The notes under the pieces were generated by a model that did no database searches, had not been told where the DNA came from, and saw only the letters and a list, made by a program, of their open reading frames with translations. This document shows, piece after piece, positions 1-64,000 of a DNA stretch of 64,000 nt (positions are counted from its first letter, which is position 1; the number at the start of each line of letters is the position of its first letter). The stretch comes from Chloracidobacterium validum (GTDB lineage: Bacteria; Acidobacteriota; Blastocatellia; Chloracidobacteriales; Chloracidobacteriaceae). The stretch lies in contig NZ_CP072649.1 of assembly GCF_018304825.1 (NCBI RefSeq), forward strand, positions 124,001-188,000, written 5' to 3'. A program made the translations under genes and the position numbers.

Positions 1-468
1 GACCGCCGCCGGCGCATGATCCGTGAGGCGCGGCATCGTGGCTCGGTTCCAAAGGATGTCGCGCAGAACTTGCGACTCGCTGCGCAGCGCCGTGAACTGC
101 GCCTGTGTGAAGCCCAGGTGCTGGATGCCCAGCCGACGGACGCGCACCGGATTCAACTTCACCTCAGCCCTGGGGACAGTCTGGAAACGGATTGCTTGCT
201 TTTGGCGACGGGCTTTGATGGACGACGTCCAGGCGGCGCATGGCTGGATGCGGCGGTCGCCACTTACGAACTCCCCATCGCCCCCTGCGGTTATCCGGTG
301 GTTTCTAGGGCGTTGCGGTGGGCGCGAGGGCTGTACGTGATGGGTCCACTGGCCGAACTCGAACTCGGCCCGACGGCGCGCAACATTGCCGGCGCGCGCA
401 AAGCAGCCGACCGCCTAGCGCAGGTTGCCGAGCGCCGGCGCACCGGGCACCAGGTGACTGCGGCCTGA
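1..468 (+). CDS. FAD/NAD(P)-binding protein, C-terminal fragment (cut by window edge)
   Basis: The reading frame is open from base 1, so this is the 3' part of a gene whose start lies outside the window. The visible ~155 residues contain LLLATGF followed by a region ending VMGPLAELELGPTARNIAGA, which looks like the ATG motif and closing FAD-binding segment of flavoprotein oxidoreductases of the FAD-NAD(P)-binding/SidA-like type. The N-terminal dinucleotide-binding GxGxxG is not visible. Its substrate cannot be inferred. It converges on btaA with an ~80-base gap. Confidence 0.55.
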   Translation, partial: DRRRRMIREARHRGSVPKDVAQNLRLAAQRRELRLCEAQVLDAQPTDAHRIQLHLSPGDSLETDCLLLATGFDGRRPGGAWLDAAVATYELPIAPCGYPVVSRALRWARGLYVMGPLAELELGPTARNIAGARKAADRLAQVAERRRTGHQVTAA

Positions 469-550
469 GCGCCGGATGCTGTCTTCAACCGTGGAAGCCG
501 AGCGGCCTGGACTTCGCCGGAATACGCGCCGGGAAGAAGCCTGGCGCGGC

Positions 551-1786
551 TCAGTTCACCACGTACAGATGAAACCCGCCATAAATGGCGAAGCGGTCGC
601 GCGTGAAGAGTTCGGCCGACTGCTCGCGCTCATACCGGACACGCGCCCGCAAATCCGGCGGAAGGGCGTTCTCAACCGGCGAGGTTTCCGGGGCCGTGCG
701 GAAAATGACCCGCGAACCCGGCGGCGCCACCCGCACGACCTCCCGCCACAGCGCCGTAATCTCGTCGTCTTTCATCCAGTCTTGGGAATCAAGAAACACG
801 AACCGGTCGTAGGCTCCGGCTGGCTGCGCACGCAAATGCGCGGTCAGCGAGGTGACTTCGGTCGTTACCCGCGAGACGTTGGCGCGCAGCACATCGAAGT
901 GCTCGGCTTTGAGATATTCGGGAATCGCCCGCCGGTTTTCGAGGTCATAACGGCGCGCCAGCGCCTGCCAGGCAAAGTAGTTTTCCTCGATGGGGAAGTC
1001 ACAGACGAACCGCCGAACCCGCTTGCGGTACATCGCCAGGATGTTTTCCGGTGTCTCCCGGCGCATGGCTTCATACTGCCGGGGAGGAATCCCTAACCCA
1101 AACACGATGAACGGCAGCTTCGACAGGCTGCGCACCAGCCAGTTGTCGAAGTAGCGCCCAATCGTGGCGTCAAACACCTGCGCGCGCTCGGATGGATCGG
1201 TCAGGGTCACCAGGCGGTCGGGATAAATCCCCATCATGTGAGCGAGTTTTTCAAGAAAGCGCAGATAGAAGCCGTTCCGGGCGTGGTCGTAGAGGTTGTC
1301 GGCAAAGAAGTGGATGCGCCGCTTGCCAAACATCGTCAGACCTTCCCAAAAGGCGCGGGTCGCGTCGTCAAGATGCGTACTCAAGTAGGTATCGTAAGCC
1401 TTGACGTTCCGTAGGTCATTGGCCGCGCCAAACATCCGAAAGAACGCTTCGTGGTCCGGCAAATAACGCACTGCCGCCAGCTTCAACCGCAACAGCGCCA
1501 GGTGGTAGCGGTTCAAGTCAACCGCCGTGATATGCGCCGGTGCGTGAACCAGATAGTTGAGAACGTTACAGCCCCCCGAAGAAATCGTCAGGATGCGGCT
1601 ATCGGGCGTCAGCTCCAGCGCCGCGAGATCAACCTCAGGGTCTTCCCAAATCTGGTTATAGACGAAAGCATCGAAGTAGAACGTAAACAGCCGCTCCAAC
1701 ACTCCCTGTTTCGAGGTGAGCGGGCTTTGGTGAACTGCCGCGCGGAGCAGTTGGGCAGTGTCAGTGGCCACGGGAATACGCCTCAC
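551..1786 (-). CDS. btaA: BtaA: S-adenosylmethionine:diacylglycerol 3-amino-3-carboxypropyltransferase
   Basis: The 411-residue product matches the BtaA/DUF3419 family. BtaA moves the 3-amino-3-carboxypropyl group of SAM to diacylglycerol to make diacylglycerylhomoserine, the first step to the betaine lipid DGTS. Visible signatures are NQIWEDPEVD near residue 44, the SAM-binding ISSGGCNVLNYL and AVDLNRYHLALLRLKLAA. It follows btaB on the same strand after 8 bases, so the two form a btaBA operon. The start is GTG (1786) with no clear Shine-Dalgarno sequence; a second GTG lies five codons in, so the exact start is uncertain. Family and length (about 400 aa) fit well. Confidence 0.9.
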   Translation of the reverse strand: MRRIPVATDTAQLLRAAVHQSPLTSKQGVLERLFTFYFDAFVYNQIWEDPEVDLAALELTPDSRILTISSGGCNVLNYLVHAPAHITAVDLNRYHLALLRLKLAAVRYLPDHEAFFRMFGAANDLRNVKAYDTYLSTHLDDATRAFWEGLTMFGKRRIHFFADNLYDHARNGFYLRFLEKLAHMMGIYPDRLVTLTDPSERAQVFDATIGRYFDNWLVRSLSKLPFIVFGLGIPPRQYEAMRRETPENILAMYRKRVRRFVCDFPIEENYFAWQALARRYDLENRRAIPEYLKAEHFDVLRANVSRVTTEVTSLTAHLRAQPAGAYDRFVFLDSQDWMKDDEITALWREVVRVAPPGSRVIFRTAPETSPVENALPPDLRARVRYEREQSAELFTRDRFAIYGGFHLYVVN

Positions 1787-1794
1787 AAAGACAT

Positions 1795-2475
1795 TCAGAA
1801 TGGATGGGCCACCCCAATCGAGTTGGAGCCGGCGGTTTCAAAAAGCGCAATGAAAGCATAGCGTCCACCAACGGATTCAACCGTGAGCTTTCCGGCCCCA
1901 CGGTCCCGGTAGGCGGCAAGTTCATCGAGGATTTCGGGACGCGGCGTGACATCAAAGCGGCGTACCCACGCGCCAAGCAGCTTCTCGAACCACATCGGCA
2001 ACTCTTTCTGATCCCAAAAATCCACCACGGCCAGGCAGCCGCCGGGGCGAATGTTCGCCAACGCCGCGCTGAGGGCGGCTCGCCAGTCAGGAATCATCGA
2101 GAGTGAATACGAAAAGAAAGCGATGTCGAAGGGCGTTTCGAGTCCGAAGAGCGTCTGATGATTGAGCGTTTCAGCCGATGAGACGGCGACGCTGACGTTC
2201 TCCAGGCGGCGGCGGCGAATGTTGGCCCGGGCCGAGATGAGCATTTCGCTGGAGATGTCCACCCCGTAAAACCGGGCCTGTGGGTGCCGACTCCCCAGAA
2301 TGACCAGATTCCGCGCCGTGCCACAGCCAATTTCAACCACCCGCGCGCCCGAATCCACCGGCAGCCGGGCCAGCAGGGTGTCCCGTCCAAACAGGAAGTA
2401 CTTGCGGGAAAGGTCATAGATGTATCGCTGCCGCCGATACATCGCGTCCATTTTTGCGGCGTGGGGGTTGTTCAT
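1795..2475 (-). CDS. btaB: BtaB: diacylglycerylhomoserine N-methyltransferase
   Basis: This class I SAM-dependent methyltransferase (226 aa from ATG 2475) should methylate the homoserine amine three times, turning diacylglycerylhomoserine into DGTS. The opening MDAMYRRQRYIYDLSRKYFL is characteristic of BtaB. It is followed by motif I VVEIGCGTARN, an acidic GVDISSEML and the post-I region FFSYSLSMIPDW. It is the first gene of the btaBA operon. A TTG start at 2511 would add 12 residues, but neither start has a strong ribosome-binding site; ATG is preferred. Confidence 0.88.
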   Translation of the reverse strand: MNNPHAAKMDAMYRRQRYIYDLSRKYFLFGRDTLLARLPVDSGARVVEIGCGTARNLVILGSRHPQARFYGVDISSEMLISARANIRRRRLENVSVAVSSAETLNHQTLFGLETPFDIAFFSYSLSMIPDWRAALSAALANIRPGGCLAVVDFWDQKELPMWFEKLLGAWVRRFDVTPRPEILDELAAYRDRGAGKLTVESVGGRYAFIALFETAGSNSIGVAHPF

Positions 2476-2729
2476 CGGGCGCTGGGTGGCGGCGCGGGTC
2501 TGAGCCGACAAGGTGATGGTCTGGCGTATGGTTGGCGTAACTTACTCGGACGGACAGGCTTCCGTCAATTCGCAGTTTGTCTCGTCGCCCTTGGCCACCG
2601 GCCAGTCGGGTTGGCTGACGGGCGCGCGCCTAAAGCATCACCGAGCGCATGATTCACCCGCTATGATACACTTTGCAGTCAAACAGCGCGTCATGGAGTA
2701 TGAACCGTTTTTGGGAGGTGGTTTGTACC

Positions 2730-3575
2730 ATGTCTAGCCTCAGATGTCTGTTCAATGCAGGTTTTGCCGCCGGCGTCATTCTCGCCAGCGCCGGGCTTCC
2801 GCTGGCGCAGGGGCTGACGGACGGTGGCGATCAAACCCGCGATGCCTTCATTCGAACCCGCCCGACCACGACCAAGTCGCCGCGGCCGGTCGCCGCGCGC
2901 AACAAATCGCCAAAGGCCGTCCCGACCAATCCGGCCAGTCTGGAACCGCTTGGGCTGGGCTACACGCTCTATGCCAAAAATCGGCAGGGACGGCCGGAAC
3001 GGGTTGATCCCCGGCAAGTCTTCAATACCGGCGACGAGATTCGCTTTGTGGTTGAAGCCAATCAGGATGGGTACTTCTACGTGTTCAACGCCGACTCCAA
3101 GGGCGCACTGCGCATGATTTATCCCCATGCGCGGTTGCAAAACGGCGACAACTTCATCCGCGGGCATGTGCCCTATCAGATTCCGTCAGACAAGGAATCT
3201 GACCCGGATGCCCAGTGGTTTGCCTTTCTCACACCCGGCGAAGTGCGTGAGAAAATCTTTTTCGTTTTTTCGCGCGCGCCACTGCCCGACATCCCGACCA
3301 ACGAGCGCCTGATCCAGGCCGTCCGTCAGTCGGGGCAGGAGGTCTGGACGCCTCCAGCCGGCGTCTGGTCACGGGTCGAGCTGGCGCTGGAGCAGCCGGT
3401 CAAGCGGACGGTGCAGCGAAGCGAGTTGGGTCGCGTCCAGGACCCCGTTGAAGCGGTTGCCATTACCCGCGAAATCGGTTTGCGCCCAAGTGTCGCCGCG
3501 CCATCCGTCATCCACCTGAGCGAATCAGCCAAGGTTGACACCCTGGTTGCCGGACTTGAACTCGTCAAACAGTGA
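2730..3575 (+). CDS. Secreted DUF4384-domain protein
   Basis: The 281-residue protein starts at ATG 2730, preceded by GGGAGGTGG at 2713-2721. It has a signal peptide (CLFNAGFAAGVILASAG then LPLAQG) and a Pro/Arg-rich linker. The C-terminal DUF4384 domain shows the pattern TGDEIRFVVEANQDGYFYVF, then IYPHARLQNGDNFIRG and FVFSRAPL. DUF4384 is a small beta-rich domain often linked to kinases, caspase-like or CHAT proteins; its ligand is unknown. It is the first gene of a four-gene + strand set with a sigma factor, a kinase and a TPR-CHAT protein, and the kinase has a related domain outside the membrane. Confidence 0.8.
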   Translation: MSSLRCLFNAGFAAGVILASAGLPLAQGLTDGGDQTRDAFIRTRPTTTKSPRPVAARNKSPKAVPTNPASLEPLGLGYTLYAKNRQGRPERVDPRQVFNTGDEIRFVVEANQDGYFYVFNADSKGALRMIYPHARLQNGDNFIRGHVPYQIPSDKESDPDAQWFAFLTPGEVREKIFFVFSRAPLPDIPTNERLIQAVRQSGQEVWTPPAGVWSRVELALEQPVKRTVQRSELGRVQDPVEAVAITREIGLRPSVAAPSVIHLSESAKVDTLVAGLELVKQ

Positions 3576-3644
3576 GTGTTCGCGGTGGCTGCCCGGTCGC
3601 GTTGTCGCGCGGCAGAACCGTCACCAGCTTCACCCCCGACGCAC

Positions 3645-4217
3645 ATGGGCGATGTAACGCAACTGTTGGCGGACTGGCAGTCTGGCGATGAGAGCGCTTT
3701 GGCACGCTTGATGCCGGTGGTGTATGAGGAACTGCGGCGCATTGCCATCCGCGCCATGCGCCGCGAATCGGTCACCCACACCCTGCAACCCACGGCGCTC
3801 GTCAACGAGGCCTATCTGCGGCTGATTCGACAGGAGCGCGCTGACTGGCGGAATCGGGCGCACTTTTTTGCCATTGCGGCCCAGCTCATGCGGCGCATCC
3901 TGGTCGATCATGTGCGCGGGCGAAAGCGTCAGCGGCGCGGCGGCGACCAAGTCGTGGTGACGCTCGACGGCATGGGTGGGCTGGCGTCGCCCACCTCATC
4001 CGGTGACGTGGACGTTCTGGCGCTCGATGAGGCGCTGACCAAGCTCGAAGGGTTAGCACCCCGGCAGTGCCGTATCGTCGAGCTACGCTTCTTCAGCGGG
4101 CTGACCGTCGAGGCTGTGGCCGAGGCGCTCGGCATCTCGCCCATTACCGTCAAGCGGGAATGGGCGATGGCGAAAACATTCTTGTATCGGGAACTCCGGC
4201 CAACGCGCGAAGGATAA
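3645..4217 (+). CDS. ECF-type RNA polymerase sigma factor (Sigma-70_ECF, PF07638/TIGR02999-like)
   Basis: This 190-residue sigma factor starts at ATG 3645 (MGDVTQLLADW). Region 2 contains VVYEELRRIAIRAMRR, LQPTALVNEAYLRLI and RAHFFAIAAQLMRRILVDHV, the signature of the family common in Acidobacteria and Planctomycetes. Region 4 has the helix-turn-helix LEGLAPRQCRIVELRFF and VAEALGISPITVKREW. The downstream kinase starts 5 bases after its TAA, so the two are co-translated. No anti-sigma factor is encoded nearby; in this family, control by the adjacent Ser/Thr kinase is often assumed but is not shown by sequence. A GTG at 3576 would add 23 low-quality residues. Confidence 0.9.
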   Translation: MGDVTQLLADWQSGDESALARLMPVVYEELRRIAIRAMRRESVTHTLQPTALVNEAYLRLIRQERADWRNRAHFFAIAAQLMRRILVDHVRGRKRQRRGGDQVVVTLDGMGGLASPTSSGDVDVLALDEALTKLEGLAPRQCRIVELRFFSGLTVEAVAEALGISPITVKREWAMAKTFLYRELRPTREG

Positions 4218-4222
4218 CCGCC

Positions 4223-6139
4223 ATGACACCGGAACAGTACCAACGGGTTACGGACATTTTCAATCAAGTCCTGGAGTCGCCGCCGGACAAGCAGTTAGAC
4301 TTGCTCGCCGCGCTCTGCGCCGGCGACGAGACGCTCCGTCACGAAGTCGAGTCACTGCTCCGGGTTCATCCTTCGGCCCAGAGCTTCATCGAAGAACCAT
4401 TCCAGCCCTCGGCATTGGAAGACCTGCCAACCGAGCACGGCGCGCTTCAAACCCAGTCTTTTTTCCATCTGGATACCGGGCAGCAGGCGCGCGGCACGAG
4501 CGTCAGCGACCGCTATGTGGTCGAACGTGAGCTGGGGCGCGGCGGCAACGGCGTCGTCTATCTCGCCCGCGACCAGCAGCTCCATGGGCGACTGGTCGTC
4601 GTCAAGGTGCTGCTCGAAGCCCAGCAAAGCACACCGCTTGCCCAGCGCATGTTTGAAAGTGAAAGCGAGGCGCTGGCGCGCATTTCACATCCGGGCGTCG
4701 TGACGGTGCTGGACCGCGGGCGGCTGCTCTCCGGGCAATCCTATTTCGTCATGGAATATGTCCGCGGCGAGACCCTGCGGGCGCTGATGCAGCGCCGGAC
4801 GTTGTCCTTGGCCGAGGTGTCCAGCGTGGTTGCCCAAATCGGACGCGCCCTGGGCGCAGCGCATCGGGAAGGCGTCTATCACCGTGACCTCAAGCCCGAA
4901 AATGTCATGCTCGAAGACCTGGGTGACGACGCGCTCCACGTCAAGTTGATTGACTTCGGCATTGCCAAGGTGGCGAACTCGGCAATGAGCAACAACATGC
5001 CGGAGGGCCTGGTTGGCACGCTTCCCTACATGGCCCCGGAACAGGTCCTTTCCACCGGGTGTTCGCCCGCGACGGATATTTATGCCCTTGGCGTCATTGC
5101 CTACGAGTTGCTTGCCGGGGAACGTCCCTACAAACCGGCGCAGTCCACGCTCCGCGACGCCATTCGCTCCCTGACCACCATGCAGCGGGCCGGTTTTGGC
5201 GACCGCTTGCGGGCGCGGCGTCCCGACCTGGATGAGGAAGTCGAAAACGTTCTACGCAAGGCGCTGGCCTACGAAGCGGCCGACCGTTACCCCACGGCGG
5301 AGGCGTTCGTCGGCGCATTTATCCAGGCGCTAGAGATTTCGGCGCAGCAAGAAGCCGTTGCGCGGGCCGTTGAGGAAGAGCCGACTATCTCGCTCTCGAA
5401 CTTACCCCTGGCCGGTGAGGAATCCGATCGCTTGGCAACCGACAGTGAAACGCCATCGGGACTCACGAGCGAGACCAGCTCACCCTTGCCATCCGCCCGT
5501 GAGCAACGCCTGGAACAGGTCATCCTAGTCGGCATCGCCCTCCTGTTGTTGTTTGGCGCGGGTGGTTCGGTGATCTGGTGGTGGAACAGCCCGCCCAAAG
5601 CGACCGCCACGGTAGGAACGGCCGGAACCCCGCGTCTGGCGTCCGCCCCCAGCCCGGCGTCGAGCGTGCTGACCTGCGACATCGAACTCGTCGCCCCGGG
5701 AAATCCAAGTGAAAGCGCCGGCTTCCTCAAACCGGAGGAAGTCGTCCCAACCGGCAAGGACATCGTGTTTCACCTGACGCCACGGCAGACCGGCTTTCTT
5801 TACCTATTTGCGCCCACGAACGGCCAGTTGACGGCCTTTCGCATGCCGGATGAGCCATCCCCGGCCGATTACCCGGTCGTGTTTCCGAAGAACGCCTCCA
5901 TCGGACTGGCGCGGACTGCCGTCACGAACTTTACGGTCGTGCTCTCGACGGCAAAGTTGGCAGCTTTTGAAGGGCTGCGTTCTGGACAACCCCTGTCACC
6001 GGCCCAGCAACGGGAACTGGCCACACTGGTTGAACGGCAGGCGCTTCAAACGCAGGTTGCAACGGAAGGAACGCAACGGCAGGTCCGTGCTGCACCGGGA
6101 ACGGACCCGATCGTGTTCCAGGCCGTGGTCAAGCACTGA
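4223..6139 (+). CDS. Transmembrane Ser/Thr protein kinase with extracytoplasmic DUF4384-like domain
   Basis: The product has 638 residues from ATG 4223. The N-terminal ~95 residues resemble the helical leader found in kinases next to this sigma-factor family. The kinase domain spans about 97-355: glycine loop LGRGGNGVVYLA, VVVKVLLEA with the ATP lysine, HRDLKPENV (H220, D222), IDFGIAK and GTLPYMAPEQ. A single membrane segment lies near 432-455 (VILVGIALLLLFGAGG, then WWW). The outer domain reads VPTGKDIVFHLTPRQTGFLY and LFAPTNGQLTAF, parallel to the DUF4384 gene upstream. It probably senses something in the periplasm and signals inward; the substrate is unknown, with the coupled sigma factor the obvious candidate. 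Confidence 0.9.
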   Translation: MTPEQYQRVTDIFNQVLESPPDKQLDLLAALCAGDETLRHEVESLLRVHPSAQSFIEEPFQPSALEDLPTEHGALQTQSFFHLDTGQQARGTSVSDRYVVERELGRGGNGVVYLARDQQLHGRLVVVKVLLEAQQSTPLAQRMFESESEALARISHPGVVTVLDRGRLLSGQSYFVMEYVRGETLRALMQRRTLSLAEVSSVVAQIGRALGAAHREGVYHRDLKPENVMLEDLGDDALHVKLIDFGIAKVANSAMSNNMPEGLVGTLPYMAPEQVLSTGCSPATDIYALGVIAYELLAGERPYKPAQSTLRDAIRSLTTMQRAGFGDRLRARRPDLDEEVENVLRKALAYEAADRYPTAEAFVGAFIQALEISAQQEAVARAVEEEPTISLSNLPLAGEESDRLATDSETPSGLTSETSSPLPSAREQRLEQVILVGIALLLLFGAGGSVIWWWNSPPKATATVGTAGTPRLASAPSPASSVLTCDIELVAPGNPSESAGFLKPEEVVPTGKDIVFHLTPRQTGFLYLFAPTNGQLTAFRMPDEPSPADYPVVFPKNASIGLARTAVTNFTVVLSTAKLAAFEGLRSGQPLSPAQQRELATLVERQALQTQVATEGTQRQVRAAPGTDPIVFQAVVKH

Positions 6140-6229
6140 GGTTAGCTCGGTGGACGGCACGCCGGCCGCACGCCGCACTATCCGCTGCATCGGTTCTACA
6201 CATCTGGGTGATCCGCCGGAGGTACGCCT

Positions 6230-9200
6230 ATGCGCTACGCCTTGGCCTTTTCCTTGTCTTTACTGGTTGTATCGCCGATGACGGACTCGGCAGCGGCCCA
6301 AAGCCAGGCCGTTCCCGCGCCCCAGTCGGCTGAAAGCCTGGTTGAAAAAGCCGACGCCTTGATTCAGGCCGGCCGGTATGACGCGGCGCTTCAGGCCGGC
6401 CAAGCCGCCGTCGCCGCCAGTGAGGCCAGCCGCGATCCGGCACTGATCGCGCGCGCTTACAACGCATTGGGATTGGCGCAGGCCTACAAGCAAATGCCGG
6501 AAGCCGAAGCGGCGCTGCGGCAGGCGCTCGCCATCCGCGAGGCGCACCTGGGCGCGGAGCATCCCGATGTGGCGCAGAGTCTGACCAATCTGGCGATGTT
6601 TTACCGGCTGCGTGGCAACTACCAAGCGGCCGAGCCACTTTACCAACGCGCTTTGGAAGTCATCGAGAAGGCGCGTGGCCCGGAGCATCCCGACGTGGCG
6701 ATGGTGCTCAACAGCATCGCGCTTCTCTACAAAACGCGGGGCGACTATGCCGCGGCCGAGCCACGTTATCGGCGCGCGTTGGAGATTCGGGAAAAGACGC
6801 TTGGCGCGGAGCACCCGGATGTTGCGGTGACTGCCAACAATCTCGCCGAACTGTATCGCGCGCGCGGCAACTACACGGACGCCGAGCCGCTATACCAACG
6901 CGCGCGCGCCATCTGGGAAAAAGCCTTGGGGCCGGACCATCCGCACGTTGCCACCGTCCTGACCAACCTGGCCCTGCTATACAAGGACCGCGGCGATTAC
7001 CAGCGGGCCGAGCCGTACTTTCAGCAGGCCCTAACCCTGCGTGAGCGCAGCTTTGGCCCCGATCACCCGGAAGTCGCCACCGGCGCGAGCAACCTTGCCG
7101 AGCTGTATCGCGTGCGTGGCGACTATGCCGCGGCCGAGCCACTGTACCGCCGCGCCATTGCCATCCGCGAAGCCAAGCTGGGGGCCAACCATGCGGAGCT
7201 GGCCATCGGGTTGAACAACATGGCGGCAATGTACCGCGACCGCGGCGACTACGCCCTGGCCGAACCGCTTTACCACCGCGCGTTGAGCATCTGGGAAAAG
7301 GCGCTGGGTCCAACGCACCCACTCGTTGCGCACGCGCTCAACAACCTGGGAGAACTCTCCCGCTTGCAAGGCGCGCTGGGGATGGCACAGACCTACTTTG
7401 AGCGCGCGCTGGCGATTCGGGAGCAGGCGCTGGGCCAGGCGCATCCCCTTGTGGCGGGGACGCTGGTCAATCTGGGGGCGGTCAAGCTGGCGCTGGGTGA
7501 CCTGGCCGCCGCCGAACAGGCGTTCAAACGAGCGCAGTCCATCGCCGAACGCGCCGTCGGGCCGAAACACCCCTTGTTAGCCTCGGTTCTCGTCAATTTG
7601 GGGCAGCTTGCCCAGCGCCGCCAGAACTACGCCGAGGCGGAAACACTCTATCGGCGGAGCTTCGAGATTCGTGAGCAAGCACTTGACCCGGCGCATCCCG
7701 ACTTGGCGGTGGCGGCCGGCCACCTCATCTGGCTTCATCTGCTGCGCGAGCAAGCCCAGTTGGCCGGAACGTGGATTGCCCGCGCCACCGACCTGATTGA
7801 GGCTGACTTCCGGCGCAATCTGGTCGTCGGCTCGGAGCGGCAGAAGACACTTTACGCCCGGCGGGCCGGCCGGCTGGCCGAAGTCGCCACCGCCTGGCAG
7901 ATAAAGTACTTTCCCCAGGCGGACGATGCGGCGCGGCTGGCGCTCCTGATCAGCCTGCGGCACAAGGGCCGGGCGCTGGATGTGCTGGCCAATCAGACCG
8001 CGCAACTGCGCGCCCGCGCCACTGCCGCCGACCGGCAGTTGCTTGACGACTTGCAAACGGCCCGCAACCGGCTGGCGCAGTTGGCCGGCAAGCCCGAAGC
8101 CCAATCCGAGCGCGCGCAACTGGAGCGCGCCATCGAGACCCTGGAAAGTCAACTTGGGGAACGTTTTGCCCAACTTGGGGCGCAGCTCCGGCCGGTTTCG
8201 TTCGAGGCGGTCCGGGCGGCGCTCCCGAAAAACGCGGCCCTGGTGGAGTATGTCATCTACCGCCCACTGGATGGGCGTCAGCCTGGGCAGCTTGCCGAGT
8301 CCCCCCGCTTGGCGGCCTACGTGCTGTCATCAGACAGACCGGCGCCGCGCGCGGTTGACCTCGGTGAGTTGAACGACATCGAGGCCCGCATCGAGGATTT
8401 CCGTCAGGCGCTGCGTGAGCGCCAGCCCAACATCCGCGCGGTTGCGCGCGCGCTGGACGAAAAGCTCTTTGCTCCCATCCGTCCGCAACTCGGCAAGGCA
8501 CGGCGGCTGTTCATTGCCCCGGATGGCAGCGCCAACCTCATCCCATTTGAAGCCCTCATTGATGAACGAGGGCGTTACCTGCTCGAAGAGTACGACATCA
8601 GCCTTCTGACCAGTGGGCGTGACCTGTTGCGCTTCGGTCAGCCCCGCACTCCCACGCACCGCCGCGGGCTTGCGCTTGCCAACCCACGCTACGACTTGGG
8701 TGAACCGGTGGTCGAGCACTCCACCAATGGACTGCGCTCCATTGATTTCCAGGCGGTGGACTACCCACCGTTGCCGGGGACGCAGCGCGAAGTCGAGTTT
8801 TTGCAACGCCATTTGCGGGATGTCGAAGTCGTTGTGGGCGCGGAGGCCACCGAGGCGCGCTTGAAGGCGGTGCGCGCGCCGTGGTGCCTGCACATCGCCA
8901 CGCACGGTTTCTTTCTCACGGAGCAGGCTACAGACCGGTCCGCCGCGGAAACCCGTGAACTCGGCCTCGGGGCAGAAGCGTCCCCCGTCCCTAGGGAAAA
9001 TCCCTTGCTTCGGTCAGGACTGATTCTCGCCGGGGTGCAGCAAGGGCGAAGTGGCGCGGGCGAAGACGGCGTCTTGACGGCCGTCGAAGCGGCCGGCCTT
9101 GACCTCTGGGGAACACAACTCGTGGCGCTATCGGCGTGTGAAACCGGATTGGGTGAGGCGCGGCGTGGGGAAGGCGTTTACGGCCTACGGCGGGCATTGC

Positions 9201-9505
9201 TCGTAGCCGGAGCCGAGACACAAGTAATCAGTTTGTGGAAAGTCTCCGATGCGGCCACTGCGGCGCTGATGCGTGAGTTCTACCGTGAGCTAGGGCGTGG
9301 CAAGGAGCGACTGGCGGCACTCCAATCGGCGCGCTTGAAGCTGTTGCGCGGAAAGATTCGCCCCCAGAAGGATGATGGCCAGCGCGAGCTGGGGCTGTCG
9401 CCGCCGGGCAAAACGGCGCGGCCGGCCGCCGACTGGCAGCATCCCTACTACTGGGCGGCATTCGTTCTGTCGGGCGATTGGCGGTCGCTGGCGGTCAACG
9501 ACTGA
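6230..9505 (+). CDS. Secreted TPR-repeat CHAT-domain (caspase-like) protein
   Basis: This 1091-residue protein starts at ATG 6230 after GGAGG at 6219-6223. It has a signal peptide ending near DSAAAQ. Ten 42-residue kinesin-light-chain-type TPR units follow (consensus AEPLYxRALxIxEkxLGpxH), then a helical linker from about 510 to 700. The C-terminal CHAT domain carries the expected dyad, His in LHIATHGFF (H892) and Cys in ALSACETGLGE (C970), plus LRRALLVAGAETQVISLWKV and a closing YYWAAFVLSGDW. CHAT domains belong to peptidase clan CD, so protease activity is likely. The signal peptide places it outside the cytoplasm. Its position directly after the sigma factor/kinase pair suggests one pathway. 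Confidence 0.92.
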   Translation: MRYALAFSLSLLVVSPMTDSAAAQSQAVPAPQSAESLVEKADALIQAGRYDAALQAGQAAVAASEASRDPALIARAYNALGLAQAYKQMPEAEAALRQALAIREAHLGAEHPDVAQSLTNLAMFYRLRGNYQAAEPLYQRALEVIEKARGPEHPDVAMVLNSIALLYKTRGDYAAAEPRYRRALEIREKTLGAEHPDVAVTANNLAELYRARGNYTDAEPLYQRARAIWEKALGPDHPHVATVLTNLALLYKDRGDYQRAEPYFQQALTLRERSFGPDHPEVATGASNLAELYRVRGDYAAAEPLYRRAIAIREAKLGANHAELAIGLNNMAAMYRDRGDYALAEPLYHRALSIWEKALGPTHPLVAHALNNLGELSRLQGALGMAQTYFERALAIREQALGQAHPLVAGTLVNLGAVKLALGDLAAAEQAFKRAQSIAERAVGPKHPLLASVLVNLGQLAQRRQNYAEAETLYRRSFEIREQALDPAHPDLAVAAGHLIWLHLLREQAQLAGTWIARATDLIEADFRRNLVVGSERQKTLYARRAGRLAEVATAWQIKYFPQADDAARLALLISLRHKGRALDVLANQTAQLRARATAADRQLLDDLQTARNRLAQLAGKPEAQSERAQLERAIETLESQLGERFAQLGAQLRPVSFEAVRAALPKNAALVEYVIYRPLDGRQPGQLAESPRLAAYVLSSDRPAPRAVDLGELNDIEARIEDFRQALRERQPNIRAVARALDEKLFAPIRPQLGKARRLFIAPDGSANLIPFEALIDERGRYLLEEYDISLLTSGRDLLRFGQPRTPTHRRGLALANPRYDLGEPVVEHSTNGLRSIDFQAVDYPPLPGTQREVEFLQRHLRDVEVVVGAEATEARLKAVRAPWCLHIATHGFFLTEQATDRSAAETRELGLGAEASPVPRENPLLRSGLILAGVQQGRSGAGEDGVLTAVEAAGLDLWGTQLVALSACETGLGEARRGEGVYGLRRALLVAGAETQVISLWKVSDAATAALMREFYRELGRGKERLAALQSARLKLLRGKIRPQKDDGQRELGLSPPGKTARPAADWQHPYYWAAFVLSGDWRSLAVND
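6494..7756 (+). repeat. 126-bp coding tandem repeat (ten TPR units)
   Basis: Ten consecutive 42-codon units inside the TPR-CHAT gene give a diverged 126-bp DNA period. Units 2 to 7 are the most alike (CGCGGCGACTAY-GCC-GCCGAGCC type junctions), suggesting expansion by unequal recombination. The last two units have drifted. This is protein-repeat structure, not a CRISPR array. Confidence 0.85.
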
Positions 9506-9654
9506 GTGCCCGTCGAGCGCCACGCGAGGCCGGCCGTGGCTCAAGCTGCCATCTTCTGGCTAGTTTTGGCGGTGGCGACCGGCTTTTCCGGGCAGGACAC
9601 TGCGGCTCCCGACCGCACCCCATCGTCCACCGCCGACCACCGGCCTGGCCAACA

Positions 9655-9852
9655 TCAGATGGAGTAACCCGGCGAGCGCCGCTTGATGTCCAGAATAATG
9701 GCGAAGACCATCCCCATAATCAGGATGAAGTGACTAATCCCGCCCAGCGCGTTGGCAAAGGCAACCGTGAGCGCCCAGAAGACAAGCAAGGGAATGTAGG
9801 TCAAGAAGGCGTAGGCAATCGCCATTCTCCAACTGATCTCTTTCCAGTTCAT
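9655..9852 (-). CDS. Small two-helix membrane protein, unknown function
   Basis: This 65-residue protein begins at ATG 9852 with GAGG 6-9 bases upstream. It contains two hydrophobic helices (AYAFLTYIPLLVFWALTVAF and FILIMGMVFAIILDI) and a short basic tail. I do not recognise a family. It stands alone between the TPR-CHAT gene (convergent) and the aldolase-like gene (same strand, ~130 bases away). A perfect inverted repeat GACCGG-TAAA-CCGGTC lies just upstream at 9868-9883. Confidence 0.55.
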   Translation of the reverse strand: MNWKEISWRMAIAYAFLTYIPLLVFWALTVAFANALGGISHFILIMGMVFAIILDIKRRSPGYSI

Positions 9853-9980
9853 AACGACCTCGACGGCGACCGGTAAACCGGTCCGCGTGACAAACGACGG
9901 TTTTCATCGGGAACGCGCCGTGAATGTATCCCCGGCAGCCGGGTTCAACCGTTTTCTGGAACACAGTGCCGGGAGACGGC

Positions 9981-11129
9981 TTACCATCCCCGCGCCATGG
10001 GCCATCGGTCGTGGATTCGTCCGTCCGTCACCACGAGATAATCAGCGTGCTGGGCCGCGGTCAGGCACGAGTGGTTGACGGCGATACGCAGGCGCGTCCC
10101 CACCGGGAACCGGCTGCGCCAGGTGGCGTCGGGCAGTGGAATCTTGCCGTGCTCCTGCGAGACCGCTGCCACCCGGAGACCGAGCGGGCAGCCCTCCAGA
10201 TCGCCGACCAGTCCGTAGCCGCTGCGCGGGAAAAAATCCGGCGCGCCGATGTCTTTGGAAAGCGCAATGGCACCGGCGTCCACAACGATTCTGTCATCAC
10301 TCCGATGCACGACGGCCGTGAGCACGGTCAGCGCGCAGTCGTCGAAGGTACAGACGCCGCACTGCGCCTGGAAGGCATCAAAAAACACATAGTTTCCCGG
10401 CCGCACCTCGACCTTCGGGGGCAGCGGGGTGTCCAGCGCCGTGATCGTCGGCGTCGAACCGATGCTGATGCAGGCAATGGGAAACCCCTTTCGTTCCAAC
10501 TCGTCCGCCACCTGCCGCAGGCGGTCACATTCCAGTCGGGCGATGGTTTGGCGTTCATCCGTCGTGCGCGCGGCATAGGCGTGTCCGGCGTGGGTCAGAA
10601 GGCCCGCCAGCGCCAGCGACGCGGACGCGGCAATGGCGCGCGCCACGTCCCCAATCCGGTCGGTGGCGTCCCAGGGCAGACCCGTGCGCCCATCGCCACA
10701 GTCAATCTCAATCAACACATCGAGGTGGATACCGGCTTCCTGCGCGGCGGCAGCCAGTCCGGGTGGGATGGCTGGGTCGTCGGTGATGACCGCCAGCCGC
10801 CGAACCTGCCGCGCCAACCGACAGACGCGCTCGAATTTGCCCGGTTCAATCGGGACGGCATAGAGCAAGTCGTCAAAGCCGGCCGCCGCAAAGGCAAAGC
10901 CCTCGGCCAGGGTTGAGATCGTGATGCCGCCGAACTGTCCGGCCGTTTGCAGCCGGGCGATGGTCGGGCATTTATGGGTCTTGATGTGGGGGCGCAGCCG
11001 GACTCCGAGGCGCGCGACATGGGCGCTCATACGGGCGATGTTGCGCTCCAGTCGCGCGCGGTCCAGAAGGAGTGCCGGGGTTGGCGTGGTCAGCAGGTCA
11101 GCCGAAGTTGCCACGTCAGTCAGTTTCAC
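9981..11129 (-). CDS. PLP-dependent D-threonine aldolase / D-serine dehydratase-like enzyme
   Basis: The 382-residue product has an alanine-racemase-type N-terminal barrel with [10 protein letters not shown], where the lysine should bind pyridoxal phosphate. The C-terminal part belongs to the D-serine dehydratase-like class: [24 protein letters not shown] and [13 protein letters not shown], in which the His and Cys are the usual metal ligands. Such enzymes cleave or dehydrate D-3-hydroxy amino acids; sequence alone does not separate D-threonine aldolase from D-serine dehydratase. It starts with GTG overlapping the aspS stop (GTGA at 11129-11126), so it is probably translated with aspS. Confidence 0.82.
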
Positions 11130-12931
11130 GGATCGAGGCGCAGCCGCAGCTCGCGCAACTGGGCGGGTTCGACGACATTCGGCGCTTCACACATCAAGTC
11201 CGTCGCATGGGCGGTTTTTGGAAAGGCAATGACATCGCGGATCGAGTCCATCCCGGCCAGTAACATCACCAAGCGATCCAGGCCAAAGGCAATGCCGCCA
11301 TGGGGTGGCGTGCCATAGGTGAGGGCGTCAATGAAGAAGCCAAACCGTTGCCGCGCGTCCTGTTCGCTGAGGCCAAGGGCATTGAAAACCTTGCGTTGCA
11401 CGTCCGCCCGGTGAATCCGAATCGAGCCGCCGCCGACTTCGACGCCGTTGAGCACCAGATCATAAGCCTGCGCCCGCACCTTGCCCCACCGGTCGGGGCC
11501 GGCTTCAAGCAAAGGCAGGTCTTCCTCACGCGGAGCCGTGAAGGGATGGTGCATGGCGTACCATCGGCGCTCGTCCGGGTCGAACTCAAACATGGGAAAG
11601 TCCGTCACCCAGAGAAACGCAAGCCGCTTCGGATCAAACAGGCGCTCGCGCCTGGCAATCTCAACCCGCAGCGCGCCCAGACTCGTCGCCACAATGGGAT
11701 GCGTGCCGGCAACGATGAAAACCATATCGCCGGGCTGGGCCCCGGCGGCGCGGACAATCGCGCTGGCGCTTTCCTCACCGACGGCTTTCACGAGCGGCGA
11801 CTGGACGCCCTCGGCTGTCACCTTGATGTAACCGAGTCCGCCGGCTTTGTAATCCTTGCGGAGCCAGTCGGTGAAGTCATCCAGCGTCTTGCGGCTGTAA
11901 TCCGCCTTGCCAGTCGCCACGATGGCTTTGACGCAGCCCCCGGCGGTGAGCGCCGCCTGGTACGGGGGGAAGTCAACCGTACGCGCGACCTCGGAAATAT
12001 CCTGCAACTCCATGCCAAAGCGAATGTCCGGCTTGTCGGAGCCGAAGCGACGCATCGCTTCCTGATAGGTCAGCCGTGGCAACGGGAGCGTCACTTCAAT
12101 GCCACGCAGTTTCGTCAGCTCGGCCATCAACCCCTCGACAATGGCGAAGAGCGTTTCTACCTGGGGAAACGACATCTCGACATCGAGCTGGGTAAACTCC
12201 GGCTGGCGGTCGGCGCGGAGGTCTTCGTCCCGAAAACAGCGGGCAATCTGGTAGTACCGGTCACATCCGCCGATCATCAACAACTGCTTGAAAAGCTGGG
12301 GCGACTGGGGCAGGGCAAAGAAGTTTCCCGGATGCACCCGACTGGGCACGATGAAATCCCGTGCGCCCTCCGGCGTCGAGCGAATGAGAAACGGCGTTTC
12401 GACTTCGAGAAAGCCGTGGTCGTCCATCCAGCGGCGGATGGTGGATGTCACCTGTGCCCGCAGACGCAAGTTGGCCTGCATGGTTGGCCGGCGCAAATCG
12501 AGATACCGGTACTTCAACCGGACCTCTTCGCTGGCCAGGGTCACCGTCTTTTCTTCATCGATCGGCAACGGCGGCGTCTGGGCGTCGTTGAGGATACGCA
12601 GCTCGTCGGCATGGATTTCAATCTCGCCGGTCGCCAGCTTGGGATTGACGGCGTCCGGCGCGCGCTGCACGACAACGCCGCGCACGGCAATGACGTATTC
12701 CGTCCGCAGTGGGCGCGCCTTGACATGCGCTGCCCCATCACCGCGGGCGCTATCAAAGACCACCTGGACGAAGCCGCTGTGGTCGCGCAAGTCAACAAAG
12801 GTTGCCGTCGCATGGTCCCGTCGGCGGCCAACCCAGCCAACGAGTATCACCGACTGCCCAACGTGGGCCACGCCCAACTGTCCGTTGAGGTGGGTACGTT
12901 GCCAGTCGCCAAGGTGGTCCAACTCGATCAT
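11126..12931 (-). CDS. aspS: Aspartyl-tRNA synthetase, bacterial type
   Basis: This 601-residue class II synthetase charges tRNA with aspartate. It has the N-terminal OB fold ([20 protein letters not shown]), the [14 protein letters not shown] segment, motif 2 [20 protein letters not shown], the bacterial GAD insertion and motif 3 [16 protein letters not shown]. Whether it is discriminating or also charges tRNA-Asn is not visible, since no gatCAB genes lie here. The ATG at 12931 is overlapped by a TGA that closes an in-frame extension of the upstream gene (see the repeat at 12957). Confidence 0.97.
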
Positions 12932-12956
12932 GGTTTATCCTTCAGGGCTTGTCCTT

Positions 12957-13010
12957 CATGGCTTGGCTCACCTGCATGGCTTGGCTCACCTGCATGGCTT
13001 GGCTCACCTG
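12957..13010 (-). repeat. Three perfect 18-bp tandem repeats between the glucosidase gene and aspS
   Basis: On the coding strand the unit is CAGGTGAGCCAAGCCATG, three times without a mismatch, in an 86-base gap. Each unit contains an SD-like AGGTGAG placed 5 bases before an ATG. In the frame of the upstream glucosidase the repeat reads as the hexapeptide AGEPSH. Confidence 0.95.
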
Positions 13011-13017
13011 GCTCGGC

Positions 13018-15684
13018 TCAGCCTTCGCCGCTCTGCACTAGCAGTTTTGCCACCAGTCCGGTCCAGCCGGTTTGGTGGCTCGCGCCTAGCCCGGCTCCAG
13101 TATCGCCGTGAAAGTATTCGTAAAACAACACCAAGTCGCGCCAGTGCGGGTCCGTGTCGAAGCATGCCATGCCGGCGTGCCGGTAAACCGGACGCTTCCC
13201 CTCGGCGTCGCGCAGGAAAATCCGCGCCAACCGCCGCGACAGCTCCGCCGCAACCTCCCAGAGTGTCATCATGTGGCCGGAACCGGTTGGGCACTCAACT
13301 TTGAAGCTGTCGCCATAGAAGTGGTGGAACTTCTGAAGCGACTCGATAATCAGGAAATTCACCGGAAACCAGATCGGGCCGCGCCAGTTCGAGTTGCCGC
13401 CAAACATTGGAATCGAAGACTCGGCCGGGTCGTAATCCACGCGGTGTTCCTGCCCATCCACATGCAGGACATAGGGGTTAGCCAGGTGGTAGCGCGACAC
13501 GGACCGGATGCCATAGGGCGACAGAAACTCTTGTTCGTTGAGCATGACGCGCAGAATTCGTCGCAGTTGCGACGTGTTTGGCAGCGAGAGCAACTGCTGC
13601 ATCACGTTGCCCTGCTCATCCACTGACACGATGCTGTTGACTAGCTCCGGGCGGTTGCGAACGAACCAGTCCATCCGCCGCCGAAACCCTGGCAACTGTT
13701 CCAGCCACCAGCTTTCCATCATCTGCACGGCGAAGAGTGGAATCAACCCGACGAGCGACCGGACGCGCAGTTGCAATCTCCGCCCATCGGGAAAGGCCAC
13801 GGCGTCGTAGTAAAAGCCGTCCTGCTCATCCCAGAGCGCGTCACCTTCCGCGCCGCCGCGGTGACTCAACGCATCGGCAATGTAGAGAAAGTGCTCATAA
13901 AACTTGCTGGCCACGTCTTCATAAACCGTGTCATAACGCGCCAGTTCGAGCGCGATGGCCAGCATGTTGAGGCAGTACATCCCCATCCAGCTCGTGGCGT
14001 CCGACTGCTGGAGCGTGCCCCCGGTGGGCAGTTTGGCGCTGCGGTCAAACACGCCAATGTTGTCCAGGCCGAGAAATCCACCCTCGAAGATGTTGCTGCC
14101 GTCAGCATCCTTGCGGTTGATCCACCAGGTGAAGTTGAGCAGGAGCTTGTGGAAAATGCGTTCGAGGAAAGCCGTGTCGCCCCTGCCGGTGCGTTTTTTC
14201 TCGATCTTGTAAACCCGCCACGCGGCCCAGGCATGGACGGGCGGGTTGACATCATCGAAGGTCCACTCATAGGCCGGGAGCTGTCCGTTGGGGTGCATGT
14301 ACCACTCCCGCAGCATGAGAATGAGTTGCTGCTTGGCAAATTCGCTGTCCACCAGCGCCAGCGGGACGCAGTGAAAGGCCAAGTCCCAGGCGGCAAACCA
14401 GGGGTACTCCCATTTATCCGGCATCGAAATCACGTCTTCGCAGTGCAGGTGCAGCCAGTTGCGATTACGTCCCCGCCGGCGCGACTGTGGCGGTGGGGGT
14501 TGCAGCGGGTCGCCGGTCAGCCAGCGGTCCACTTCGTACGCATAAAACTGCTTGGTCCACAAAAGTCCGGCAAAGGCTTGACGCATGACGTTTTTCGCGT
14601 CGTCCGAGAGCGTTTCGGGGATGCGGGTGGCGTAAAACTCATCCGCTTCGGCCTGGCGCTGGGCCATGACGCGCGCCGCCGGCCCGAAGGGTTCTCCGCG
14701 CAGGGTTTCCGGGTCGTAGTTGCACAGGCGCAGCCAGATGGTCGTCGCGCCGCCGCCCTCCAACTCAACCCGGTAGTGAGCCGCGGCCTTTGTGCCGGTC
14801 CGGGCTGGATTGACCGCATCAGTCCGCCCCTGAACGAGGTAGTCGTTGATGCCGTCTTTGACGTAGGGCGTTCGATTGGGCGCGCCGTAGAGTCGCTCCA
14901 GGTTGGTTTCGTTCTCGGTAAAGAGCAGGTCCGGCGCATCGGCGCAATAGAGCCAGCGGTTGCCAAGCGTTGGATGGTCGCACGCCATGACGCGCATGCG
15001 GCCCAAGTCGGAAAGCTGCCGAATGTAGGGCTTTTCGCCCGGCATGGGTTGCCAGGACCAAGTGTTACGAAACCAGAGGGTCGGCAGGATGTGGAGCGGG
15101 GCCGGCTCTGGCCCCCGATTGACGGCTGTGATGCGGATGACCAAATCATCAACATCGGCCTTGGCATACTCGACAAACACATCAAAGTAGCGATTTCCTT
15201 CAAACACGCCCGTGTCGAGCAACTCATACTCTGGCTCGCGGCGTGAGCGCTTCCGTCCAAAGTGGAGCAGCTCCTCGTAGGGAAAGCGGGCCTGTGGGTA
15301 CTTGTAGAGCCACTTCATGTAGCTGTGGGTCGGCGTCGAGTCGAGGTAAAAGTAATACTCCTTGACATCCTCGCCGTGGTTTCCCTGCGGCCCGGTCAGG
15401 CCAAACAAGCGTTCCTTGAGGTGCGGGTCGCGTTCGTTCCAGAGCGCCAGTGCAAAGCACATAATCTGCCGCCGGTCACAGATGCCGGCCAACCCATCTT
15501 CGCCCCACCGGTAGGCTTTCGAGCGGCTGTGCTCATAGGGGAAGTAGCTCCAGGCATCGCCGTGTGGGCTGTAATCCTCACGCACGGTTCCCCACGCGCG
15601 TTCGCTCACATAAGGGCCCCAGCGTTTCCAATGTTTGGTTCGCGCGGCCGATTCTTCGAGCCGCAACTCTTCAGCAGTAGGCAT
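13018..15684 (-). CDS. GH63-like glucosidase family protein
   Basis: The 888-residue cytoplasmic protein matches the bacterial 'glucosidase' family related to GH63 (mannosyl-oligosaccharide glucosidase clan). It opens [20 protein letters not shown] and [20 protein letters not shown]. The (alpha/alpha)6-barrel part contains [49 protein letters not shown] and [12 protein letters not shown]. It should hydrolyse alpha-glucosides, possibly glucosylglycerate or trehalose-type solutes; the substrate is not fixed by sequence. The start is ATG 15684 without a clear ribosome-binding site. After its TGA (13020-13018) the frame stays open for 29 codons to the aspS start. Confidence 0.85.
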
Positions 15685-15777
15685 ACAAGGGTTTTTCTTG
15701 GATTCAAGGAGGTGGATCGTGCGCGGCGAGAGGCTATCATCAAGCGCGCATCGGGAAAAAGCTTTCTTGAGCCTGGC

Positions 15778-16332
15778 TTAGGCAAAAAGCTTGGCGCGGC
15801 GATTCCCCGGCTCGCGTTGCAGCGCGGCTTCAAGCGCTTCGGCCACCGTGCCACGGTGATAGTCATGAACGAGAAACACTTCGCGTTCCTGACCATTCTG
15901 CGTCAGCCGGACGCTCAGTGGTTCGCCCTCGCCATCAAGCCGAATGTCGCATACGCGCACGTTCAGCAGCTCGGTCGGCGTGGCGTCCGTCGCCTGGCGA
16001 AAAAGCTCACACATGTCCCCAGGAACGACCGCCCCGGTTGAAGCTTCACTTGCCGTCGCGCTTGTGGCTGAGGAACCGGCAGGTTTCATCATGGGCGGCA
16101 AGACCACCTGTGGACGACGACGACGACGACGATGGCGGCGGCGGTGGCCCCATGAAACCTGTGAAGCGCCCACCGCCAGGCCACCAACACCACCCACCAG
16201 CCAGAGCAGCGGAAGCAGGTCGTCGCTCAGTCTGTCACTCAGAAAAAAACCAGTAAGAACGGCCACGCTGACACCAGCCAGTGCGCCGCCAAGGCTGAAA
16301 GCAATGGCTTTTCCAAATGTTCGCAGGCGCAT
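15778..16332 (-). CDS. Unknown membrane protein with poly-arginine stretch
   Basis: This 184-residue protein has two N-terminal hydrophobic helices (AIAFSLGGALAGVSVAVLTG and LLPLLWLVGGVGGLAVGASQ). Directly after them is a very basic stretch, HRRRHRRRRRRPQ, encoded by a near-pure CGN/CAC run around 16110-16145. A Ser/Thr/Ala-rich linker and a small soluble C-terminal domain with LLNVRVCDIRLDGEGEPLSV follow. The positive-inside rule puts the arginines and C-terminus in the cytoplasm. I recognise no family. It lies 7 bases after the oxidase gene, at the end of the clp operon. Confidence 0.6.
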   Translation of the reverse strand: MRLRTFGKAIAFSLGGALAGVSVAVLTGFFLSDRLSDDLLPLLWLVGGVGGLAVGASQVSWGHRRRHRRRRRRPQVVLPPMMKPAGSSATSATASEASTGAVVPGDMCELFRQATDATPTELLNVRVCDIRLDGEGEPLSVRLTQNGQEREVFLVHDYHRGTVAEALEAALQREPGNRRAKLFA

Positions 16333-16339
16333 ACCACGC

Positions 16340-17536
16340 TCACTTCGATGAAGTAAGCCGGGTAAACTCCGTTACGGCGCGAGCTGCGCACTCTTCAATC
16401 GAGACGCCATCAAAATAGTTCCCAACCAAAAAAAGCGGCAGCCCCGCCAGGGTCGCGTCAAGGCTTCCAACCAGCTCGGCGTGCCCTAGCTTGGGTGAGG
16501 GGAGAACGTTCGCCCGGAACACGGATTCGACAATCTCCGTCGTCGCCACGCCAAGCGCGTCGGCAATCCGCCGTAACTTGCTTTCAGCGTCAAGTTTGCC
16601 CGGCTTAAAATGGAACGCGAAGCCACGCCAAGTTGGATGTGGCAAAACATCACGTGATACGGCTGAATAAAACAAATCATCCCGCGCAATCAAGCCGGCC
16701 ACCGGCGGGACGTTGACCGCCGCGCGTGGAACGAGCACCCCTACGGTTTCAATGACTTCAACCCGAATCCGTGAGAGTTTCTCTGATACCGACGGAAATG
16801 CCTGGCGCAGTAACTGCGCGGCCACATTGGCCGGCGTCGCCACAACCAGTTGCCGCGCTTGGTAAAGCTCTCCGGTGGCGGTGGCCACTTCAAGTCCAGC
16901 TTTGCCCCGCTCGATGCCGACCACTTCGCAGTTTGTGAGCAAGGTAATGCCCGGCTGCGCCAGGGCCGTCGTGACGATCTGCTGTAACCCTCTGGGAAGG
17001 CTGTAGGTGCGCTGGACATCCGCCCGGCGCGGACGTTTCTTGAACAGCATGTCCGCCGGCAGGTCGCCGGCCGACTGACACATCACCGCATTGAACGCGG
17101 GCGATAGCACATCCGCGTAATTCTTTGGGCCGAGCAAGCGCGTGTAGTAATCGGCCACGCTCAAACCGGCTTTGCTGGCGCGTATTCCGAAGGGGAGTCG
17201 CCAAGCCGCCTCAAGCAGATGGAGCTGCGACACAATCGATCTGACCCGGTTGGCAACCAGAAACTTGAAACCGACCTTGGCGCGGGGTTGGAGTTCCGCG
17301 AGTAGCCCACATTCTTCAATCACCGTGAGCAGCGTGTTGTAGCTGTTGTAGCAGGTGTGCGCCCCAAGCTCGGCCCAGAATCCATCGCCTTTGGCAAACC
17401 GATGCGACCGCAGGGCCCCGCCTGGCTCGGCGTCTTTTTCCAGCACCAAAACCGACATCCCGGCGCGGGCGCACCGGTGGGCAAAGGTCGTTCCGGCAAT
17501 ACCGCTCCCAATGACGATGACCGCCGCGTTCTTCAC
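16340..17536 (-). CDS. Protoporphyrinogen oxidase-like FAD-dependent enzyme
   Basis: The 398-residue flavoprotein has the N-terminal dinucleotide fold VIGSGIAGTTFAHRCARAG, VLVLEKDAEPGGALRS, an amine-oxidase-type core, and a closing VGNYFDGVSIEECAARA. That closing motif is the arrangement seen in HemY/PPOX enzymes, which oxidise protoporphyrinogen (or coproporphyrinogen) during heme and chlorophyll synthesis. It is somewhat shorter than typical HemY (about 450 aa), so another amine-oxidase-family reaction is possible. The start is GTG overlapping the clpA stop (GTGA, 17536-17533), indicating coupled translation. Confidence 0.68.
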   Translation of the reverse strand: MKNAAVIVIGSGIAGTTFAHRCARAGMSVLVLEKDAEPGGALRSHRFAKGDGFWAELGAHTCYNSYNTLLTVIEECGLLAELQPRAKVGFKFLVANRVRSIVSQLHLLEAAWRLPFGIRASKAGLSVADYYTRLLGPKNYADVLSPAFNAVMCQSAGDLPADMLFKKRPRRADVQRTYSLPRGLQQIVTTALAQPGITLLTNCEVVGIERGKAGLEVATATGELYQARQLVVATPANVAAQLLRQAFPSVSEKLSRIRVEVIETVGVLVPRAAVNVPPVAGLIARDDLFYSAVSRDVLPHPTWRGFAFHFKPGKLDAESKLRRIADALGVATTEIVESVFRANVLPSPKLGHAELVGSLDATLAGLPLFLVGNYFDGVSIEECAARAVTEFTRLTSSK

Positions 17537-19797
17537 GATTCGGCCCCGGTTGGATGGTACTCAAGCCCAATGTCATCGCCGACTGCGTCAACCTCGACGC
17601 GCCCACCTTTGTTGAGTAAGCCAAAGAGAATTTCGTTGGCGAGTGGTTGCTTGATTTTCTCGTGGATGAGTCGCCCCATCGGACGCGCCCCATACTTGGT
17701 GTCAAAGCCCCGCTTCGCCAGCCACTCGACGGCGGCATCCGTGACCTCGAGCGTCACCTGCTTGTCATCCAACTGCCGTTGAACCTCGGCGAGGAATTTG
17801 GTGACCACCCGCCGGATGTTTTCAAATGACAGTGGTTCAAAGACGATCCAGGCATCGAGCCGATTGCGAAACTCTGGGGCGAAGGTTCGTTCGACGGCAT
17901 GCTTGGTTCGCCCGCCGCCGGTTTCTTTCTTGAAGCCAATCGCGGCGGCGCTCATTTCCTTTGCTCCCGCGTTGGTCGTCATGATGAGGATGACGTTGCG
18001 GAAATCAGCCTTTTTGCCGTTGTTGTCGGTGAGCGTGGCGCTGTCCATGACTTGCAACAGGATGTTGAAAATGTCTGGGTGTGCCTTCTCGATTTCGTCT
18101 AGAACAACCACTGAGTAGGGATGCTTGACGACCGCATCAGTGAGCAAGCCCCCCTGATCGAAACCGACATAGCCGGGCGGCGCGCCGATGAGCCGCGATA
18201 CGGTGTGCTTTTCCATGTATTCGCTCATGTCAAAGCGCAGGAACGTCACGCCCAGCACGTTCGCCAGTTGTTTGGCCAGTTCGGTTTTGCCGACGCCGGT
18301 CGGTCCTGAGAACAAAAAGCAGCCAACCGGTTTGGTCGGGCTGCCGAGGCCAGCGCGCGAAATCTTGATGGCATTGACGACCTGCTCGATGGCTTTGTCC
18401 TGACCATAAATGACCGCTTTGAGGTCAGCTTCGAGCGTCTGCATCCGGTCGCGCTCGGCCGCCGAAACCGACTTGGCCGGGATGCGCGCCATCTTGGCGA
18501 CGATGGTTTCAATGTCGTGCGTTTCAACGGTTTTGGGGCGCTGCGCCGGTGGTACCAGCCGGAGCGCCGCGCCGGCTTCGTCCATGACATCAATGGCCTT
18601 GTCGGGCAGAAACCGGTCCGTGATGTGCTTGGCCGCCAACTCGGCCGCCGCCCGTAGCGCTTCTGGCGTGTAGGTCACGCCGTGGTGCTGTTCATAGGCT
18701 GGCTTCAGTCCGGCCAGGATTTGCTCGGCCTCGTCCACGGTTGGCTCGCCCACTTCAATCTTCTGGAAGCGCCGCGCCAGCGCGCGATCCCGCTCAAACG
18801 ACTGCTTGTATTCCTGGTGGGTGGTTGAACCAATACAACGCAGCTCGCCCGCGGCCAGGGCCGGCTTGAGGATATTGGCCGCATCCATCGTCCCGCCGTT
18901 GACTGCGCCGGCGCCAACAATGGTGTGAATCTCATCAATGAACAAAATGGCATTAGGACGCTTTTTGAGCGCCGCAATAACCTGCTTGAGGCGTTGTTCA
19001 AAATCGCCGCGGTAGCGCGTTCCGGCCAGGAGCGCCCCCAAGTCGAGCGCGTACACCTCGGCGTCCTTGAGCACATCCGGCACCTCTCCGGCGTGAATCT
19101 TCATGGCCAACCCTTCCGCGATGGCCGTTTTGCCGACGCCCGGATCGCCGATATAGATGGGATTGTTCTTGCGCCGCCGACACAGGACTTGAATGGTTCG
19201 TTCGAGTTCCGTCTGGCGGCCGATCAGCGGATCGATCAGTCCCTGCGCCGCGCGCTTGACGAGGTTGACCGTGTAAGCGTCGAGCGGGTCACGGGATGGC
19301 GGGGCGTCTTCGGCTTCCGCCTCACCCGTCTCATCTTCGGCCGCCTTGCCGATGCCGTGCGAGATGTAGTTGAGAATATCCAAGCGTCCGATGCCCTGCC
19401 GCTTGAGCAGGTAAACGGCGTGCGAGTGCTCCTCGGCGTACATCGCGGCCAGAATGTTTCCGCCATCAATTTTGCGCTGCTCCGCCGCTTGCGCCTGGGT
19501 GTAGGCGCGCTCCAGCACCCGCTGAAATGCCGCCGTTTGCTCCGGCGGACTCACCGGCCCCCCGGTCGGGACTTTGACCGAGGTCAGACGCTCTGTGAAA
19601 AAGCGCTCCAGATCGCGCCGGAGCGCCTCGAGGTTGCCGCCACAGGCGCGCAGGATGTCCGCCGAGGTCGGGTCGTCGAGCAGCGCAAACAGGACGTGTT
19701 CCAGCGTGAGGTATTCATGACCGCGCGCCATGGCTTCATTGACGGCGGCCGTGAGGGCAGTCTGGAGGTCTTTGGTGAAGATGGCAGGCATAGGCAT
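17533..19797 (-). CDS. clpA: ClpA: ATP-dependent Clp protease ATP-binding subunit
   Basis: The 754-residue AAA+ unfoldase has the Clp N domain, Walker A motifs GDPGVGKTAIAEGLA and GPTGVGKTELAKQLA, the Walker B segments ILFIDEIHTI and VVLDEIEKAHPD, and no long ClpB-type middle domain. An IGF tripeptide in SAAAIGFKKETG is the expected ClpP-docking loop, so it should feed substrates to ClpP. No clpP lies in the window. ATG 19797 or 19791 are the likely starts; a TTG at 19812 is possible. It forms an operon with clpS upstream and the oxidase downstream. Confidence 0.95.
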   Translation of the reverse strand: MPMPAIFTKDLQTALTAAVNEAMARGHEYLTLEHVLFALLDDPTSADILRACGGNLEALRRDLERFFTERLTSVKVPTGGPVSPPEQTAAFQRVLERAYTQAQAAEQRKIDGGNILAAMYAEEHSHAVYLLKRQGIGRLDILNYISHGIGKAAEDETGEAEAEDAPPSRDPLDAYTVNLVKRAAQGLIDPLIGRQTELERTIQVLCRRRKNNPIYIGDPGVGKTAIAEGLAMKIHAGEVPDVLKDAEVYALDLGALLAGTRYRGDFEQRLKQVIAALKKRPNAILFIDEIHTIVGAGAVNGGTMDAANILKPALAAGELRCIGSTTHQEYKQSFERDRALARRFQKIEVGEPTVDEAEQILAGLKPAYEQHHGVTYTPEALRAAAELAAKHITDRFLPDKAIDVMDEAGAALRLVPPAQRPKTVETHDIETIVAKMARIPAKSVSAAERDRMQTLEADLKAVIYGQDKAIEQVVNAIKISRAGLGSPTKPVGCFLFSGPTGVGKTELAKQLANVLGVTFLRFDMSEYMEKHTVSRLIGAPPGYVGFDQGGLLTDAVVKHPYSVVVLDEIEKAHPDIFNILLQVMDSATLTDNNGKKADFRNVILIMTTNAGAKEMSAAAIGFKKETGGGRTKHAVERTFAPEFRNRLDAWIVFEPLSFENIRRVVTKFLAEVQRQLDDKQVTLEVTDAAVEWLAKRGFDTKYGARPMGRLIHEKIKQPLANEILFGLLNKGGRVEVDAVGDDIGLEYHPTGAES

Positions 19798-19973
19798 GGT
19801 AGTTGGAAGCAATCCCGTCGTAGTGCAAGTCGTGTTTCAAACCAAGGCAGTCGCAGGGGCCAGCTCTAGCATAGAACGCCAGCAGGTAGCTGGAAAAGCC
19901 ATTGGGTTCAAGGCTCCCGGATGCCCGGGCCGGTCACTGAGCGCCAGCGTCGGCGTGCCGGTGGCCGGCGCAG

Positions 19974-20417
19974 TTATGAACCAAGGCTGGGCGGCGCAAA
20001 TACCTCGACGGCGACATAGGCCACATTGGCAATCGTCGTCAACATGAGGAGCGCCGCGACCCCGACCGCCACCGGCGCGCTCCAGGAGAACTGCTGCAGG
20101 GTGGCGCTGATCCAAATGCCAACCGTCAGCGCCGCGACGCCTCCGACGGCCAGAAGCGCCACCGACAGGATGAGCGCCAGTGGTTTCAGCCGCCCGCTCC
20201 CACGCAGCACCGCCCAGCCAACCCAGAGGGCGCATCCCAGGAGCGGAATGCCCAAGATGAGTAGGAGCGCTCCAAAAAGCCCAGATAGTCCTTCCGTGCT
20301 CTGCCCCTGTGGTTTCCAGTCGGTTCGCACGAAGTCAACGGCTACCCCAAGCAGTGGCAGGCCGACCACCAACCACGCTACAATTTGCGCCAGACCCAAC
20401 CGATAGAGGCGATGCAT
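19974..20417 (-). CDS. Four-helix membrane protein between clpS and clpA, unknown
   Basis: The 147-residue protein has four predicted transmembrane helices (AQIVAWLVVGLPLLGVAVDF, GALLLILGIPLLGCALWVGW, PLALILSVALLAVGGVAALT and VAVGVAALLMLTTIANVAYV). The start is ATG 20417, with GGAGGGG 7 bases upstream; the GTG immediately before is less well placed. No family is recognised. Its place between clpS and clpA is unusual, because these two genes are normally adjacent. Confidence 0.6.
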   Translation of the reverse strand: MHRLYRLGLAQIVAWLVVGLPLLGVAVDFVRTDWKPQGQSTEGLSGLFGALLLILGIPLLGCALWVGWAVLRGSGRLKPLALILSVALLAVGGVAALTVGIWISATLQQFSWSAPVAVGVAALLMLTTIANVAYVAVEVFAPPSLGS

Positions 20418-20442
20418 CACTGCCCCTCCAGGAAGCTTCCGT

Positions 20443-20760
20443 TTACTCTACTGGCTCAATCGTGCAAAGCAGCGGAAACTCATTGGCGCGCGCGAGCTGA
20501 ATGGTCTGCATCATCTTGGTTTCAGCCACCTCGTGCGGATAGACGCCGGCCACGCCAATGCCACGCCGGTGAACGTTCAGCATGATGCGCATGGCTTCGC
20601 TTTCCGAGTGATGAAAAATGTGCTGGAGGACGTACACGACGAACGGCATGGTCGTGTAGTCGTCATTGTGCAGCAGGACGCGGAACATGGGAGGTTCCTT
20701 GGTCGTCGTGCGCTCTTCGACGAGCAGCCCTTCATCCCGATCTGGCGTAGGGTTTGGCAT
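20443..20760 (-). CDS. clpS: ClpS: adaptor of the Clp protease (N-end rule)
   Basis: This 105-residue adaptor binds proteins with destabilising N-terminal residues and hands them to ClpA. The core MFRVLLHNDDYTTMPFVVYV contains the N-degron pocket (NDD and the following residues), and LNVHRRGIGVAGVYPHEVAE is the second conserved stretch. The N-terminal tail of about 24 residues is charged and flexible, as usual. It starts 6 bases after the stop of the small Cys-rich gene. Confidence 0.95.
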   Translation of the reverse strand: MPNPTPDRDEGLLVEERTTTKEPPMFRVLLHNDDYTTMPFVVYVLQHIFHHSESEAMRIMLNVHRRGIGVAGVYPHEVAETKMMQTIQLARANEFPLLCTIEPVE

Positions 20761-20766
20761 AGGCAG

Positions 20767-20952
20767 TTATCCCAAACGAACCGGCTCGACACCGGGCTTC
20801 GACCCCGGGGCAGTTTGCCCGGGCCGCGCGCAGCCGCAGGCTCCGTGGCAGCCGATTGCCGGCGTGACGAACCGCCGGGCTGCCCGCCACCACTGGCGGA
20901 GCAGAAAACTGGCCGCCAGGCCGACGACGGTCAAGGCTATCGAAGACTGCAT
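20767..20952 (-). CDS. Small Cys-rich single-helix membrane protein (FeoB-associated-like)
   Basis: The 61-residue protein starts at ATG 20952 with a good GGAAGGAA site upstream. It has one N-terminal helix (SIALTVVGLAASFLL), a basic stop-transfer patch (RQWWRAARR) and the cysteine cluster CHGACGC. This layout resembles FeoB-associated Cys-rich membrane proteins, which accompany iron transporters, but no feoAB is present here. It is the first gene of the clpS-clpA operon. Confidence 0.6.
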   Translation of the reverse strand: MQSSIALTVVGLAASFLLRQWWRAARRFVTPAIGCHGACGCARPGQTAPGSKPGVEPVRLG

Positions 20953-21397
20953 GGCGCGGTTCCTTCCTTTTTCCGTCGCTCCCTTCCCAAGTCACTCGGC
21001 AAGCCACGCTCGGCTCAACTGCCAGGCAGGGCGACCAGCCGCCACGTTGGTTGGACCGGGGGGACCGACAGCATATTTCTACTCACGTGTGCGTCCGCTG
21101 TAAATGTAAACAGGACCGAGTCAAAGCGAATGAACCAAAGCAACGTGCACGAACGAACCACCTGGGCAAAACCGACTGACAAAGTGCGTGGACAAACCGA
21201 CGGCAGCCGCTCTTACTCAATAGTGTGACGGCGCGTGTTCCGCAAGGCTTCTTCCCCCGACCGGACCGGCGCGCAAATATGGTGCATTGGCGTCATGCGT
21301 TTGCTAACGTACGCGGTCGGTGTCACGTTCAATCCGGCGAGCCGTGACGCGCCAACGCCCTGCGGATGCCAAATGCTATGCTTCGCCCCTGGTGGCC
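20953..21397. other. 445-base divergent intergenic region
   Basis: No convincing gene is visible between the Cys-rich peptide gene (-) and the UbiB-like kinase gene (+). It must hold promoters for both directions. The one sigma70-like match I see is on the minus strand at 21076-21104. No tRNA, riboswitch or terminator was recognised. Confidence 0.5.
21076..21104 (-). promoter_or_regulatory. Candidate sigma70-like promoter for the clpS-clpA operon
   Basis: On the minus strand TTTACA (21104-21099) and TAGAAA (21081-21076) are separated by 17 bases. TTTACA is itself duplicated in tandem (TTTACATTTACA). The match is partial and the leader to the first ATG would be about 115 bases. Confidence 0.25.
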
Positions 21398-22945
21398 ATG
21401 CCTGCGCTGACTCTTGATGTCCCAGTTCTTTCACGCGCGTTGTCGCTTAGTGACAATGTCCGTCACTTACGGCGGTTTACGGTCGTTTCGGTCGCGTTGC
21501 TCCCCTTTCTCATCAGCTTTCTCCGTGACCGGCGGCGGTGGATCAGGTGGGGCGCGCCGCGCGTTCTGACCGAAGCGCAACATGCCCGCCGCGCCAAACG
21601 GCTCGTGGATACCTTCGCTCGGCTGGGCACGTCCTACATCAAGCTGTCGCAAATCCTCGCCGTGCGTGAAGACCTCGTGCCCAAAATCTACGCGCATGAG
21701 TTTGCCCGGCTGCTCGACCAGACGCCGGCCGCCGGGATGGATTATGTCAGCGGTGTCATCCGCCGCCGCACCGGAAAATCACCCGACGAACTATTCGACG
21801 ACTTTGATCCCAAAGCCATCGCGTCCGCTTCGGTCGGGCAGGTGCACCGCGCGCGTTACAGGGGCATTGATGTCGTCGTGAAGATTCGCCGGCCGAACGT
21901 CGTCGAAACCATTACGCTCGACAATGCCATTCTCGGCACCCTGCTTGAATGGCTGCGCCCGTTTTTTGGCGAGCATTACCTGTACCGGGGTTTCGAGGTC
22001 CTCTTTGAGGAGTACAAGCGAATCGTCGTCGGTGAACTGGATTTCCGCACCGAGGCCCAAAACGCCGAACGCCTCCGCGCCCAGCAGCCACGCCATCCGC
22101 GCCTGGTCATCCCAGAGATCGCCCACGAGCTGACCCACGAAGACTTGCTGGTGATGGAGTTTTGCGAGGGCGTGCGGATTGACGCCGTCGAAACGATTCG
22201 GAGCTACGGCCTCGACCTGGGCGAACTGGTCGAGGCGCTGCTGGAAATCGTTTTTTCGCAACTGCTGGTGCATGGCTTTTTCCATGCCGATCCCCATCCG
22301 GGCAACATCCTGATCAACCGCCGGGGCGACATCATCCTGCTGGATTACGGCATGGTGGACGAACTCGACCCCGTGACCCGCGACCGCTTTCTCGGACTGA
22401 TTCTGGCGGCGAATGCCAACCAGTACGACGACGTTGTCGCCAAGCTGTATGAGCTGGAAATGGTCGAGCCGAGCACGCCGGCCGAGCAACTGGCCTATGT
22501 GACGGAAACCATCATGAACCTGCGCCATCTGGCGCGCACGCACCAGCGCCAAGTCCAGCTCGCCGTCGAGCAGCTTTTCGATAAGACACGCATCCTGCAC
22601 CACCTGCGCATGCCGCGTCAGATGGTTTACCTGTTTCGCATGGCGACGTTGATCGAAGGCGTGGCCATTCGATTCGACAACAACTTCGATAGCATCCGCG
22701 ATGCCGTCCCCATTGCCAAGCGGGTTGGGTTCAAGCTCATTGCCCGCATCGTCCCGGCGGCCACGGCGCTGCGCTATGCCGCCGAGGTCTTTGCCGAGCG
22801 GTTCGATGCTTACTTGAGCCGCGTCATGCAGCGCAAGAAGGTCTCCTATGCCAAGGATTTCGTGCGTCGGATGTGGCAGGGCGCGCCGGTGAAAAGCGCC
22901 CTGCCATCACCGAACTCAACCCCGCGCCTGCCGCTCCCTTCCTGA
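21398..22945 (+). CDS. ABC1/AarF/UbiB-family atypical kinase
   Basis: The 515-residue protein (ATG 21398) has the UbiB-family marks: GTSYIKLSQILAVREDLVP (the KxGQ-like motif), AIASASVGQVHRARYRG (Ala-rich loop), VVKIRRP with the ATP lysine, HADPHPGNILI and LLDYGMVDEL. A hydrophobic segment near the N-terminus (VSVALLPFLISFL) suggests membrane association. UbiB proteins support quinone and prenyl-lipid synthesis, probably as ATPases rather than protein kinases. In a bacterium likely to use menaquinone or carry out photosynthesis the role could be broader. It appears to be transcribed alone. Confidence 0.87.
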   Translation: MPALTLDVPVLSRALSLSDNVRHLRRFTVVSVALLPFLISFLRDRRRWIRWGAPRVLTEAQHARRAKRLVDTFARLGTSYIKLSQILAVREDLVPKIYAHEFARLLDQTPAAGMDYVSGVIRRRTGKSPDELFDDFDPKAIASASVGQVHRARYRGIDVVVKIRRPNVVETITLDNAILGTLLEWLRPFFGEHYLYRGFEVLFEEYKRIVVGELDFRTEAQNAERLRAQQPRHPRLVIPEIAHELTHEDLLVMEFCEGVRIDAVETIRSYGLDLGELVEALLEIVFSQLLVHGFFHADPHPGNILINRRGDIILLDYGMVDELDPVTRDRFLGLILAANANQYDDVVAKLYELEMVEPSTPAEQLAYVTETIMNLRHLARTHQRQVQLAVEQLFDKTRILHHLRMPRQMVYLFRMATLIEGVAIRFDNNFDSIRDAVPIAKRVGFKLIARIVPAATALRYAAEVFAERFDAYLSRVMQRKKVSYAKDFVRRMWQGAPVKSALPSPNSTPRLPLPS

Positions 22946-23112
22946 GTCGCACCACCCCGTCCTGGCGGCCCGTCCGCGGTTGGCAACGAAAGTGCATCGA
23001 GACCCACGGGGCAACCAGACCCGGAAAAAAGCGCCCCGCAACCACCGCCAAAAGCGGTATATTCGAATCGTCACGGCAAGTTACCGCTCCTTCGCAAGAG
23101 ACGCCGCACCTG

Positions 23113-23895
23113 ATGACCCGCCCCGCGCTTACCTATTGGGATTACGTCAAGCTCGACGCAATCCACAACCTGCAATCCGAACGCCAGACCGAATGCTACG
23201 ATGAGGTGATGTTCATCGCCGTCCACCAGCACTTCGAGTTCTGGTTTGCGCAAGTCATCCGGGACCTTCGGGAAATCATCCGGCAGCTCACGGGCGCGCC
23301 GCCCGAAGTCGCTTCGGCAGCGGCGCTCCTGCACCGCTGCAACCTTGAGTTTGGGCTGGCAACGCAGGGCTTCGACGTCATGAAGACACTGACCCGTGAA
23401 AGTTTTCTCGCCTTTCGGGGCGCGCTCCAGCACACGTCCGGTTTGCAAAGCGTGCAACTGACGGTGATCGAACTCCTCGTCGGGCGCGAGGCCGGAGAGT
23501 TATACCATCACCGCATTGACGGCCCCGGCATGCGTGATTTTCTGGCCCGCTACGGTGGCCCCGACGGGTTACTGTCTGCCGTCCTGGCGGAAGTGCGCCA
23601 AACCGGAAACCTGCGCCAGGCTTACGACCGGGTGGCGGCGGTGGCTCAACCGGCCGAACTGGCCGCGCTGCAACGGGAACTCGTGACCCTCGACCGGCAG
23701 TTGGCCGATTGGCGGCGGCGGCATGCCGAAACCGCCGCCAAGGTTCTGGGGCGCGACTTCAGCGAATCGGCCGGCACCGTTGGCAACACCCACTCGTGCC
23801 GTGACAACCTGGAGATTGGAAAACAGCATACTCGGCGCTACTTTGCCGATCTCGATGATCAGTTCACCGCGCTGGCTCAGGAGACCTCCGCATGA
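23113..23895 (+). CDS. kynA: Tryptophan 2,3-dioxygenase family protein
   Basis: The 260-residue protein (ATG 23113) fits the heme-dependent tryptophan 2,3-dioxygenase family, which opens the indole ring to give N-formylkynurenine. YWDYVKLDAIHNLQ, DEVMFIAVHQHFEFWFAQVI and FRGALQHTSGLQSVQ match the conserved substrate-binding and helical regions. A late conserved stretch, GTVGNTHSCRDNL, lies near residue 222. It is a divergent member, so another heme reaction on an indole cannot be excluded. It overlaps ridA by four bases. No kynureninase or formamidase is nearby. Confidence 0.8.
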   Translation: MTRPALTYWDYVKLDAIHNLQSERQTECYDEVMFIAVHQHFEFWFAQVIRDLREIIRQLTGAPPEVASAAALLHRCNLEFGLATQGFDVMKTLTRESFLAFRGALQHTSGLQSVQLTVIELLVGREAGELYHHRIDGPGMRDFLARYGGPDGLLSAVLAEVRQTGNLRQAYDRVAAVAQPAELAALQRELVTLDRQLADWRRRHAETAAKVLGRDFSESAGTVGNTHSCRDNLEIGKQHTRRYFADLDDQFTALAQETSA

Positions 23896-24278
23896 TCACA
23901 ACTCGCATTGCCACTGACCAGGCCCCGGCAGCCATTGGCCCCTATGCCCAAGCCGTGCAAGTTGGGCAGTTCGTTTTCACGTCGGGGCAAATCCCCCTCG
24001 ACCCGGCCACGATGACCATCGTAGGGGACGACGCGGCGGCCCAAACCCGCCAGGTCCTCGATAACTTGGCGGCCGTCTTGCGGGCGGCGGGAAGTGACCT
24101 GGCGCATGTGGTCAAGACCACCGTGTTCCTCAAGGACATGAACGACTTCCAGGCGATGAACGACGTTTATGCCACGTTTTTCCCCAGCGCGCCGCCGGCT
24201 CGCTCGACCGTCGAGGTGGCGCGACTGCCAAAGGATGTGCGTGTGGAAATCGAGTGCATCGCCGTGATTCCGGCGTGA
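23892..24278 (+). CDS. ridA: RidA-family enamine/imine deaminase
   Basis: The 128-residue protein is a full-length RidA (YjgF/YER057c/UK114) family member. It contains APAAIGPYAQAVQVG, FTSGQIPLDP, the Asn/Arg pocket of RSTVEVARLPKDVRVEIECI, and VVKTTVFLKDMNDF. RidA hydrolyses reactive enamines and imines made by PLP enzymes. The ATGA overlap with the dioxygenase means the two are co-translated; it may handle unstable products of tryptophan breakdown. Confidence 0.92.
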   Translation: MITTRIATDQAPAAIGPYAQAVQVGQFVFTSGQIPLDPATMTIVGDDAAAQTRQVLDNLAAVLRAAGSDLAHVVKTTVFLKDMNDFQAMNDVYATFFPSAPPARSTVEVARLPKDVRVEIECIAVIPA

Positions 24279-24318
24279 GTGGCAAGCGCAACCGTCGGTA
24301 ACGCGCCGCGTCAGTAAC

Positions 24319-24348
24319 TTGTTTACAGGCGGACGGCATCAGTATAGT
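24319..24348 (+). promoter_or_regulatory. Candidate promoter of the MGDG-type glycosyltransferase gene
   Basis: TTGTTT (24319-24324) and TATAGT (24343-24348) are separated by 18 bases, which would give a leader of about 40 bases to the GTG start at 24394. An alternative -35, TTTACA, overlaps it with only a 15-base spacer. Confidence 0.35.
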
Positions 24349-24393
24349 GTTGCCCCGGCCAGCGTCACATCCCCCCACCATGGCGAGGCAAGC

Positions 24394-25542
24394 GTGGAAA
24401 AAAAGATTCTCATTTTGACCTCAGACACCGGCGGAGGTCACACCAGCGCTGCCCGCGCGCTGGAAGCCGGACTGACTAAAGTTGCTGAAGGTGTCAAGTT
24501 TCTCGTCCACACGGCCCATGCCCTTGAAGAGTGCAGCGCCGTGACCCGGATGGGCGGCAATCTCTACAACTTTCTGCTCCGCTCACACCAGAAGTACGTC
24601 AAGCACTATCACCGCTTCATCAACCGCTACCATCCTGAGCGGTGGGTGCTGATTGAACGGTACGCGAAGCCCTACCTCGAGCGCCTCTTTGAAAAGCATT
24701 GCCCGAACCTGATCGTCTCGGTGCATCCGATGTTGCAGTACCCGATTGCACGGCTGCTGCACGACCTCAACCTGAGCGGCAAGATTCCATTCGTCACCGT
24801 CGTGACCGACCCCTGTGGCAATTCGTGGCGGGGGTGGAGTGACGACTTCGTGGACCTCTACATCGTCGCTCACGAGCGCGCCAAGGCCGAACTGCTGGAA
24901 TATGGCGTGGCGGAAGACCGGATTCGCGTCATCGGCATGCCGATTCACCCGAAGTTTCAGGAAGCCAATGCCCTTGACCCGAAGCTGCTGCGCAAGGAAC
25001 TCGGACTCGACCCAGACAAGTTCACCGTCTTTGTCAATGCCGGCTGGATTGGCGGCGGGAACATCCCGCGCATCTATCGCTCGTTGGTCACGGCCGACCT
25101 CGACTTGCAGGTGGTGTTTTTGACGGGCAAAAACGCCCGCCTGGCCGATGAAGCCCAGGCGCTGGCGCGGCAGGCGCGCTTTCCCGTCAAGGTCCTCGGC
25201 TTTTCCAATCACATGGAGCGGCTGATGCGCGCTTCGGACGTGATGGTTTCCAAGCTCGGCGGCTTGACGACCTTTGAAGCGCTTGCCACGCGGCTCCCCA
25301 TCATTGCCGATGCGGTGACGCCGCCGATGCCCCAGGAAGCCGGCACCGGCGCGCTGCTCGAAGAAAACAACGCCGGGTTGATGCTGCGCCGGGCCGAAGA
25401 CATCGTGCCGACGCTGCGGCGCCTGCTCGACACGCCAAGCCGGCTGAAAGCCATGCGGGAAGCGGCGGCGGCGCTGGGCGTCCCAGATGCGACCCAGCGC
25501 ATCGTGAATGAAATTTCAGCCCTCGTCCCCGCTCAGTCCTGA
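24394..25542 (+). CDS. MGDG synthase-type diacylglycerol glycosyltransferase (GT28)
   Basis: The 382-residue enzyme starts at GTG 24394 (VEKKILILTSDTGGGH), preceded by GGCGAGG. The N-terminal TSDTGGGHTSAARALEAGL is the hallmark of MGDG synthase and UgtP. VSVHPMLQYPIARLL and VVTDPCGNSWRGW follow. The C-terminal UDP-sugar site is MVSKLGGLTTFEALATRLPI. It should add galactose or glucose to diacylglycerol at the membrane, giving glycolipids that replace phospholipids and are typical of photosynthetic membranes. An SDR and mutY follow closely on the same strand. Confidence 0.85.
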   Translation: MEKKILILTSDTGGGHTSAARALEAGLTKVAEGVKFLVHTAHALEECSAVTRMGGNLYNFLLRSHQKYVKHYHRFINRYHPERWVLIERYAKPYLERLFEKHCPNLIVSVHPMLQYPIARLLHDLNLSGKIPFVTVVTDPCGNSWRGWSDDFVDLYIVAHERAKAELLEYGVAEDRIRVIGMPIHPKFQEANALDPKLLRKELGLDPDKFTVFVNAGWIGGGNIPRIYRSLVTADLDLQVVFLTGKNARLADEAQALARQARFPVKVLGFSNHMERLMRASDVMVSKLGGLTTFEALATRLPIIADAVTPPMPQEAGTGALLEENNAGLMLRRAEDIVPTLRRLLDTPSRLKAMREAAAALGVPDATQRIVNEISALVPAQS

Positions 25543-25563
25543 ACCCCAAACGAACGGCTCACC

Positions 25564-26313
25564 ATGTCGAAACTGCTCGAAGGCAAGGTGGCACTCGTCA
25601 CGGGCGGCTCCCGCGGCATCGGCCGCGGCATCTGTGAAGTGTTTGCCCGCGAAGGCTGCGACATTGCCCTGAACTATCACACCAACGATGCGGCGGCCGA
25701 AGAAACCGCCGCGGTCATCCGCGCTCACGGACGGCGGGTTGTGACCTACCGGGCCTCGGTCGCCAACCGCCCGGCGATGAAGCAGGTCGTCCAGGCTGCC
25801 CTGGCGGACTTCGAGCGCATTGACATTCTCATCAACAATGCCGCCGTGAATCGTCCCGACCTGTTTCTGACCATGAGCGACAAAGCCTGGGATGAAGTCA
25901 TGGGGGTCAACCTGCATGGGTTGTTCAACGTCACCAAACCGGTGTTCAAGCACATGGTGCGCCGCCGGTACGGGCGCATTTTGAACATCGGCTCCATCGG
26001 CGGCATCCGCACCGTGCCGACCAGCGTTCACTACGCCACGGCCAAGGCGGCGGTGGTCGGTTTCACGAAAATGCTGGCCCGCGAGGGCGCGGCCTTCGGC
26101 GTGTTGGTCAACGCCATTGCCGCCGGCATCTTCGACACTGACTTGGGCCATACGTTGCCGGAACGTTTTCGGGAAATCTACGAGATGTGGTGTTCGGTGG
26201 GGCGGCTGGGCAAGCCCCAAGAGCTTGGCGAACTGGCGGCCTTTCTCGTTTCCGACCGCAATGCCTACATGAACGGCGAAGTCATCATTCTCGACGGTGG
26301 GACGGTCACGTGA
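25564..26313 (+). CDS. Short-chain dehydrogenase/reductase, FabG-like
   Basis: The 249-residue SDR has the NAD(P)-binding TGGSRGIGRGI, NNAAVNRPD, the catalytic Ser in NIGSIGGIRT and Tyr-Lys in HYATAKAAVVGF. The C-terminal FLVSDRNAYMNGEVIILDGG is typical of 3-oxoacyl-ACP reductases. The Asn after the motif TGGSRGIG and the pattern of the substrate loop do not settle whether it reduces acyl-ACP or another ketone. Its TGA overlaps the GTG of mutY. Confidence 0.85.
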   Translation: MSKLLEGKVALVTGGSRGIGRGICEVFAREGCDIALNYHTNDAAAEETAAVIRAHGRRVVTYRASVANRPAMKQVVQAALADFERIDILINNAAVNRPDLFLTMSDKAWDEVMGVNLHGLFNVTKPVFKHMVRRRYGRILNIGSIGGIRTVPTSVHYATAKAAVVGFTKMLAREGAAFGVLVNAIAAGIFDTDLGHTLPERFREIYEMWCSVGRLGKPQELGELAAFLVSDRNAYMNGEVIILDGGTVT

Positions 26314-27392
26314 CGCTGGAGGTCGCGCGGCGGCACCTGCTGGCGTGGTTTGACGGCCACCGGCGCAGTCTGCCCTGGCGCGCGACGACGGATGCCTATC
26401 GGTTGTGGGTAGCCGAAACGCTGGCCCAGCAAACCCAGGCCGCGCGGGCGGCCGAGTATTACCTGCGGTTTATTGCGCGCTTTCCGACGGTTCAGGCGCT
26501 GGCGGCGGCGGAGCTTGCGGAGGTGCTCAAGCACTGGGAAGGCCTGGGGTATTACCGGCGCGCCCAACGGCTCCACGCGGCCGCCAGACACATCTGCGCC
26601 CACGGGCAGGGAAGGCTGCCACGGTCGGCGGCCGAGTGGCGACGGTTGCCGGGCGTCGGGGACTACACCGCGGCGGCCGTGGCTTCGGTGGCCTTCGGCG
26701 AAGCGGTCCCCGCGATTGACGGCAATGTGCGCCGGGTGCTGGCGCGATACCGCGCCGCGGACATTGGCGCCAGCCTTGCCCGGCAGTCATCGGTCGTTCA
26801 GGCCACGGCGCAGGCGCTGGTTGACGGCGCGCGTCCGGGCGACATCAACCAGGCGCTCATGGAGCTGGGCGCGCTGGTGTGTCGGCCGCGCGCGCCCAAG
26901 TGCGCCGTCTGCCCGCTGGCCGTGGATTGCGCGGCCCGACGCCAGGGTGTGACAACGGACTACCCGCTCAAACCGCCGCGCAAGGCGCGACCGATCCGCC
27001 CCTTCGCCTGTTTGCTCGTGATGTGGCAGGGGCGCCGCTTGGTCGTCCGGCGCGATGAGACGGAGCTGCTCAGTGGGCTGTGGGAGTTCCCCACCATCCC
27101 CTGCCGGGATGGCGAGGACTACCAGGCCGCGGCCGCCCGCGGACTGCATGCCCTGGGCTTGGTTGGGCCGCCGCCCGTGGCCGGCCCAGTGGTGACGCAC
27201 GACTTCACCCACTTTCGCCAGGCGCTTCAGGTGTTTTTCGTCGAGGTGGACGCGCCCGGTGACCTGCCGCAGACGGCAACCTGCTGGGCGACGCCGGAGA
27301 TGCTCGCCGCCCTGCCGTTGACCCGGCTCGCCCGGCGTTTGGCCGACTGGACGGCGCCGGCCGCGGCCCCACGTCGTGACCTCGGCTCATAA
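26310..27392 (+). CDS. mutY: MutY: A/G-specific adenine DNA glycosylase
   Basis: The 360-residue enzyme removes adenine mispaired with 8-oxoguanine. It starts at GTG 26310, overlapping the SDR stop (GTGA). Motifs are [12 protein letters not shown] (catalytic Glu), the helix-hairpin-helix [12 protein letters not shown], and [13 protein letters not shown] with the catalytic Asp. The iron-sulfur loop is C-x6-C-x2-C-x5-C ([17 protein letters not shown]). The C-terminal NUDIX-like domain (LLSGLWEFP) recognises 8-oxoG. Its end overlaps the convergent ATPase gene by 6 bases. Confidence 0.96.
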
Positions 27393-28706
27393 AATCTTCG
27401 TCAGCCGGTTGAGCGTGTCCTGGAAATCGGCTTTTTCGCTGGTTGGCTGGCGCAGGAATTGGTTGACCGCGTCAATTTTCGAGATGGCGTAATCCGTTCG
27501 TTTGTCCTTGCCGCTCTTGTACGCGCCGATCAGGATGAGGTCTTTCTGCGACTCGTAGGCGTCCAGAATGTCCCGCAACTTCATCGCCTTGGCGGTGTGG
27601 TCTTTGTCGGCGACGGCCGTCATGACGCGGGAAACGGATTGGCGCACGTCAATGGCCGGATAGTGTCCGCCGGCCGCCAGCGCCCGCGAAAGCACGATGT
27701 GACCGTCGAGAATCGAGCGGGTTTCATCGGCAATCGGCTCGGTCATGTCGTCGCCTTCGACCAGCACGGTGTAAAACGCGGTGATCGAACCCCGCTGCGA
27801 GTTGCCCGTCCGTTCAAGCAGCTTTGGCAGCTCACTGAACACGGACGGCGGAAACCCGGCCCGGGCCGGCGGCTCGCCGGTCGCCAGACCGACCTCACGC
27901 AGGGCGCGGGCAAAGCGCGTGACGGAGTCCATCATCAGCAGCACTTTCTTGCCTTGATCGCGGAAGTATTCGGCAATGGCCGTTGCCACATGGGCTGCCT
28001 TGAGCCGCACCAGAGAAGGCTCATTGGACGTGGCCACGACGATGACCGACCGCTTGAGACCTTCCGGGCCAAGGTCGTGTTCGAGGAAGTCACGCACTTC
28101 GCGCCCGCGTTCGCCGATGAGCGCGATGACGTTGACTTCGGCCTCGGTGTTGCGGGCCAGCATGCCCAGCAAGGTGGACTTGCCGACGCCGGCGGCGGCA
28201 AACACGCCCACGCGCTGCCCTTCGCCGACCGTCAACGTCGCGTCAATGGCGCGCACGCCGGTCACGAACCGTTTGGTGACGCGCTGGCGTTTCATCGGGT
28301 CGGGCGGCCGCGCCGTGACGGCGACTTCGACCGCGTTCTGGATCGGCCCTTTGCCGTCCATCGGCTCGCCCAGGCCATCCAGGACGCGCCCCAGCAGCGC
28401 CTCCCCGACCCGCACCTTGAGCGAGCCGCCGGTCGAAATCACTTCCGCGCCCATGGTGACATCCTGCAACTCGCCCAGCGGCATGAGGATGATTTCCGAG
28501 CCGCGGAAACCGACGACTTCGGCCTTGAGGTCGTGGGCGCGGTGCGGCGACCGAATCAAGCAGAGTTCCTCGATGCGCGCACCCGGCACCGAGGCGCGGA
28601 CCAACAACCCAACGAGTTCCGTGACCCGTCCACGTACTTCGACTGACGGCAGCCAGTCGAGCGCCTTGACGTAAGGTGACAAATCCAACTGCGCTGCTCC
28701 TGACAT
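27387..28706 (-). CDS. Type III export ATPase, FliI/SctN (YscN) family
   Basis: The protein (439 aa from ATG 28706) is the hexameric ATPase that powers flagellar or injectisome export. It has the F1-beta-like fold: Walker [34 protein letters not shown], Walker [21 protein letters not shown], and the family segment [35 protein letters not shown] at 28808 would add 34 residues. No other flagellar or type III gene lies in the window, and the neighbours are unrelated. Flagellar and injectisome versions cannot be separated here. Confidence 0.88.
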
Positions 28707-28895
28707 ACTGATCGCTGAAACCTCCGGGCGACTTACTGTTTCCAAGATGGCGTCGAAGTCTGGCGCTTTGACCGGTGCTGCTTTCCCGTCGGCCTCGCCT
28801 GGCCGCAAAGGCTTTTTGTCTTGTGTGAAAGCCGCCGGGATGCGCTATTGTGCGCCACCAAACGAATACTATTCCAGCTCAAGGAAGCTCACACC

Positions 28896-30446
28896 ATGTC
28901 GGCTGCCGTTGCGGATGCCTCTGAAGGGGCTATGTCAAGGAAGCAGTTTTTCGGCCACCCGATTGGCCTGATGACGCTGTTTTTCACCGAACTCTGGGAA
29001 CGCTTCAGTTATTACGGCATGCGCGCCCTGCTCGTCCTGTACATGACGGCCAGTCATGAAAACGGCGGGCTGGGTTACTCCAACGCGCGCGCAGCGTTGG
29101 TTTATGGAACCTACACCTCGGCGGTGTACCTGTTGGCCATGCCCGGCGGCTGGGCCGCGGATCGGTTGCTAGGGCTGAAGTACGCCGTTTTCATCGGCGG
29201 CATCATCATCGCAGCCGGCCACTTCACCATGGCCTTCGAGTCGGAAACGGCCTTTTACACGGGTCTCGTCCTGATCGTGCTGGGCACGGGACTGCTCAAG
29301 CCGAACATCAGCGCCATCGTCGGTCGGCTGTACAAGCCGGATGACCAACGCCGGGACGCGGGCTTCTCGATTTTCTACATGGGCATCAACATCGGGGCCT
29401 TTCTCGCGCCGCTGGCCTGTGGCTTTTTGGCGCAGTCTGACACCTGGAAGGCAACCATCGCCGGTTGGGGCTTCCAGCCGAGCGCAAGCTGGCACTGGGG
29501 CTTTGCCGCCGCCGGCGTCGGCATGACGCTCGGACTGGTGCAGTACATCGTCGGGTTCAAGTACCTGGAAGGCGTCGGCGAGCGGCCGCCGCGTGACGAC
29601 GGCGGACAAACGCCCGCGTGGCAGGGACTGGCAGCCTACCTAGGCGTGGCCATTGCTCTCTTTGCCGTCGTGGCCGGCCTCCAGCAACTGTATGGCGTCG
29701 TCGTCGCCCAGCTCGGCTCTGGGGCCGGCTACGGCTACATCGCGTTGGTGTTTGCCGGCATCATTGCCCTGGTGTGGTTTTCTTTCCTGCGCACACTGGC
29801 CGAAGACGAACTCAAACGCATGCTGGCCATTGTGTACTTCTTCCTGGCCTCGATTGTCTTCTGGGCGCTCTTCGAGCAGGCCGGGTCGAGCCTCAACCTC
29901 TACGCCGACCGACTGACGGACTGCCGCATCTTTGGCTTCGAGTTTCCGTCGAGCTACTTCCAATCGCTCAACGCCCTGTTCATCATTTTCCTCGCACCGG
30001 TCTTTGCCTGGCTCTGGGTTCAGTGGGGCGACCGGCAGCCATCCAGTCCGGCGAAATTTTCGGTCGGCATTTTGCTGGTCGGCGTCGGTTTCGTCGTGGC
30101 GGCGGTCGGGGTGGCGTTTCTGGGTGGGGGGCGGCTGAGTCCGTGGTGGCTCGTCGCCGTGTACCTCATCCACACGTTGGGCGAACTGTGCTTGAGTCCG
30201 GTCGGCCTGAGCACCATGACCAAACTCGCCCCGGAACGACTCAGCGGCCTGGTCATGGGAATCTGGTTTCTCGGACCGACCTTTGGCAACTACATCGGCG
30301 GCCTCATTGCCGGTCATTTCGACGAAACCCGCCCGGAAAGCGTCGGCGCGTTGTTTTACCAAGTGGCTGCGACCGGGATTGTCGTTTCGGTCGTGGCGTT
30401 TGTCCTCACACCGTTCATTCGCCGACTCATGGGTAATGTGCGTTGA
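28896..30446 (+). CDS. POT-family proton-coupled peptide transporter
   Basis: The 516-residue inner-membrane protein (ATG 28896, AAGGAAG at 28881-28887) is a POT/PTR2 transporter importing di- and tripeptides with protons. It carries the proton-coupling ExxERFxYYG motif (ELWERFSYYGMRALL), GTGLLKPNISAIVGRLY and FYMGINIGAFLAPL. About 14 hydrophobic helices are visible. A polar insertion around residues 200-240 fits the extra loop of bacterial members. It appears to be a single-gene unit. Confidence 0.92.
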   Translation: MSAAVADASEGAMSRKQFFGHPIGLMTLFFTELWERFSYYGMRALLVLYMTASHENGGLGYSNARAALVYGTYTSAVYLLAMPGGWAADRLLGLKYAVFIGGIIIAAGHFTMAFESETAFYTGLVLIVLGTGLLKPNISAIVGRLYKPDDQRRDAGFSIFYMGINIGAFLAPLACGFLAQSDTWKATIAGWGFQPSASWHWGFAAAGVGMTLGLVQYIVGFKYLEGVGERPPRDDGGQTPAWQGLAAYLGVAIALFAVVAGLQQLYGVVVAQLGSGAGYGYIALVFAGIIALVWFSFLRTLAEDELKRMLAIVYFFLASIVFWALFEQAGSSLNLYADRLTDCRIFGFEFPSSYFQSLNALFIIFLAPVFAWLWVQWGDRQPSSPAKFSVGILLVGVGFVVAAVGVAFLGGGRLSPWWLVAVYLIHTLGELCLSPVGLSTMTKLAPERLSGLVMGIWFLGPTFGNYIGGLIAGHFDETRPESVGALFYQVAATGIVVSVVAFVLTPFIRRLMGNVR

Positions 30447-30519
30447 CCCGGCCTACGCCGTCGGCCGTGGCTTTCGACCGCACCGGATGGCAAGGAACTT
30501 GAACTGGTAGGTTTTGCGC

Positions 30520-31566
30520 ATGAGCGTTGAGGCAAGGGCTTCGTTCGCAACACGTCGCCCGGTTGTGGCGCGCGTCCTGCGCGGGCTGCTGATCCTGTTC
30601 GCGTTGGCGGTGGTCGGCTATGTGGGCGCCGGCGCTTACTTCTACACGCGCCAACAGGGGATGGTCTTTCGCGCCGTGGCCCGCGAAGGGCGCGCGCGCC
30701 AGCGACTCGCGCCGCCGGTGGGCGCCACCTACGTGTCATTTCCGGCCGCAGGCGGCGAAACCATCACGGCGCTGTTCGGCCCGGCCCTGGACGCGGCCGG
30801 CGCAGCCGTCCTCCCAGACGCCGCCCGGCGTCCGACGCTGTTGTTTTTTTACGGCGTCGGCGAATATCTCAACTATCCGTTTCTGCGCCAGCAGATTGAG
30901 GTCTTTCGGCGGGCCGGTTTCAACGTCTTCGTGCCGGAATACATCGGGCTTGGCCTGAGCGGTGGCGAGCCGAGCGAAAACGGGCTGTATGAAACGGCCA
31001 CGGCCGCCTATGCGCACCTGAAGCAGCGGCCGGATGTTGACCCCACACGCCTGTTCATCGCCGGGCACTCGCTGGGCGGGGCCCCGGCCATTGACCTGGC
31101 TGCGCGCGTCGAGTCGGCCGGCCTCATCACACTGGCGACGTTTACGACACTACCCGACATTGCCGCCGCGCGTTATCCGATGTTTCCGGCGCACTTCCTG
31201 ACCCGGATTCGCTGTCCGAACATTGAAAAAATCGGGCGCGTTCGGGTTCCGGTGCTCATTCTCCACGCCGAAAACGACACGACCGTGCCACTGGCCATGG
31301 CCGAGGCGCTGGCGCGCTCCGCCTTTGACGGGGGCAACCGGCAGGTGATGCAGCTCACCCTGCCGGGCGGCAACCACGACACGACCTTTGCGCTGCCCGG
31401 TGGCGACGCCATCCGCGCCATGCAGGCCTTTGCCGGAGTGCCGCCGCTGCGCAAGTCCTCATCAGCCGCCGCTCAGGCCGACGGTGGCGGGGCTGCGTCT
31501 CCCTCGGCGGCCGTACGAAGCATGGCCGTTGGCGCGACGACGGCGGCGACGATGAACAAACAGTAG
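30520..31566 (+). CDS. Membrane-anchored alpha/beta hydrolase
   Basis: The 348-residue protein starts at ATG 30520. A single N-terminal helix (GLLILFALAVVGYVGAGAYF) anchors an alpha/beta-hydrolase domain outside the cytoplasm or acts as an uncleaved signal. The triad is Ser in AGHSLGGAP, Asp in LHAENDTTV and His in GGNHDTTF. This is the layout of BEM46/YfhR-like serine hydrolases; the substrate is unknown. The last ~38 residues are low-complexity Ala/Ser/Gly and are antisense to the end of the convergent membrane-protein gene, an unusual 94-base overlap. Confidence 0.85.
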   Translation: MSVEARASFATRRPVVARVLRGLLILFALAVVGYVGAGAYFYTRQQGMVFRAVAREGRARQRLAPPVGATYVSFPAAGGETITALFGPALDAAGAAVLPDAARRPTLLFFYGVGEYLNYPFLRQQIEVFRRAGFNVFVPEYIGLGLSGGEPSENGLYETATAAYAHLKQRPDVDPTRLFIAGHSLGGAPAIDLAARVESAGLITLATFTTLPDIAAARYPMFPAHFLTRIRCPNIEKIGRVRVPVLILHAENDTTVPLAMAEALARSAFDGGNRQVMQLTLPGGNHDTTFALPGGDAIRAMQAFAGVPPLRKSSSAAAQADGGGAASPSAAVRSMAVGATTAATMNKQ

Positions 31567-31925
31567 CCGATGGCCATGAGCACGGCACCGCGACTACCAT
31601 ACTGCCCACGGGAGAGAAAAAACGTCCAGAAGGTCGCCAGGGCGACTTCCACGACCGGCAGCAGCAGGAGGCGACGGTTGGCTACCGGGTCCAGCCCGAT
31701 GAGGAAGTAGGCGGCGGCGACGACACACAGCGCAAGGCCATACTGCTGCGTCATGGCGGGGTCGCGGATTTCCCAGCTATAAAAACTTGCCGCGGCATCC
31801 TGGAAAAAAAGCGCCATCAGCCCATTGGCCAGCTCGACCCCGGCCAGGATGAAAAAAACTGCTTGAAGCCAGTAGCGGGCGTAGGTCGCCGACTTTGAAA
31901 GCGGTGGAGTGTTCGCTCGTTCCAT
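31473..31925 (-). CDS. Four-helix membrane protein, unknown
   Basis: The 150-residue protein (ATG 31925) has four hydrophobic segments (WLQAVFFILAGVELANGLMA, YGLALCVVAAAYFLIGLDPV, LLLLPVVEVALATFWTFFLS and GAVLMAIGYCLFIVAAVVAP). I recognise no named family. Its 3' end runs 94 bases into the end of the convergent hydrolase gene. Its upstream side faces the acs gene. Confidence 0.65.
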   Translation of the reverse strand: MERANTPPLSKSATYARYWLQAVFFILAGVELANGLMALFFQDAAASFYSWEIRDPAMTQQYGLALCVVAAAYFLIGLDPVANRRLLLLPVVEVALATFWTFFLSRGQYGSRGAVLMAIGYCLFIVAAVVAPTAMLRTAAEGDAAPPPSA

Positions 31926-32014
31926 GATTTCAAGCTACATTTCACCTTGACCGACGACAACGCCCCTTGCCGTCAGGTTAGTTTCTGTCGTTTTGCCAAA
32001 CTGGAGTGATGCCC

Positions 32015-33964
32015 ATGACCGAATCCCATGCCATCGAGTCTCACCAGCACGAAACCCGGCGCTTTCCGCCACCGTCCGATTTTGCCTCACGAGCGAATGT
32101 CACCCCGGAACTTGCCGCCCAGCTTTACGCCGAAGCCGAGGCGGATGTCGAGGCGTTCTGGGCCAAACAGGCGGCAACGCTGGACTGGATGACGCCCTGG
32201 ACGCAAGTGCTCGACTGGAACCCACCCCACGCCAAATGGTTTGTCGGGGGAAAGCTCAACATTGCCGCCAACTGTCTGGACCGGCACTTGACGACCTGGC
32301 GCCGCACCAAGGCCGCCATCATCTGGGAAGGCGAGCCGGGCGACACCCGCACGTTGACCTACTGGGAACTCCACCGCGAAGTGTGCCGCTTTGCCAATGT
32401 GTTGAAAAAGTTCGGCATCCGGGCCGGCGACCGCGTGGCAATCTACATGCCGATGACGCCGGAAATTGCCATCGCCCTGCTGGCCTGCGCCCGGATTGGC
32501 GCGACGCATTCGGTGGTCTTCGGGGGATTCTCGGCCGAGGCGCTGCGCGACCGTATCAACGATGCCGGTTGCAAGCTCGTCGTCACGGCGGACGGCGCGT
32601 GGCGGCGCGGCACCGAAGTCCGGCTCAAACCCGCCGTGGATGCGGCGCTCGAACAGGCCCCGACGGTGCAAACCTGCATCGTCTTACGACGGACTGGCGC
32701 GAAGGTGGACATGCAGCCAGGCCGTGATCACTGGTGGCATGAAATGCTTGAAACGGTGAGCGATGACTGTCCGCCCGAGGCACTCGATGCGGAGCATCCG
32801 CTGTTTATCCTTTACACCAGCGGCACGACCGGCAAGCCGAAGGGGATTCTCCACACCACCGGCGGCTATCTGACGCAAGTCGCGGCAACGGCGAAGTGGG
32901 TGCTCGACCTCAAGGACGACGACGTGTATTGGTGTACGGCCGATGTCGGCTGGGTCACGGGACACAGCTACGTCGTCTATGGGCCGCTGGCCAACGGGGC
33001 AACGGTGATGATGTACGAGGGCGCGCCCAACCACCCAGAGCCGGATCGGTTCTGGCGCATCGTGGATCGCCACGGCGTGACGATGCTCTACACCGCGCCG
33101 ACGGCCATCCGGGCCTTCATCCGGTGGGGCGAGCAGTGGGTTTTGAAACACCGTCTGGACAGCCTGCGTTTACTCGGTACGGTCGGCGAACCCATCAACC
33201 CGGAGGCGTGGATGTGGTATCGCCAGGTCGTTGGGAAAGGACGCTGCCCGATTGTGGATACCTGGTGGCAAACCGAAACCGGCGGCATGATGATTGCCCC
33301 GCTGCCGGGCGCGACGACCACCATGCCTGGCACGGCAACGCGGCCGTTGCCCGGCATTGGCGTGGAGATTCGCACCAAAGACGGCCAGCCAGTTGGAGCC
33401 AACGAAGGCGGCTACTTGGTGCTGACCCGTCCGTGGCCGGCCATGCTGCGCACCATCTGGGGCGATGATGACCGCTACCGGCGGCAGTACTGGAGCGAAA
33501 TTGAAGGCGTGTATTTCGCCGGGGATGGCGCACGCCGCGACGAGCAGGGCAACTACTGGATCATGGGGCGCGTGGACGATGTCATCAACGTCAGCGGACA
33601 CCGGCTGGGCACGGCCGAAATCGAAAGTGCCCTGGTGTCGCACGAAGCCGTGGCCGAAGCCGCCGTCGTCGGGCGACCGGACGAGCTGAAGGGATCGGCC
33701 ATCGTGGCCTTTGTCACCCTGGAAAGCGGACGTTCGGGAGATGATGCGTTGCGGGCCGCGCTGCGCGAGCATGTGGCCAGGGAAATCGGGGCGCTGGCCA
33801 AGCCGGATGACATCCGTTTCACGGATGCGCTCCCGAAAACCCGCTCCGGCAAGATCATGCGCCGACTGCTGCGCGAGATTGCCGCCAGCGGCAATGTCGT
33901 CGGTGATGTGACGACGCTCGAAGATTTTTCGGTGCTGGAAAAACTCCGCGCCGATGAAGCATGA
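32015..33964 (+). CDS. acsA: Acetyl-CoA synthetase (AMP-forming)
   Basis: The 649-residue enzyme activates acetate to acetyl-CoA through acetyl-AMP. ATG 32015 is preferred because GGAG (32003-32006) lies 8 bases upstream; ATG 32009 is in frame but too close. Motifs are [20 protein letters not shown] (P-loop), [20 protein letters not shown], a C-terminal lid with [15 protein letters not shown], and [14 protein letters not shown], whose lysine is the usual acetylation site that switches the enzyme off. Length and order match bacterial Acs. The DsbD-like gene starts 9 bases after its stop. Confidence 0.96.
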
Positions 33965-33973
33965 GGTGATGGC

Positions 33974-36163
33974 GTGATACGTAGCGGACAACGAAGCTGG
34001 TTGGGATGGCTCCTCAGCCTGGGTTTGGTGTGGTTTGGGAGCGTGACGGAAGCCACGGCGCAGGCGGTCCCCCAGCCGCACGTCAAGGCTGAACTCATTG
34101 CCGAAACGACGGCCATTCGGCCCGGAACCCCCGTCTGGGTTGCGATTCGCCTTGAACTCGAAGAGCACTGGCACACCTACTGGCGCAATCCGGGCGATTC
34201 CGGCCAGCCGACCTCGGTCAAGTGGACGCTCCCGCCTGGTTTTACGGCGGATGACATCCAGTGGCCGATCCCCAAGCGCATCGAAGTCAGCGGACTGGTC
34301 GGCTACGGCTACGAAACCGAAGCGCTGCATCTGGTTCGGATCACGCCACCGGCCGACCTGCCGGTTGGCAAGCCGGTGACGCTGGCAGGCAAAGTCAAAT
34401 GGCTGGTGTGCAAGGAAGAATGTATTCCTGGCGAGGCTGAATTGAAGCTTGTCTTGCCTGTGACCGGCGACGTTCCCCCGCCTTCGACCTGGACCGAGGC
34501 GTTTTCCCGCGCCCGCGCCCAACTGCCGCTGGCAACGTCCGAATGGAAGCTGGGGGCCACGGTGGAAGGCGATGCGGTCGTGCTCTTGCTGAGTCCACCG
34601 ACCCCTACCGAGGAACTGACGGAAGCCTCCTTTTTCCCCTTTGAGGAACTCGTCATCGAGGGGGCCGAACCGCAGAAGCTGACGCGCGTCAAAGGGGGCT
34701 ATGTTCTGCGGATGACGCGCTCGAAAGTTGCCGAAAACCCGCCAACCCGGTTGGCCGGCGTGGTCGTGACCCCACAGGGCTGGCGCGGCGCGGGCACCGA
34801 ACCGGGCCTGACGGTGGACGTTCCGGTAGAACCACCAACGGCCTTTGGCGACGCCCTCACGCCCACGGCCGGAACGACGGCGTCCAAGCCGTCCGGCGGC
34901 CAACCGCTTGGATGGATGGGCTTGTGGCTCACGCTTGGCGGCGCCTTTCTAGGTGGGCTGATTTTGAATCTCATGCCCTGTGTCCTGCCGGTCCTGTCCA
35001 TCAAGGTGCTGGGCTTCGTTGAGCAGTCCAGGGCCGGCCGCGGGCAGGCCTGGCAGCACGGGCTCGTGTTCACGGCCGGGGTCGTCCTGTCGTTCTGGGC
35101 GTTGGCCGGGGTGTTGCTCGCCCTGCGCGCCGGCGGGCAGCAGTTGGGGTGGGGCTTTCAGTTGCAGGAGCCGGCCTTTGTGGCCTTCCTCGTGGCCGTG
35201 TTGTTTGTTTTCGGGCTGGTTTTATTCGGCGTTTTTGAAGTCGGCGTCGGACTGACCACGGTTGGCGGAACCGCCATGAACCGCGCCGGGTTGGCCGGGT
35301 CATTCTTCACCGGGGTATTGGCGACGGTCGTGGCCACGCCCTGTACGGCCCCGTTCATGGGCTCGGCGCTAGGGGTGGCGTTGGCACAACCGACCGCTAT
35401 TGCGCTGTTGATTTTCACGGCCCTGGCCATCGGCATGGCCGCGCCCTACTTGGTGTTGGCCGCCGCGCCACAGCTTTTGCGCTTCGTGCCGAAGCCCGGC
35501 CCCTGGATGGAGAGCTTCAAGCAGTTCATGGGCTTCTTGCTCATGGGGTCGGTCGTCTGGCTGCTGTGGGTGTTGGGGCTGGAAGTCGGCGTGGATGGTT
35601 TGGCCCTGATGCTGGGCGTGATCGTTCTGATTGGACTGGGCGGCTGGATTTGGGGACGCTGGGGCAGCTACACCTACCCTGCCCTGACGCGCCGAATCGC
35701 CTTGGCGACGGCCGGCATCATCATCGTGGGTAGCAGTGTCTGGGGCGTTAGCGCGATCCATCAGCTTCCGCCGGTCGCCAGCGCCGCCGCCACCCAGCCG
35801 GAAGCAAAGTCGGGCAGCATTCGCTGGGAGCCATTTTCTCCGGCGCGGGTGACCGAGTTGCGGCGCGCCGGCAAGCCGGTCTTCGTGGACTTCACCGCTG
35901 CCTGGTGCCTCAGTTGCAAGGCCAATGAACGGGTTGCGCTCGAAACCGCCGAAGTGCGCGCCGAAATCGAACGGCGCGGGATTGTCATGGTCAAGGCTGA
36001 CTGGACCAACCGCGACGAAAACATTACCCGCGCCCTGGCTGATTTTGGACGCAGTGGCGTGCCGCTCTACGTCTTCTATCCGCCCAACGGCAACGAGCCC
36101 AAAGTGCTCCCGGAAGTGCTGACGCCGGGCATTGTGCTGGAGGCTTTTCGGGAGACCTCCTAG
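33974..36163 (+). CDS. DsbD/ScsB-like protein-disulfide reductase
   Basis: The 729-residue protein starts at GTG 33974 after GAGGTG. It has a signal peptide, a periplasmic immunoglobulin-like domain with the redox pair VCKEECIPGEAEL, and about eight membrane helices holding LMPCVLPVLSIKVLGF and ATPCTAPFMGSALGVAL, the two membrane cysteines. The C-terminal thioredoxin domain has DFTAAWCLSCKANE. It carries electrons from cytoplasmic thioredoxin to periplasmic proteins. The N-terminal domain is closer to ScsB than to E. coli DsbD. It converges on bshB1 with a 4-base overlap. Confidence 0.9.
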   Translation: MIRSGQRSWLGWLLSLGLVWFGSVTEATAQAVPQPHVKAELIAETTAIRPGTPVWVAIRLELEEHWHTYWRNPGDSGQPTSVKWTLPPGFTADDIQWPIPKRIEVSGLVGYGYETEALHLVRITPPADLPVGKPVTLAGKVKWLVCKEECIPGEAELKLVLPVTGDVPPPSTWTEAFSRARAQLPLATSEWKLGATVEGDAVVLLLSPPTPTEELTEASFFPFEELVIEGAEPQKLTRVKGGYVLRMTRSKVAENPPTRLAGVVVTPQGWRGAGTEPGLTVDVPVEPPTAFGDALTPTAGTTASKPSGGQPLGWMGLWLTLGGAFLGGLILNLMPCVLPVLSIKVLGFVEQSRAGRGQAWQHGLVFTAGVVLSFWALAGVLLALRAGGQQLGWGFQLQEPAFVAFLVAVLFVFGLVLFGVFEVGVGLTTVGGTAMNRAGLAGSFFTGVLATVVATPCTAPFMGSALGVALAQPTAIALLIFTALAIGMAAPYLVLAAAPQLLRFVPKPGPWMESFKQFMGFLLMGSVVWLLWVLGLEVGVDGLALMLGVIVLIGLGGWIWGRWGSYTYPALTRRIALATAGIIIVGSSVWGVSAIHQLPPVASAAATQPEAKSGSIRWEPFSPARVTELRRAGKPVFVDFTAAWCLSCKANERVALETAEVRAEIERRGIVMVKADWTNRDENITRALADFGRSGVPLYVFYPPNGNEPKVLPEVLTPGIVLEAFRETS

Positions 36164-36981
36164 GCGGGACGGTCGGCGCGTGGGTGTCCTGCCAAGGCGT
36201 CAAACGGGCCGCCGTCATCCGCGAACAAGCGCACGGGGTCGGCCACCGGCAAGGGGGTCGTGGTGACGAAGCCCTCGGCCGCGGAAACGCCGATCAGGCT
36301 GCCACGGTAGATGTCGGCCGCCCGGCGCTGCCGCAGAAAGTCGGCCGTCGAGAGATAGGTTTGCGGCCCTGGCCGGCCCGGCTGGTGAAGCTGTGAGGCA
36401 TAAGCGCCGATAACGTCATACTTCGCCGCAAACTGCGCGCTGATGTCCACCAGAAAGCTCGGCACGATGGCCGGATTGAGCGGCGGCAAAAAATGAATCA
36501 AGGCCCGCGCCTGCCAGCGGGACAGACCGCTTTCGGCGTCATAGTTGGCCAGACGCGCATGATGGACCGCTGCCGCCACCAGGTGGGCCAGGCATTGGTG
36601 ATCGGGGTGTTCTTCGGCCGGGTGGTGGGTGAAGACAAGGGTGGGGCGCGCTTGCCGGATGACGCGCACCAAGGCGCGGCGCGCCTGGTCGTCATGGCTG
36701 AAGTGGCCGTCGGGCCAGCCCAAGTTGACTCGAAATACCACGTCGAGCTGCGTTGCCGCGGCGGCAGCTTCGGCGGCCCGTTGCTGTGGCGTGCCGCGCG
36801 TCGCCAACTCGGCCCGGCTTGCGTCCACCAACCCGACACGATAGCCGCCGGCCGCAAGCTTGAGTAACGTGCCGGCCATCGCCAGCTCGATGTCGTCGGG
36901 ATGCGCCCCAATCGCCAGGACGTCAACGGCGGACACCGTGTCCGCGACCTTCGAGGCTAGGCCAGGCGAGTCCGTCATCAC
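36160..36981 (-). CDS. bshB1: BshB1: N-acetylglucosaminyl-malate deacetylase (bacillithiol synthesis)
   Basis: The 273-residue zinc deacetylase of the PIG-L/LmbE family has the metal motifs [15 protein letters not shown] and [13 protein letters not shown]. The downstream [29 protein letters not shown] and [11 protein letters not shown] patterns are those of BshB1. It removes acetyl from GlcNAc-malate to give GlcN-malate, the second step to bacillithiol. bshA and bshC are not in the window. Its ATG overlaps the msrB stop (ATGA), so it is translated with msrB. Confidence 0.88.
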
Positions 36982-37394
36982 TCCTCGGCTGGCTTGAAGT
37001 CCATGGAGATGGAGTTGATACAGTACCGCAGCCCGGTGGTTTCGCGTGGGCCGTCCTCAAAGACATGCCCAAGGTGTGAGCCGCACTGGGCGCACATGAC
37101 TTCAACGCGCCGCATCCCGTGGCTGAGGTCTATCTCAGTGACGATGGCGTCGGAGCTGACCGGATTCCAGAAACTGGGCCAGCCCGATCCCGACTCGTAC
37201 TTGGTGTCGGAGCTGAAGAGCGGCGCGCCGCACGCTACGCAGTGATAGGTTCCAGTCCGTTTTTCGCGGTAGAGCTTACCGGTAAAGGCGCGCTCCGTGC
37301 CTTTCAGACGGGTGACATAGTACTGCTCCGGCGTAAGCTGGGTTTGCCATTCGGCGTCGCTTTTCTGAATCGGAAACTGAGGCATACAAGTCAT
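36978..37394 (-). CDS. msrB: MsrB: peptide-methionine (R)-S-oxide reductase
   Basis: The 138-residue enzyme reduces methionine-R-sulfoxide in proteins. Zinc-binding pairs CVAC and CAQC, the core [13 protein letters not shown], and [11 protein letters not shown] with the catalytic cysteine are all present. Two in-frame ATGs (37394 and 37385) are possible starts. There is no signal peptide, so it acts in the cytoplasm. Together with bshB1 and the facing DsbD-like gene it makes a thiol-repair cluster. Confidence 0.96.
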
Positions 37395-37524
37395 GAATCA
37401 ACGCTTTCTGAGAAATTTTGTTCGCGTGACTGGATGGTGAGGCTTGTCAACCCGAATGGCATCTTTCATGTTCCCGTTCGCGCGCTCAAGCCAGCGCGAC
37501 AGATCTTTTCCGGGAGGCGATGGC

Positions 37525-38244
37525 ATGCTGCGAACCCGATGGCTCATCACCCTCTGGCTGGTCTGGGTCTTGGCCGGCCTGGCGACCACGCCGGCGCAGG
37601 ACGTTGGGCCGCCAGTCGAAACCGGGGATTTTCGACCGAGTGAGTTGGTTGAGATCATCCGGCTCGACCCAACCATCAAGCTCGATATTCGTTACGCCAC
37701 GGAAAACAACTTCGTTGGACGCCCAGTCTATACTGAAGCGCGGGCTTTTTTGCAGCGCCCGGCGGCTGAGGCGTTGGCGCAGGCGCATCGGTGGTTGCAG
37801 ACCCACGGCTATGGCCTCGTGGTGTTTGATGGCTATCGGCCGTGGCGCGTCACGAAACTGTTCTGGGACTTGACGCCACCGGACAAGCGTGACTATGTAG
37901 CTGACCCGGCGAAGGGATCGCTGCACAACCGCGGTTGTGCCGTGGATGTCTCGCTCTACGACCTCAAAACCGGCGAACTCGTGACCATGCCGAGCGACTA
38001 TGACGAGATGAGCGAGCGGGCGCACCCCGACTACGCGGGCGGCACGGAAGAACAACGCCGCTTGCGCGACCTGCTGCGCGCGGCAATGGAGCGTTTCGAT
38101 TTCAAGGTGTACCGCTACGAGTGGTGGCACTTCGACTACAAGGACTGGCGGAAGTACCGCGTACAAGACATTCCCTTTGCCGAGATTCCGGTCGTCGAAC
38201 TGCCGTCGCCCGACCCACCTTCACCCGCTTCTTTTCGGCCATGA
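37525..38244 (+). CDS. VanX/DdpX-type D-alanyl-D-alanine dipeptidase, exported
   Basis: The 239-residue protein starts at ATG 37525 with GGGAGG 7 bases upstream. It has a signal peptide (RWLITLWLVWVLAGLATTP). The M15D zinc peptidase motifs are SLHNRGCAVDVSL (SxHxxGxAxD, His and Asp ligands) and YRYEWWHFDY (catalytic Glu, ligand His). It should cleave D-Ala-D-Ala in the periplasm, recycling peptidoglycan pieces. No vanH or vanA ligase is nearby, so vancomycin resistance is not indicated. Its stop overlaps the ATG of the next kinase (ATGA). Confidence 0.9.
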   Translation: MLRTRWLITLWLVWVLAGLATTPAQDVGPPVETGDFRPSELVEIIRLDPTIKLDIRYATENNFVGRPVYTEARAFLQRPAAEALAQAHRWLQTHGYGLVVFDGYRPWRVTKLFWDLTPPDKRDYVADPAKGSLHNRGCAVDVSLYDLKTGELVTMPSDYDEMSERAHPDYAGGTEEQRRLRDLLRAAMERFDFKVYRYEWWHFDYKDWRKYRVQDIPFAEIPVVELPSPDPPSPASFRP

Positions 38245-40043
38245 CCCCACTCAGTCCCGGCACCGTACTTCAACAGCGCTACACCGTCGTGAAGCTCCTC
38301 GGCAAGGGGGGAATGGGGGCGGTGTACCAGGCCACCGACAAGAAGTTTGGGAGTACGGTTGCCCTCAAGCAGATGATTGTCGCCGGCGAGGCGCTGGTCG
38401 CGGCGTTTGAGCGCGAAGCCATCTTGCTGAACGGTCTCCGGCACGCCGCGCTTCCAGTCGTTTTTGACCACTTTGCCGAGAGCGATGGGCAGTTCCTGGT
38501 CATGCAGTTCATCCCCGGCAAGGATTTGGCCGAACTACTGACGGCGCAGGGTGGACCTTTCGCGCTGGGGCAGGTCGCCAAGTGGGCCGACCAGTTGCTC
38601 GATGCCCTGGAATACCTGCACGGCCGCACCCCACCCATCATCCACCGCGACATCAAGCCACAAAACGTCAAGCTGACGCCCGAAGGCAGCATCGTTTTGC
38701 TGGATTTCGGCCTTGCCAAGGGTGATTTGTCCGGCGGCGGCGGCGAGCAGCGGAGTCTGGTGGGCTACACGCCGATTTTCGCCTCGCTGGAACAAATGCG
38801 GGGTCTGGCCACTGACCCACGCAGCGATCTCTATTCAGCTGCGGCGACGATTTACAGCCTTCTGACGGGGCAGCCTCCGGTAGATGCGCTGGCGCGGGCG
38901 GACATGCTGCTGGCGAGCAAGCCCGATCCCCTGCGGCTGGCTTGCGACCTCAATCCCCAGGTGCCACGCGCCGTAGCCGACATCGTGCAGCGCGCCATGG
39001 CGGTTTCACGCGAAGATCGGTTGCCTTCGGCCAAGGAGATGCGACGGCAACTCAAGGCAGCTTTCCGGGCCGTTCGGTCGGCAACTGATGAGCTTGACGC
39101 CACGGTTGTTCAGCCGCGCGTTGCGCCACCGCCGGCCCAGCCCATGCCGGCGTCGCCCAGTGGCCCGGTGTCGCCTGCCCCGGCTTCGAGTCGGTTCTGT
39201 GTCGCCTGTGGCGCGGCTTTGTCTGAGTCAGCAAAGTTCTGCATGAAGTGTGGGAAGCCAAATTCAGGCGTTCCGTCCTCACCAGTGCCACCACTGCGAA
39301 CCGCGCCAATGCCCCCACCTCCGGTCGGGGCAATTGCCGGCGCACCTGGCCCGTCGGCGTCTCCTCTACCCACTGGCGCGTCCCTGGCGGGATCGCTCGC
39401 GGCCAGTGAGATTGTCCTGCTGTTTGGAGATTATTTTGCCCCACCGGCCGCCCTGCCCGACCCATGGACGAAGCTCCTGCACGTTCCGCTCCGGGTCAGC
39501 GCCGCGATTCTGGCCCAGGCTCTGTGGGCAGCGGCCTTTCTGGAGTGTGAGCGCCAGGGGGCGATCACACTCCAGCCAGTGAGTAACCCAGGTGGCGCGG
39601 CAGAGATGACCTATACGCTCAAGTCGCCGACGGTTGGGATGGCACCCTACAGCCTGGAAGCCAACATCGTCGAAATGGCGCAGCTTCGGTTGGGGCCGGG
39701 GCTTTCGGTCGCGGGGGCGGTGGCCGACATCGTGCGTTTTGATTCGCGCAACGCCTGGCGACATTCGGTCGGCATGGTCAAGTTGGGGCTGACACGCCGC
39801 AACTTACTGGCCATGACCGCCGCCAGTCTGCCCACGCCGTTCCCCATTGGACGTTTCGCGCTGACGCCCCACGTCATCGAACTTGCCCGGCGCAGCTCGC
39901 CAGAACCCGTCCAGCGCCTGCTCACGACAGCGCAGGGGCAGTCGGCGCGGTGGACGCTCCTGATTCAATCCATCAATGCCGGGCTTCAGCGCCGCACCAA
40001 CCCAATGTTGACGCAGGTGCCAGAACTCGACCAGGACACTTGA
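38241..40043 (+). CDS. Soluble Ser/Thr protein kinase with zinc ribbon and unknown C-terminal domain
   Basis: The 600-residue protein starts at ATG 38241, overlapping the dipeptidase stop. The kinase domain (about 14-280) has LGKGGMGAVYQATDK, VALKQMIV, IIHRDIKPQNV (H135, D137) and LLDFGLAKGD. A Pro-rich linker leads to a double-CxxC zinc ribbon (C320, C323, C334, C337), a second Pro-rich linker and a ~190-residue C-terminal domain I do not recognise (LHVPLRVSAAILAQALWAAA to the end). No membrane helix is seen. Coupling to an exported dipeptidase suggests a cell-wall-related signal. Confidence 0.87.
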   Translation: MTPLSPGTVLQQRYTVVKLLGKGGMGAVYQATDKKFGSTVALKQMIVAGEALVAAFEREAILLNGLRHAALPVVFDHFAESDGQFLVMQFIPGKDLAELLTAQGGPFALGQVAKWADQLLDALEYLHGRTPPIIHRDIKPQNVKLTPEGSIVLLDFGLAKGDLSGGGGEQRSLVGYTPIFASLEQMRGLATDPRSDLYSAAATIYSLLTGQPPVDALARADMLLASKPDPLRLACDLNPQVPRAVADIVQRAMAVSREDRLPSAKEMRRQLKAAFRAVRSATDELDATVVQPRVAPPPAQPMPASPSGPVSPAPASSRFCVACGAALSESAKFCMKCGKPNSGVPSSPVPPLRTAPMPPPPVGAIAGAPGPSASPLPTGASLAGSLAASEIVLLFGDYFAPPAALPDPWTKLLHVPLRVSAAILAQALWAAAFLECERQGAITLQPVSNPGGAAEMTYTLKSPTVGMAPYSLEANIVEMAQLRLGPGLSVAGAVADIVRFDSRNAWRHSVGMVKLGLTRRNLLAMTAASLPTPFPIGRFALTPHVIELARRSSPEPVQRLLTTAQGQSARWTLLIQSINAGLQRRTNPMLTQVPELDQDT

Positions 40044-40077
40044 ACGAAGCGACCAGAGCGCCAGCCGCTGCGTCAAG

Positions 40078-40097
40078 TTCATGCGGCTTCATGCGGC
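40078..40097. repeat. 10-bp perfect tandem duplication
   Basis: TTCATGCGGC occurs twice in direct succession in the 237-base gap after the kinase gene. The rest of the gap shows no gene. Confidence 0.9.
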
Positions 40098-40280
40098 CGA
40101 TTTCAGTTTCCTGACACATGGCCGTCACATAACTCCCCTATACGAAAGCCCCGACATAAGGAATCACGCCTTACGTCCTGAATCGTCAAGGTTTACTCGC
40201 GCGGTTCAGCTTCTCGGCCGTGGTGTAGCCACCGCCACGCCGGATGTGTTGCCAGCCGATTCCGTATGGAAGGGGACTCA

Positions 40281-41435
40281 ATGTCAAACGCAACCACGCT
40301 TAGTATCGTCAAGCCGGGAGAGGCTTTCAATCACGGATTGCGCACCGGCATTTCACTCCACTGCCACACCAAATTCTCGCGCGAAGTCCTCGACTTCATT
40401 CCCCACTACGCCGCGAACATTCCACTCATCGCCCAGCTTTTCGCCCGCCTGTGCCGGCGCTACGAGGCCGAGCATGGCCGTCCGCTGGACTTCACGAAAG
40501 CCTGGTGGACGCCCCCGGTGACGCCGCGCGTGCTGCACGATGCCGAAGTGCAGCACCTGGAAGCTACCTTGGGCGTGCGCGGGATCGTCTCCATCACCGA
40601 CCACGACGAAATCGAAGCCTGCTGCGGGCTGCGCGCCACCGGCGAAGAGGTGCCCATTTCAACCGAATGGACTGTGCCGTTTGGCGTGGCCTACTTTCAC
40701 ATTGGCGTCCACAATCTCCCACCCGACCATGCGCGCGCCATTGCCAATGAGTTGTTTGCGTTCACCGAAGACCCGGCCGCACGCGACAAACCGGAGGTTC
40801 TTGAAGAGTTGTTTTCGATGCTCAATGCGCTTCCAGGCGTGTTGGTCGTTTTGAACCACCCCATCTGGGACATTGAAAACATCGGGCAGTCGAAGCACAT
40901 GGCGGCGCTCGCGGCCTTTCTCGACCGCTACAAGCGGTGGCTGCACGCCCTGGAAATCAACGGCTTTCGGTCGTGGCGCGAAAACCTCGACGTGGCCCGC
41001 CTGGCCCGCGACCTCGACCTGCCCCTGGTGTCGGGCGGCGACCGCCACGGCTTGTCTCCAAATACCGTTGTGAACCTGACGGACGCCACGACGTTTGAGG
41101 AGATGGTCGAGGAAGTGCGCGTGGCCCGTCGGAGTCACGTCGTGGTGCTGCCGGAATACCAGGAGAACATGATGTTGCGTATCTTTGAAGCGGCGGCGCA
41201 AATCCTCGACCATTACCCGGATCATCCGGCCGGCCAGCGCCACTGGACGGAACGACTGTTCTTTTTGGATGAACGAGGCTGTCCCCGCTCGCTCCACGAA
41301 GGCTGGGCCAATCACAGTCCGGTATGGGCGCGCGTGGCGACTTGGGTGTTCCGGCAACTCGGACGCCGTCACTGGCGTCCAGCTTTGGAGAAGGTGCTCC
41401 CCAAACCCCAGCTTGAGTTGTTGAGTGAACAATGA
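40281..41435 (+). CDS. PHP-domain metal-dependent hydrolase-like protein
   Basis: The 384-residue protein starts at ATG 40281 with AAGGGGA 5 bases upstream. PHP-type metal motifs are visible in order: SLHCHTKFSRE, SITDHDEIEACC, VVLNHPIWDIENI, and SGGDRHGLSPNT. PHP proteins are phosphoesterases acting on nucleotides, phosphohistidine or sugar phosphates; the substrate here is unknown. Its stop overlaps the start of the GT4 gene (ATGA at 41432), so the two are likely partners in making a surface or lipid-linked sugar. Confidence 0.82.
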   Translation: MSNATTLSIVKPGEAFNHGLRTGISLHCHTKFSREVLDFIPHYAANIPLIAQLFARLCRRYEAEHGRPLDFTKAWWTPPVTPRVLHDAEVQHLEATLGVRGIVSITDHDEIEACCGLRATGEEVPISTEWTVPFGVAYFHIGVHNLPPDHARAIANELFAFTEDPAARDKPEVLEELFSMLNALPGVLVVLNHPIWDIENIGQSKHMAALAAFLDRYKRWLHALEINGFRSWRENLDVARLARDLDLPLVSGGDRHGLSPNTVVNLTDATTFEEMVEEVRVARRSHVVVLPEYQENMMLRIFEAAAQILDHYPDHPAGQRHWTERLFFLDERGCPRSLHEGWANHSPVWARVATWVFRQLGRRHWRPALEKVLPKPQLELLSEQ

Positions 41436-42745
41436 CGATTTGGTCAGCCTCCGCAGTACAAGCAGCGAACTGTGCCGGGGTGGCGCTGGCGCGCCAAGCC
41501 GTGCCGCCCTCACCGGCCGACACGGTGCGCGTGGCGCTTTTCCCCGACTCCTACCATGAAGCCAATGGCGTTGCGCGCACGTTCCGAACCCTGACGGATG
41601 TGGCGCGGCGGCGGCAGCTTCCACTGCTGATCGTCCGGTGCGGTAGCGCCGGCGCTGGACAACCGCCGGTTGCCGGCCCGCAATGTGACGGCTCCATCAC
41701 GGCCGTTGAACTCCAGCGTGGCGGCTGGTCGTTCCCGCTGGATGCGGATTTGAACTTCGACCTGTGGCTCTGGCGCTATGCCCGCGAAGTCCGCGAGCAG
41801 GTCCGAGCGTTTCGTCCGCAGGTCATCCATGTGACCGGACCGAGTGACATTGGCCAACTGGGCGTTTATGTGGCGAAGTCGCTCCATCTCCCACTGGTGA
41901 TGTCGTGGCACACGAACCTGCACGAATACGCCGGGCAGCGTTGGTCACGGTTGCTTGATTACGCTTTTGTTTCACCCTTGGTGCGGGAGCGAACCAGCCT
42001 CTGGGCTGAAACCCAATCGCTCTGGGCCACAATGAAGTTTTATGAATACGCCGATGTTTGTCTGGCGCCAAACCCCGAACTGGTCAAACTCGTGGCGCGG
42101 ATGACCGGCAAGCCGACGTACCTGATGCAGCGCGGCATTGACCCCGAAGCGTTTCATCCGGCTTACCGGACTCGTCCCCTGGACGCGCCGGTTGTCCGCA
42201 TCGGTTTTGTCGGCCGCCTCAGCACGGAAAAGAATGTCCGCTTCCTAGCCGAACTAGAACGGCGGCTGCTTTCCCAGGGCTTAACCCACATCGAGTTTCG
42301 CATCGTCGGCGCTGGAAGCGAGCGCGACTGGCTGGCGGCCAACCTCCAGACCGCGACTTTCGCGGGCGTCCAGCGTGGTGTGGCATTGGCCTGTGAGTAT
42401 GCCGATTTTGATATTTTCGTTTTTCCCTCCCGGACGGATACGTACGGCAACGTCGTGCTCGAAGCCGCCGCGTCGGGCGTTCCCTGTGTCGTGACGGGGG
42501 ATGGCGGGCCGAAGTTTCTGGTCGATCATGGGCAATCTGGATGGGTGGCCTCGGATGACGATGCGTTCGTGGCCGCCGTGGCCGACCTAGTGCGTTGGCC
42601 GGAGCATCGCCACCGGATGCGTGCGGCTGCACGGGCACAGGCTTCACGCGCCTCCTGGGAGGCGGTCTTGGATGAAGTCTGTCTCGCCTATGGGGTCGCT
42701 TGTGGAATGACATCGGCCGTGGTGGCAAAAAGTCAGCTCATTTGA
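41432..42745 (+). CDS. GT4-family glycosyltransferase
   Basis: The 437-residue GT-B enzyme resembles GDP-mannose/UDP-sugar transferases such as MgtA and SqdX. The N-terminal acceptor domain has VALFPDSYHEANGVARTF, VIHVTGPSDIGQLGVYVAK and MSWHTNLHEYAGQRW. The donor domain has IGFVGRLSTEKNVRFLAELE and FVFPSRTDTYGNVVLEAAAS, the E-x7-E region that holds the nucleotide. An extra ~25-residue N-terminus precedes the fold. The likely acceptor is a lipid, but this is inference. A strong terminator follows. Confidence 0.87.
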   Translation: MTIWSASAVQAANCAGVALARQAVPPSPADTVRVALFPDSYHEANGVARTFRTLTDVARRRQLPLLIVRCGSAGAGQPPVAGPQCDGSITAVELQRGGWSFPLDADLNFDLWLWRYAREVREQVRAFRPQVIHVTGPSDIGQLGVYVAKSLHLPLVMSWHTNLHEYAGQRWSRLLDYAFVSPLVRERTSLWAETQSLWATMKFYEYADVCLAPNPELVKLVARMTGKPTYLMQRGIDPEAFHPAYRTRPLDAPVVRIGFVGRLSTEKNVRFLAELERRLLSQGLTHIEFRIVGAGSERDWLAANLQTATFAGVQRGVALACEYADFDIFVFPSRTDTYGNVVLEAAASGVPCVVTGDGGPKFLVDHGQSGWVASDDDAFVAAVADLVRWPEHRHRMRAAARAQASRASWEAVLDEVCLAYGVACGMTSAVVAKSQLI

Positions 42746-42760
42746 TTAAAAGTCCAATCC

Positions 42761-42797
42761 AAGGCCGGAAAAATTCTGGCTTTCTTTCGCCTTTTTT
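42761..42797 (+). terminator. Rho-independent terminator after the PHP-GT4 operon
   Basis: AAGGCCGGAA-AAA-TTCTGGCTTT forms a ~10-bp stem (two G-U pairs) with a 3-base loop, followed by the T-rich CTTTCGCCTTTTTT. It starts 15 bases after the GT4 stop. Confidence 0.8.
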
Positions 42798-42905
42798 ACG
42801 GCAACGTAACACCGGCATGGCATCTCTTGCGAAAGACCAAATGGCCGGCTGATTTACCCGCGGCTGCGTCCCGGCCAAAACTGCCTGATTGATACGGTGG
42901 TTGCT

Positions 42906-43802
42906 ATGGTTGCTGTGAAGTGTGGAAACAATCTGATTTGGCGCGGCTGGCTGTGGCTGCCGGCACTCCTGAGTCTGGCGGCCGTGTCCCTGTCGGCGCC
43001 TGCCATGTCCCCGATGGCGCAGGATCGGGTGCTGTCAGATAGCGAAATCGTCTCGACCTTACGGGCGCTCCGTAGCGAGATGCTGGACCTGTTGGCGCAG
43101 GTCGCCGGCAAGGGGGCAACGATGACCCGTCCGAGTCGGCGGACGATGGACTTTGAGTCGTACCGTCGAACCTTCGAATCCTACAGCACCAAGATAGACG
43201 ACAGCTATCGTCGCCTGGCAGCTTGTTATGCCCAGATTGACCGGATTTATCGAACCAACCCCAACTCGCCGCTCTACAAACAAATGGTGCAGACCTACCT
43301 GGATGCCAAGGGGGTTTTCGACAACCTCAAATCCACATTCGGCGCGCTCGAACCCCCAGAGCAAACCGTCACCGAAGCGGTGATTTCAAACGACCGCCGC
43401 CTCAATGAGCGCGTTTCCACATCGGTTCGCACCGCCGCTGCCCCGCCCGCGCCAGCCCAGGCCGCCAAAGAGATCATCGAAGCCGATGATTCACGCTTCA
43501 TCGGGACGTTCGACGCAGTCGAAATGTTTTTGCTCGTGCGCGGCGACAGCGCCTGCTATGTGCTGTTTGGCTGGAAGGATGTGGTGGATGATGAAAATGG
43601 CCGGTCAACCGAAGAGTACCACTTATCCGTCGTCCGGTCTGAGACGTTTCCATTGACGCCAGTGATTCGGACGATGACCCCAGACCAGCACCTGGAGAAT
43701 GCGCTGAAACTCAAGATAGCCGTGGTCGAGGCGCAAGGCGAAGTCCTGACCGACCTCAAGCAGTTTTTCGTGCGTACCAAATCGTACACTCGCGCCAACT
43801 AA
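42906..43802 (+). CDS. Secreted helical protein, paralog 1 of 3, unknown function
   Basis: The 298-residue protein starts at ATG 42906 with GGTGG 5 bases upstream. It has a signal peptide (LWLPALLSLAAVSLSAPAMS) and a helical N-terminal half ending in the shared core DRIYRTNPNSPLYKQMVQTY, LDAKGVFDNLKSTF. An Ala/Pro-rich linker leads to a C-terminal domain with DDSRFIGTFDAVEMFLLVRG. It is close to paralog 2 over its whole length. I recognise no family. The locus is followed by a sensor kinase. Confidence 0.8.
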   Translation: MVAVKCGNNLIWRGWLWLPALLSLAAVSLSAPAMSPMAQDRVLSDSEIVSTLRALRSEMLDLLAQVAGKGATMTRPSRRTMDFESYRRTFESYSTKIDDSYRRLAACYAQIDRIYRTNPNSPLYKQMVQTYLDAKGVFDNLKSTFGALEPPEQTVTEAVISNDRRLNERVSTSVRTAAAPPAPAQAAKEIIEADDSRFIGTFDAVEMFLLVRGDSACYVLFGWKDVVDDENGRSTEEYHLSVVRSETFPLTPVIRTMTPDQHLENALKLKIAVVEAQGEVLTDLKQFFVRTKSYTRAN

Positions 43803-43873
43803 CCCAGCTTGATTTCGCGCCTGCCCTTCCACGCTGTTTTTTTCAACCTGTGTGTTCCAGGCACCTCGCTTCT

Positions 43874-43898
43874 CGCCCCAGACCTATCTGTTGGGGCG
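43874..43898 (+). other. Stem-loop between paralogs 1 and 2
   Basis: CGCCCCAG and TTGGGGCG pair around a 9-base loop, 70 bases after paralog 1. No T-tract follows, so it may be a Rho-dependent or processing signal rather than a classic terminator. The rest of the 299-base gap is AT-rich, with a lone -10-like TATACT at 43935. Confidence 0.4.
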
Positions 43899-44101
43899 TC
43901 CCACAGGGCTATGTACGTGATAAAACAGGCAGGCTATACTTAGTCTTGCTTGATTAGGGAAAATTAATGTAGAGCCTGAAGATAAATTCAGCGATTTCTA
44001 ATCTTTTTAGGGCCGGCGCGCACGTAGCGACATTGTGCTGGCTTGGCTGACCTTCAGGTTGTGAAGCTGGGGAAACCCTAGAGCGTCGAAAGGAGTACAG
44101 G

Positions 44102-45007
44102 ATGCATCATCTGCTTTCTTTATTCAGGCATCGGCTGGCAGTGCAGGTGTGGGCGTTGTGGGTCGCGGTCGTGTCCACCTGGGTCGGGTTCGGGGCGGAC
44201 AGGGCCTGGAGCCGCCCAGCTCCCCAGGGACAAATCATGGCGGACAGCGAAATTGTTTCGACCTTACGGGGGTTGCGCAGCGAGATGCTAGACCTGCTCG
44301 CCCAGGTGGCCGGCAAGGGGGCAACGGCGGGACGCTTGAGCCGCCGAACGATGGACTATGAAAACTATCGTCGGACATTCGAGGCCTACAATGGCAAGAT
44401 CGAGGACTGTTATCGGCGCTTGGCGAGCTGCTACGCCCAGATTGATCGGGTGTATCGCACCAACCCCAACTCACCACTGTACAAATCTATGGTTCAGGCC
44501 TACCTCGATGCCAAAGGCGTGTTTGACAACCTCAAGTCAACCTTTAGCGCGGTGGAGCAGCCAGACGCCTTGCGCACCGAAGCGGTGGCTTCGACCGACC
44601 GGCGCCTGAACGAGCGGATTGCAACTTCGGCGCGGTCAGCCGCGCTCCCGCCGGCCCCGGCCGAAGCGGCAAAGGACATCATCGAGTCAGATGACTCCCG
44701 GTTCATCGGAACGTTTGATTCCGTTGAGATGTTCCTGCTCGTCAAAGGGGAGATGGCTTGCTACGTCATGTTTGGCTGGAAGGAAGTCGTGACCGATGAT
44801 GAAGGCAAACCCAGTGAGCAGTTTCACCTTTCCGTTGTGCGTTCTGAAATGTTTCCCTTCACGTCGGCTGTTCGCTCCCTGACTCCGCCACAACATCTGG
44901 AAAATGCGCTGAAGCTCAAGATTGCAGCCGTTGATGCGCAGGGCGAGGTGTTGAGTGATCTGAATGAGTTCTTCGCGCGGACGAAGTCATACACCAAAAT
45001 AAACTGA
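44102..45007 (+). CDS. Secreted helical protein, paralog 2 of 3, unknown function
   Basis: The 301-residue protein starts at ATG 44102 with AAAGGAG upstream. It has a signal peptide and is near-identical in layout to paralog 1: SEIVSTLRGLRSEMLDLLAQ, DRVYRTNPNSPLYKSMVQAY and DDSRFIGTFDSVEMFLLVKG. Both contain a cysteine in SCYAQID and one in ACYVMFGW, which could pair after export. Most differences are in the linker. A strong terminator follows, so paralog 3 is a separate unit. Confidence 0.8.
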   Translation: MHHLLSLFRHRLAVQVWALWVAVVSTWVGFGADRAWSRPAPQGQIMADSEIVSTLRGLRSEMLDLLAQVAGKGATAGRLSRRTMDYENYRRTFEAYNGKIEDCYRRLASCYAQIDRVYRTNPNSPLYKSMVQAYLDAKGVFDNLKSTFSAVEQPDALRTEAVASTDRRLNERIATSARSAALPPAPAEAAKDIIESDDSRFIGTFDSVEMFLLVKGEMACYVMFGWKEVVTDDEGKPSEQFHLSVVRSEMFPFTSAVRSLTPPQHLENALKLKIAAVDAQGEVLSDLNEFFARTKSYTKIN

Positions 45008-45048
45008 GTTACTGTGGCCGCGGGCGGCGACTGCGGCCGGTGAAGAAT

Positions 45049-45088
45049 GGTAAGGCTCTCTGCACAGAGCCTTACCGTTTTCTATTTT
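45049..45088 (+). terminator. Rho-independent terminator after paralog 2
   Basis: GGTAAGGCTCT and AGAGCCTTACC form a perfect 11-bp stem with a 6-base loop (CTGCAC), followed by GTTTTCTATTTT. Confidence 0.93.
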
Positions 45089-45277
45089 GACTCCTATTTT
45101 GACGCGCCGGTGCGGTGCGTCAGAAGCAGGCAGAAACCAGTTTACAAGGTTGTCAATTTCGTGTTTCACTATGTGGCCGCCGATGATTACAGCCCAACTT
45201 ACTGTTTTTTCATAGTAAGTCGCTTGATTTTCAGGTGAGATTGTGGGTTTGACTCCAAATCTTTCGAGGCTGCCTCC

Positions 45278-46183
45278 ATGACGCACACTGTAAAGCCCTG
45301 CGCCGTCTGGCTGCGGATTCGCTTGCTCCGGTCTGTTATAGGAATATACGCTCTGGCCTGCTTACTGGCTACGTTGCCCTGCTTAGGCCTGTGGAGCGCA
45401 CCAGTTCATGCCCAGTCTGGGGCTGTGCTTTCTGAGGCTGATCTGCTGGCTGTGCTGCAAAAATTCAAAGCAGAGATTGAAGAGATGCAAAAGCAGCTTG
45501 CGGCCTCGCCGCTCAACCAGTCGGTCAACCGTCGTGCGCTGCGTTATGACGAATACAGCACGTTACACGCAAGTTGGAGCGCGCGCCTTCAGGAGCGTTA
45601 CGCCGTGCTGAATGGCTACTATGAGCAGGTCAACCGCATCTACCGAGCCAACCCCAATTCACGGCTTTACCTCGATGTGCGCAAAGCGTATGTGGATGCC
45701 AAAGCGTCCTTTGACGCACTGAACAGCGCCTTTGCGCAATGCGCCAAGCCCGAAGATACTCGCACCCCAACCATTGTTGTTACCGATGGCCGCCTCAATA
45801 CCCACTTGACCAAGACGGTATCCACCGTCAAAACCGAAACCAACCCGGCGGTGGACATCAGTCGGGCGGATGAGCTGCGTTATATCGGGAAGTTCGACGC
45901 CGTTGAGCTCTACCTGCTGACACTCAATGGCATGGCGTGTTACGTCATGTACGGACTCCATGAACGCAAGGTGGATGACACTGGTCAAGTCATTGATGAG
46001 GTTGATTCACGGGTTGTTTTCTCGCAATCCTTCAAGGCTGAAACCGTTCAAAGTTTTACACCACAGGATCACCTTGATTATGTCCTCAAGCTTGATCTGA
46101 CACCTGTCCAGGCTCAGATTGAAACCTGGCGCTTCATTACCGAGTCGCTGGCGCGCGCGAAAAGCTACGCCCGGGGAGACTGA
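45278..46183 (+). CDS. Secreted helical protein, paralog 3 of 3 (diverged)
   Basis: The 301-residue protein (ATG 45278) has a signal peptide (LLATLPCLGLWSAPVHAQ) and the same order as paralogs 1 and 2, but lower identity. Conserved are NRIYRANPNSRLYLDVRKAY, VDAKASFDALNSAF, ELRYIGKFDAVELYLLTLNG and ACYVMYGL. The SCYAQ cysteine of paralogs 1 and 2 is replaced (NGYYEQV), while the ACY cysteine is kept. An older duplicate is the simplest explanation. Confidence 0.78.
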   Translation: MTHTVKPCAVWLRIRLLRSVIGIYALACLLATLPCLGLWSAPVHAQSGAVLSEADLLAVLQKFKAEIEEMQKQLAASPLNQSVNRRALRYDEYSTLHASWSARLQERYAVLNGYYEQVNRIYRANPNSRLYLDVRKAYVDAKASFDALNSAFAQCAKPEDTRTPTIVVTDGRLNTHLTKTVSTVKTETNPAVDISRADELRYIGKFDAVELYLLTLNGMACYVMYGLHERKVDDTGQVIDEVDSRVVFSQSFKAETVQSFTPQDHLDYVLKLDLTPVQAQIETWRFITESLARAKSYARGD

Positions 46184-46210
46184 CGCCCAGCAACCGCCTT
46201 TGCCGAAGGA

Positions 46211-46236
46211 GCTACATATCTGGGCTACATATCTGG
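46211..46236. repeat. 13-bp perfect tandem duplication
   Basis: GCTACATATCTGG occurs twice in direct succession, 27 bases after the stop of paralog 3. Confidence 0.92.
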
Positions 46237-46314
46237 TCGAAGTCTCGGTGTGGTGGGTGCTAGCCCAGGGCGTCACCGCCCATGGGTGGTTTTGATGGTG
46301 CCGGGGGCGACTCA

Positions 46315-46340
46315 TGGTTAGCTCTTGTGGTTAGCTCTTG
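46315..46340. repeat. 13-bp perfect tandem duplication (second, different unit)
   Basis: TGGTTAGCTCTTG occurs twice in direct succession, about 70 bases before the histidine kinase gene. It shares no sequence with the repeat at 46211. Confidence 0.92.
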
Positions 46341-46411
46341 CGCTTGTGTCTCCCGACCCGAAGCGTTACATTTGCCGAGTACTTGAGTTCTAAGTCCTCG
46401 ATTCGGTTTCC

Positions 46412-49114
46412 TTGTCACATCCTCGCCCAAGTTCTATCGCCACGATTGGTTCGGCGCCAGTCCTGGAGCGTCTCACCAAGGTTTTACGCGGCGCCGGCTT
46501 TCTGGTCGGCCCACTTCCAGCCCAGTCGCCAACTTGGTGGGCGACCACAGACGCCGTTCTTCTGGATGCTCAATCCCCGTCCTGCAATCCTACGCTGGAT
46601 TGGTGGAAGGTGGCCCGCGAACGTCACATCCCCGTCCTCGTGTATGCTGAAAGTCTCGTGGATCGCCGTCTGGCAGGTTGGCTCGAGGCTGGTGTCTGGG
46701 ATTGCTTCGATGAGCAGACACCTGTGGCGCTCGTCGTCCATCGTGTCCAGCAGGCCATCCAATCCAGCAAACGGTCATCTGCTGTTGGCTTGCGGTTAGC
46801 CTTTGTCGCCGGGCTTGCGGCGTCCTCGCCAGCGCGCCTGGCCGTGATGGAACGTTTGGAAGGACGGTTCGTCTTCCGAGTCATCAACCGTACCTTTGCG
46901 GCCGATTTTGGTCGGCTGCCGGAGCAGTTGACGGACATTCCACTTGACGAGCTTGGATTGTCCGAAGGGCAGATGGCTGACCTCTCGGTTTGGCAGCGGT
47001 GGTGCAGCGAGGCGCTCCGGCTGGGGCGCGGCGTATCCTTTGTTCATCAGTCGCTACGTTCCGCGCGGTGGTTCTCAGCGACGTTTGAGCCACTGCGGCA
47101 GTACGGGGTCGCGGCAGACGCGGTGTCTATCTACGTCGAAGACATCAGTGACCAGCAAGCGGCCAAGCTCCGCTCGGTCGAGAGCGAAGAGCGGTTCTAT
47201 CGGGTTTTTCAAGTCATTCCGGTTGCCACTTCGATTCAGACGATACCCGATGGTCGTTACCTGGATGTCAATGCCGCCTTTACCAAGTTATTCGGATACA
47301 CCCGCACGGAATGCATCGGTCGCACGGCGCTCGAGTTAGGACTATGGGCAAAGACAGAGCAGCGCGAGCAGTATTACCAACAACTCGACGCGCAAGGGCA
47401 GGTCATTGACTTTGAAGGCAGCTATCGAGCACGCGACGGCCGGGTCGGGCAGGCTGTCCTGTCAGCCGTGACGCTGGTGATTGGCGATGTGCCGTGCCAA
47501 TTGGCACTCATTCAGGATGTGACTGAGGCAAAGCAACTTACTGAGCGCCTACGCCAGCGTGAGGAATGGTTCTATGCCATCCTCAATGCGGCTCTGGACG
47601 GTATTGTGGTTGAAGATGATCAACGGATTGTCTATGCCAACCAGGCGGTTGCGCGGCTGTATGGCGTCGAGAGCCCCGAGCTACTGGTCGGGCAGGATTT
47701 TTCGGTCATGTGCGCGCCTCATGAAGAAGGCCGGTTGCGCAGCTATACCCAGCGTCGGATGCGTGGCGAGCCAGCGCCGCCAACCTATGAGTTTACGGCC
47801 CAGCGCGTGGATGGAACGACATTTGAACTGGAAAATTCCGTCTCTGAGTTTTTTTCAGGCGGCAAAAAATATCTGATCGCCGTCATGCGCGATGTGGAAG
47901 AACGCAAGCGCCTCCAGGCGACGCTCCAGCAGGCGCAAAAAATGGAAGCGGTGGGACGCCTGGCAGGTGGGGTCGCCCATGACTTCAACAACTTGCTCAA
48001 CAGCATTCTCGGTTTCTCAAAGCTGGCCAAGCGCAAGCTGGAGTCAGTCCCCGACCCGACGCTGGATGAATACTTCGATGCCATCGAAACAGCCGCCGAA
48101 CGTGCTGCCCACCTCGTATCCAAACTGTTGGCGTTTGGCCGGCAGAAAGAAGCCTCGCGCCAACCCATTGATCTAACCACCGTGGTACAGGACAGCTTGT
48201 ACCTCGTGCAGGGACTGCTCCCACCAAACATCAAAGTCAAAACCACTTTGGCAACCGACCTCCCAGCTTTCGAGGGCGATCCCGATCAGGTTCAGCAAAT
48301 CATCATCAACCTGTGCCTCAATGCGCGGGATGCAATGCCGGACGGCGGCACGATCACGCTCGGCACGCGGTCTGAGACCTTCCCAATCAAACAAGGGGGA
48401 CGAACTCTGAGCGGACAGCTCGGCGGACGCTGTGTCTGCCTCACCGTGGACGACACTGGCGTTGGCATGGATGATCTGACGCGCCAGCACATTTTTGATC
48501 CATTCTTCACAACCAAAGATTTGGGTGATGGTGCGGGACTTGGCTTATCGGTCGTGCACGGCATTGTCACGGCCCACGGCGGAACGATTGTGGCTGAGAG
48601 CGCGCCTGGGCAGGGAACGCGCTTCGAGGTTCGCTTCCCGGCGCTGCGGGTGAACGCGACCGGTGAGTATCCCTCGTTTGAAAGCCCCTACCCCACGCCA
48701 GGCAACGGTTTGAGCGTGCTCAAGCGTTCACCGTCGGCTTCCGACCTCATTCTGGTAGTTGAAGATGACACGATGATCGCCCAACTGTTTACCGAAATCC
48801 TGCATGAGTCCGGCCACGATGTCGTCGTGGCGACGGATGGACAGCAGGGCGTCAAGCTGTTTGCCGAGAAACCAGATGCCTTCAAACTGGTCATTCTGGA
48901 TGCCATGCTGCCTCAGCTCGATGGCCTTGGATGTTTGCAAGCCATCCGTCAATACAAACCAGATATGCCGGTGCTTGTGGCCAGTGGTTACGGTGAAGAA
49001 GCCGCCGCCGGAGAGCTATCCGCGCAGGCGACCGTGTTTCTCCAAAAGCCCTTCACGCCGGAAGTCCTGGTGGCGGCGGTCGGTCGGGCGCTGGGTCGGT
49101 CGGCAATGTCCTGA
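46412..49114 (+). CDS. Hybrid sensor histidine kinase (pseudo-receiver, PAS, PAS, HisKA, HATPase, REC)
   Basis: The 900-residue protein has an N-terminal receiver-like region (about 1-115: IPVLVYAESLVD, AGVWDCFDEQTPV), two PAS domains (about 255-375 and 385-505), HisKA with GGVAHDFNNLLNS (H523), ATPase boxes INLCLNARDAM, VDDTGVGMDD and GLGLSVVHG, and a C-terminal receiver with D830 in VILDAMLPQLDGLG and K in FLQKPF. No membrane helix is seen, so it senses an internal signal. The only start in reach is TTG 46412 with a poor ribosome-binding site, so the N-terminus is uncertain. Confidence 0.9.
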   Translation: MSHPRPSSIATIGSAPVLERLTKVLRGAGFLVGPLPAQSPTWWATTDAVLLDAQSPSCNPTLDWWKVARERHIPVLVYAESLVDRRLAGWLEAGVWDCFDEQTPVALVVHRVQQAIQSSKRSSAVGLRLAFVAGLAASSPARLAVMERLEGRFVFRVINRTFAADFGRLPEQLTDIPLDELGLSEGQMADLSVWQRWCSEALRLGRGVSFVHQSLRSARWFSATFEPLRQYGVAADAVSIYVEDISDQQAAKLRSVESEERFYRVFQVIPVATSIQTIPDGRYLDVNAAFTKLFGYTRTECIGRTALELGLWAKTEQREQYYQQLDAQGQVIDFEGSYRARDGRVGQAVLSAVTLVIGDVPCQLALIQDVTEAKQLTERLRQREEWFYAILNAALDGIVVEDDQRIVYANQAVARLYGVESPELLVGQDFSVMCAPHEEGRLRSYTQRRMRGEPAPPTYEFTAQRVDGTTFELENSVSEFFSGGKKYLIAVMRDVEERKRLQATLQQAQKMEAVGRLAGGVAHDFNNLLNSILGFSKLAKRKLESVPDPTLDEYFDAIETAAERAAHLVSKLLAFGRQKEASRQPIDLTTVVQDSLYLVQGLLPPNIKVKTTLATDLPAFEGDPDQVQQIIINLCLNARDAMPDGGTITLGTRSETFPIKQGGRTLSGQLGGRCVCLTVDDTGVGMDDLTRQHIFDPFFTTKDLGDGAGLGLSVVHGIVTAHGGTIVAESAPGQGTRFEVRFPALRVNATGEYPSFESPYPTPGNGLSVLKRSPSASDLILVVEDDTMIAQLFTEILHESGHDVVVATDGQQGVKLFAEKPDAFKLVILDAMLPQLDGLGCLQAIRQYKPDMPVLVASGYGEEAAAGELSAQATVFLQKPFTPEVLVAAVGRALGRSAMS

Positions 49115-49261
49115 TGGCGCGCCAGGCACATCCGTGGGTGGCGTCCGGCGGACGCAATTGCTTCTCCACCTACCAGCGCGTGATAATCCATACAGCCGAG
49201 ACCCTGTTTTCAGCCTAACGTCTGACGGTTGATTGAGTCATACCCTGCGAGGTTGCCACCC

Positions 49262-49567
49262 ATGAGCCAAGACATCCCTTCTCGTCTTTCTCCTTACCGG
49301 AGTTCAGCGGACATACCGGAGGGACGCAAGCTGTCGCGGAACTTCTACGCCGGTCGGGTGACGTCCCCGCCGGTCATGAACACGACGCCGCCGGCTCCGG
49401 CGGGCGGATTTGGTCGTCAAATTCCACGCGGGCGGAAACTTTCAGCCGGTTTTTACGCCACCCGCCGCACGTCAGCGTTTCAGCCGGAACAATACACCCG
49501 GCCCGTGCCACGCCGCAGCCCGCGGATCACGGGGCGCCCAACGACGGATTGGTACGATCCGCGCTAA
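49262..49567 (+). CDS. Small basic protein with duplicated GRKLSxxFYA motif, unknown
   Basis: The 101-residue protein starts at ATG 49262 with GAGG upstream. It has no signal peptide or membrane helix and is rich in Pro, Arg and Ser. The motif IPxGRKLSxxFYAxRxTS occurs twice, at residues 18-35 and 54-71, 36 residues apart. The rest is likely disordered. RKLS would suit a basophilic Ser/Thr kinase, several of which are encoded here, but that is inference. I know of no matching family. It follows the histidine kinase by ~150 bases. Confidence 0.65.
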   Translation: MSQDIPSRLSPYRSSADIPEGRKLSRNFYAGRVTSPPVMNTTPPAPAGGFGRQIPRGRKLSAGFYATRRTSAFQPEQYTRPVPRRSPRITGRPTTDWYDPR

Positions 49568-49589
49568 CGCTCACGATCCGCGCTAACGC
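49554..49589. repeat. 17-bp direct repeat (19-bp period) spanning two convergent stop codons
   Basis: ACGATCCGCGCTAACGC occurs at 49554-49570 and 49573-49589. Copy 1 contains the TAA of the + strand 101-residue gene (49565-49567). Copy 2 contains the CTA that is the TAG stop of kdsB on the minus strand (49583-49585). Confidence 0.93.
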
Positions 49590-50350
49590 CACGCCTCAAA
49601 GTCTGGCGGCTCAGCGACCGACAACCCGGCTAGCTGGCGGCGGATGCGCTCCGCATCCTCAGGCGTGTCCACGCCGGGCGATGGGTGCGCCGTTTCGGCG
49701 ACGCGAATGCGCATCCCATGGGTCAGCGCGCGCAGTTGCTCCAACCCTTCGGCCAGTTCGAGTGGCGCCGGCGGAAGTTGGGTGAAGCGGAGCAGGGCCT
49801 CACGCCGGTAAGCATACAGCCCGGTGTGCTTTCGCCACAGCGACCGAGCCGCGTCGGGCCGGCGGGGATACGGAATCGGCGACCGCGAAAAATACAGCGC
49901 ATAGCCGGCTGCGTCGCAGACCACCTTGACAACGTTTGGGTTCTCCGCTTCGGCCGGATCGAGGGCTTCGCAGGTCGTGGCGATTGCGGCGCTCGAATCC
50001 GTCTGGAGCAGCCTGAGCGCCGCCGTAATGGTTTCTGGCGCAATGAGCGGTTCATCGCCCTGGACGTTCACGATGATGTCGGCGTCGAGCGTCGCGGCGA
50101 CTTCGGCGACGCGATCCGTGCCGCTCGCGTGGTCGGCCCGCGTCATCCGCGCTTCTCCGCCGAAGGCCGCGACAGCCGCCGCGATACGTTGGTCGTCCGT
50201 GGCGACAATGATCCGTTCGATAGCCGGCGTTTGTCGCACTCGCGCATGGACGCGCTGAATCATCGGCTGGCCACCCAAGTCAATCAGTGGCTTGCCCGGC
50301 AAGCGGGTGGCGCCGTACCGGGCCGGAATGACCGCAATGACGGATGGCAT
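49583..50350 (-). CDS. kdsB: KdsB: 3-deoxy-manno-octulosonate cytidylyltransferase
   Basis: The 255-residue enzyme makes CMP-Kdo for LPS core synthesis. ATG 50350 is preceded by GGAGGTG. Motifs are VIPARYGATRLPGKPLIDLG (nucleotide loop), IVATDDQRI, ASGTDRVAEV, VNVQGDEPLI, FSRSPIPYPR and GVDTPEDAERIR. Length and order are canonical. It is direct evidence for an LPS-bearing outer membrane. It follows livH by 25 bases. Confidence 0.97.
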   Translation of the reverse strand: MPSVIAVIPARYGATRLPGKPLIDLGGQPMIQRVHARVRQTPAIERIIVATDDQRIAAAVAAFGGEARMTRADHASGTDRVAEVAATLDADIIVNVQGDEPLIAPETITAALRLLQTDSSAAIATTCEALDPAEAENPNVVKVVCDAAGYALYFSRSPIPYPRRPDAARSLWRKHTGLYAYRREALLRFTQLPPAPLELAEGLEQLRALTHGMRIRVAETAHPSPGVDTPEDAERIRRQLAGLSVAEPPDFEAWR

Positions 50351-50375
50351 TGGCGCACCTCCACCAGATACCCAG

Positions 50376-51290
50376 CTAAACCTTTTCCGGCGCCGTCGTT
50401 CCGAGGATGCCCGTCGGACGCGCCAGCAACACCGTGACCAGAATGGCAAACGCGACGGCATCCTTGTAGGGGTTGAGCGCCGCCGGCAGGTAGCCTGTCG
50501 CCAGGGTTTCGGCCAACCCGATGATGATGCCTCCCAGAACGGCTCCCGTGACATTGCCAATCCCACCCAAAACGGCCGCAATGAACGCCTTGAGACCGGT
50601 CGTGACGCCAATCAAGGGATCGAATTTCGGGTAGCGCAGCGCGACCAGAACACCAGCCGCCGCGGCCAGGGCCGACCCCAAGGCAAAGGTCAACGCAATG
50701 ATCCGGTCGGTGTCAATGCCCATGAGCTTGGCCGTGTCCAGGTCATGCGCCACGGCGCGCATGGCGCGGCCAAAGGCGCTCCGGTGGACGAGCTGGTGAA
50801 GCCCGATGGTGAGCAGGAGAGACGCGCCCAGAATCATGAGATCAGGCGTGGTGACGGTGGCTGCGCCATAAACCTGGAACTGTCGCGCCGGAAGCACCTG
50901 GGGAAAAAACTTGGGATTGGCCCCGAAGACGATCTGGCCCAGGTTTTCCAGAAAAAGCGAAACCCCAATCGCGGTGATGAGGGCGGTCAAACGCGAAGCG
51001 CGGCGGACGGGACGATAAGCCAGCCGCTCGATGGCCAGTCCGACGACGGCGCAGGTCGCCATGGCGGCCAGCAAAAGCCCTGCCGCCCGAATGAACGATG
51101 GATTCGCCTCTGAAAAGCCGAACCGCAACGCCACGTAATAACCAGCAAACGTGCCCAGCATGTACACGTCGCCATGGGCAAAGTTGATCAGGCGCAACAC
51201 GCCATAGACCATCGTGTAGCCGAGCGCAATGAGCGCATAGATGCCGCCTAGCGCCAGACCATTGATGAGTTGTTGGATCAGGGTTTCCAT
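50376..51290 (-). CDS. livH: LivH-type branched-chain amino acid ABC transporter permease
   Basis: The 304-residue inner-membrane permease (ATG 51290) matches LivH: GLALGGIYALIALGYTMVYG, LINFAHGDVYMLG, RAMRAVAHDLDTAKLMGID (the ATPase-coupling EAA-like loop) and AVLGGIGNVTGAVLGG. About eight helices are visible. LivM, the ATPases LivG/LivF and the binding protein are not in the window, so it is separated from its partners. Confidence 0.92.
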   Translation of the reverse strand: METLIQQLINGLALGGIYALIALGYTMVYGVLRLINFAHGDVYMLGTFAGYYVALRFGFSEANPSFIRAAGLLLAAMATCAVVGLAIERLAYRPVRRASRLTALITAIGVSLFLENLGQIVFGANPKFFPQVLPARQFQVYGAATVTTPDLMILGASLLLTIGLHQLVHRSAFGRAMRAVAHDLDTAKLMGIDTDRIIALTFALGSALAAAAGVLVALRYPKFDPLIGVTTGLKAFIAAVLGGIGNVTGAVLGGIIIGLAETLATGYLPAALNPYKDAVAFAILVTVLLARPTGILGTTAPEKV

Positions 51291-51403
51291 ACGGCAAAGC
51301 CAGTTTGTTTCAGACCGGTGAATCGCTTCAATACACGGTGCGCCCGGCAAGCGTCAAACGAACGCTCGTGACCTGCCCACCCTACGCTGAGGAGTTGCCC
51401 ATC

Positions 51404-52885
51404 GTGGCCTGCACGCTTGAAACACTGGTTTTTGAAAACACGTACGTGACGCTACCGGAAGACTACTACTGCCGCGTCAGTCCGACGCCATTGCGCGGCG
51501 CGCGCCTGGTTGCGTTCAACGCCGCCGCCGGCGACCTGCTCGACCTCGACCCAAGCGAGGCCGAGCGTCCCGACTTCGTCAGCTACTTCAACGGTGAAAA
51601 GCAGCTTCCCAGGGCTGAACCCATTGCCACACTCTATGCCGGACACCAGTTCGGCGTCTATGTGCCGCAGCTCGGCGACGGGCGCGCCCTACTGCTGGGC
51701 GAGGTCCGCAACGCCCGTGGCGAGAAGTGGGACGTGCAGCTCAAAGGCAGCGGCCGCACGCCCTATTCGCGCATGGGCGATGGCCGCGCCGTCCTCCGTT
51801 CCACCATTCGGGAATACCTGTGCAGCGAAGCCATGCATGGGCTTGGCGTCCCGACGACGCGCGCGCTGTGCGTTATCGGCAGCGACGAACCGGTGTACCG
51901 GGAAACCATCGAGCGCGGCGCGTTGCTGGTGCGCCTTGCGCCAACCCACGTGCGGTTTGGCTCATTCGAGGTATTTTTCTATCGCCGCCGCCCGGCCGAT
52001 GTGGAACGGCTGGCCAGTTATGTCATAGGTCAACATTTCACCGACTTGCAGGCACTGGACCGAGACGCGCAGCTTGCCGCGTTTTTGCAGGAAGTGACGG
52101 CGCGGACGGCGCGGCTGGTTGCGCAGTGGCAGGCGCTAGGCTTCGCCCATGGGGTGCTCAATACCGACAACATGTCCATTCTGGGCCTGACGCTGGACTA
52201 CGGCCCCTTTGGGTTTTTGGACGACTATGACCCGCAGTTCATTTGCAACCACTCGGATGTCACCGGCCGCTATGCCTTTGACCAGCAGCCGGGCATCGCC
52301 CTGTGGAATCTGCGCTGCCTGGCCCAGACGTTCGCGCCCTTGCTCCCCCGCGAGCGGTTGATGGCGGTGCTGGAGACCTTCCGCGAGCTGTTTTTCGACG
52401 AATATGAACGGCTCATGTTCGCCAAGCTGGGGCTGGCGCACCCCGCAGCCGAAGACACCGAACTGCTCGCCGACTGGCTGGAACTACTGGCGCGCAACCG
52501 CGCTGACTACACGATTGCGTTTCGGCGTTTGTCGGAAACCGTTCCCGAAGCGCCAGAGCATCCGGCCAATGCGCGCCTGCAAGACGCTTTCGTGGATCGG
52601 GACGCCGTGGCGGCCTGGCTGGCGCGGTATGGCGCGCGCCTGGCAAAGGACGGCCTGCCGACGGCCGAACGCCAGGCACGCATGCGGCAGGTCAATCCGA
52701 AGTACATTCTGCGCAACTACCTGGCGCAAGTCGCCATCGAGCGTGCGCAGGACGGGGACTTCACCGAAATCGAGCGGTTGCTGGCGGTTTTGCGTCGTCC
52801 ATACGATGAGCAGCCCGAATGGGCGCGCTACGCCGAGCCGCCGCCGGCGTGGGGCAAGCGGCTCGAGGTCAGTTGTTCGTCTTGA
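51404..52885 (+). CDS. selO: SelO-family protein adenylyltransferase (pseudokinase fold)
   Basis: The 493-residue protein belongs to the SelO/YdiU family, which transfers AMP from ATP to Ser, Thr or Tyr of target proteins, partly in redox control. Motifs are VSPTPLRGARLVAFN, YAGHQFGVYVPQLGDGRA, QLKGSGRTPYSRMGDGRAVL, REYLCSEAMHGLGVPTTRAL, LNTDNMSILGLTLDYGPFGF and NLRCLAQTF. No in-frame ATG exists; GTG 51404 is chosen because GAGGAG lies upstream and the family usually begins near LENLxFDN. The C-terminal selenocysteine/cysteine position reads LEVSCSS, a cysteine version. Confidence 0.92.
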   Translation: MACTLETLVFENTYVTLPEDYYCRVSPTPLRGARLVAFNAAAGDLLDLDPSEAERPDFVSYFNGEKQLPRAEPIATLYAGHQFGVYVPQLGDGRALLLGEVRNARGEKWDVQLKGSGRTPYSRMGDGRAVLRSTIREYLCSEAMHGLGVPTTRALCVIGSDEPVYRETIERGALLVRLAPTHVRFGSFEVFFYRRRPADVERLASYVIGQHFTDLQALDRDAQLAAFLQEVTARTARLVAQWQALGFAHGVLNTDNMSILGLTLDYGPFGFLDDYDPQFICNHSDVTGRYAFDQQPGIALWNLRCLAQTFAPLLPRERLMAVLETFRELFFDEYERLMFAKLGLAHPAAEDTELLADWLELLARNRADYTIAFRRLSETVPEAPEHPANARLQDAFVDRDAVAAWLARYGARLAKDGLPTAERQARMRQVNPKYILRNYLAQVAIERAQDGDFTEIERLLAVLRRPYDEQPEWARYAEPPPAWGKRLEVSCSS

Positions 52886-53020
52886 GTTCCAACTGTTGGT
52901 ATCCGGCAAGTGTAGATTGTGAACCGGGTCTAGACATTTATTCTCGAGTGGAAAAGAATCCCCTACGAGCAAGTTTCAAGCAGCCGCCGCGCACTGTGTC
53001 GTGCAGAGGAGCCTGTCCAC

Positions 53021-54589
53021 ATGCTGACTTACGCCGCCGTGTTTGTAACGGCCCTGGTGACGGCATTTGTTCTGACGCCACTTATTCGTAACTGGGCGCG
53101 AGGCTGGGAACCGCTGGTGGACACGCCATCGGCTGCTCGACATGTTCACAAAGTTCCCATCCCGCGCGTTGGCGGAATTGCCATCTTCGCGGCCTTTCTG
53201 TTTGGCACGCTCGTCGCGCTGTTGTTTGAGCTTGGAAGCCAAATCAGGGAAACGACGGCGTTGTCCGTTCAGTTTCTTCTGCCGTGCATCATGATGTTCG
53301 CACTGGGGCTGGTGGATGATATTCGCCGCTTGCGGGCCGGTCTCAAGTTCCTGATCGAGGTAGTCATTGCGGTCTGGTTTCACTTTTCGGTGCAGGGGAT
53401 TACCACGCTGCCCAATCCGCTGACAGGTGGGGTGATCGAGCTTGGCGTTTTTGGACTGCCGATTACGGTGCTTTGGTTGGTGGGTATCAGCAACGCCTTC
53501 AACTTGATTGACGGCGTGGATGGCCTGTCGGCTGGCGCGGCGCTCTTCTCGACCTTGACGCTGGCGTACGTCGCCGCCGCCAACGGCAATGTGCCACTCG
53601 CCATCCTCCTGTGCGCGCTGGCCGGCGGCACGGCGGGTTTCCTGAAATACAACTTCAATCCGGCGACGATTTTCATGGGCGATTGTGGCAGCCTGTTCAT
53701 TGGCTTTACCCTGGCGGGGCTGGCGCTGCTGCACGCCCAAAAGTCGGCCACCATCGTCACCGTGACCATTCCACTCCTGGCCTTTGGGCTACCGATCATG
53801 GAGACGGCGCTTTCGATTGGACGACGCTTTTTGGCCGGCAAGCCAATTTTTGAGGCCGACCGCCGCCATATGCATCACCAACTACTGGCACGGGGGTATT
53901 CCCATCGCACAACGACCATTCTGCTCTATGGCCTGTCGGCCTTTTTCGCGCTGGTCAGCCTCCTGGCTTACAACTCGCCCAATCGGCTGCTGGGGTTGAT
54001 TTTGCTTACCCTGGGCATCGTCGTTTGGATCGCGGTGCAACACTTTGGCTACCATGAGTTTGGTGAGATCGGGCGGGTGATTCAGCGGTCGCTCAACCAG
54101 CGCGTCATCATCGCCAACAACATTCGGGTGCACGAGTTGATTGAGGCGCTGACGCGCTCGGAAAGTTTTGACGAGTTTTACACGCATCTTAGTGAGTGCT
54201 TCGAGGCGACCGACTTTGCGCGGGTGGAACTGCACCTGCCGCTTGATTATGTGTGGCACGTCCAAGCGCATGACGGTTTCCGGTTCGCCCGGCGCGGCAA
54301 CTTGGTGATTGCCACCTGGTCGGCGGATACGGCGGTTGACGATGTCCGTTCGCTGGCGCGGCTGGTCGTGCCGCTCAACTTCAGCAGCGGGTCTCATGGC
54401 AGCCTCGAACTGCATCGCTGTCCAGACCAGCCCCTGCTCTTTGATGTCAATCTGCTCTTCGGCAAGCTGCGAACCGTCATCGAGCAAACCGTTTGCCGCC
54501 TGGCGTCCGACACCCCCGAACCCATGGGGCTTCGGGATAGATTCTCTGATTCGGGAAGCACGTTACTTCCCAAAATAACATCTCCGTGA
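53021..54589 (+). CDS. WecA/TagO-like undecaprenyl-phosphate sugar-1-phosphate transferase with extra C-terminal domain
   Basis: The 522-residue protein (ATG 53021, GAGGAG upstream) starts glycan assembly on undecaprenyl phosphate at the inner membrane. The PNPT core has HKVPIPRVGGIAIF, ALGLVDDIRRL, NAFNLIDGVDGLSAG, FNPATIFMGDCGSLFIGF and EADRRHMHHQLLARGYS. About ten helices end near residue 345. A ~175-residue soluble tail follows (from EIGRVIQRSLNQRVIIANN), which ordinary WecA lacks; it may be GAF-like. It overlaps malQ by GTGA. Confidence 0.87.
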   Translation: MLTYAAVFVTALVTAFVLTPLIRNWARGWEPLVDTPSAARHVHKVPIPRVGGIAIFAAFLFGTLVALLFELGSQIRETTALSVQFLLPCIMMFALGLVDDIRRLRAGLKFLIEVVIAVWFHFSVQGITTLPNPLTGGVIELGVFGLPITVLWLVGISNAFNLIDGVDGLSAGAALFSTLTLAYVAAANGNVPLAILLCALAGGTAGFLKYNFNPATIFMGDCGSLFIGFTLAGLALLHAQKSATIVTVTIPLLAFGLPIMETALSIGRRFLAGKPIFEADRRHMHHQLLARGYSHRTTTILLYGLSAFFALVSLLAYNSPNRLLGLILLTLGIVVWIAVQHFGYHEFGEIGRVIQRSLNQRVIIANNIRVHELIEALTRSESFDEFYTHLSECFEATDFARVELHLPLDYVWHVQAHDGFRFARRGNLVIATWSADTAVDDVRSLARLVVPLNFSSGSHGSLELHRCPDQPLLFDVNLLFGKLRTVIEQTVCRLASDTPEPMGLRDRFSDSGSTLLPKITSP

Positions 54590-56124
54590 CAACCCATTCA
54601 TGGCCGCGGGCTGCCGGCCTGCTACTGCACCCAACGTCACTTCCCGGACCGGATGGCATTGGCGTTCTGGATGGATACGTTGAGGGATTTCTCGATTTTC
54701 TGGTCGCGGCCGGGCAGACCTACTGGCAAATCCTGCCGCTTGTCCCGACCGGTTATGGCGACTCGCCCTACGCCGGGTTGTCGGCCTTTGCCGGCAATCC
54801 ACTCCTGATTGCTGCCGAGACCTTGGTCGAGCTGGGGCTGGTGGCGCGCGAGCGCCTGCGTGATCGTCCGCCGTTTCCCGCCGACCGGGTGGATTACGGC
54901 GCGGTCATTGCCTGGAAGCAGGCCCTGTTGGGTGAAGCGTTCGAGCGATTCGCAACATCCGCCCCGGCGACATGGCAGGCGGATTTTGAGGTCTTTTGCC
55001 GAACCGAAGCCGGTTGGCTCACCGACTATGCGCAGTTTCGCGCCATCAAGGATGCCCACGGCGGCCGCCCCTGGCATGAATGGCCGCCCGCGTTGCGTGA
55101 CCGTCAGCCAGACGCACTAGCGTCTGTGACCCGCGAGTTGGGCGCGGCGATGGCGGCGCATCAGTTTCAGCAGTGGCTTTTTTTCAGGCAGTGGCAGCGG
55201 GTGCGCGAGTCGTGTCACCGCCGTGGCGTCCGCGTCATTGGCGACGCGCCGATCTTCGTTGCCTACGATTCAGCCGATGTCTGGGCCCATCGCGCTTTGT
55301 TCAAGCTCGACGCGCAGGGGCATCCAACCCATGTCGCCGGCGTGCCGCCAGACTATTTCAGCGCGACCGGACAACTCTGGGGCAACCCACTGTATGACTG
55401 GCGGCAGATGGCCGCGACCGGCTTTGCCTGGTGGCTGGCGCGCATGCGTCACCTGTTTCGACTCGTGGATGTCGTGCGGCTGGACCACTTCCGTGGGTTT
55501 GCGGCCTGCTGGACGATTCCGGCCAGCGCGCCGACGGCGGCCACCGGTCGGTGGGTCAAGACCCCCGGACGCAAGCTTTTTACGGCGCTCAACCGCGCTT
55601 TCGGCAGCTTGCCCATCATCGCGGAAGACCTGGGCGTGATCACCCCAGACGTGGTTGCCCTACGCGACGCCTTTGGCTTTCCCGGCATGCGCGTGTTGCA
55701 GTTTGCCTTTGGTGGCGATCCCACCAACCAGGACCTCCCACACAACTACGTCCCCAACGCGGTGGTGTACACCGGGACGCACGACAACGATACGACGGTG
55801 GGTTGGTATGCCAGTCGCCCAGGGGTCGGCTCAACCCGCGAGGCAGACGCGATTGAGCGGGAACGCGCCTTCTGCCGCGCTTACCTCAACAGCGACGGGA
55901 AGGAAATCCACTGGGACTTCATCCGCGCTGCTTACGCCAGCGTGGCCCACACGGCGATTGTTCCCATGCAGGACGTGCTGGGCCTGGGGAGCGAGGGACG
56001 GATGAACCTGCCGGCCAGCGAGCGCGGCAACTGGTCTTGGCGCTGTCACCGGCAGGACTTCGCATCGGCCGCCGCCGCGCGCTTGCGCGAGTTGGCGCAC
56101 CTGTACGGCCGGCTGCCCGGCTAA
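54586..56124 (+). CDS. malQ: MalQ: 4-alpha-glucanotransferase (GH77)
   Basis: The 512-residue enzyme moves maltosyl units between alpha-1,4-glucans in glycogen metabolism. It starts with GTG overlapping the upstream stop. Motifs are AGLLLHPTSLPGPDGIG, WQILPLVPTGYGDSPYAGLS, VVRLDHFRGFAACW (nucleophile Asp), IAEDLGVITPDV (acid/base Glu) and TGTHDNDTTVGWY. Length and order are typical. Its coupling to a WecA-like gene is unexpected. Confidence 0.95.
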   Translation: MTTHSWPRAAGLLLHPTSLPGPDGIGVLDGYVEGFLDFLVAAGQTYWQILPLVPTGYGDSPYAGLSAFAGNPLLIAAETLVELGLVARERLRDRPPFPADRVDYGAVIAWKQALLGEAFERFATSAPATWQADFEVFCRTEAGWLTDYAQFRAIKDAHGGRPWHEWPPALRDRQPDALASVTRELGAAMAAHQFQQWLFFRQWQRVRESCHRRGVRVIGDAPIFVAYDSADVWAHRALFKLDAQGHPTHVAGVPPDYFSATGQLWGNPLYDWRQMAATGFAWWLARMRHLFRLVDVVRLDHFRGFAACWTIPASAPTAATGRWVKTPGRKLFTALNRAFGSLPIIAEDLGVITPDVVALRDAFGFPGMRVLQFAFGGDPTNQDLPHNYVPNAVVYTGTHDNDTTVGWYASRPGVGSTREADAIERERAFCRAYLNSDGKEIHWDFIRAAYASVAHTAIVPMQDVLGLGSEGRMNLPASERGNWSWRCHRQDFASAAAARLRELAHLYGRLPG

Positions 56125-56265
56125 ACAGTCGCCGTCCCCGGGCGCGTCAGGCGGAACGCCTCCATAGCTGAAAAAAGCGAAACATTGGCTGCCAGTGCGC
56201 TATTGTGGCTATATATCCGACTGTCATCCGTCGTCGGTTGGCAGCTTCGACGTGAGGTACAGGAT

Positions 56266-56895
56266 ATGTCCATTCGCATCGTCGTGATTAGCGACACCCA
56301 CGGCAACCATGACTTTGACGTGCCAGAGGGCGATATTCTCATCCACGCCGGCGACTTCACCCGGCGCGGCACGCTCGATGAGCTACGTCTGTTTGATGCT
56401 TTTCTGCACCGGCAGCCACATCCGCACAAGTTCGTCGTCGCCGGAAATCATGATCACTGCGCGCAGGAAAATGGAGCCGCTCCCGAAACGCTGCTCAAGC
56501 ATGCTGTCCACTTGGTTGATGCGTCCGCCGTTGCCTGCGGACTCAAAATCTACGGGAGTCCCTGGCAACCCTGGTTCATGAATGGCGCCTTCAATCTGTG
56601 GAAGAAAGCAGCCCTGCGCGAAAAGTGGGACTTGATTCCTGAAGATACAGATGTGCTGATTACGCACACCCCGCCCTACGACATTCTCGACCGGACCCAG
56701 TTTGGGTGGCGCGTTGGCTGTGGGGAGTTGCGCGCGGTGGTTGACCGGATTGCGCCCCGCCTGCATGTGTTTGGTCATATCCACGAAGCCTATGGGCGGA
56801 TGCGCCAGGGCGCGACGGAGTTTGTCAACGCGGCCCTGTGCAGCCTGCGCTACCGCATCGTCAACCGGCCGGTGGTCGTTGATCTCGACGTTTGA
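56266..56895 (+). CDS. Calcineurin-like metallophosphoesterase (MPPED-like)
   Basis: The 209-residue protein (ATG 56266, GAGGT upstream) has the metal motifs VVISDTHGNHD, LIHAGDFTRRG, VAGNHDHC, LITHTPPYDILD and VFGHIHEAYG. The layout, with AFNLWKKAALREKWDLIP, resembles MPPED1/2-type phosphodiesterases. The natural substrate is unknown. It stands 29 bases before purK on the same strand. Confidence 0.9.
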   Translation: MSIRIVVISDTHGNHDFDVPEGDILIHAGDFTRRGTLDELRLFDAFLHRQPHPHKFVVAGNHDHCAQENGAAPETLLKHAVHLVDASAVACGLKIYGSPWQPWFMNGAFNLWKKAALREKWDLIPEDTDVLITHTPPYDILDRTQFGWRVGCGELRAVVDRIAPRLHVFGHIHEAYGRMRQGATEFVNAALCSLRYRIVNRPVVVDLDV

Positions 56896-56924
56896 AGGCA
56901 AAAAACGGCAGCAGTGAGCGCGCC

Positions 56925-58064
56925 ATGACGCAGCGGGTGGCCATTCTTGGTGGTGGGCAGTTAGCGCGGATGTCGGCCTATGCCGCCTACCGGCTGGGCG
57001 GTGAGGTTGGCATTGTCGCGCGTCCCACCGATGACAGTCCGGCACGGTTGGTCGCGTCCGAGCAGTTCGTGGGGGATTGGTCCGCGCCCGCGCTGCTGGA
57101 TGCCGTCGCTGACTATGCAGATGTCGTGCTGCTTGAAAACGAGTTCATCGCGCCCGACATCTTGCGCCATCTCGAAGCCACCGGCAAAACCCGCGTCATT
57201 CCCTCGGCGCAGACCATTGCGCTGGTTCAGGACAAGTTTTCGCAAAAAACCGCGCTGGCGCAGGCCGGACTGCCCGTGCCGCGCTTTGCCGCGGTGGCCT
57301 CGCCAGAGGAAGTGCTGGCCGTGAGCCGTCAGTTCGGGTTGCCCCTGGTGCTCAAGTGTCGCACGAATGGCTACGACGGCTACGGCAACGAGCTAATCCG
57401 CGGCGCGGCCGACATTGCCCCGGCTTTTGAGAAGCTACTCCGGCGCGGCAGTCCGTTGATGGTTGAGGAATTCGTGCCCTTCACCAAGGAGTTGGCCGTG
57501 ATGGCCGCGCGCAATCAGCGCGGCGAAGAAGTGATTTACCCGGTCGTGGAAACCATCCAGCACGCACAGGTGTGCCACACAGTACTCGCTCCGGCGAGCG
57601 TTTCCGAAGCGACAGCCAGGAGCGTCGCGGCGCTGGCGCGGCAGGTGCTTGAAGCCATTGCAGGCGTGGGGGTCTTTGGCATCGAGCTGTTTCTGCTCAA
57701 TGACGGCGAGGTGCTCATCAATGAAATTGCCCCGCGTCCGCACAACTCAGGCCACTACACCATCGAAGCCTGCGAGACCTCGCAGTTTGAAAACCACATT
57801 CGGGCCGGATTGAACTTGCCGCTGGGATCACCGCGCATGCGTTCGCCCGTGGCGGTGATGGTCAACTTGTTGAGTGGCTTCGACGCCCCTGCGCAGCCGA
57901 TCGGGCTGGAGTCCGCGCTGGCCGTGCCTGGCGTGACGGTACACTTCTACGGCAAGAAGCTGGCACGTCCAGGGCGCAAAATGGGACACGTCACGGCGCT
58001 GGGCGAGGACCTGGGGGAGACCCGTGAACGCGCACTGCGTGCCGCCCGCGCCATCGCCATTTGA
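56925..58064 (+). CDS. purK: PurK: 5-(carboxyamino)imidazole ribonucleotide synthase
   Basis: The 379-residue ATP-grasp enzyme joins bicarbonate to AIR in purine synthesis. It has VAILGGGQLARMSAYAAYRL, DVVLLENEFI, VLKCRTNGYDGYGNELI, VEEFVPFTKELAVMAARN and LINEIAPRPHNSGHYTIEAC. The start is ATG 56925. purE is not adjacent here. It converges on the DUF3810 gene with 7 bases between. Confidence 0.95.
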   Translation: MTQRVAILGGGQLARMSAYAAYRLGGEVGIVARPTDDSPARLVASEQFVGDWSAPALLDAVADYADVVLLENEFIAPDILRHLEATGKTRVIPSAQTIALVQDKFSQKTALAQAGLPVPRFAAVASPEEVLAVSRQFGLPLVLKCRTNGYDGYGNELIRGAADIAPAFEKLLRRGSPLMVEEFVPFTKELAVMAARNQRGEEVIYPVVETIQHAQVCHTVLAPASVSEATARSVAALARQVLEAIAGVGVFGIELFLLNDGEVLINEIAPRPHNSGHYTIEACETSQFENHIRAGLNLPLGSPRMRSPVAVMVNLLSGFDAPAQPIGLESALAVPGVTVHFYGKKLARPGRKMGHVTALGEDLGETRERALRAARAIAI

Positions 58065-58071
58065 GGGCGCG

Positions 58072-59193
58072 TCAGTTGAGTTTTCCGGCGGCTTGCCAGG
58101 CCAGTAGCCAGCCGGTCACTTCACCATAGTTGGCAACGCCCGATGACACGCCATTCGCCTGAAGGTAGGCGTGATTGAGGCGCATCGAGACCCGGGCCAG
58201 GCGGCCCGACGCATAGCGCGACCAGTAGCGTCCCTGCGCTCTCCAGTCCGTCCGCAAGCCGTCGCCAGCCAGCGCCGCCACGGCCTGGTAGCGGGCCGGC
58301 GCGCGGGCCAGGTCGCGCAAGGCATAGCGCGCCGCGCCGGCCCAGCCGCTGTATCGTATGTAGGGGTGCTCGGCCCGAAGGCACACGATGGTGGCAACGA
58401 AATTGGCTTCACTTTCAAAAGCAAATCCGCGCTGGTGCGCCATTTCGTGCGCCACGGTGAAAGGCAGGCTGCTGGCCGGTTGGTAGCGGTCGTAGTGCGG
58501 CTCGCCGGTGAAGGGAATGAATATGCCGGAGATACCGGCGCGCGCCATAAGCCCGGATGACCAGGGCGCTTTGGGTGGCGCAAACTGGATGTGCGCCAGG
58601 TGAGCCAGTTCCGGGCATCGGCGGAAACTGGCGTCGAGCAAGTCGGTCAGTTCGGCAAGCGACATTGGGAGGCGGCTGCCGTTTTCGGCATCCAGCGGCG
58701 GCGCGGCGGCGGCGAGTTCGGCATTGGCCTGCTCGACGCAGGTTCGCGCAAACTGCTCGAGCGCCACCGGGTCGGGCGGCGGGGGCGTCAGGCCGAAGGT
58801 GTTTGGGACGGCCGTTCGGGCGTAGTGATAGCCGAACAACAGCAGGAAGAGATGCGCGCCCAGTCCCAGGCAGATGATGGCAACCGGCACGCCGCGCCCA
58901 AGCAGGATGCCGAGCCGTGGACGTTGCCGCCGCCCATGCCAGGCTGCCCAGGCGCCCAGCCCAAGGCTGCCCGCCAACAGCATCCCCAGCACCGCCTCGG
59001 CCAGCGAGAACGGAACGAGCCGGCCGGGCAGCGCCACCCAGGCCGCGAGTGCCGGATACACCCACCCGGCATAGACGGTTTCGACCAGACGCGGGGCATG
59101 GTCGGCGAGGACGCGCAGACCATAGGCGCTGCCGCTCACCAGCCCAGCAAGCAGCCACAGGCTCCACGTTGTGGCCGATAGCCGTCGCAGCAA
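58072..59193 (-). CDS. DUF3810 membrane zinc-metallopeptidase-like protein
   Basis: The 373-residue protein has three N-terminal hydrophobic helices and a DUF3810 domain with the gluzincin-like motif FTVAHEMAHQRGFAFESEAN, in which the HExxH and following Glu would bind zinc. ANFVATIVCL and WSRYASGRLARVSMRLNHAY also fit the family. It is probably a membrane-anchored protease of unknown target. Only a TTG (59193) without a ribosome-binding site fits as the start, so the N-terminus is uncertain. It lies 6 bases after the coiled-coil gene. Confidence 0.82.
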   Translation of the reverse strand: MLRRLSATTWSLWLLAGLVSGSAYGLRVLADHAPRLVETVYAGWVYPALAAWVALPGRLVPFSLAEAVLGMLLAGSLGLGAWAAWHGRRQRPRLGILLGRGVPVAIICLGLGAHLFLLLFGYHYARTAVPNTFGLTPPPPDPVALEQFARTCVEQANAELAAAAPPLDAENGSRLPMSLAELTDLLDASFRRCPELAHLAHIQFAPPKAPWSSGLMARAGISGIFIPFTGEPHYDRYQPASSLPFTVAHEMAHQRGFAFESEANFVATIVCLRAEHPYIRYSGWAGAARYALRDLARAPARYQAVAALAGDGLRTDWRAQGRYWSRYASGRLARVSMRLNHAYLQANGVSSGVANYGEVTGWLLAWQAAGKLN

Positions 59194-59199
59194 GGAAGT

Positions 59200-59673
59200 C
59201 TAGGTCGTCGTGTCGGAATCTGAATCAGCGGTGCCGTCGGCTTTTTTGCGCGAACGCGACGCCTTGCGCGGCGTCGTTCCGCTGCTCGCCGCACGCCGTC
59301 CAGCCGCGGCCGCGGTCGGGGCGGCCGCCGCTGGCAGTCGCTCGGAGATTTCTTCGAGCCGCTCGCTCAAGTGTTCGAGTTGACCGGCAATTTCGTCGAG
59401 TTGACGACTGAGTTTTTTGTAATCGTCGCGCGTCAGGATGTTCATCGTCCGCAGGCTCGCGCCGACCAGTTCCTGAACGCGATTGGCGAGGTTCATCGGC
59501 TGTTCGAGCGCGGTCGCCAGGGCCGCCGCAAACTGTGGGTTGTGGACGAGCTGCTCCCACCGCTCGGTCGCCTGCTCGACAACATTCTCAAAAATGGTAG
59601 GCGCTGAGTCTTTGCGTTTGTCCTTGAGTTTTTCTTCTCTGGGCTTTTCTTCTTTGTATTTGTGCTTGCTCAC
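59200..59673 (-). CDS. Coiled-coil, phasin-like protein of unknown function
   Basis: The 157-residue protein starts at GTG 59673 with GAGG 8 bases upstream. A lysine-rich head (KHKYKEEKPREEKLKDKRKD) precedes an amphipathic helix (VVEQATERWEQLVHNPQFAA), a segment ANRVQELVGASLRTMNILTR, and the coiled coil KLSRQLDEIAGQLEHLSERL. The Ala/Arg/Ser-rich tail resembles that of phasins. A role on polyhydroxyalkanoate granules is possible but unproven; no phaC is nearby. Confidence 0.62.
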   Translation of the reverse strand: MSKHKYKEEKPREEKLKDKRKDSAPTIFENVVEQATERWEQLVHNPQFAAALATALEQPMNLANRVQELVGASLRTMNILTRDDYKKLSRQLDEIAGQLEHLSERLEEISERLPAAAAPTAAAAGRRAASSGTTPRKASRSRKKADGTADSDSDTTT

Positions 59674-59691
59674 GGCAGGGACCTCGGGGCT

Positions 59692-59715
59692 GTGGATTCA
59701 AGTGGTGGATTCAAG
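59692..59715. repeat. 11-bp direct repeat with 13-bp period
   Basis: GTGGATTCAAG occurs at 59692-59702 and 59705-59715 in the leader of the coiled-coil gene. It is another member of the short-duplication series in gaps between genes. Confidence 0.85.
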
Positions 59716-59799
59716 ACGGTGGATGTGGCGCGCAACATAGCATGGCTCGGATGGCCAATGGCGAGGCGTCGCTTGGACCGAGCAACCCTCGCGTTCAGC

Positions 59800-60090
59800 C
59801 TACGCTTTTGTAAGTGGAAACTGGGTCGGAAGGGCGGGTTGCGCCACCAGCTCGCGGTTGGCAACTTTGACGCCCCGCAGGTGGCGCCGAATCGTTCCAC
59901 GATAGACCGCGCCGCACCGGCGGCAGCGATAATAGGTTTCGCCAGCGCCCAACTGCGCGCGCAGGTTGTCGGGTGGCGTCAACCATTCGCGCAGGTGCCC
60001 ATTGCACAGGCTTTCCTTGCCTTTGTCGTCCACCTTCTTGACCGTGCAGTTGTGTTGAATGTCAGGGTTCTGCAACTTCAGGATTTCCAT
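59800..60090 (-). CDS. Zinc-ribbon-like protein, unknown function
   Basis: The 96-residue protein starts at ATG 60090 with GAGGGA 7 bases upstream. Cys residues at HNCTVKK and ESLCNGHLREW, plus YYRCRRCGAVYRGT, suggest one zinc-binding ribbon. The tail is basic. The frame stays open to 60237 and includes another KCSSQEC pair, so a longer form cannot be excluded. It is divergent from the helicase-half gene across about 120 bases. Confidence 0.55.
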   Translation of the reverse strand: MEILKLQNPDIQHNCTVKKVDDKGKESLCNGHLREWLTPPDNLRAQLGAGETYYRCRRCGAVYRGTIRRHLRGVKVANRELVAQPALPTQFPLTKA

Positions 60091-60209
60091 CGCCGTTCCC
60101 TCGTGAGTTAGGGTAAAGTCGCGGTTGCACTCTTGACTGGAACACTTCGGCCACACTGTACGCGATGACACGCTGGCCGTGAGTTGACCTGGATGATGGT
60201 GGGGGGAAC

Positions 60210-61838
60210 GTGCGTCTTCCGTTTGAACCAGCTTCATTTCCCGACGTTCTGGAAACTTTGCTTCAGTACGATCTCACGCCAGCCATCATTTTCCTCCCCA
60301 GTCGCCGGGGATGCGATGAGGCGGTGGATAGCTTCCGCCGGATGCGCCTGCCAGATTTGTCCAGCGACCAGCAGCGGCGCATTGCGAGTATCGTTGCGGA
60401 GTATCCTGATGAGGCGGGTTACGTCGAACAGCATCGGCAGTTTTCATTGCTCTTGCGCAAAGGTATTGCCGCCCACCATGCCGGACAGTTGCCGGCGTGG
60501 AAGCATGTGGTTGAGCGGGCCATGTCGGCCGGTGCGCTGCGCGCGGTCTTTGCGACCTCGACGCTCGCGGCCGGTATTGATATGCCGGCGCGGTCGGTCG
60601 TGATTACGGCTTCGAGTCAACGCTCAGATGACGGTCATCGTGACATCAAGGCCTTTGAGTTGGCCCAAATGACAGGTCGCGCCGGTCGCCGCGGCCGTGA
60701 CCGGGTCGGCTTTGCCGTTTTCGTGCCGGGCCCGTTTCAGGATATGCACGTTGTGGCGGAAAAGCTGCTCAGCCCGCCAGAACCGGTCGAAAGCGCCTTT
60801 GACGCCAACTACACCATGGCGCTCAACCTCCTTCAGCAGATGTCGCCGCAGGCAGCACGAAGCTTGATCGAACGCAGCTTTCGGCACTTTCAAAACCGTA
60901 AGCTGGCCGACCGCCTGCGTCCCCGCCTCGATGAACTCAAAGCCATTTGCGCCGCCGATGCGGAAGTATGTCCGGCTGGTGATCGCGCGCGAACCTTTGC
61001 CGCCTATCGCCCGGTTTCGCGTGAGGTGGCTGCCGCGCGCAAACAGCTTCGCCGCTGGCAGAGCGCCAAGCGCCACCTTGACCTGGACGACCCGGCCATC
61101 CGCGCCGATTATGCCGCTGCCGTGGCCACCGTTGAGCGGCTCGAAGCCGAAGCCGCCAACTTCGCGTGCTTCACCTGCCCACACGTAACGAACTGCGGAC
61201 CCCGCGCGGCCGAGCTAGAGGAAACGCAGCGGTCCTATGAGCAACTGGCCCAACGATTCTCCGAGATTGAGAATGGACTGTGGTGGCGTTTCCAAAACTG
61301 CGTCGCCGTGCTGCAACACTACGGCTACCTTGACCAGGACTGGCGTCCCACGGCCGATGGGCGGTGGGCGGCGCAGTTGCGCGTGGACAACACTGTCTTT
61401 ATTGGTGAATTGATCCGCGCTTCTATCTTTGATGTTGAGAGTCCACGTCACCTTGCCGCCCTGTGTGGGGCTATTGCCGCTGAGGACCGGGAGTTTCCGC
61501 TTCATGGTGACAGCCGGGCTGAGTACCTCCGTCCGCTCAAGAAAGTGCGCGGCATTGCCTATGCGATTGCCGATGTGCAAGCGCGTTACGCCAACTACTG
61601 CGCGATGACCATTGACTATGACGCCGGCCGCTTGCTGTGGACGTGGGCGGATGGGCAATGTGCGTGGGAAACCCTGCTCTCTCTGACGGAAGCGGTCGAA
61701 GGCGACATTGCGCGGCTCCTGCTGCGCACCTCCGATCTGTTAGGGCAGTTAGCGGGACTGTCGGCCTCCCATCCGAAGCTGGCCGAACAAGCGCGGGCCG
61801 CGATTTATGCCATCCGCCGTCCACCAGTTGAAGATTGA
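60210..61838 (+). CDS. Ski2-like helicase lacking the first RecA domain
   Basis: The 542-residue protein starts at GTG 60210 after GGTGGGGGGAAC. It begins directly at the second helicase domain: PAIIFLPSRRGCDEAV (motif IV), FATSTLAAGIDMPARSVV (motif V) and QMTGRAGRRGRDRVGFAVF (motif VI). The following winged-helix and DSHCT-like region includes a four-Cys-type CFTCPHVTNC. Walker A, DExH and motif III are absent, and no ORF upstream supplies them because the upstream gene runs the other way. It may be an adaptor, half of a split enzyme, or a decayed gene. Confidence 0.75.
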   Translation: MRLPFEPASFPDVLETLLQYDLTPAIIFLPSRRGCDEAVDSFRRMRLPDLSSDQQRRIASIVAEYPDEAGYVEQHRQFSLLLRKGIAAHHAGQLPAWKHVVERAMSAGALRAVFATSTLAAGIDMPARSVVITASSQRSDDGHRDIKAFELAQMTGRAGRRGRDRVGFAVFVPGPFQDMHVVAEKLLSPPEPVESAFDANYTMALNLLQQMSPQAARSLIERSFRHFQNRKLADRLRPRLDELKAICAADAEVCPAGDRARTFAAYRPVSREVAAARKQLRRWQSAKRHLDLDDPAIRADYAAAVATVERLEAEAANFACFTCPHVTNCGPRAAELEETQRSYEQLAQRFSEIENGLWWRFQNCVAVLQHYGYLDQDWRPTADGRWAAQLRVDNTVFIGELIRASIFDVESPRHLAALCGAIAAEDREFPLHGDSRAEYLRPLKKVRGIAYAIADVQARYANYCAMTIDYDAGRLLWTWADGQCAWETLLSLTEAVEGDIARLLLRTSDLLGQLAGLSASHPKLAEQARAAIYAIRRPPVED

Positions 61839-61839
61839 C

Positions 61840-62445
61840 ATGGCGGCGACGCAGCAGGCGCCTCGCCGGCGCGAGGCTCAGAAACTCGATGTCGGATGCG
61901 GGACGCGCAAGCAGCCGGGCGCGATTGGATTGGACCGCATCGCCTTGCCTGGGGTGGATGTCGTCCATGACCTCGATGTCCGTCCTTACCCATTTCCGGC
62001 AGACACCTTCGACGAAATTTACGCGCGGCATGTCATCGAGCATGTCGCGTCGGTGCCCGATTTTCTGTCCGAACTCCACCGGATTGCCGCGCCGGGGGCG
62101 CGGCTCCACATCGTGACCCCGCATTACTCGTCGCTTGGTTCCTGGAGTGACCCCACCCATCGGTGGCACTTCAGCACCTACAGCTTCGACTACTTTGCCG
62201 CTGACCATCCAGCCGCGCACTACGCCGGCGGTGGCTTTCGGATTCACCGCGTCGAGGTGACATTCCTGCGGCTCTGGCGGCTCCTTGGCGTGGCGTGCCT
62301 GGTCAATGCCATCAATCGGCATCCGCGCTGGCGGATATTTCGTAAAGTCTGGGAAGAGTACCTGAGTTTTGTCATTCGCGCCCGCGACATCCAGGTGACG
62401 CTCGAAGCCGTCAAAGCTGGACGCGGCCTGGAAGATACGCTGTAG
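61840..62445 (+). CDS. SAM-dependent methyltransferase-like protein
   Basis: The 201-residue protein (ATG 61840) has a class I methyltransferase fold: QKLDVGCGTRKQPGAIGLDR (motif I), DVRPYPFPADTFDEIYARHV and IEHVASVPDFLSELHRI. The C-terminal third contains THRWHFSTYSFDYF, typical of the type-11 family acting on sugars or glycans. The substrate is unknown. It starts 1 base after the helicase-half stop codon, so the two are likely in one operon. Confidence 0.82.
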   Translation: MAATQQAPRRREAQKLDVGCGTRKQPGAIGLDRIALPGVDVVHDLDVRPYPFPADTFDEIYARHVIEHVASVPDFLSELHRIAAPGARLHIVTPHYSSLGSWSDPTHRWHFSTYSFDYFAADHPAAHYAGGGFRIHRVEVTFLRLWRLLGVACLVNAINRHPRWRIFRKVWEEYLSFVIRARDIQVTLEAVKAGRGLEDTL

Positions 62446-62609
62446 TTTGGCCGCCTTTTCCAGTCCTGGCTTGCGTCACGACGGCTGAACCGTATAGCCT
62501 GCGAGTGGTGTAACGGGTCGGCCCGATGGGCCGGGAAGTCCCAGGTGGCGCGCGCCAGAGGCCGGGCGCTCGCCGATCAAGCGGAAGGTAGTTTGCAAAG
62601 GTAACCGGT

Positions 62610-63920
62610 ATGAAGCTTTGGCAGTTTTTGGGGGCCTGGTGGGTTGGTTTGACGCTCCTGACCGGCATGGCAATCGCGCAGGAAACGTCACTGCCACCGG
62701 CGCCACCCCGCGACCTGGTATTTCCAAAACTTGACCTGCCCGGCGATGAGCCACCACCGGAGTGGGTGCGTGGCCTGACGGAACGGGCTGAAAACTACTT
62801 CGTCCTGGGCGCGCGGGCCTTTGACGCGAATCGCTCAGAATCAGCGCGGGAATACTTCAATCTGGCCGTGGATGTCCTGCTTGAATCCCAGACCGGCGCG
62901 CGGGCGCATCCGGCGCTCAACGCCTATTACCGCCAGTTGATCGAGCGGATTCGTTACTACGATTTGCAAATGCAGCAGACCGAGGTGGGTTGGGGCGAGC
63001 AGCGCTTCACGCCTTCACCGCTTGACCTGCTGCGCGATGTGGTGGTCGCGGACGCCGACATTGCCGAGGTTGAAGTGCGCGGCGAGCTGGACTTCACCGC
63101 CGTTGCGGCAACGCCCGAAGTGCGGCGGTTTCTGGCCTACTTCACCCGCGGCGGCGGCCGCGCCACCATTGCCAATGGGTTGCGGCGCAGCGGCCGCTAC
63201 CTTGACATCGCGCGCCGAATCTTTGCTGAGGAAGGCGTCCCGCAGGACCTGGTCTGGCTGGCGCAGGCGGAATCCGGTTGGAGTCCGGGAGCGCTTTCGC
63301 CGGCGGCCGCCTACGGCATTTGGCAGTTCATTCCCTCGACGGGCGCGCGTTTCGGCCTGACGCAAAACGCCTGGATTGACGAGCGGGGGGGGATCGAGCA
63401 GCCGACCCGCGCGGCCGCCCGCTACCTCAAGTGGCTCAACCGGCGCTTCAATGGTGACTGGCTGCTGGCGATGGCGGCATACAACTGTGGGGAAGGAAAT
63501 GTTGAGCGAGCGTTGGCGCGCAGCCGCTACCAGGATTTTTGGTCGCTCCAGCGACAGGGCTTGCTCCCGCGCGAGACGCAAAACTACGTGCCCATCATTC
63601 TTTCGATGATCCTGATCGCCAAGCATCCCGAACTCTACGGCTTTCACAATATCCCACGTGAGGCCCCGCTCCGCTACGATGTCTTGCCGATCACGGCTGC
63701 TGTGGACCTGCGCGCCGTGGCCTCTCAAGCCGGTGTGACGCCGGAAGTCCTGCGCAGCTATAACCCGGAACTACTTACCTACACCGTCCCGGCGAACTAC
63801 CGCCTGCGCGTGCCGCCAGGGCTGCGGTCAGGCGTGCAGACGGCGCTCGTGGCGCTACAGGCCACGCCACAGTCGAAGGGAACCGTCCAAACCCGCCTGG
63901 CCCGCCGGAAGCGTCCCTAG
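62610..63920 (+). CDS. Exported MltD-like lytic transglycosylase
   Basis: The 436-residue protein (ATG 62610) has a signal peptide (FLGAWWVGLTLLTGMAIAQ), a helical N-terminal region and an SLT domain: LVWLAQAESGWSPGALSPAA (catalytic Glu), AAYGIWQFIPSTGARFGL, and AMAAYNCGEGNVERAL. The C-terminal VASQAGVTPEVLRSYNPELL, then PANYRLRVPPG, resembles a single LysM-like peptidoglycan-binding module. It cleaves peptidoglycan strands in the periplasm. The last 80 bases of the window after it show nothing. Confidence 0.9.
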   Translation: MKLWQFLGAWWVGLTLLTGMAIAQETSLPPAPPRDLVFPKLDLPGDEPPPEWVRGLTERAENYFVLGARAFDANRSESAREYFNLAVDVLLESQTGARAHPALNAYYRQLIERIRYYDLQMQQTEVGWGEQRFTPSPLDLLRDVVVADADIAEVEVRGELDFTAVAATPEVRRFLAYFTRGGGRATIANGLRRSGRYLDIARRIFAEEGVPQDLVWLAQAESGWSPGALSPAAAYGIWQFIPSTGARFGLTQNAWIDERGGIEQPTRAAARYLKWLNRRFNGDWLLAMAAYNCGEGNVERALARSRYQDFWSLQRQGLLPRETQNYVPIILSMILIAKHPELYGFHNIPREAPLRYDVLPITAAVDLRAVASQAGVTPEVLRSYNPELLTYTVPANYRLRVPPGLRSGVQTALVALQATPQSKGTVQTRLARRKRP

Positions 63921-64000
63921 CCCGGTCTCGATGACGTGGCTCATCCCCGATGTTTTTCCAGCGTCCCTTCCACCCGGAGCTGGGGCCTGGGTGGGCCTGG

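Follow-up and report, generated by a model that had tools for sequence, protein, structure and literature searches.

A lineage-restricted family of probably exported two-domain proteins encoded by a tandem gene array in Chloracidobacterium validum

Chloracidobacterium validum is a light-using hot-spring acidobacterium. The stretch of its DNA analysed in this study (64,000 nt of contig NZ_CP072649.1; referred to below as the window) carries a tandem array of three genes which, judging from sequence comparisons, belong to a real and undescribed gene family, restricted to the bacterial family that includes Chloracidobacterium. The products of the four paralogs are probably exported. Our preferred reading, to which we assign a probability of roughly 0.4, is that they are soluble two-domain proteins of the cell envelope, acting as non-enzymatic scaffold or binding proteins. 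The array is composed as follows:

42906..43802, + strand: copy 1, an ORF of 298 aa with orthologs in 7/7 genus genomes; signal-type N-terminus, three-helix bundle, Ala/Pro linker and C-terminal alpha/beta domain (domains assigned by aligning it with the model of copy 2)
44102..45007, + strand: copy 2, an ORF of 301 aa, whose structure was modelled with AlphaFold2
44564..45004, + strand: C-terminal domain of copy 2 (residues 155-301), also modelled alone
45278..46183, + strand: copy 3, a divergent ORF of 301 aa whose linker is short and not rich in Ala/Pro; orthologs in 7/7 genus genomes

The original prediction placed three tandem paralogs at 42906-46183, and the ORF list of the window does contain three mutually similar ORFs there, all on one strand (for copy 1, an in-frame GTG located 9 nt further upstream is a possible alternative start). 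The total for the genome is, however, four, since a genome search revealed copy 4 on the same replicon, away from the array (G000:C2:874511-875347). Copies 1 and 2 share 66-69% identity, and copy 3 is only 32-35% identical to either of them, in agreement with the prediction that it is the older paralog; used as a query against the genome, copy 3 matched copies 1 and 2 with E values of 5e-45 and 8e-47, so their kinship is not due to chance. The motifs YRxNPNSxLY and DAKxxFDxL were found in all three proteins, as predicted. The motif of the second domain required a correction, R(F/Y)IGxFDxVE being common to the three, but not FDAVE (copy 2 has FDSVE). Likewise, the predicted Ala/Pro linker is present in copies 1 and 2, but is replaced in copy 3 by a shorter, Thr/Lys-rich one.

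A profile of the family matched all 10 genomes examined of Chloracidobacterium's bacterial family and none of four genomes of the sister family. In a sample of 396 genomes of the phylum it matched only five, all from the same bacterial family, which specifies the predicted occurrence in Acidobacteriota. A scan of genome contigs with peptide patterns, whose reach is limited to sequences matching those patterns, yielded four loci, each from a bin bearing Chloracidobacterium or Blastocatellia in its title. With a profile of the C-terminal domain, a single row outside the bacterial family was obtained among 195 genomes (E 0.0475, with an internal stop), which was taken as a chance match.

The claim that the proteins belong to no named family was upheld by profile scans of Pfam, NCBIfam and PDB sequences. 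None of the 33 aligned members (the broken copy 4 of G005 was omitted from this alignment and its counts) exceeded a curated cut-off of Pfam (best E value 0.0081) or NCBIfam (0.026), any one listed family matched at most three members, and the bit scores of the three window proteins were far below the cut-offs. Against PDB sequences, the rows obtained with the family profile were weak and for the most part coiled-coil (E at best 0.0057), those obtained with the C-domain profile had E values of 0.51 and worse, and none was convincing. Copy 2 had no match in a plasmid collection, none of the three window proteins matched PHROGs (phage families), and in searches of the open-licence PMC literature we recognised no paper on this protein family.

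The predicted signal peptide was borne out by simple hydropathy analysis. All 33 members contain an N-terminal hydrophobic stretch (12-residue mean of at least 1.95) preceded by positive charge, and past residue 60 the 19-residue hydropathy maximum is 1.59, i.e. there is no strong later membrane stretch; by the same simple measure, each of the 33 thus has the positive n-region, the hydrophobic core and the lack of a later membrane helix expected of an exported protein. The AlphaFold2 model of copy 2 (pLDDT 82.3, pTM 0.67; pLDDT of the five models ranging from 82.3 to 65.0), built on just 12 fairly similar sequences, contains helices at residues 48-70, 86-120 and 127-149, predicted to form an antiparallel three-helix coiled-coil bundle, followed by an alpha/beta domain at about 160-300. 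The C-terminal domain modelled alone, on the same shallow set of sequences, reached pLDDT 82.9 and pTM 0.80 in the best of five models, and mean pLDDT falls to 53.7 across the five.

The predicted bundle has the same arrangement as the spectrin-type antiparallel three-helix bundles of plectin, spectrin and designed proteins (VIA Z up to 12.6 over 108 residues, rmsd 3.4), although Z values below about 13 for helical bundles may, according to the tool's own guidance, reflect a common arrangement only. Identity to these bundles is 4-16% in the rows shown, the proteins described here are of a bacterial exported type with a single bundle, and no spectrin family appeared in the Pfam scan of the 33 members. 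DH/PH fragments of Rho exchange factors, which likewise combine a helical part with a beta-rich domain, gave the top Foldseek row (E 0.025), but with a TM-score of 0.17 and an rmsd of 19, and the C-terminal domain alone gave weak matches only. Comparison of the C-domain model with solved structures gave no clear match (best values, Foldseek E 0.20 and VIA Z 3.1), and neither PH, VirB8 nor any other family stood out among the folds listed by Foldseek and VIA. The weak likeness to a VirB8-like domain of OrfG and to human p32 (VIA Z 3.1 each, over 83 and 80 residues, rmsd 4.4 and 5.2) is below the level that the tool considers meaningful and is not accompanied by sequence similarity. One row below 0.001 in a viral fold library had a TM-score of 0.21 and was taken as meaningless.

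The mature part of the proteins is under strong purifying selection in all four paralogs (median dN/dS 0.056-0.078), in contrast to a fast-evolving N-terminal region (0.56-0.71), although these values are approximate, because dS approaches saturation (mean pS 0.59-0.72). Such a pattern is as expected for a cleaved signal followed by a functional mature protein. The constraint is distributed over both domains, the C-terminal one being strongly constrained. Eleven columns are invariant in the 33 members (Y118, Y127, Y134, P154, G203, L212, Y221, F251, H265, L270 and Y297); most of them are structural or aromatic, one is a histidine, and acids, Ser, Cys, Lys and Arg are absent from the invariant set, a composition that argues against an enzyme. 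Seven further residues (E61, R119, D166, R168, D206, E209 and S248) are kept in at least 90% of the members and may have a catalytic or metal-binding role. The possibility that the family comprises exported enzymes of an unrecognised fold, with an active site formed by the invariant histidine and the near-invariant Asp/Glu residues of the C-terminal domain, draws on H265, on D206, E209 and S248 and on the constraint of this domain; we consider it unlikely, since no acid or nucleophile is invariant, the constraint spans both domains and the scans placed no enzyme family over its cut-off.

According to the preferred reading, that of non-enzymatic envelope proteins, the paralogs would cross the inner membrane via the general secretory route, and the mature proteins would stay in the periplasm or at the cell surface, in soluble or loosely attached form, and work there without catalysis. 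The helical bundle could serve as a stalk or an interaction scaffold, and the C-terminal domain may be what recognises a ligand or partner, possibly a different partner for each paralog. An envelope role, already suggested in the original prediction, is the most likely one, although we infer it from export alone. The genes flanking the array are:

41432..42745, + strand: upstream neighbour, family 4 / group 1 glycosyltransferase (Pfam)
46412..49114, + strand: downstream neighbour, hybrid PAS histidine kinase (Pfam: PAS-PAS-HisKA-HATPase-receiver), not a member of the family

The glycosyltransferase cluster is located upstream in 6/7 genus genomes (not in G006), and the kinase gene cluster lies directly downstream in all seven, its domains having been confirmed in three of the others. 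This constant neighbourhood would suit extracytoplasmic sensor or accessory proteins feeding the kinase or other nearby signalling genes, as would the position of copy 4 between a gene for a SpoIIE-type phosphatase and DUF4388/receiver genes, the position of a protein kinase gene and an HD-domain gene in G008 and of a receiver-GGDEF gene in G009 next to other members, and the presence of two histidine kinase genes about 6-10 kb from one member in G007. Such a role is nevertheless improbable. The top 19-residue hydrophobic stretch of the kinase (mean 1.93, from residue 349) would clear a crude threshold for membrane segments, but it falls within a PAS match, so that the kinase offers no obvious path to a partner in the periplasm, and the neighbours vary from copy to copy. 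In the three other genera no family gene is directly beside this kinase (other kinase or receiver genes are near some), and we saw no operon partner of the family genes that recurs from genus to genus. With cytoplasmic-type domains and direct adjacency confined to the genus, the kinase is a weak hint of function.

A role in photosynthesis was also considered, as the genus is phototrophic (PMC12816986) and a carotenoid-binding protein is reported to be absent from the reaction-centre structure (PMC9751088 and PMC10968294). Chloracidobacterium was described in PMC8245765 as the sole chlorophototrophic genus of the Acidobacteriota. FMO (PF02327) and Bac_chlorC (PF02043, CsmA-type) co-occur in 8 of the 12 genomes searched, to which the family is not confined: G007 and G009, each 99% complete, carry it and match neither profile, which makes a photosystem role unlikely. 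In addition, no chain of a solved structure was convincingly matched by sequence, though a reaction-centre structure has been published, and the size given for the carotenoid-binding protein, 22 kDa, contrasts with the about 300 residues of the family members. The identity of the family with a chlorosome, reaction-centre accessory or carotenoid-binding protein was set aside on distribution and size as very improbable.

As far as sequence comparison can tell, copies 1-3 are old, and the genus contains four long-lived paralogous lineages. Copies 1, 2 and 3 form separate orthologous lineages in 7/7 genus genomes, with no sign of homogenisation; as a mark of recent adaptation, the local amplification noted in the original prediction is not supported. 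That the array was amplified recently, under changing selection, as might be read from the three tandem copies and from a separate tandem pair in G009, is highly unlikely, because in all seven genomes the identity of copy 1 to the nearest copy 1 of another species (80-94%) exceeds that to copy 2 of the same genome (62-66%), and dN/dS is low for every copy. The order of the duplications is uncertain, as tree support is weak for the copy 2 (61/75) and copy 1 (71/85) groups, and two meetings of long branches were flagged, one between the clades of copies 3 and 4, the other between the pair in G009 and the clade of copies 1 and 2.

Detailed inspection of the intergenic regions revealed the following elements:

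42795..42824, + strand: promoter-like element before copy 1, TTTAC-N6-GTAAC then TGGCATC (TGTCA in relatives)
45044..45081, + strand: intrinsic-terminator hairpin in the gap between copies 2 and 3, with a 16-pair stem and a T tract
45100..45122, no strand assigned: inverted repeat TGACGC-N11-GCGTCA between the terminator and copy 3, a putative second hairpin or operator
45141..45169, + strand: promoter-like element before copy 3, TTTACA...TTTCAC, with TTTACA kept in 7/7 species

The terminator predicted between copies 2 and 3 proved to be a real hairpin with a T tract, and a hairpin is kept at this place in 7/7 genus genomes. The arms compared form 14 pairs in each of the seven species and show 2-7 two-sided compensatory changes per species pair among six of them (G004, with longer arms, was left out). 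The call rests on this conservation, as the three terminator-like sites in the region are no excess over shuffled sequences (mean 3.6).

Copies 1, 3 and 4 apparently have transcription signals of their own, judging by the sequences upstream. The element before copy 1 was aligned in seven species, with an exact core in five (by eye). Exact TTTAC-N6-GTAAC, which might mark a regulon, occurs at three sites in the genome (reversed control, 8), a count that is partly circular, the pattern having been derived from the alignments; copies 1 and 4 each have one of these sites 95-109 bp upstream, and the third is inside an ORF. When one mismatch is allowed, 75 sites are found (reversed control, 207). 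Cores with one change precede copy 1 of G001 and G005 and copy 4 of G001; in both genomes the sole exact site precedes an outer-membrane receptor-type gene. The core of copy 4 is part of what could well be an ordinary promoter (TTTACA-N18-TAACAT or TAATAT). No TTTAC element precedes copy 2, where only a short TGCTT is retained in the upstream alignment (6/7). A simple promoter scan missed the TTTAC elements and gave one promoter-like hit, on the opposite strand (shuffle mean 1.3). The arms of the inverted repeat, checked by eye, are exact in 5/7 genus genomes, with one mismatch in G006, and are absent from G002. This repeat is not specific to the array, because the pattern has nine further sites in the same genome, and TGACGC-N10..13-GCGTCA occurs 10, 11 and 14 times in three genomes.

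The four conserved lineages in the genus, the common TTTAC(A) element before copies 1, 3 and 4, and the occurrence of the family in relatives both possessing and lacking the chlorosome/FMO system lead to a bolder and rather doubtful proposal, in which the C-terminal domain would be a new fold and the four paralogs would be jointly regulated parts of one envelope assembly confined to Chloracidobacterium's bacterial family. In any event, this is a clear example of a protein restricted to one bacterial family, probably exported and under strong selection, present in 10/10 genomes examined of that family. If the fold of the C-terminal domain is not new, this is an ordinary orphan family deserving a name and a profile; if it is new, the family would add a fold and would point to an undescribed envelope function in the lineage that includes Chloracidobacterium.

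The three tandem paralogs predicted in the window were confirmed as ORFs, arranged as follows:
42906-43802, same strand as copies 2 and 3, copy 1, ORF of ~300 codons
44102-45007, same strand as copies 1 and 3, copy 2, ORF of ~300 codons
45278-46183, same strand as copies 1 and 2, copy 3, ORF of ~300 codons

In a three-sequence alignment, copies 2 and 3 share 69% and 34% identity, respectively, with copy 1. The motifs said to be common to all three were found in this alignment, with the reservation that copy 2 has FDSVE, and the proposed Ala/Pro linker is not present in copy 3. The window and the tandem copies are located on chromosome 2 (1,000,103 bases) of C. validum BV2-C, whose genome comprises 3,659,143 bases; the same sizes have been published for this strain and its second chromosome (PMC8245765, PMC12816986). 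A search of this genome revealed copy 4 on the same replicon (C2:874511-875347; E 8e-41). Chromosome 2 also carries a tandem repeat array (G000:C2:767668-768058), in which six copies of one 16-mer lie exactly 75 bp apart.

Scans of Pfam and NCBIfam with the 33 members of the family returned at most scattered weak rows (33/33), in agreement with the claim that no named family is involved; PHROGs gave no match to the three window proteins, nor did a plasmid collection queried with copy 2. As far as these searches reach, the family is undescribed, and the original prediction of unrecognised, secreted-type tandem paralogs was right. A three-copy profile matched 10 of 58 relatives, all within the same bacterial family. 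The 33-member profile matched all 10 genomes of this bacterial family, none of four from its sister family in the order, and five of 396 in a phylum sample of Acidobacteriota (all five in the bacterial family), where scoring was limited to a few initial candidates in each genome. Genomes of the genus carry four copies each, and those of three other genera (G007, G008 and G009) two each. Copy 4 of one Chloracidobacterium genome, G005 (L043:9797-10634), is broken into pieces, reflecting either decay or a sequencing error; the latter is possible since the two genes next to it on the upstream side are likewise split over several frames.

Hydropathy analysis revealed an N-terminal hydrophobic stretch in 33/33 members, and no later strong membrane stretch in any of them (maximum 1.59 over 19 residues). 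The AlphaFold2 model of copy 2 (12 sequences; mean pLDDT 82.3, pTM 0.67) predicts helices at residues 48-70, 86-120 and 127-149, followed by an alpha/beta domain (C-domain). In VIA comparisons, the helical bundle is similar to three-helix bundles of the spectrin type (Z up to 12.6 over 108 residues, rmsd 3.4), although by the tool's own guidance this may reflect only a common arrangement. Modelled alone, the C-domain reached pLDDT 82.9 and pTM 0.80 in the best of five models, the poorest having pLDDT 53.7. Neither Foldseek (top match E 0.20) nor VIA (Z 3.1) recognised a known fold for it, which does not in itself prove a new one. A C-domain-only profile applied to 195 genomes returned family members and one chance-like row; thus no other architecture with this domain was seen.

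The phylogenetic tree, which carries long-branch warnings, contains one clade for copy 3, one for copy 4 and one for copies 1/2; of the two G008 proteins, one falls in the copy 4 clade and one in the copy 1/2 clade. In 7/7 genomes of the genus, the identity of copy 1 to its nearest counterpart in another species (80-94%) exceeds that to copy 2 of the same genome (62-66%); the tandem set is therefore old and has not been homogenised. A tandem pair in G009 (L048:8439-10369) groups together in the tree, which suggests more than one tandem duplication event. The median dN/dS of the mature part is 0.064, 0.056, 0.078 and 0.071 for copies 1-4, versus 0.557, 0.709, 0.566 and 0.662 for the N-terminal region (21, 21, 21 and 15 species pairs; finite ratios in 18-21 pairs for copies 1-3 and 11-13 for copy 4, in both regions). 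Very probably, therefore, the intact copies encode functional proteins whose signal-like N-terminus is only loosely constrained.

Downstream of copy 3, 7/7 genomes of the genus have a hybrid PAS histidine kinase cluster (domains checked in four), and a glycosyltransferase cluster precedes copy 1 in six of them, being absent there in G006; in these neighbour lists, the G004 array is split by a contig break and copy 1 of G001 is masked by an overlapping antisense frame. Neither gene lies directly beside family genes in the three other genera. There, the neighbouring or nearby genes encode a protein kinase and an HD-domain protein (G008, one contig of which, only 3.4 kb, gives little information), a receiver-GGDEF protein (G009) or an outer-membrane receptor-type protein (G007); one G007 copy has two histidine kinase genes at distances of 6-10 kb, and the G009 pair a glycosyltransferase gene at ~7.5 kb. 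The window kinase has cytoplasmic-type domains, its most hydrophobic stretch (1.93) falling within a PAS match. This adjacency can thus be put down mainly to synteny within the genus and offers little evidence of function. A reading based on local amplification plus a sensor kinase is supported only in part, the tandem set being old. The glycosyltransferase gene adjoins a gene for a 389-aa protein (40266-41435) that lacks a Pfam match at E 0.001 and whose cluster occupies this position in most genomes of the genus.

Between copies 2 and 3, comparison of the arms of a terminator hairpin revealed 14 pairs kept in 7/7 species while the arms themselves vary: any two of the six species compared (G004 omitted) differ by 2-7 two-sided changes. 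Between this terminator and copy 3 lies an inverted repeat, TGACGC-N11-GCGTCA (45100-45122), whose arms are exact in 5/7 genomes of the genus and which has 9 other sites in the C. validum genome. By eye, alignments revealed an exact TTTAC-N6-GTAAC core upstream of copy 1 in 5/7 species and of copy 4 in 4/6, and TTTACA upstream of copy 3 in 7/7; a plain promoter scan did not pick up these TTTAC-type sites. The exact core occurs at three sites in the C. validum genome, two of them just before copies 1 and 4. Common control through this core is only suggested, because the pattern was derived from the very alignments in which it was counted, and the copy 4 core overlaps a plausible ordinary promoter. 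Judging from the upstream sequences, separate promoters are likely for copies 1, 3 and 4. The core, followed by another GTAAC, also precedes an outer-membrane receptor-type gene on chromosome 1 (L074:2-1372 in G005, with CarboxypepD_reg, Plug and OMP beta-barrel domains; L075:2-1372 in G001).

Most of the 11 invariant residues are aromatic or structural, and this speaks for a putative binding or scaffold role rather than catalysis; a catalytic role is conceivable, given that seven charged or Ser residues are each retained by at least 90% of members. The family is not tied to the chlorosome/FMO antenna system, since it is present in G007 and G009, both without FMO or CsmA-type matches, as well as in G008, which has both. 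G008 is placed in another genus of the bacterial family (FMO and CsmA-type matches at G008:C758:4686-5735 and G008:C590:4039-4218), although a 2021 abstract names Chloracidobacterium as the phylum's only chlorophototrophic genus. For the family, the sequences, distribution, selection and signal-like N-termini are computational results, and the folds are predictions; as to cellular location and role, we infer that the family may represent an exported, non-enzymatic two-domain envelope protein, which would have diversified into long-lived paralogs.
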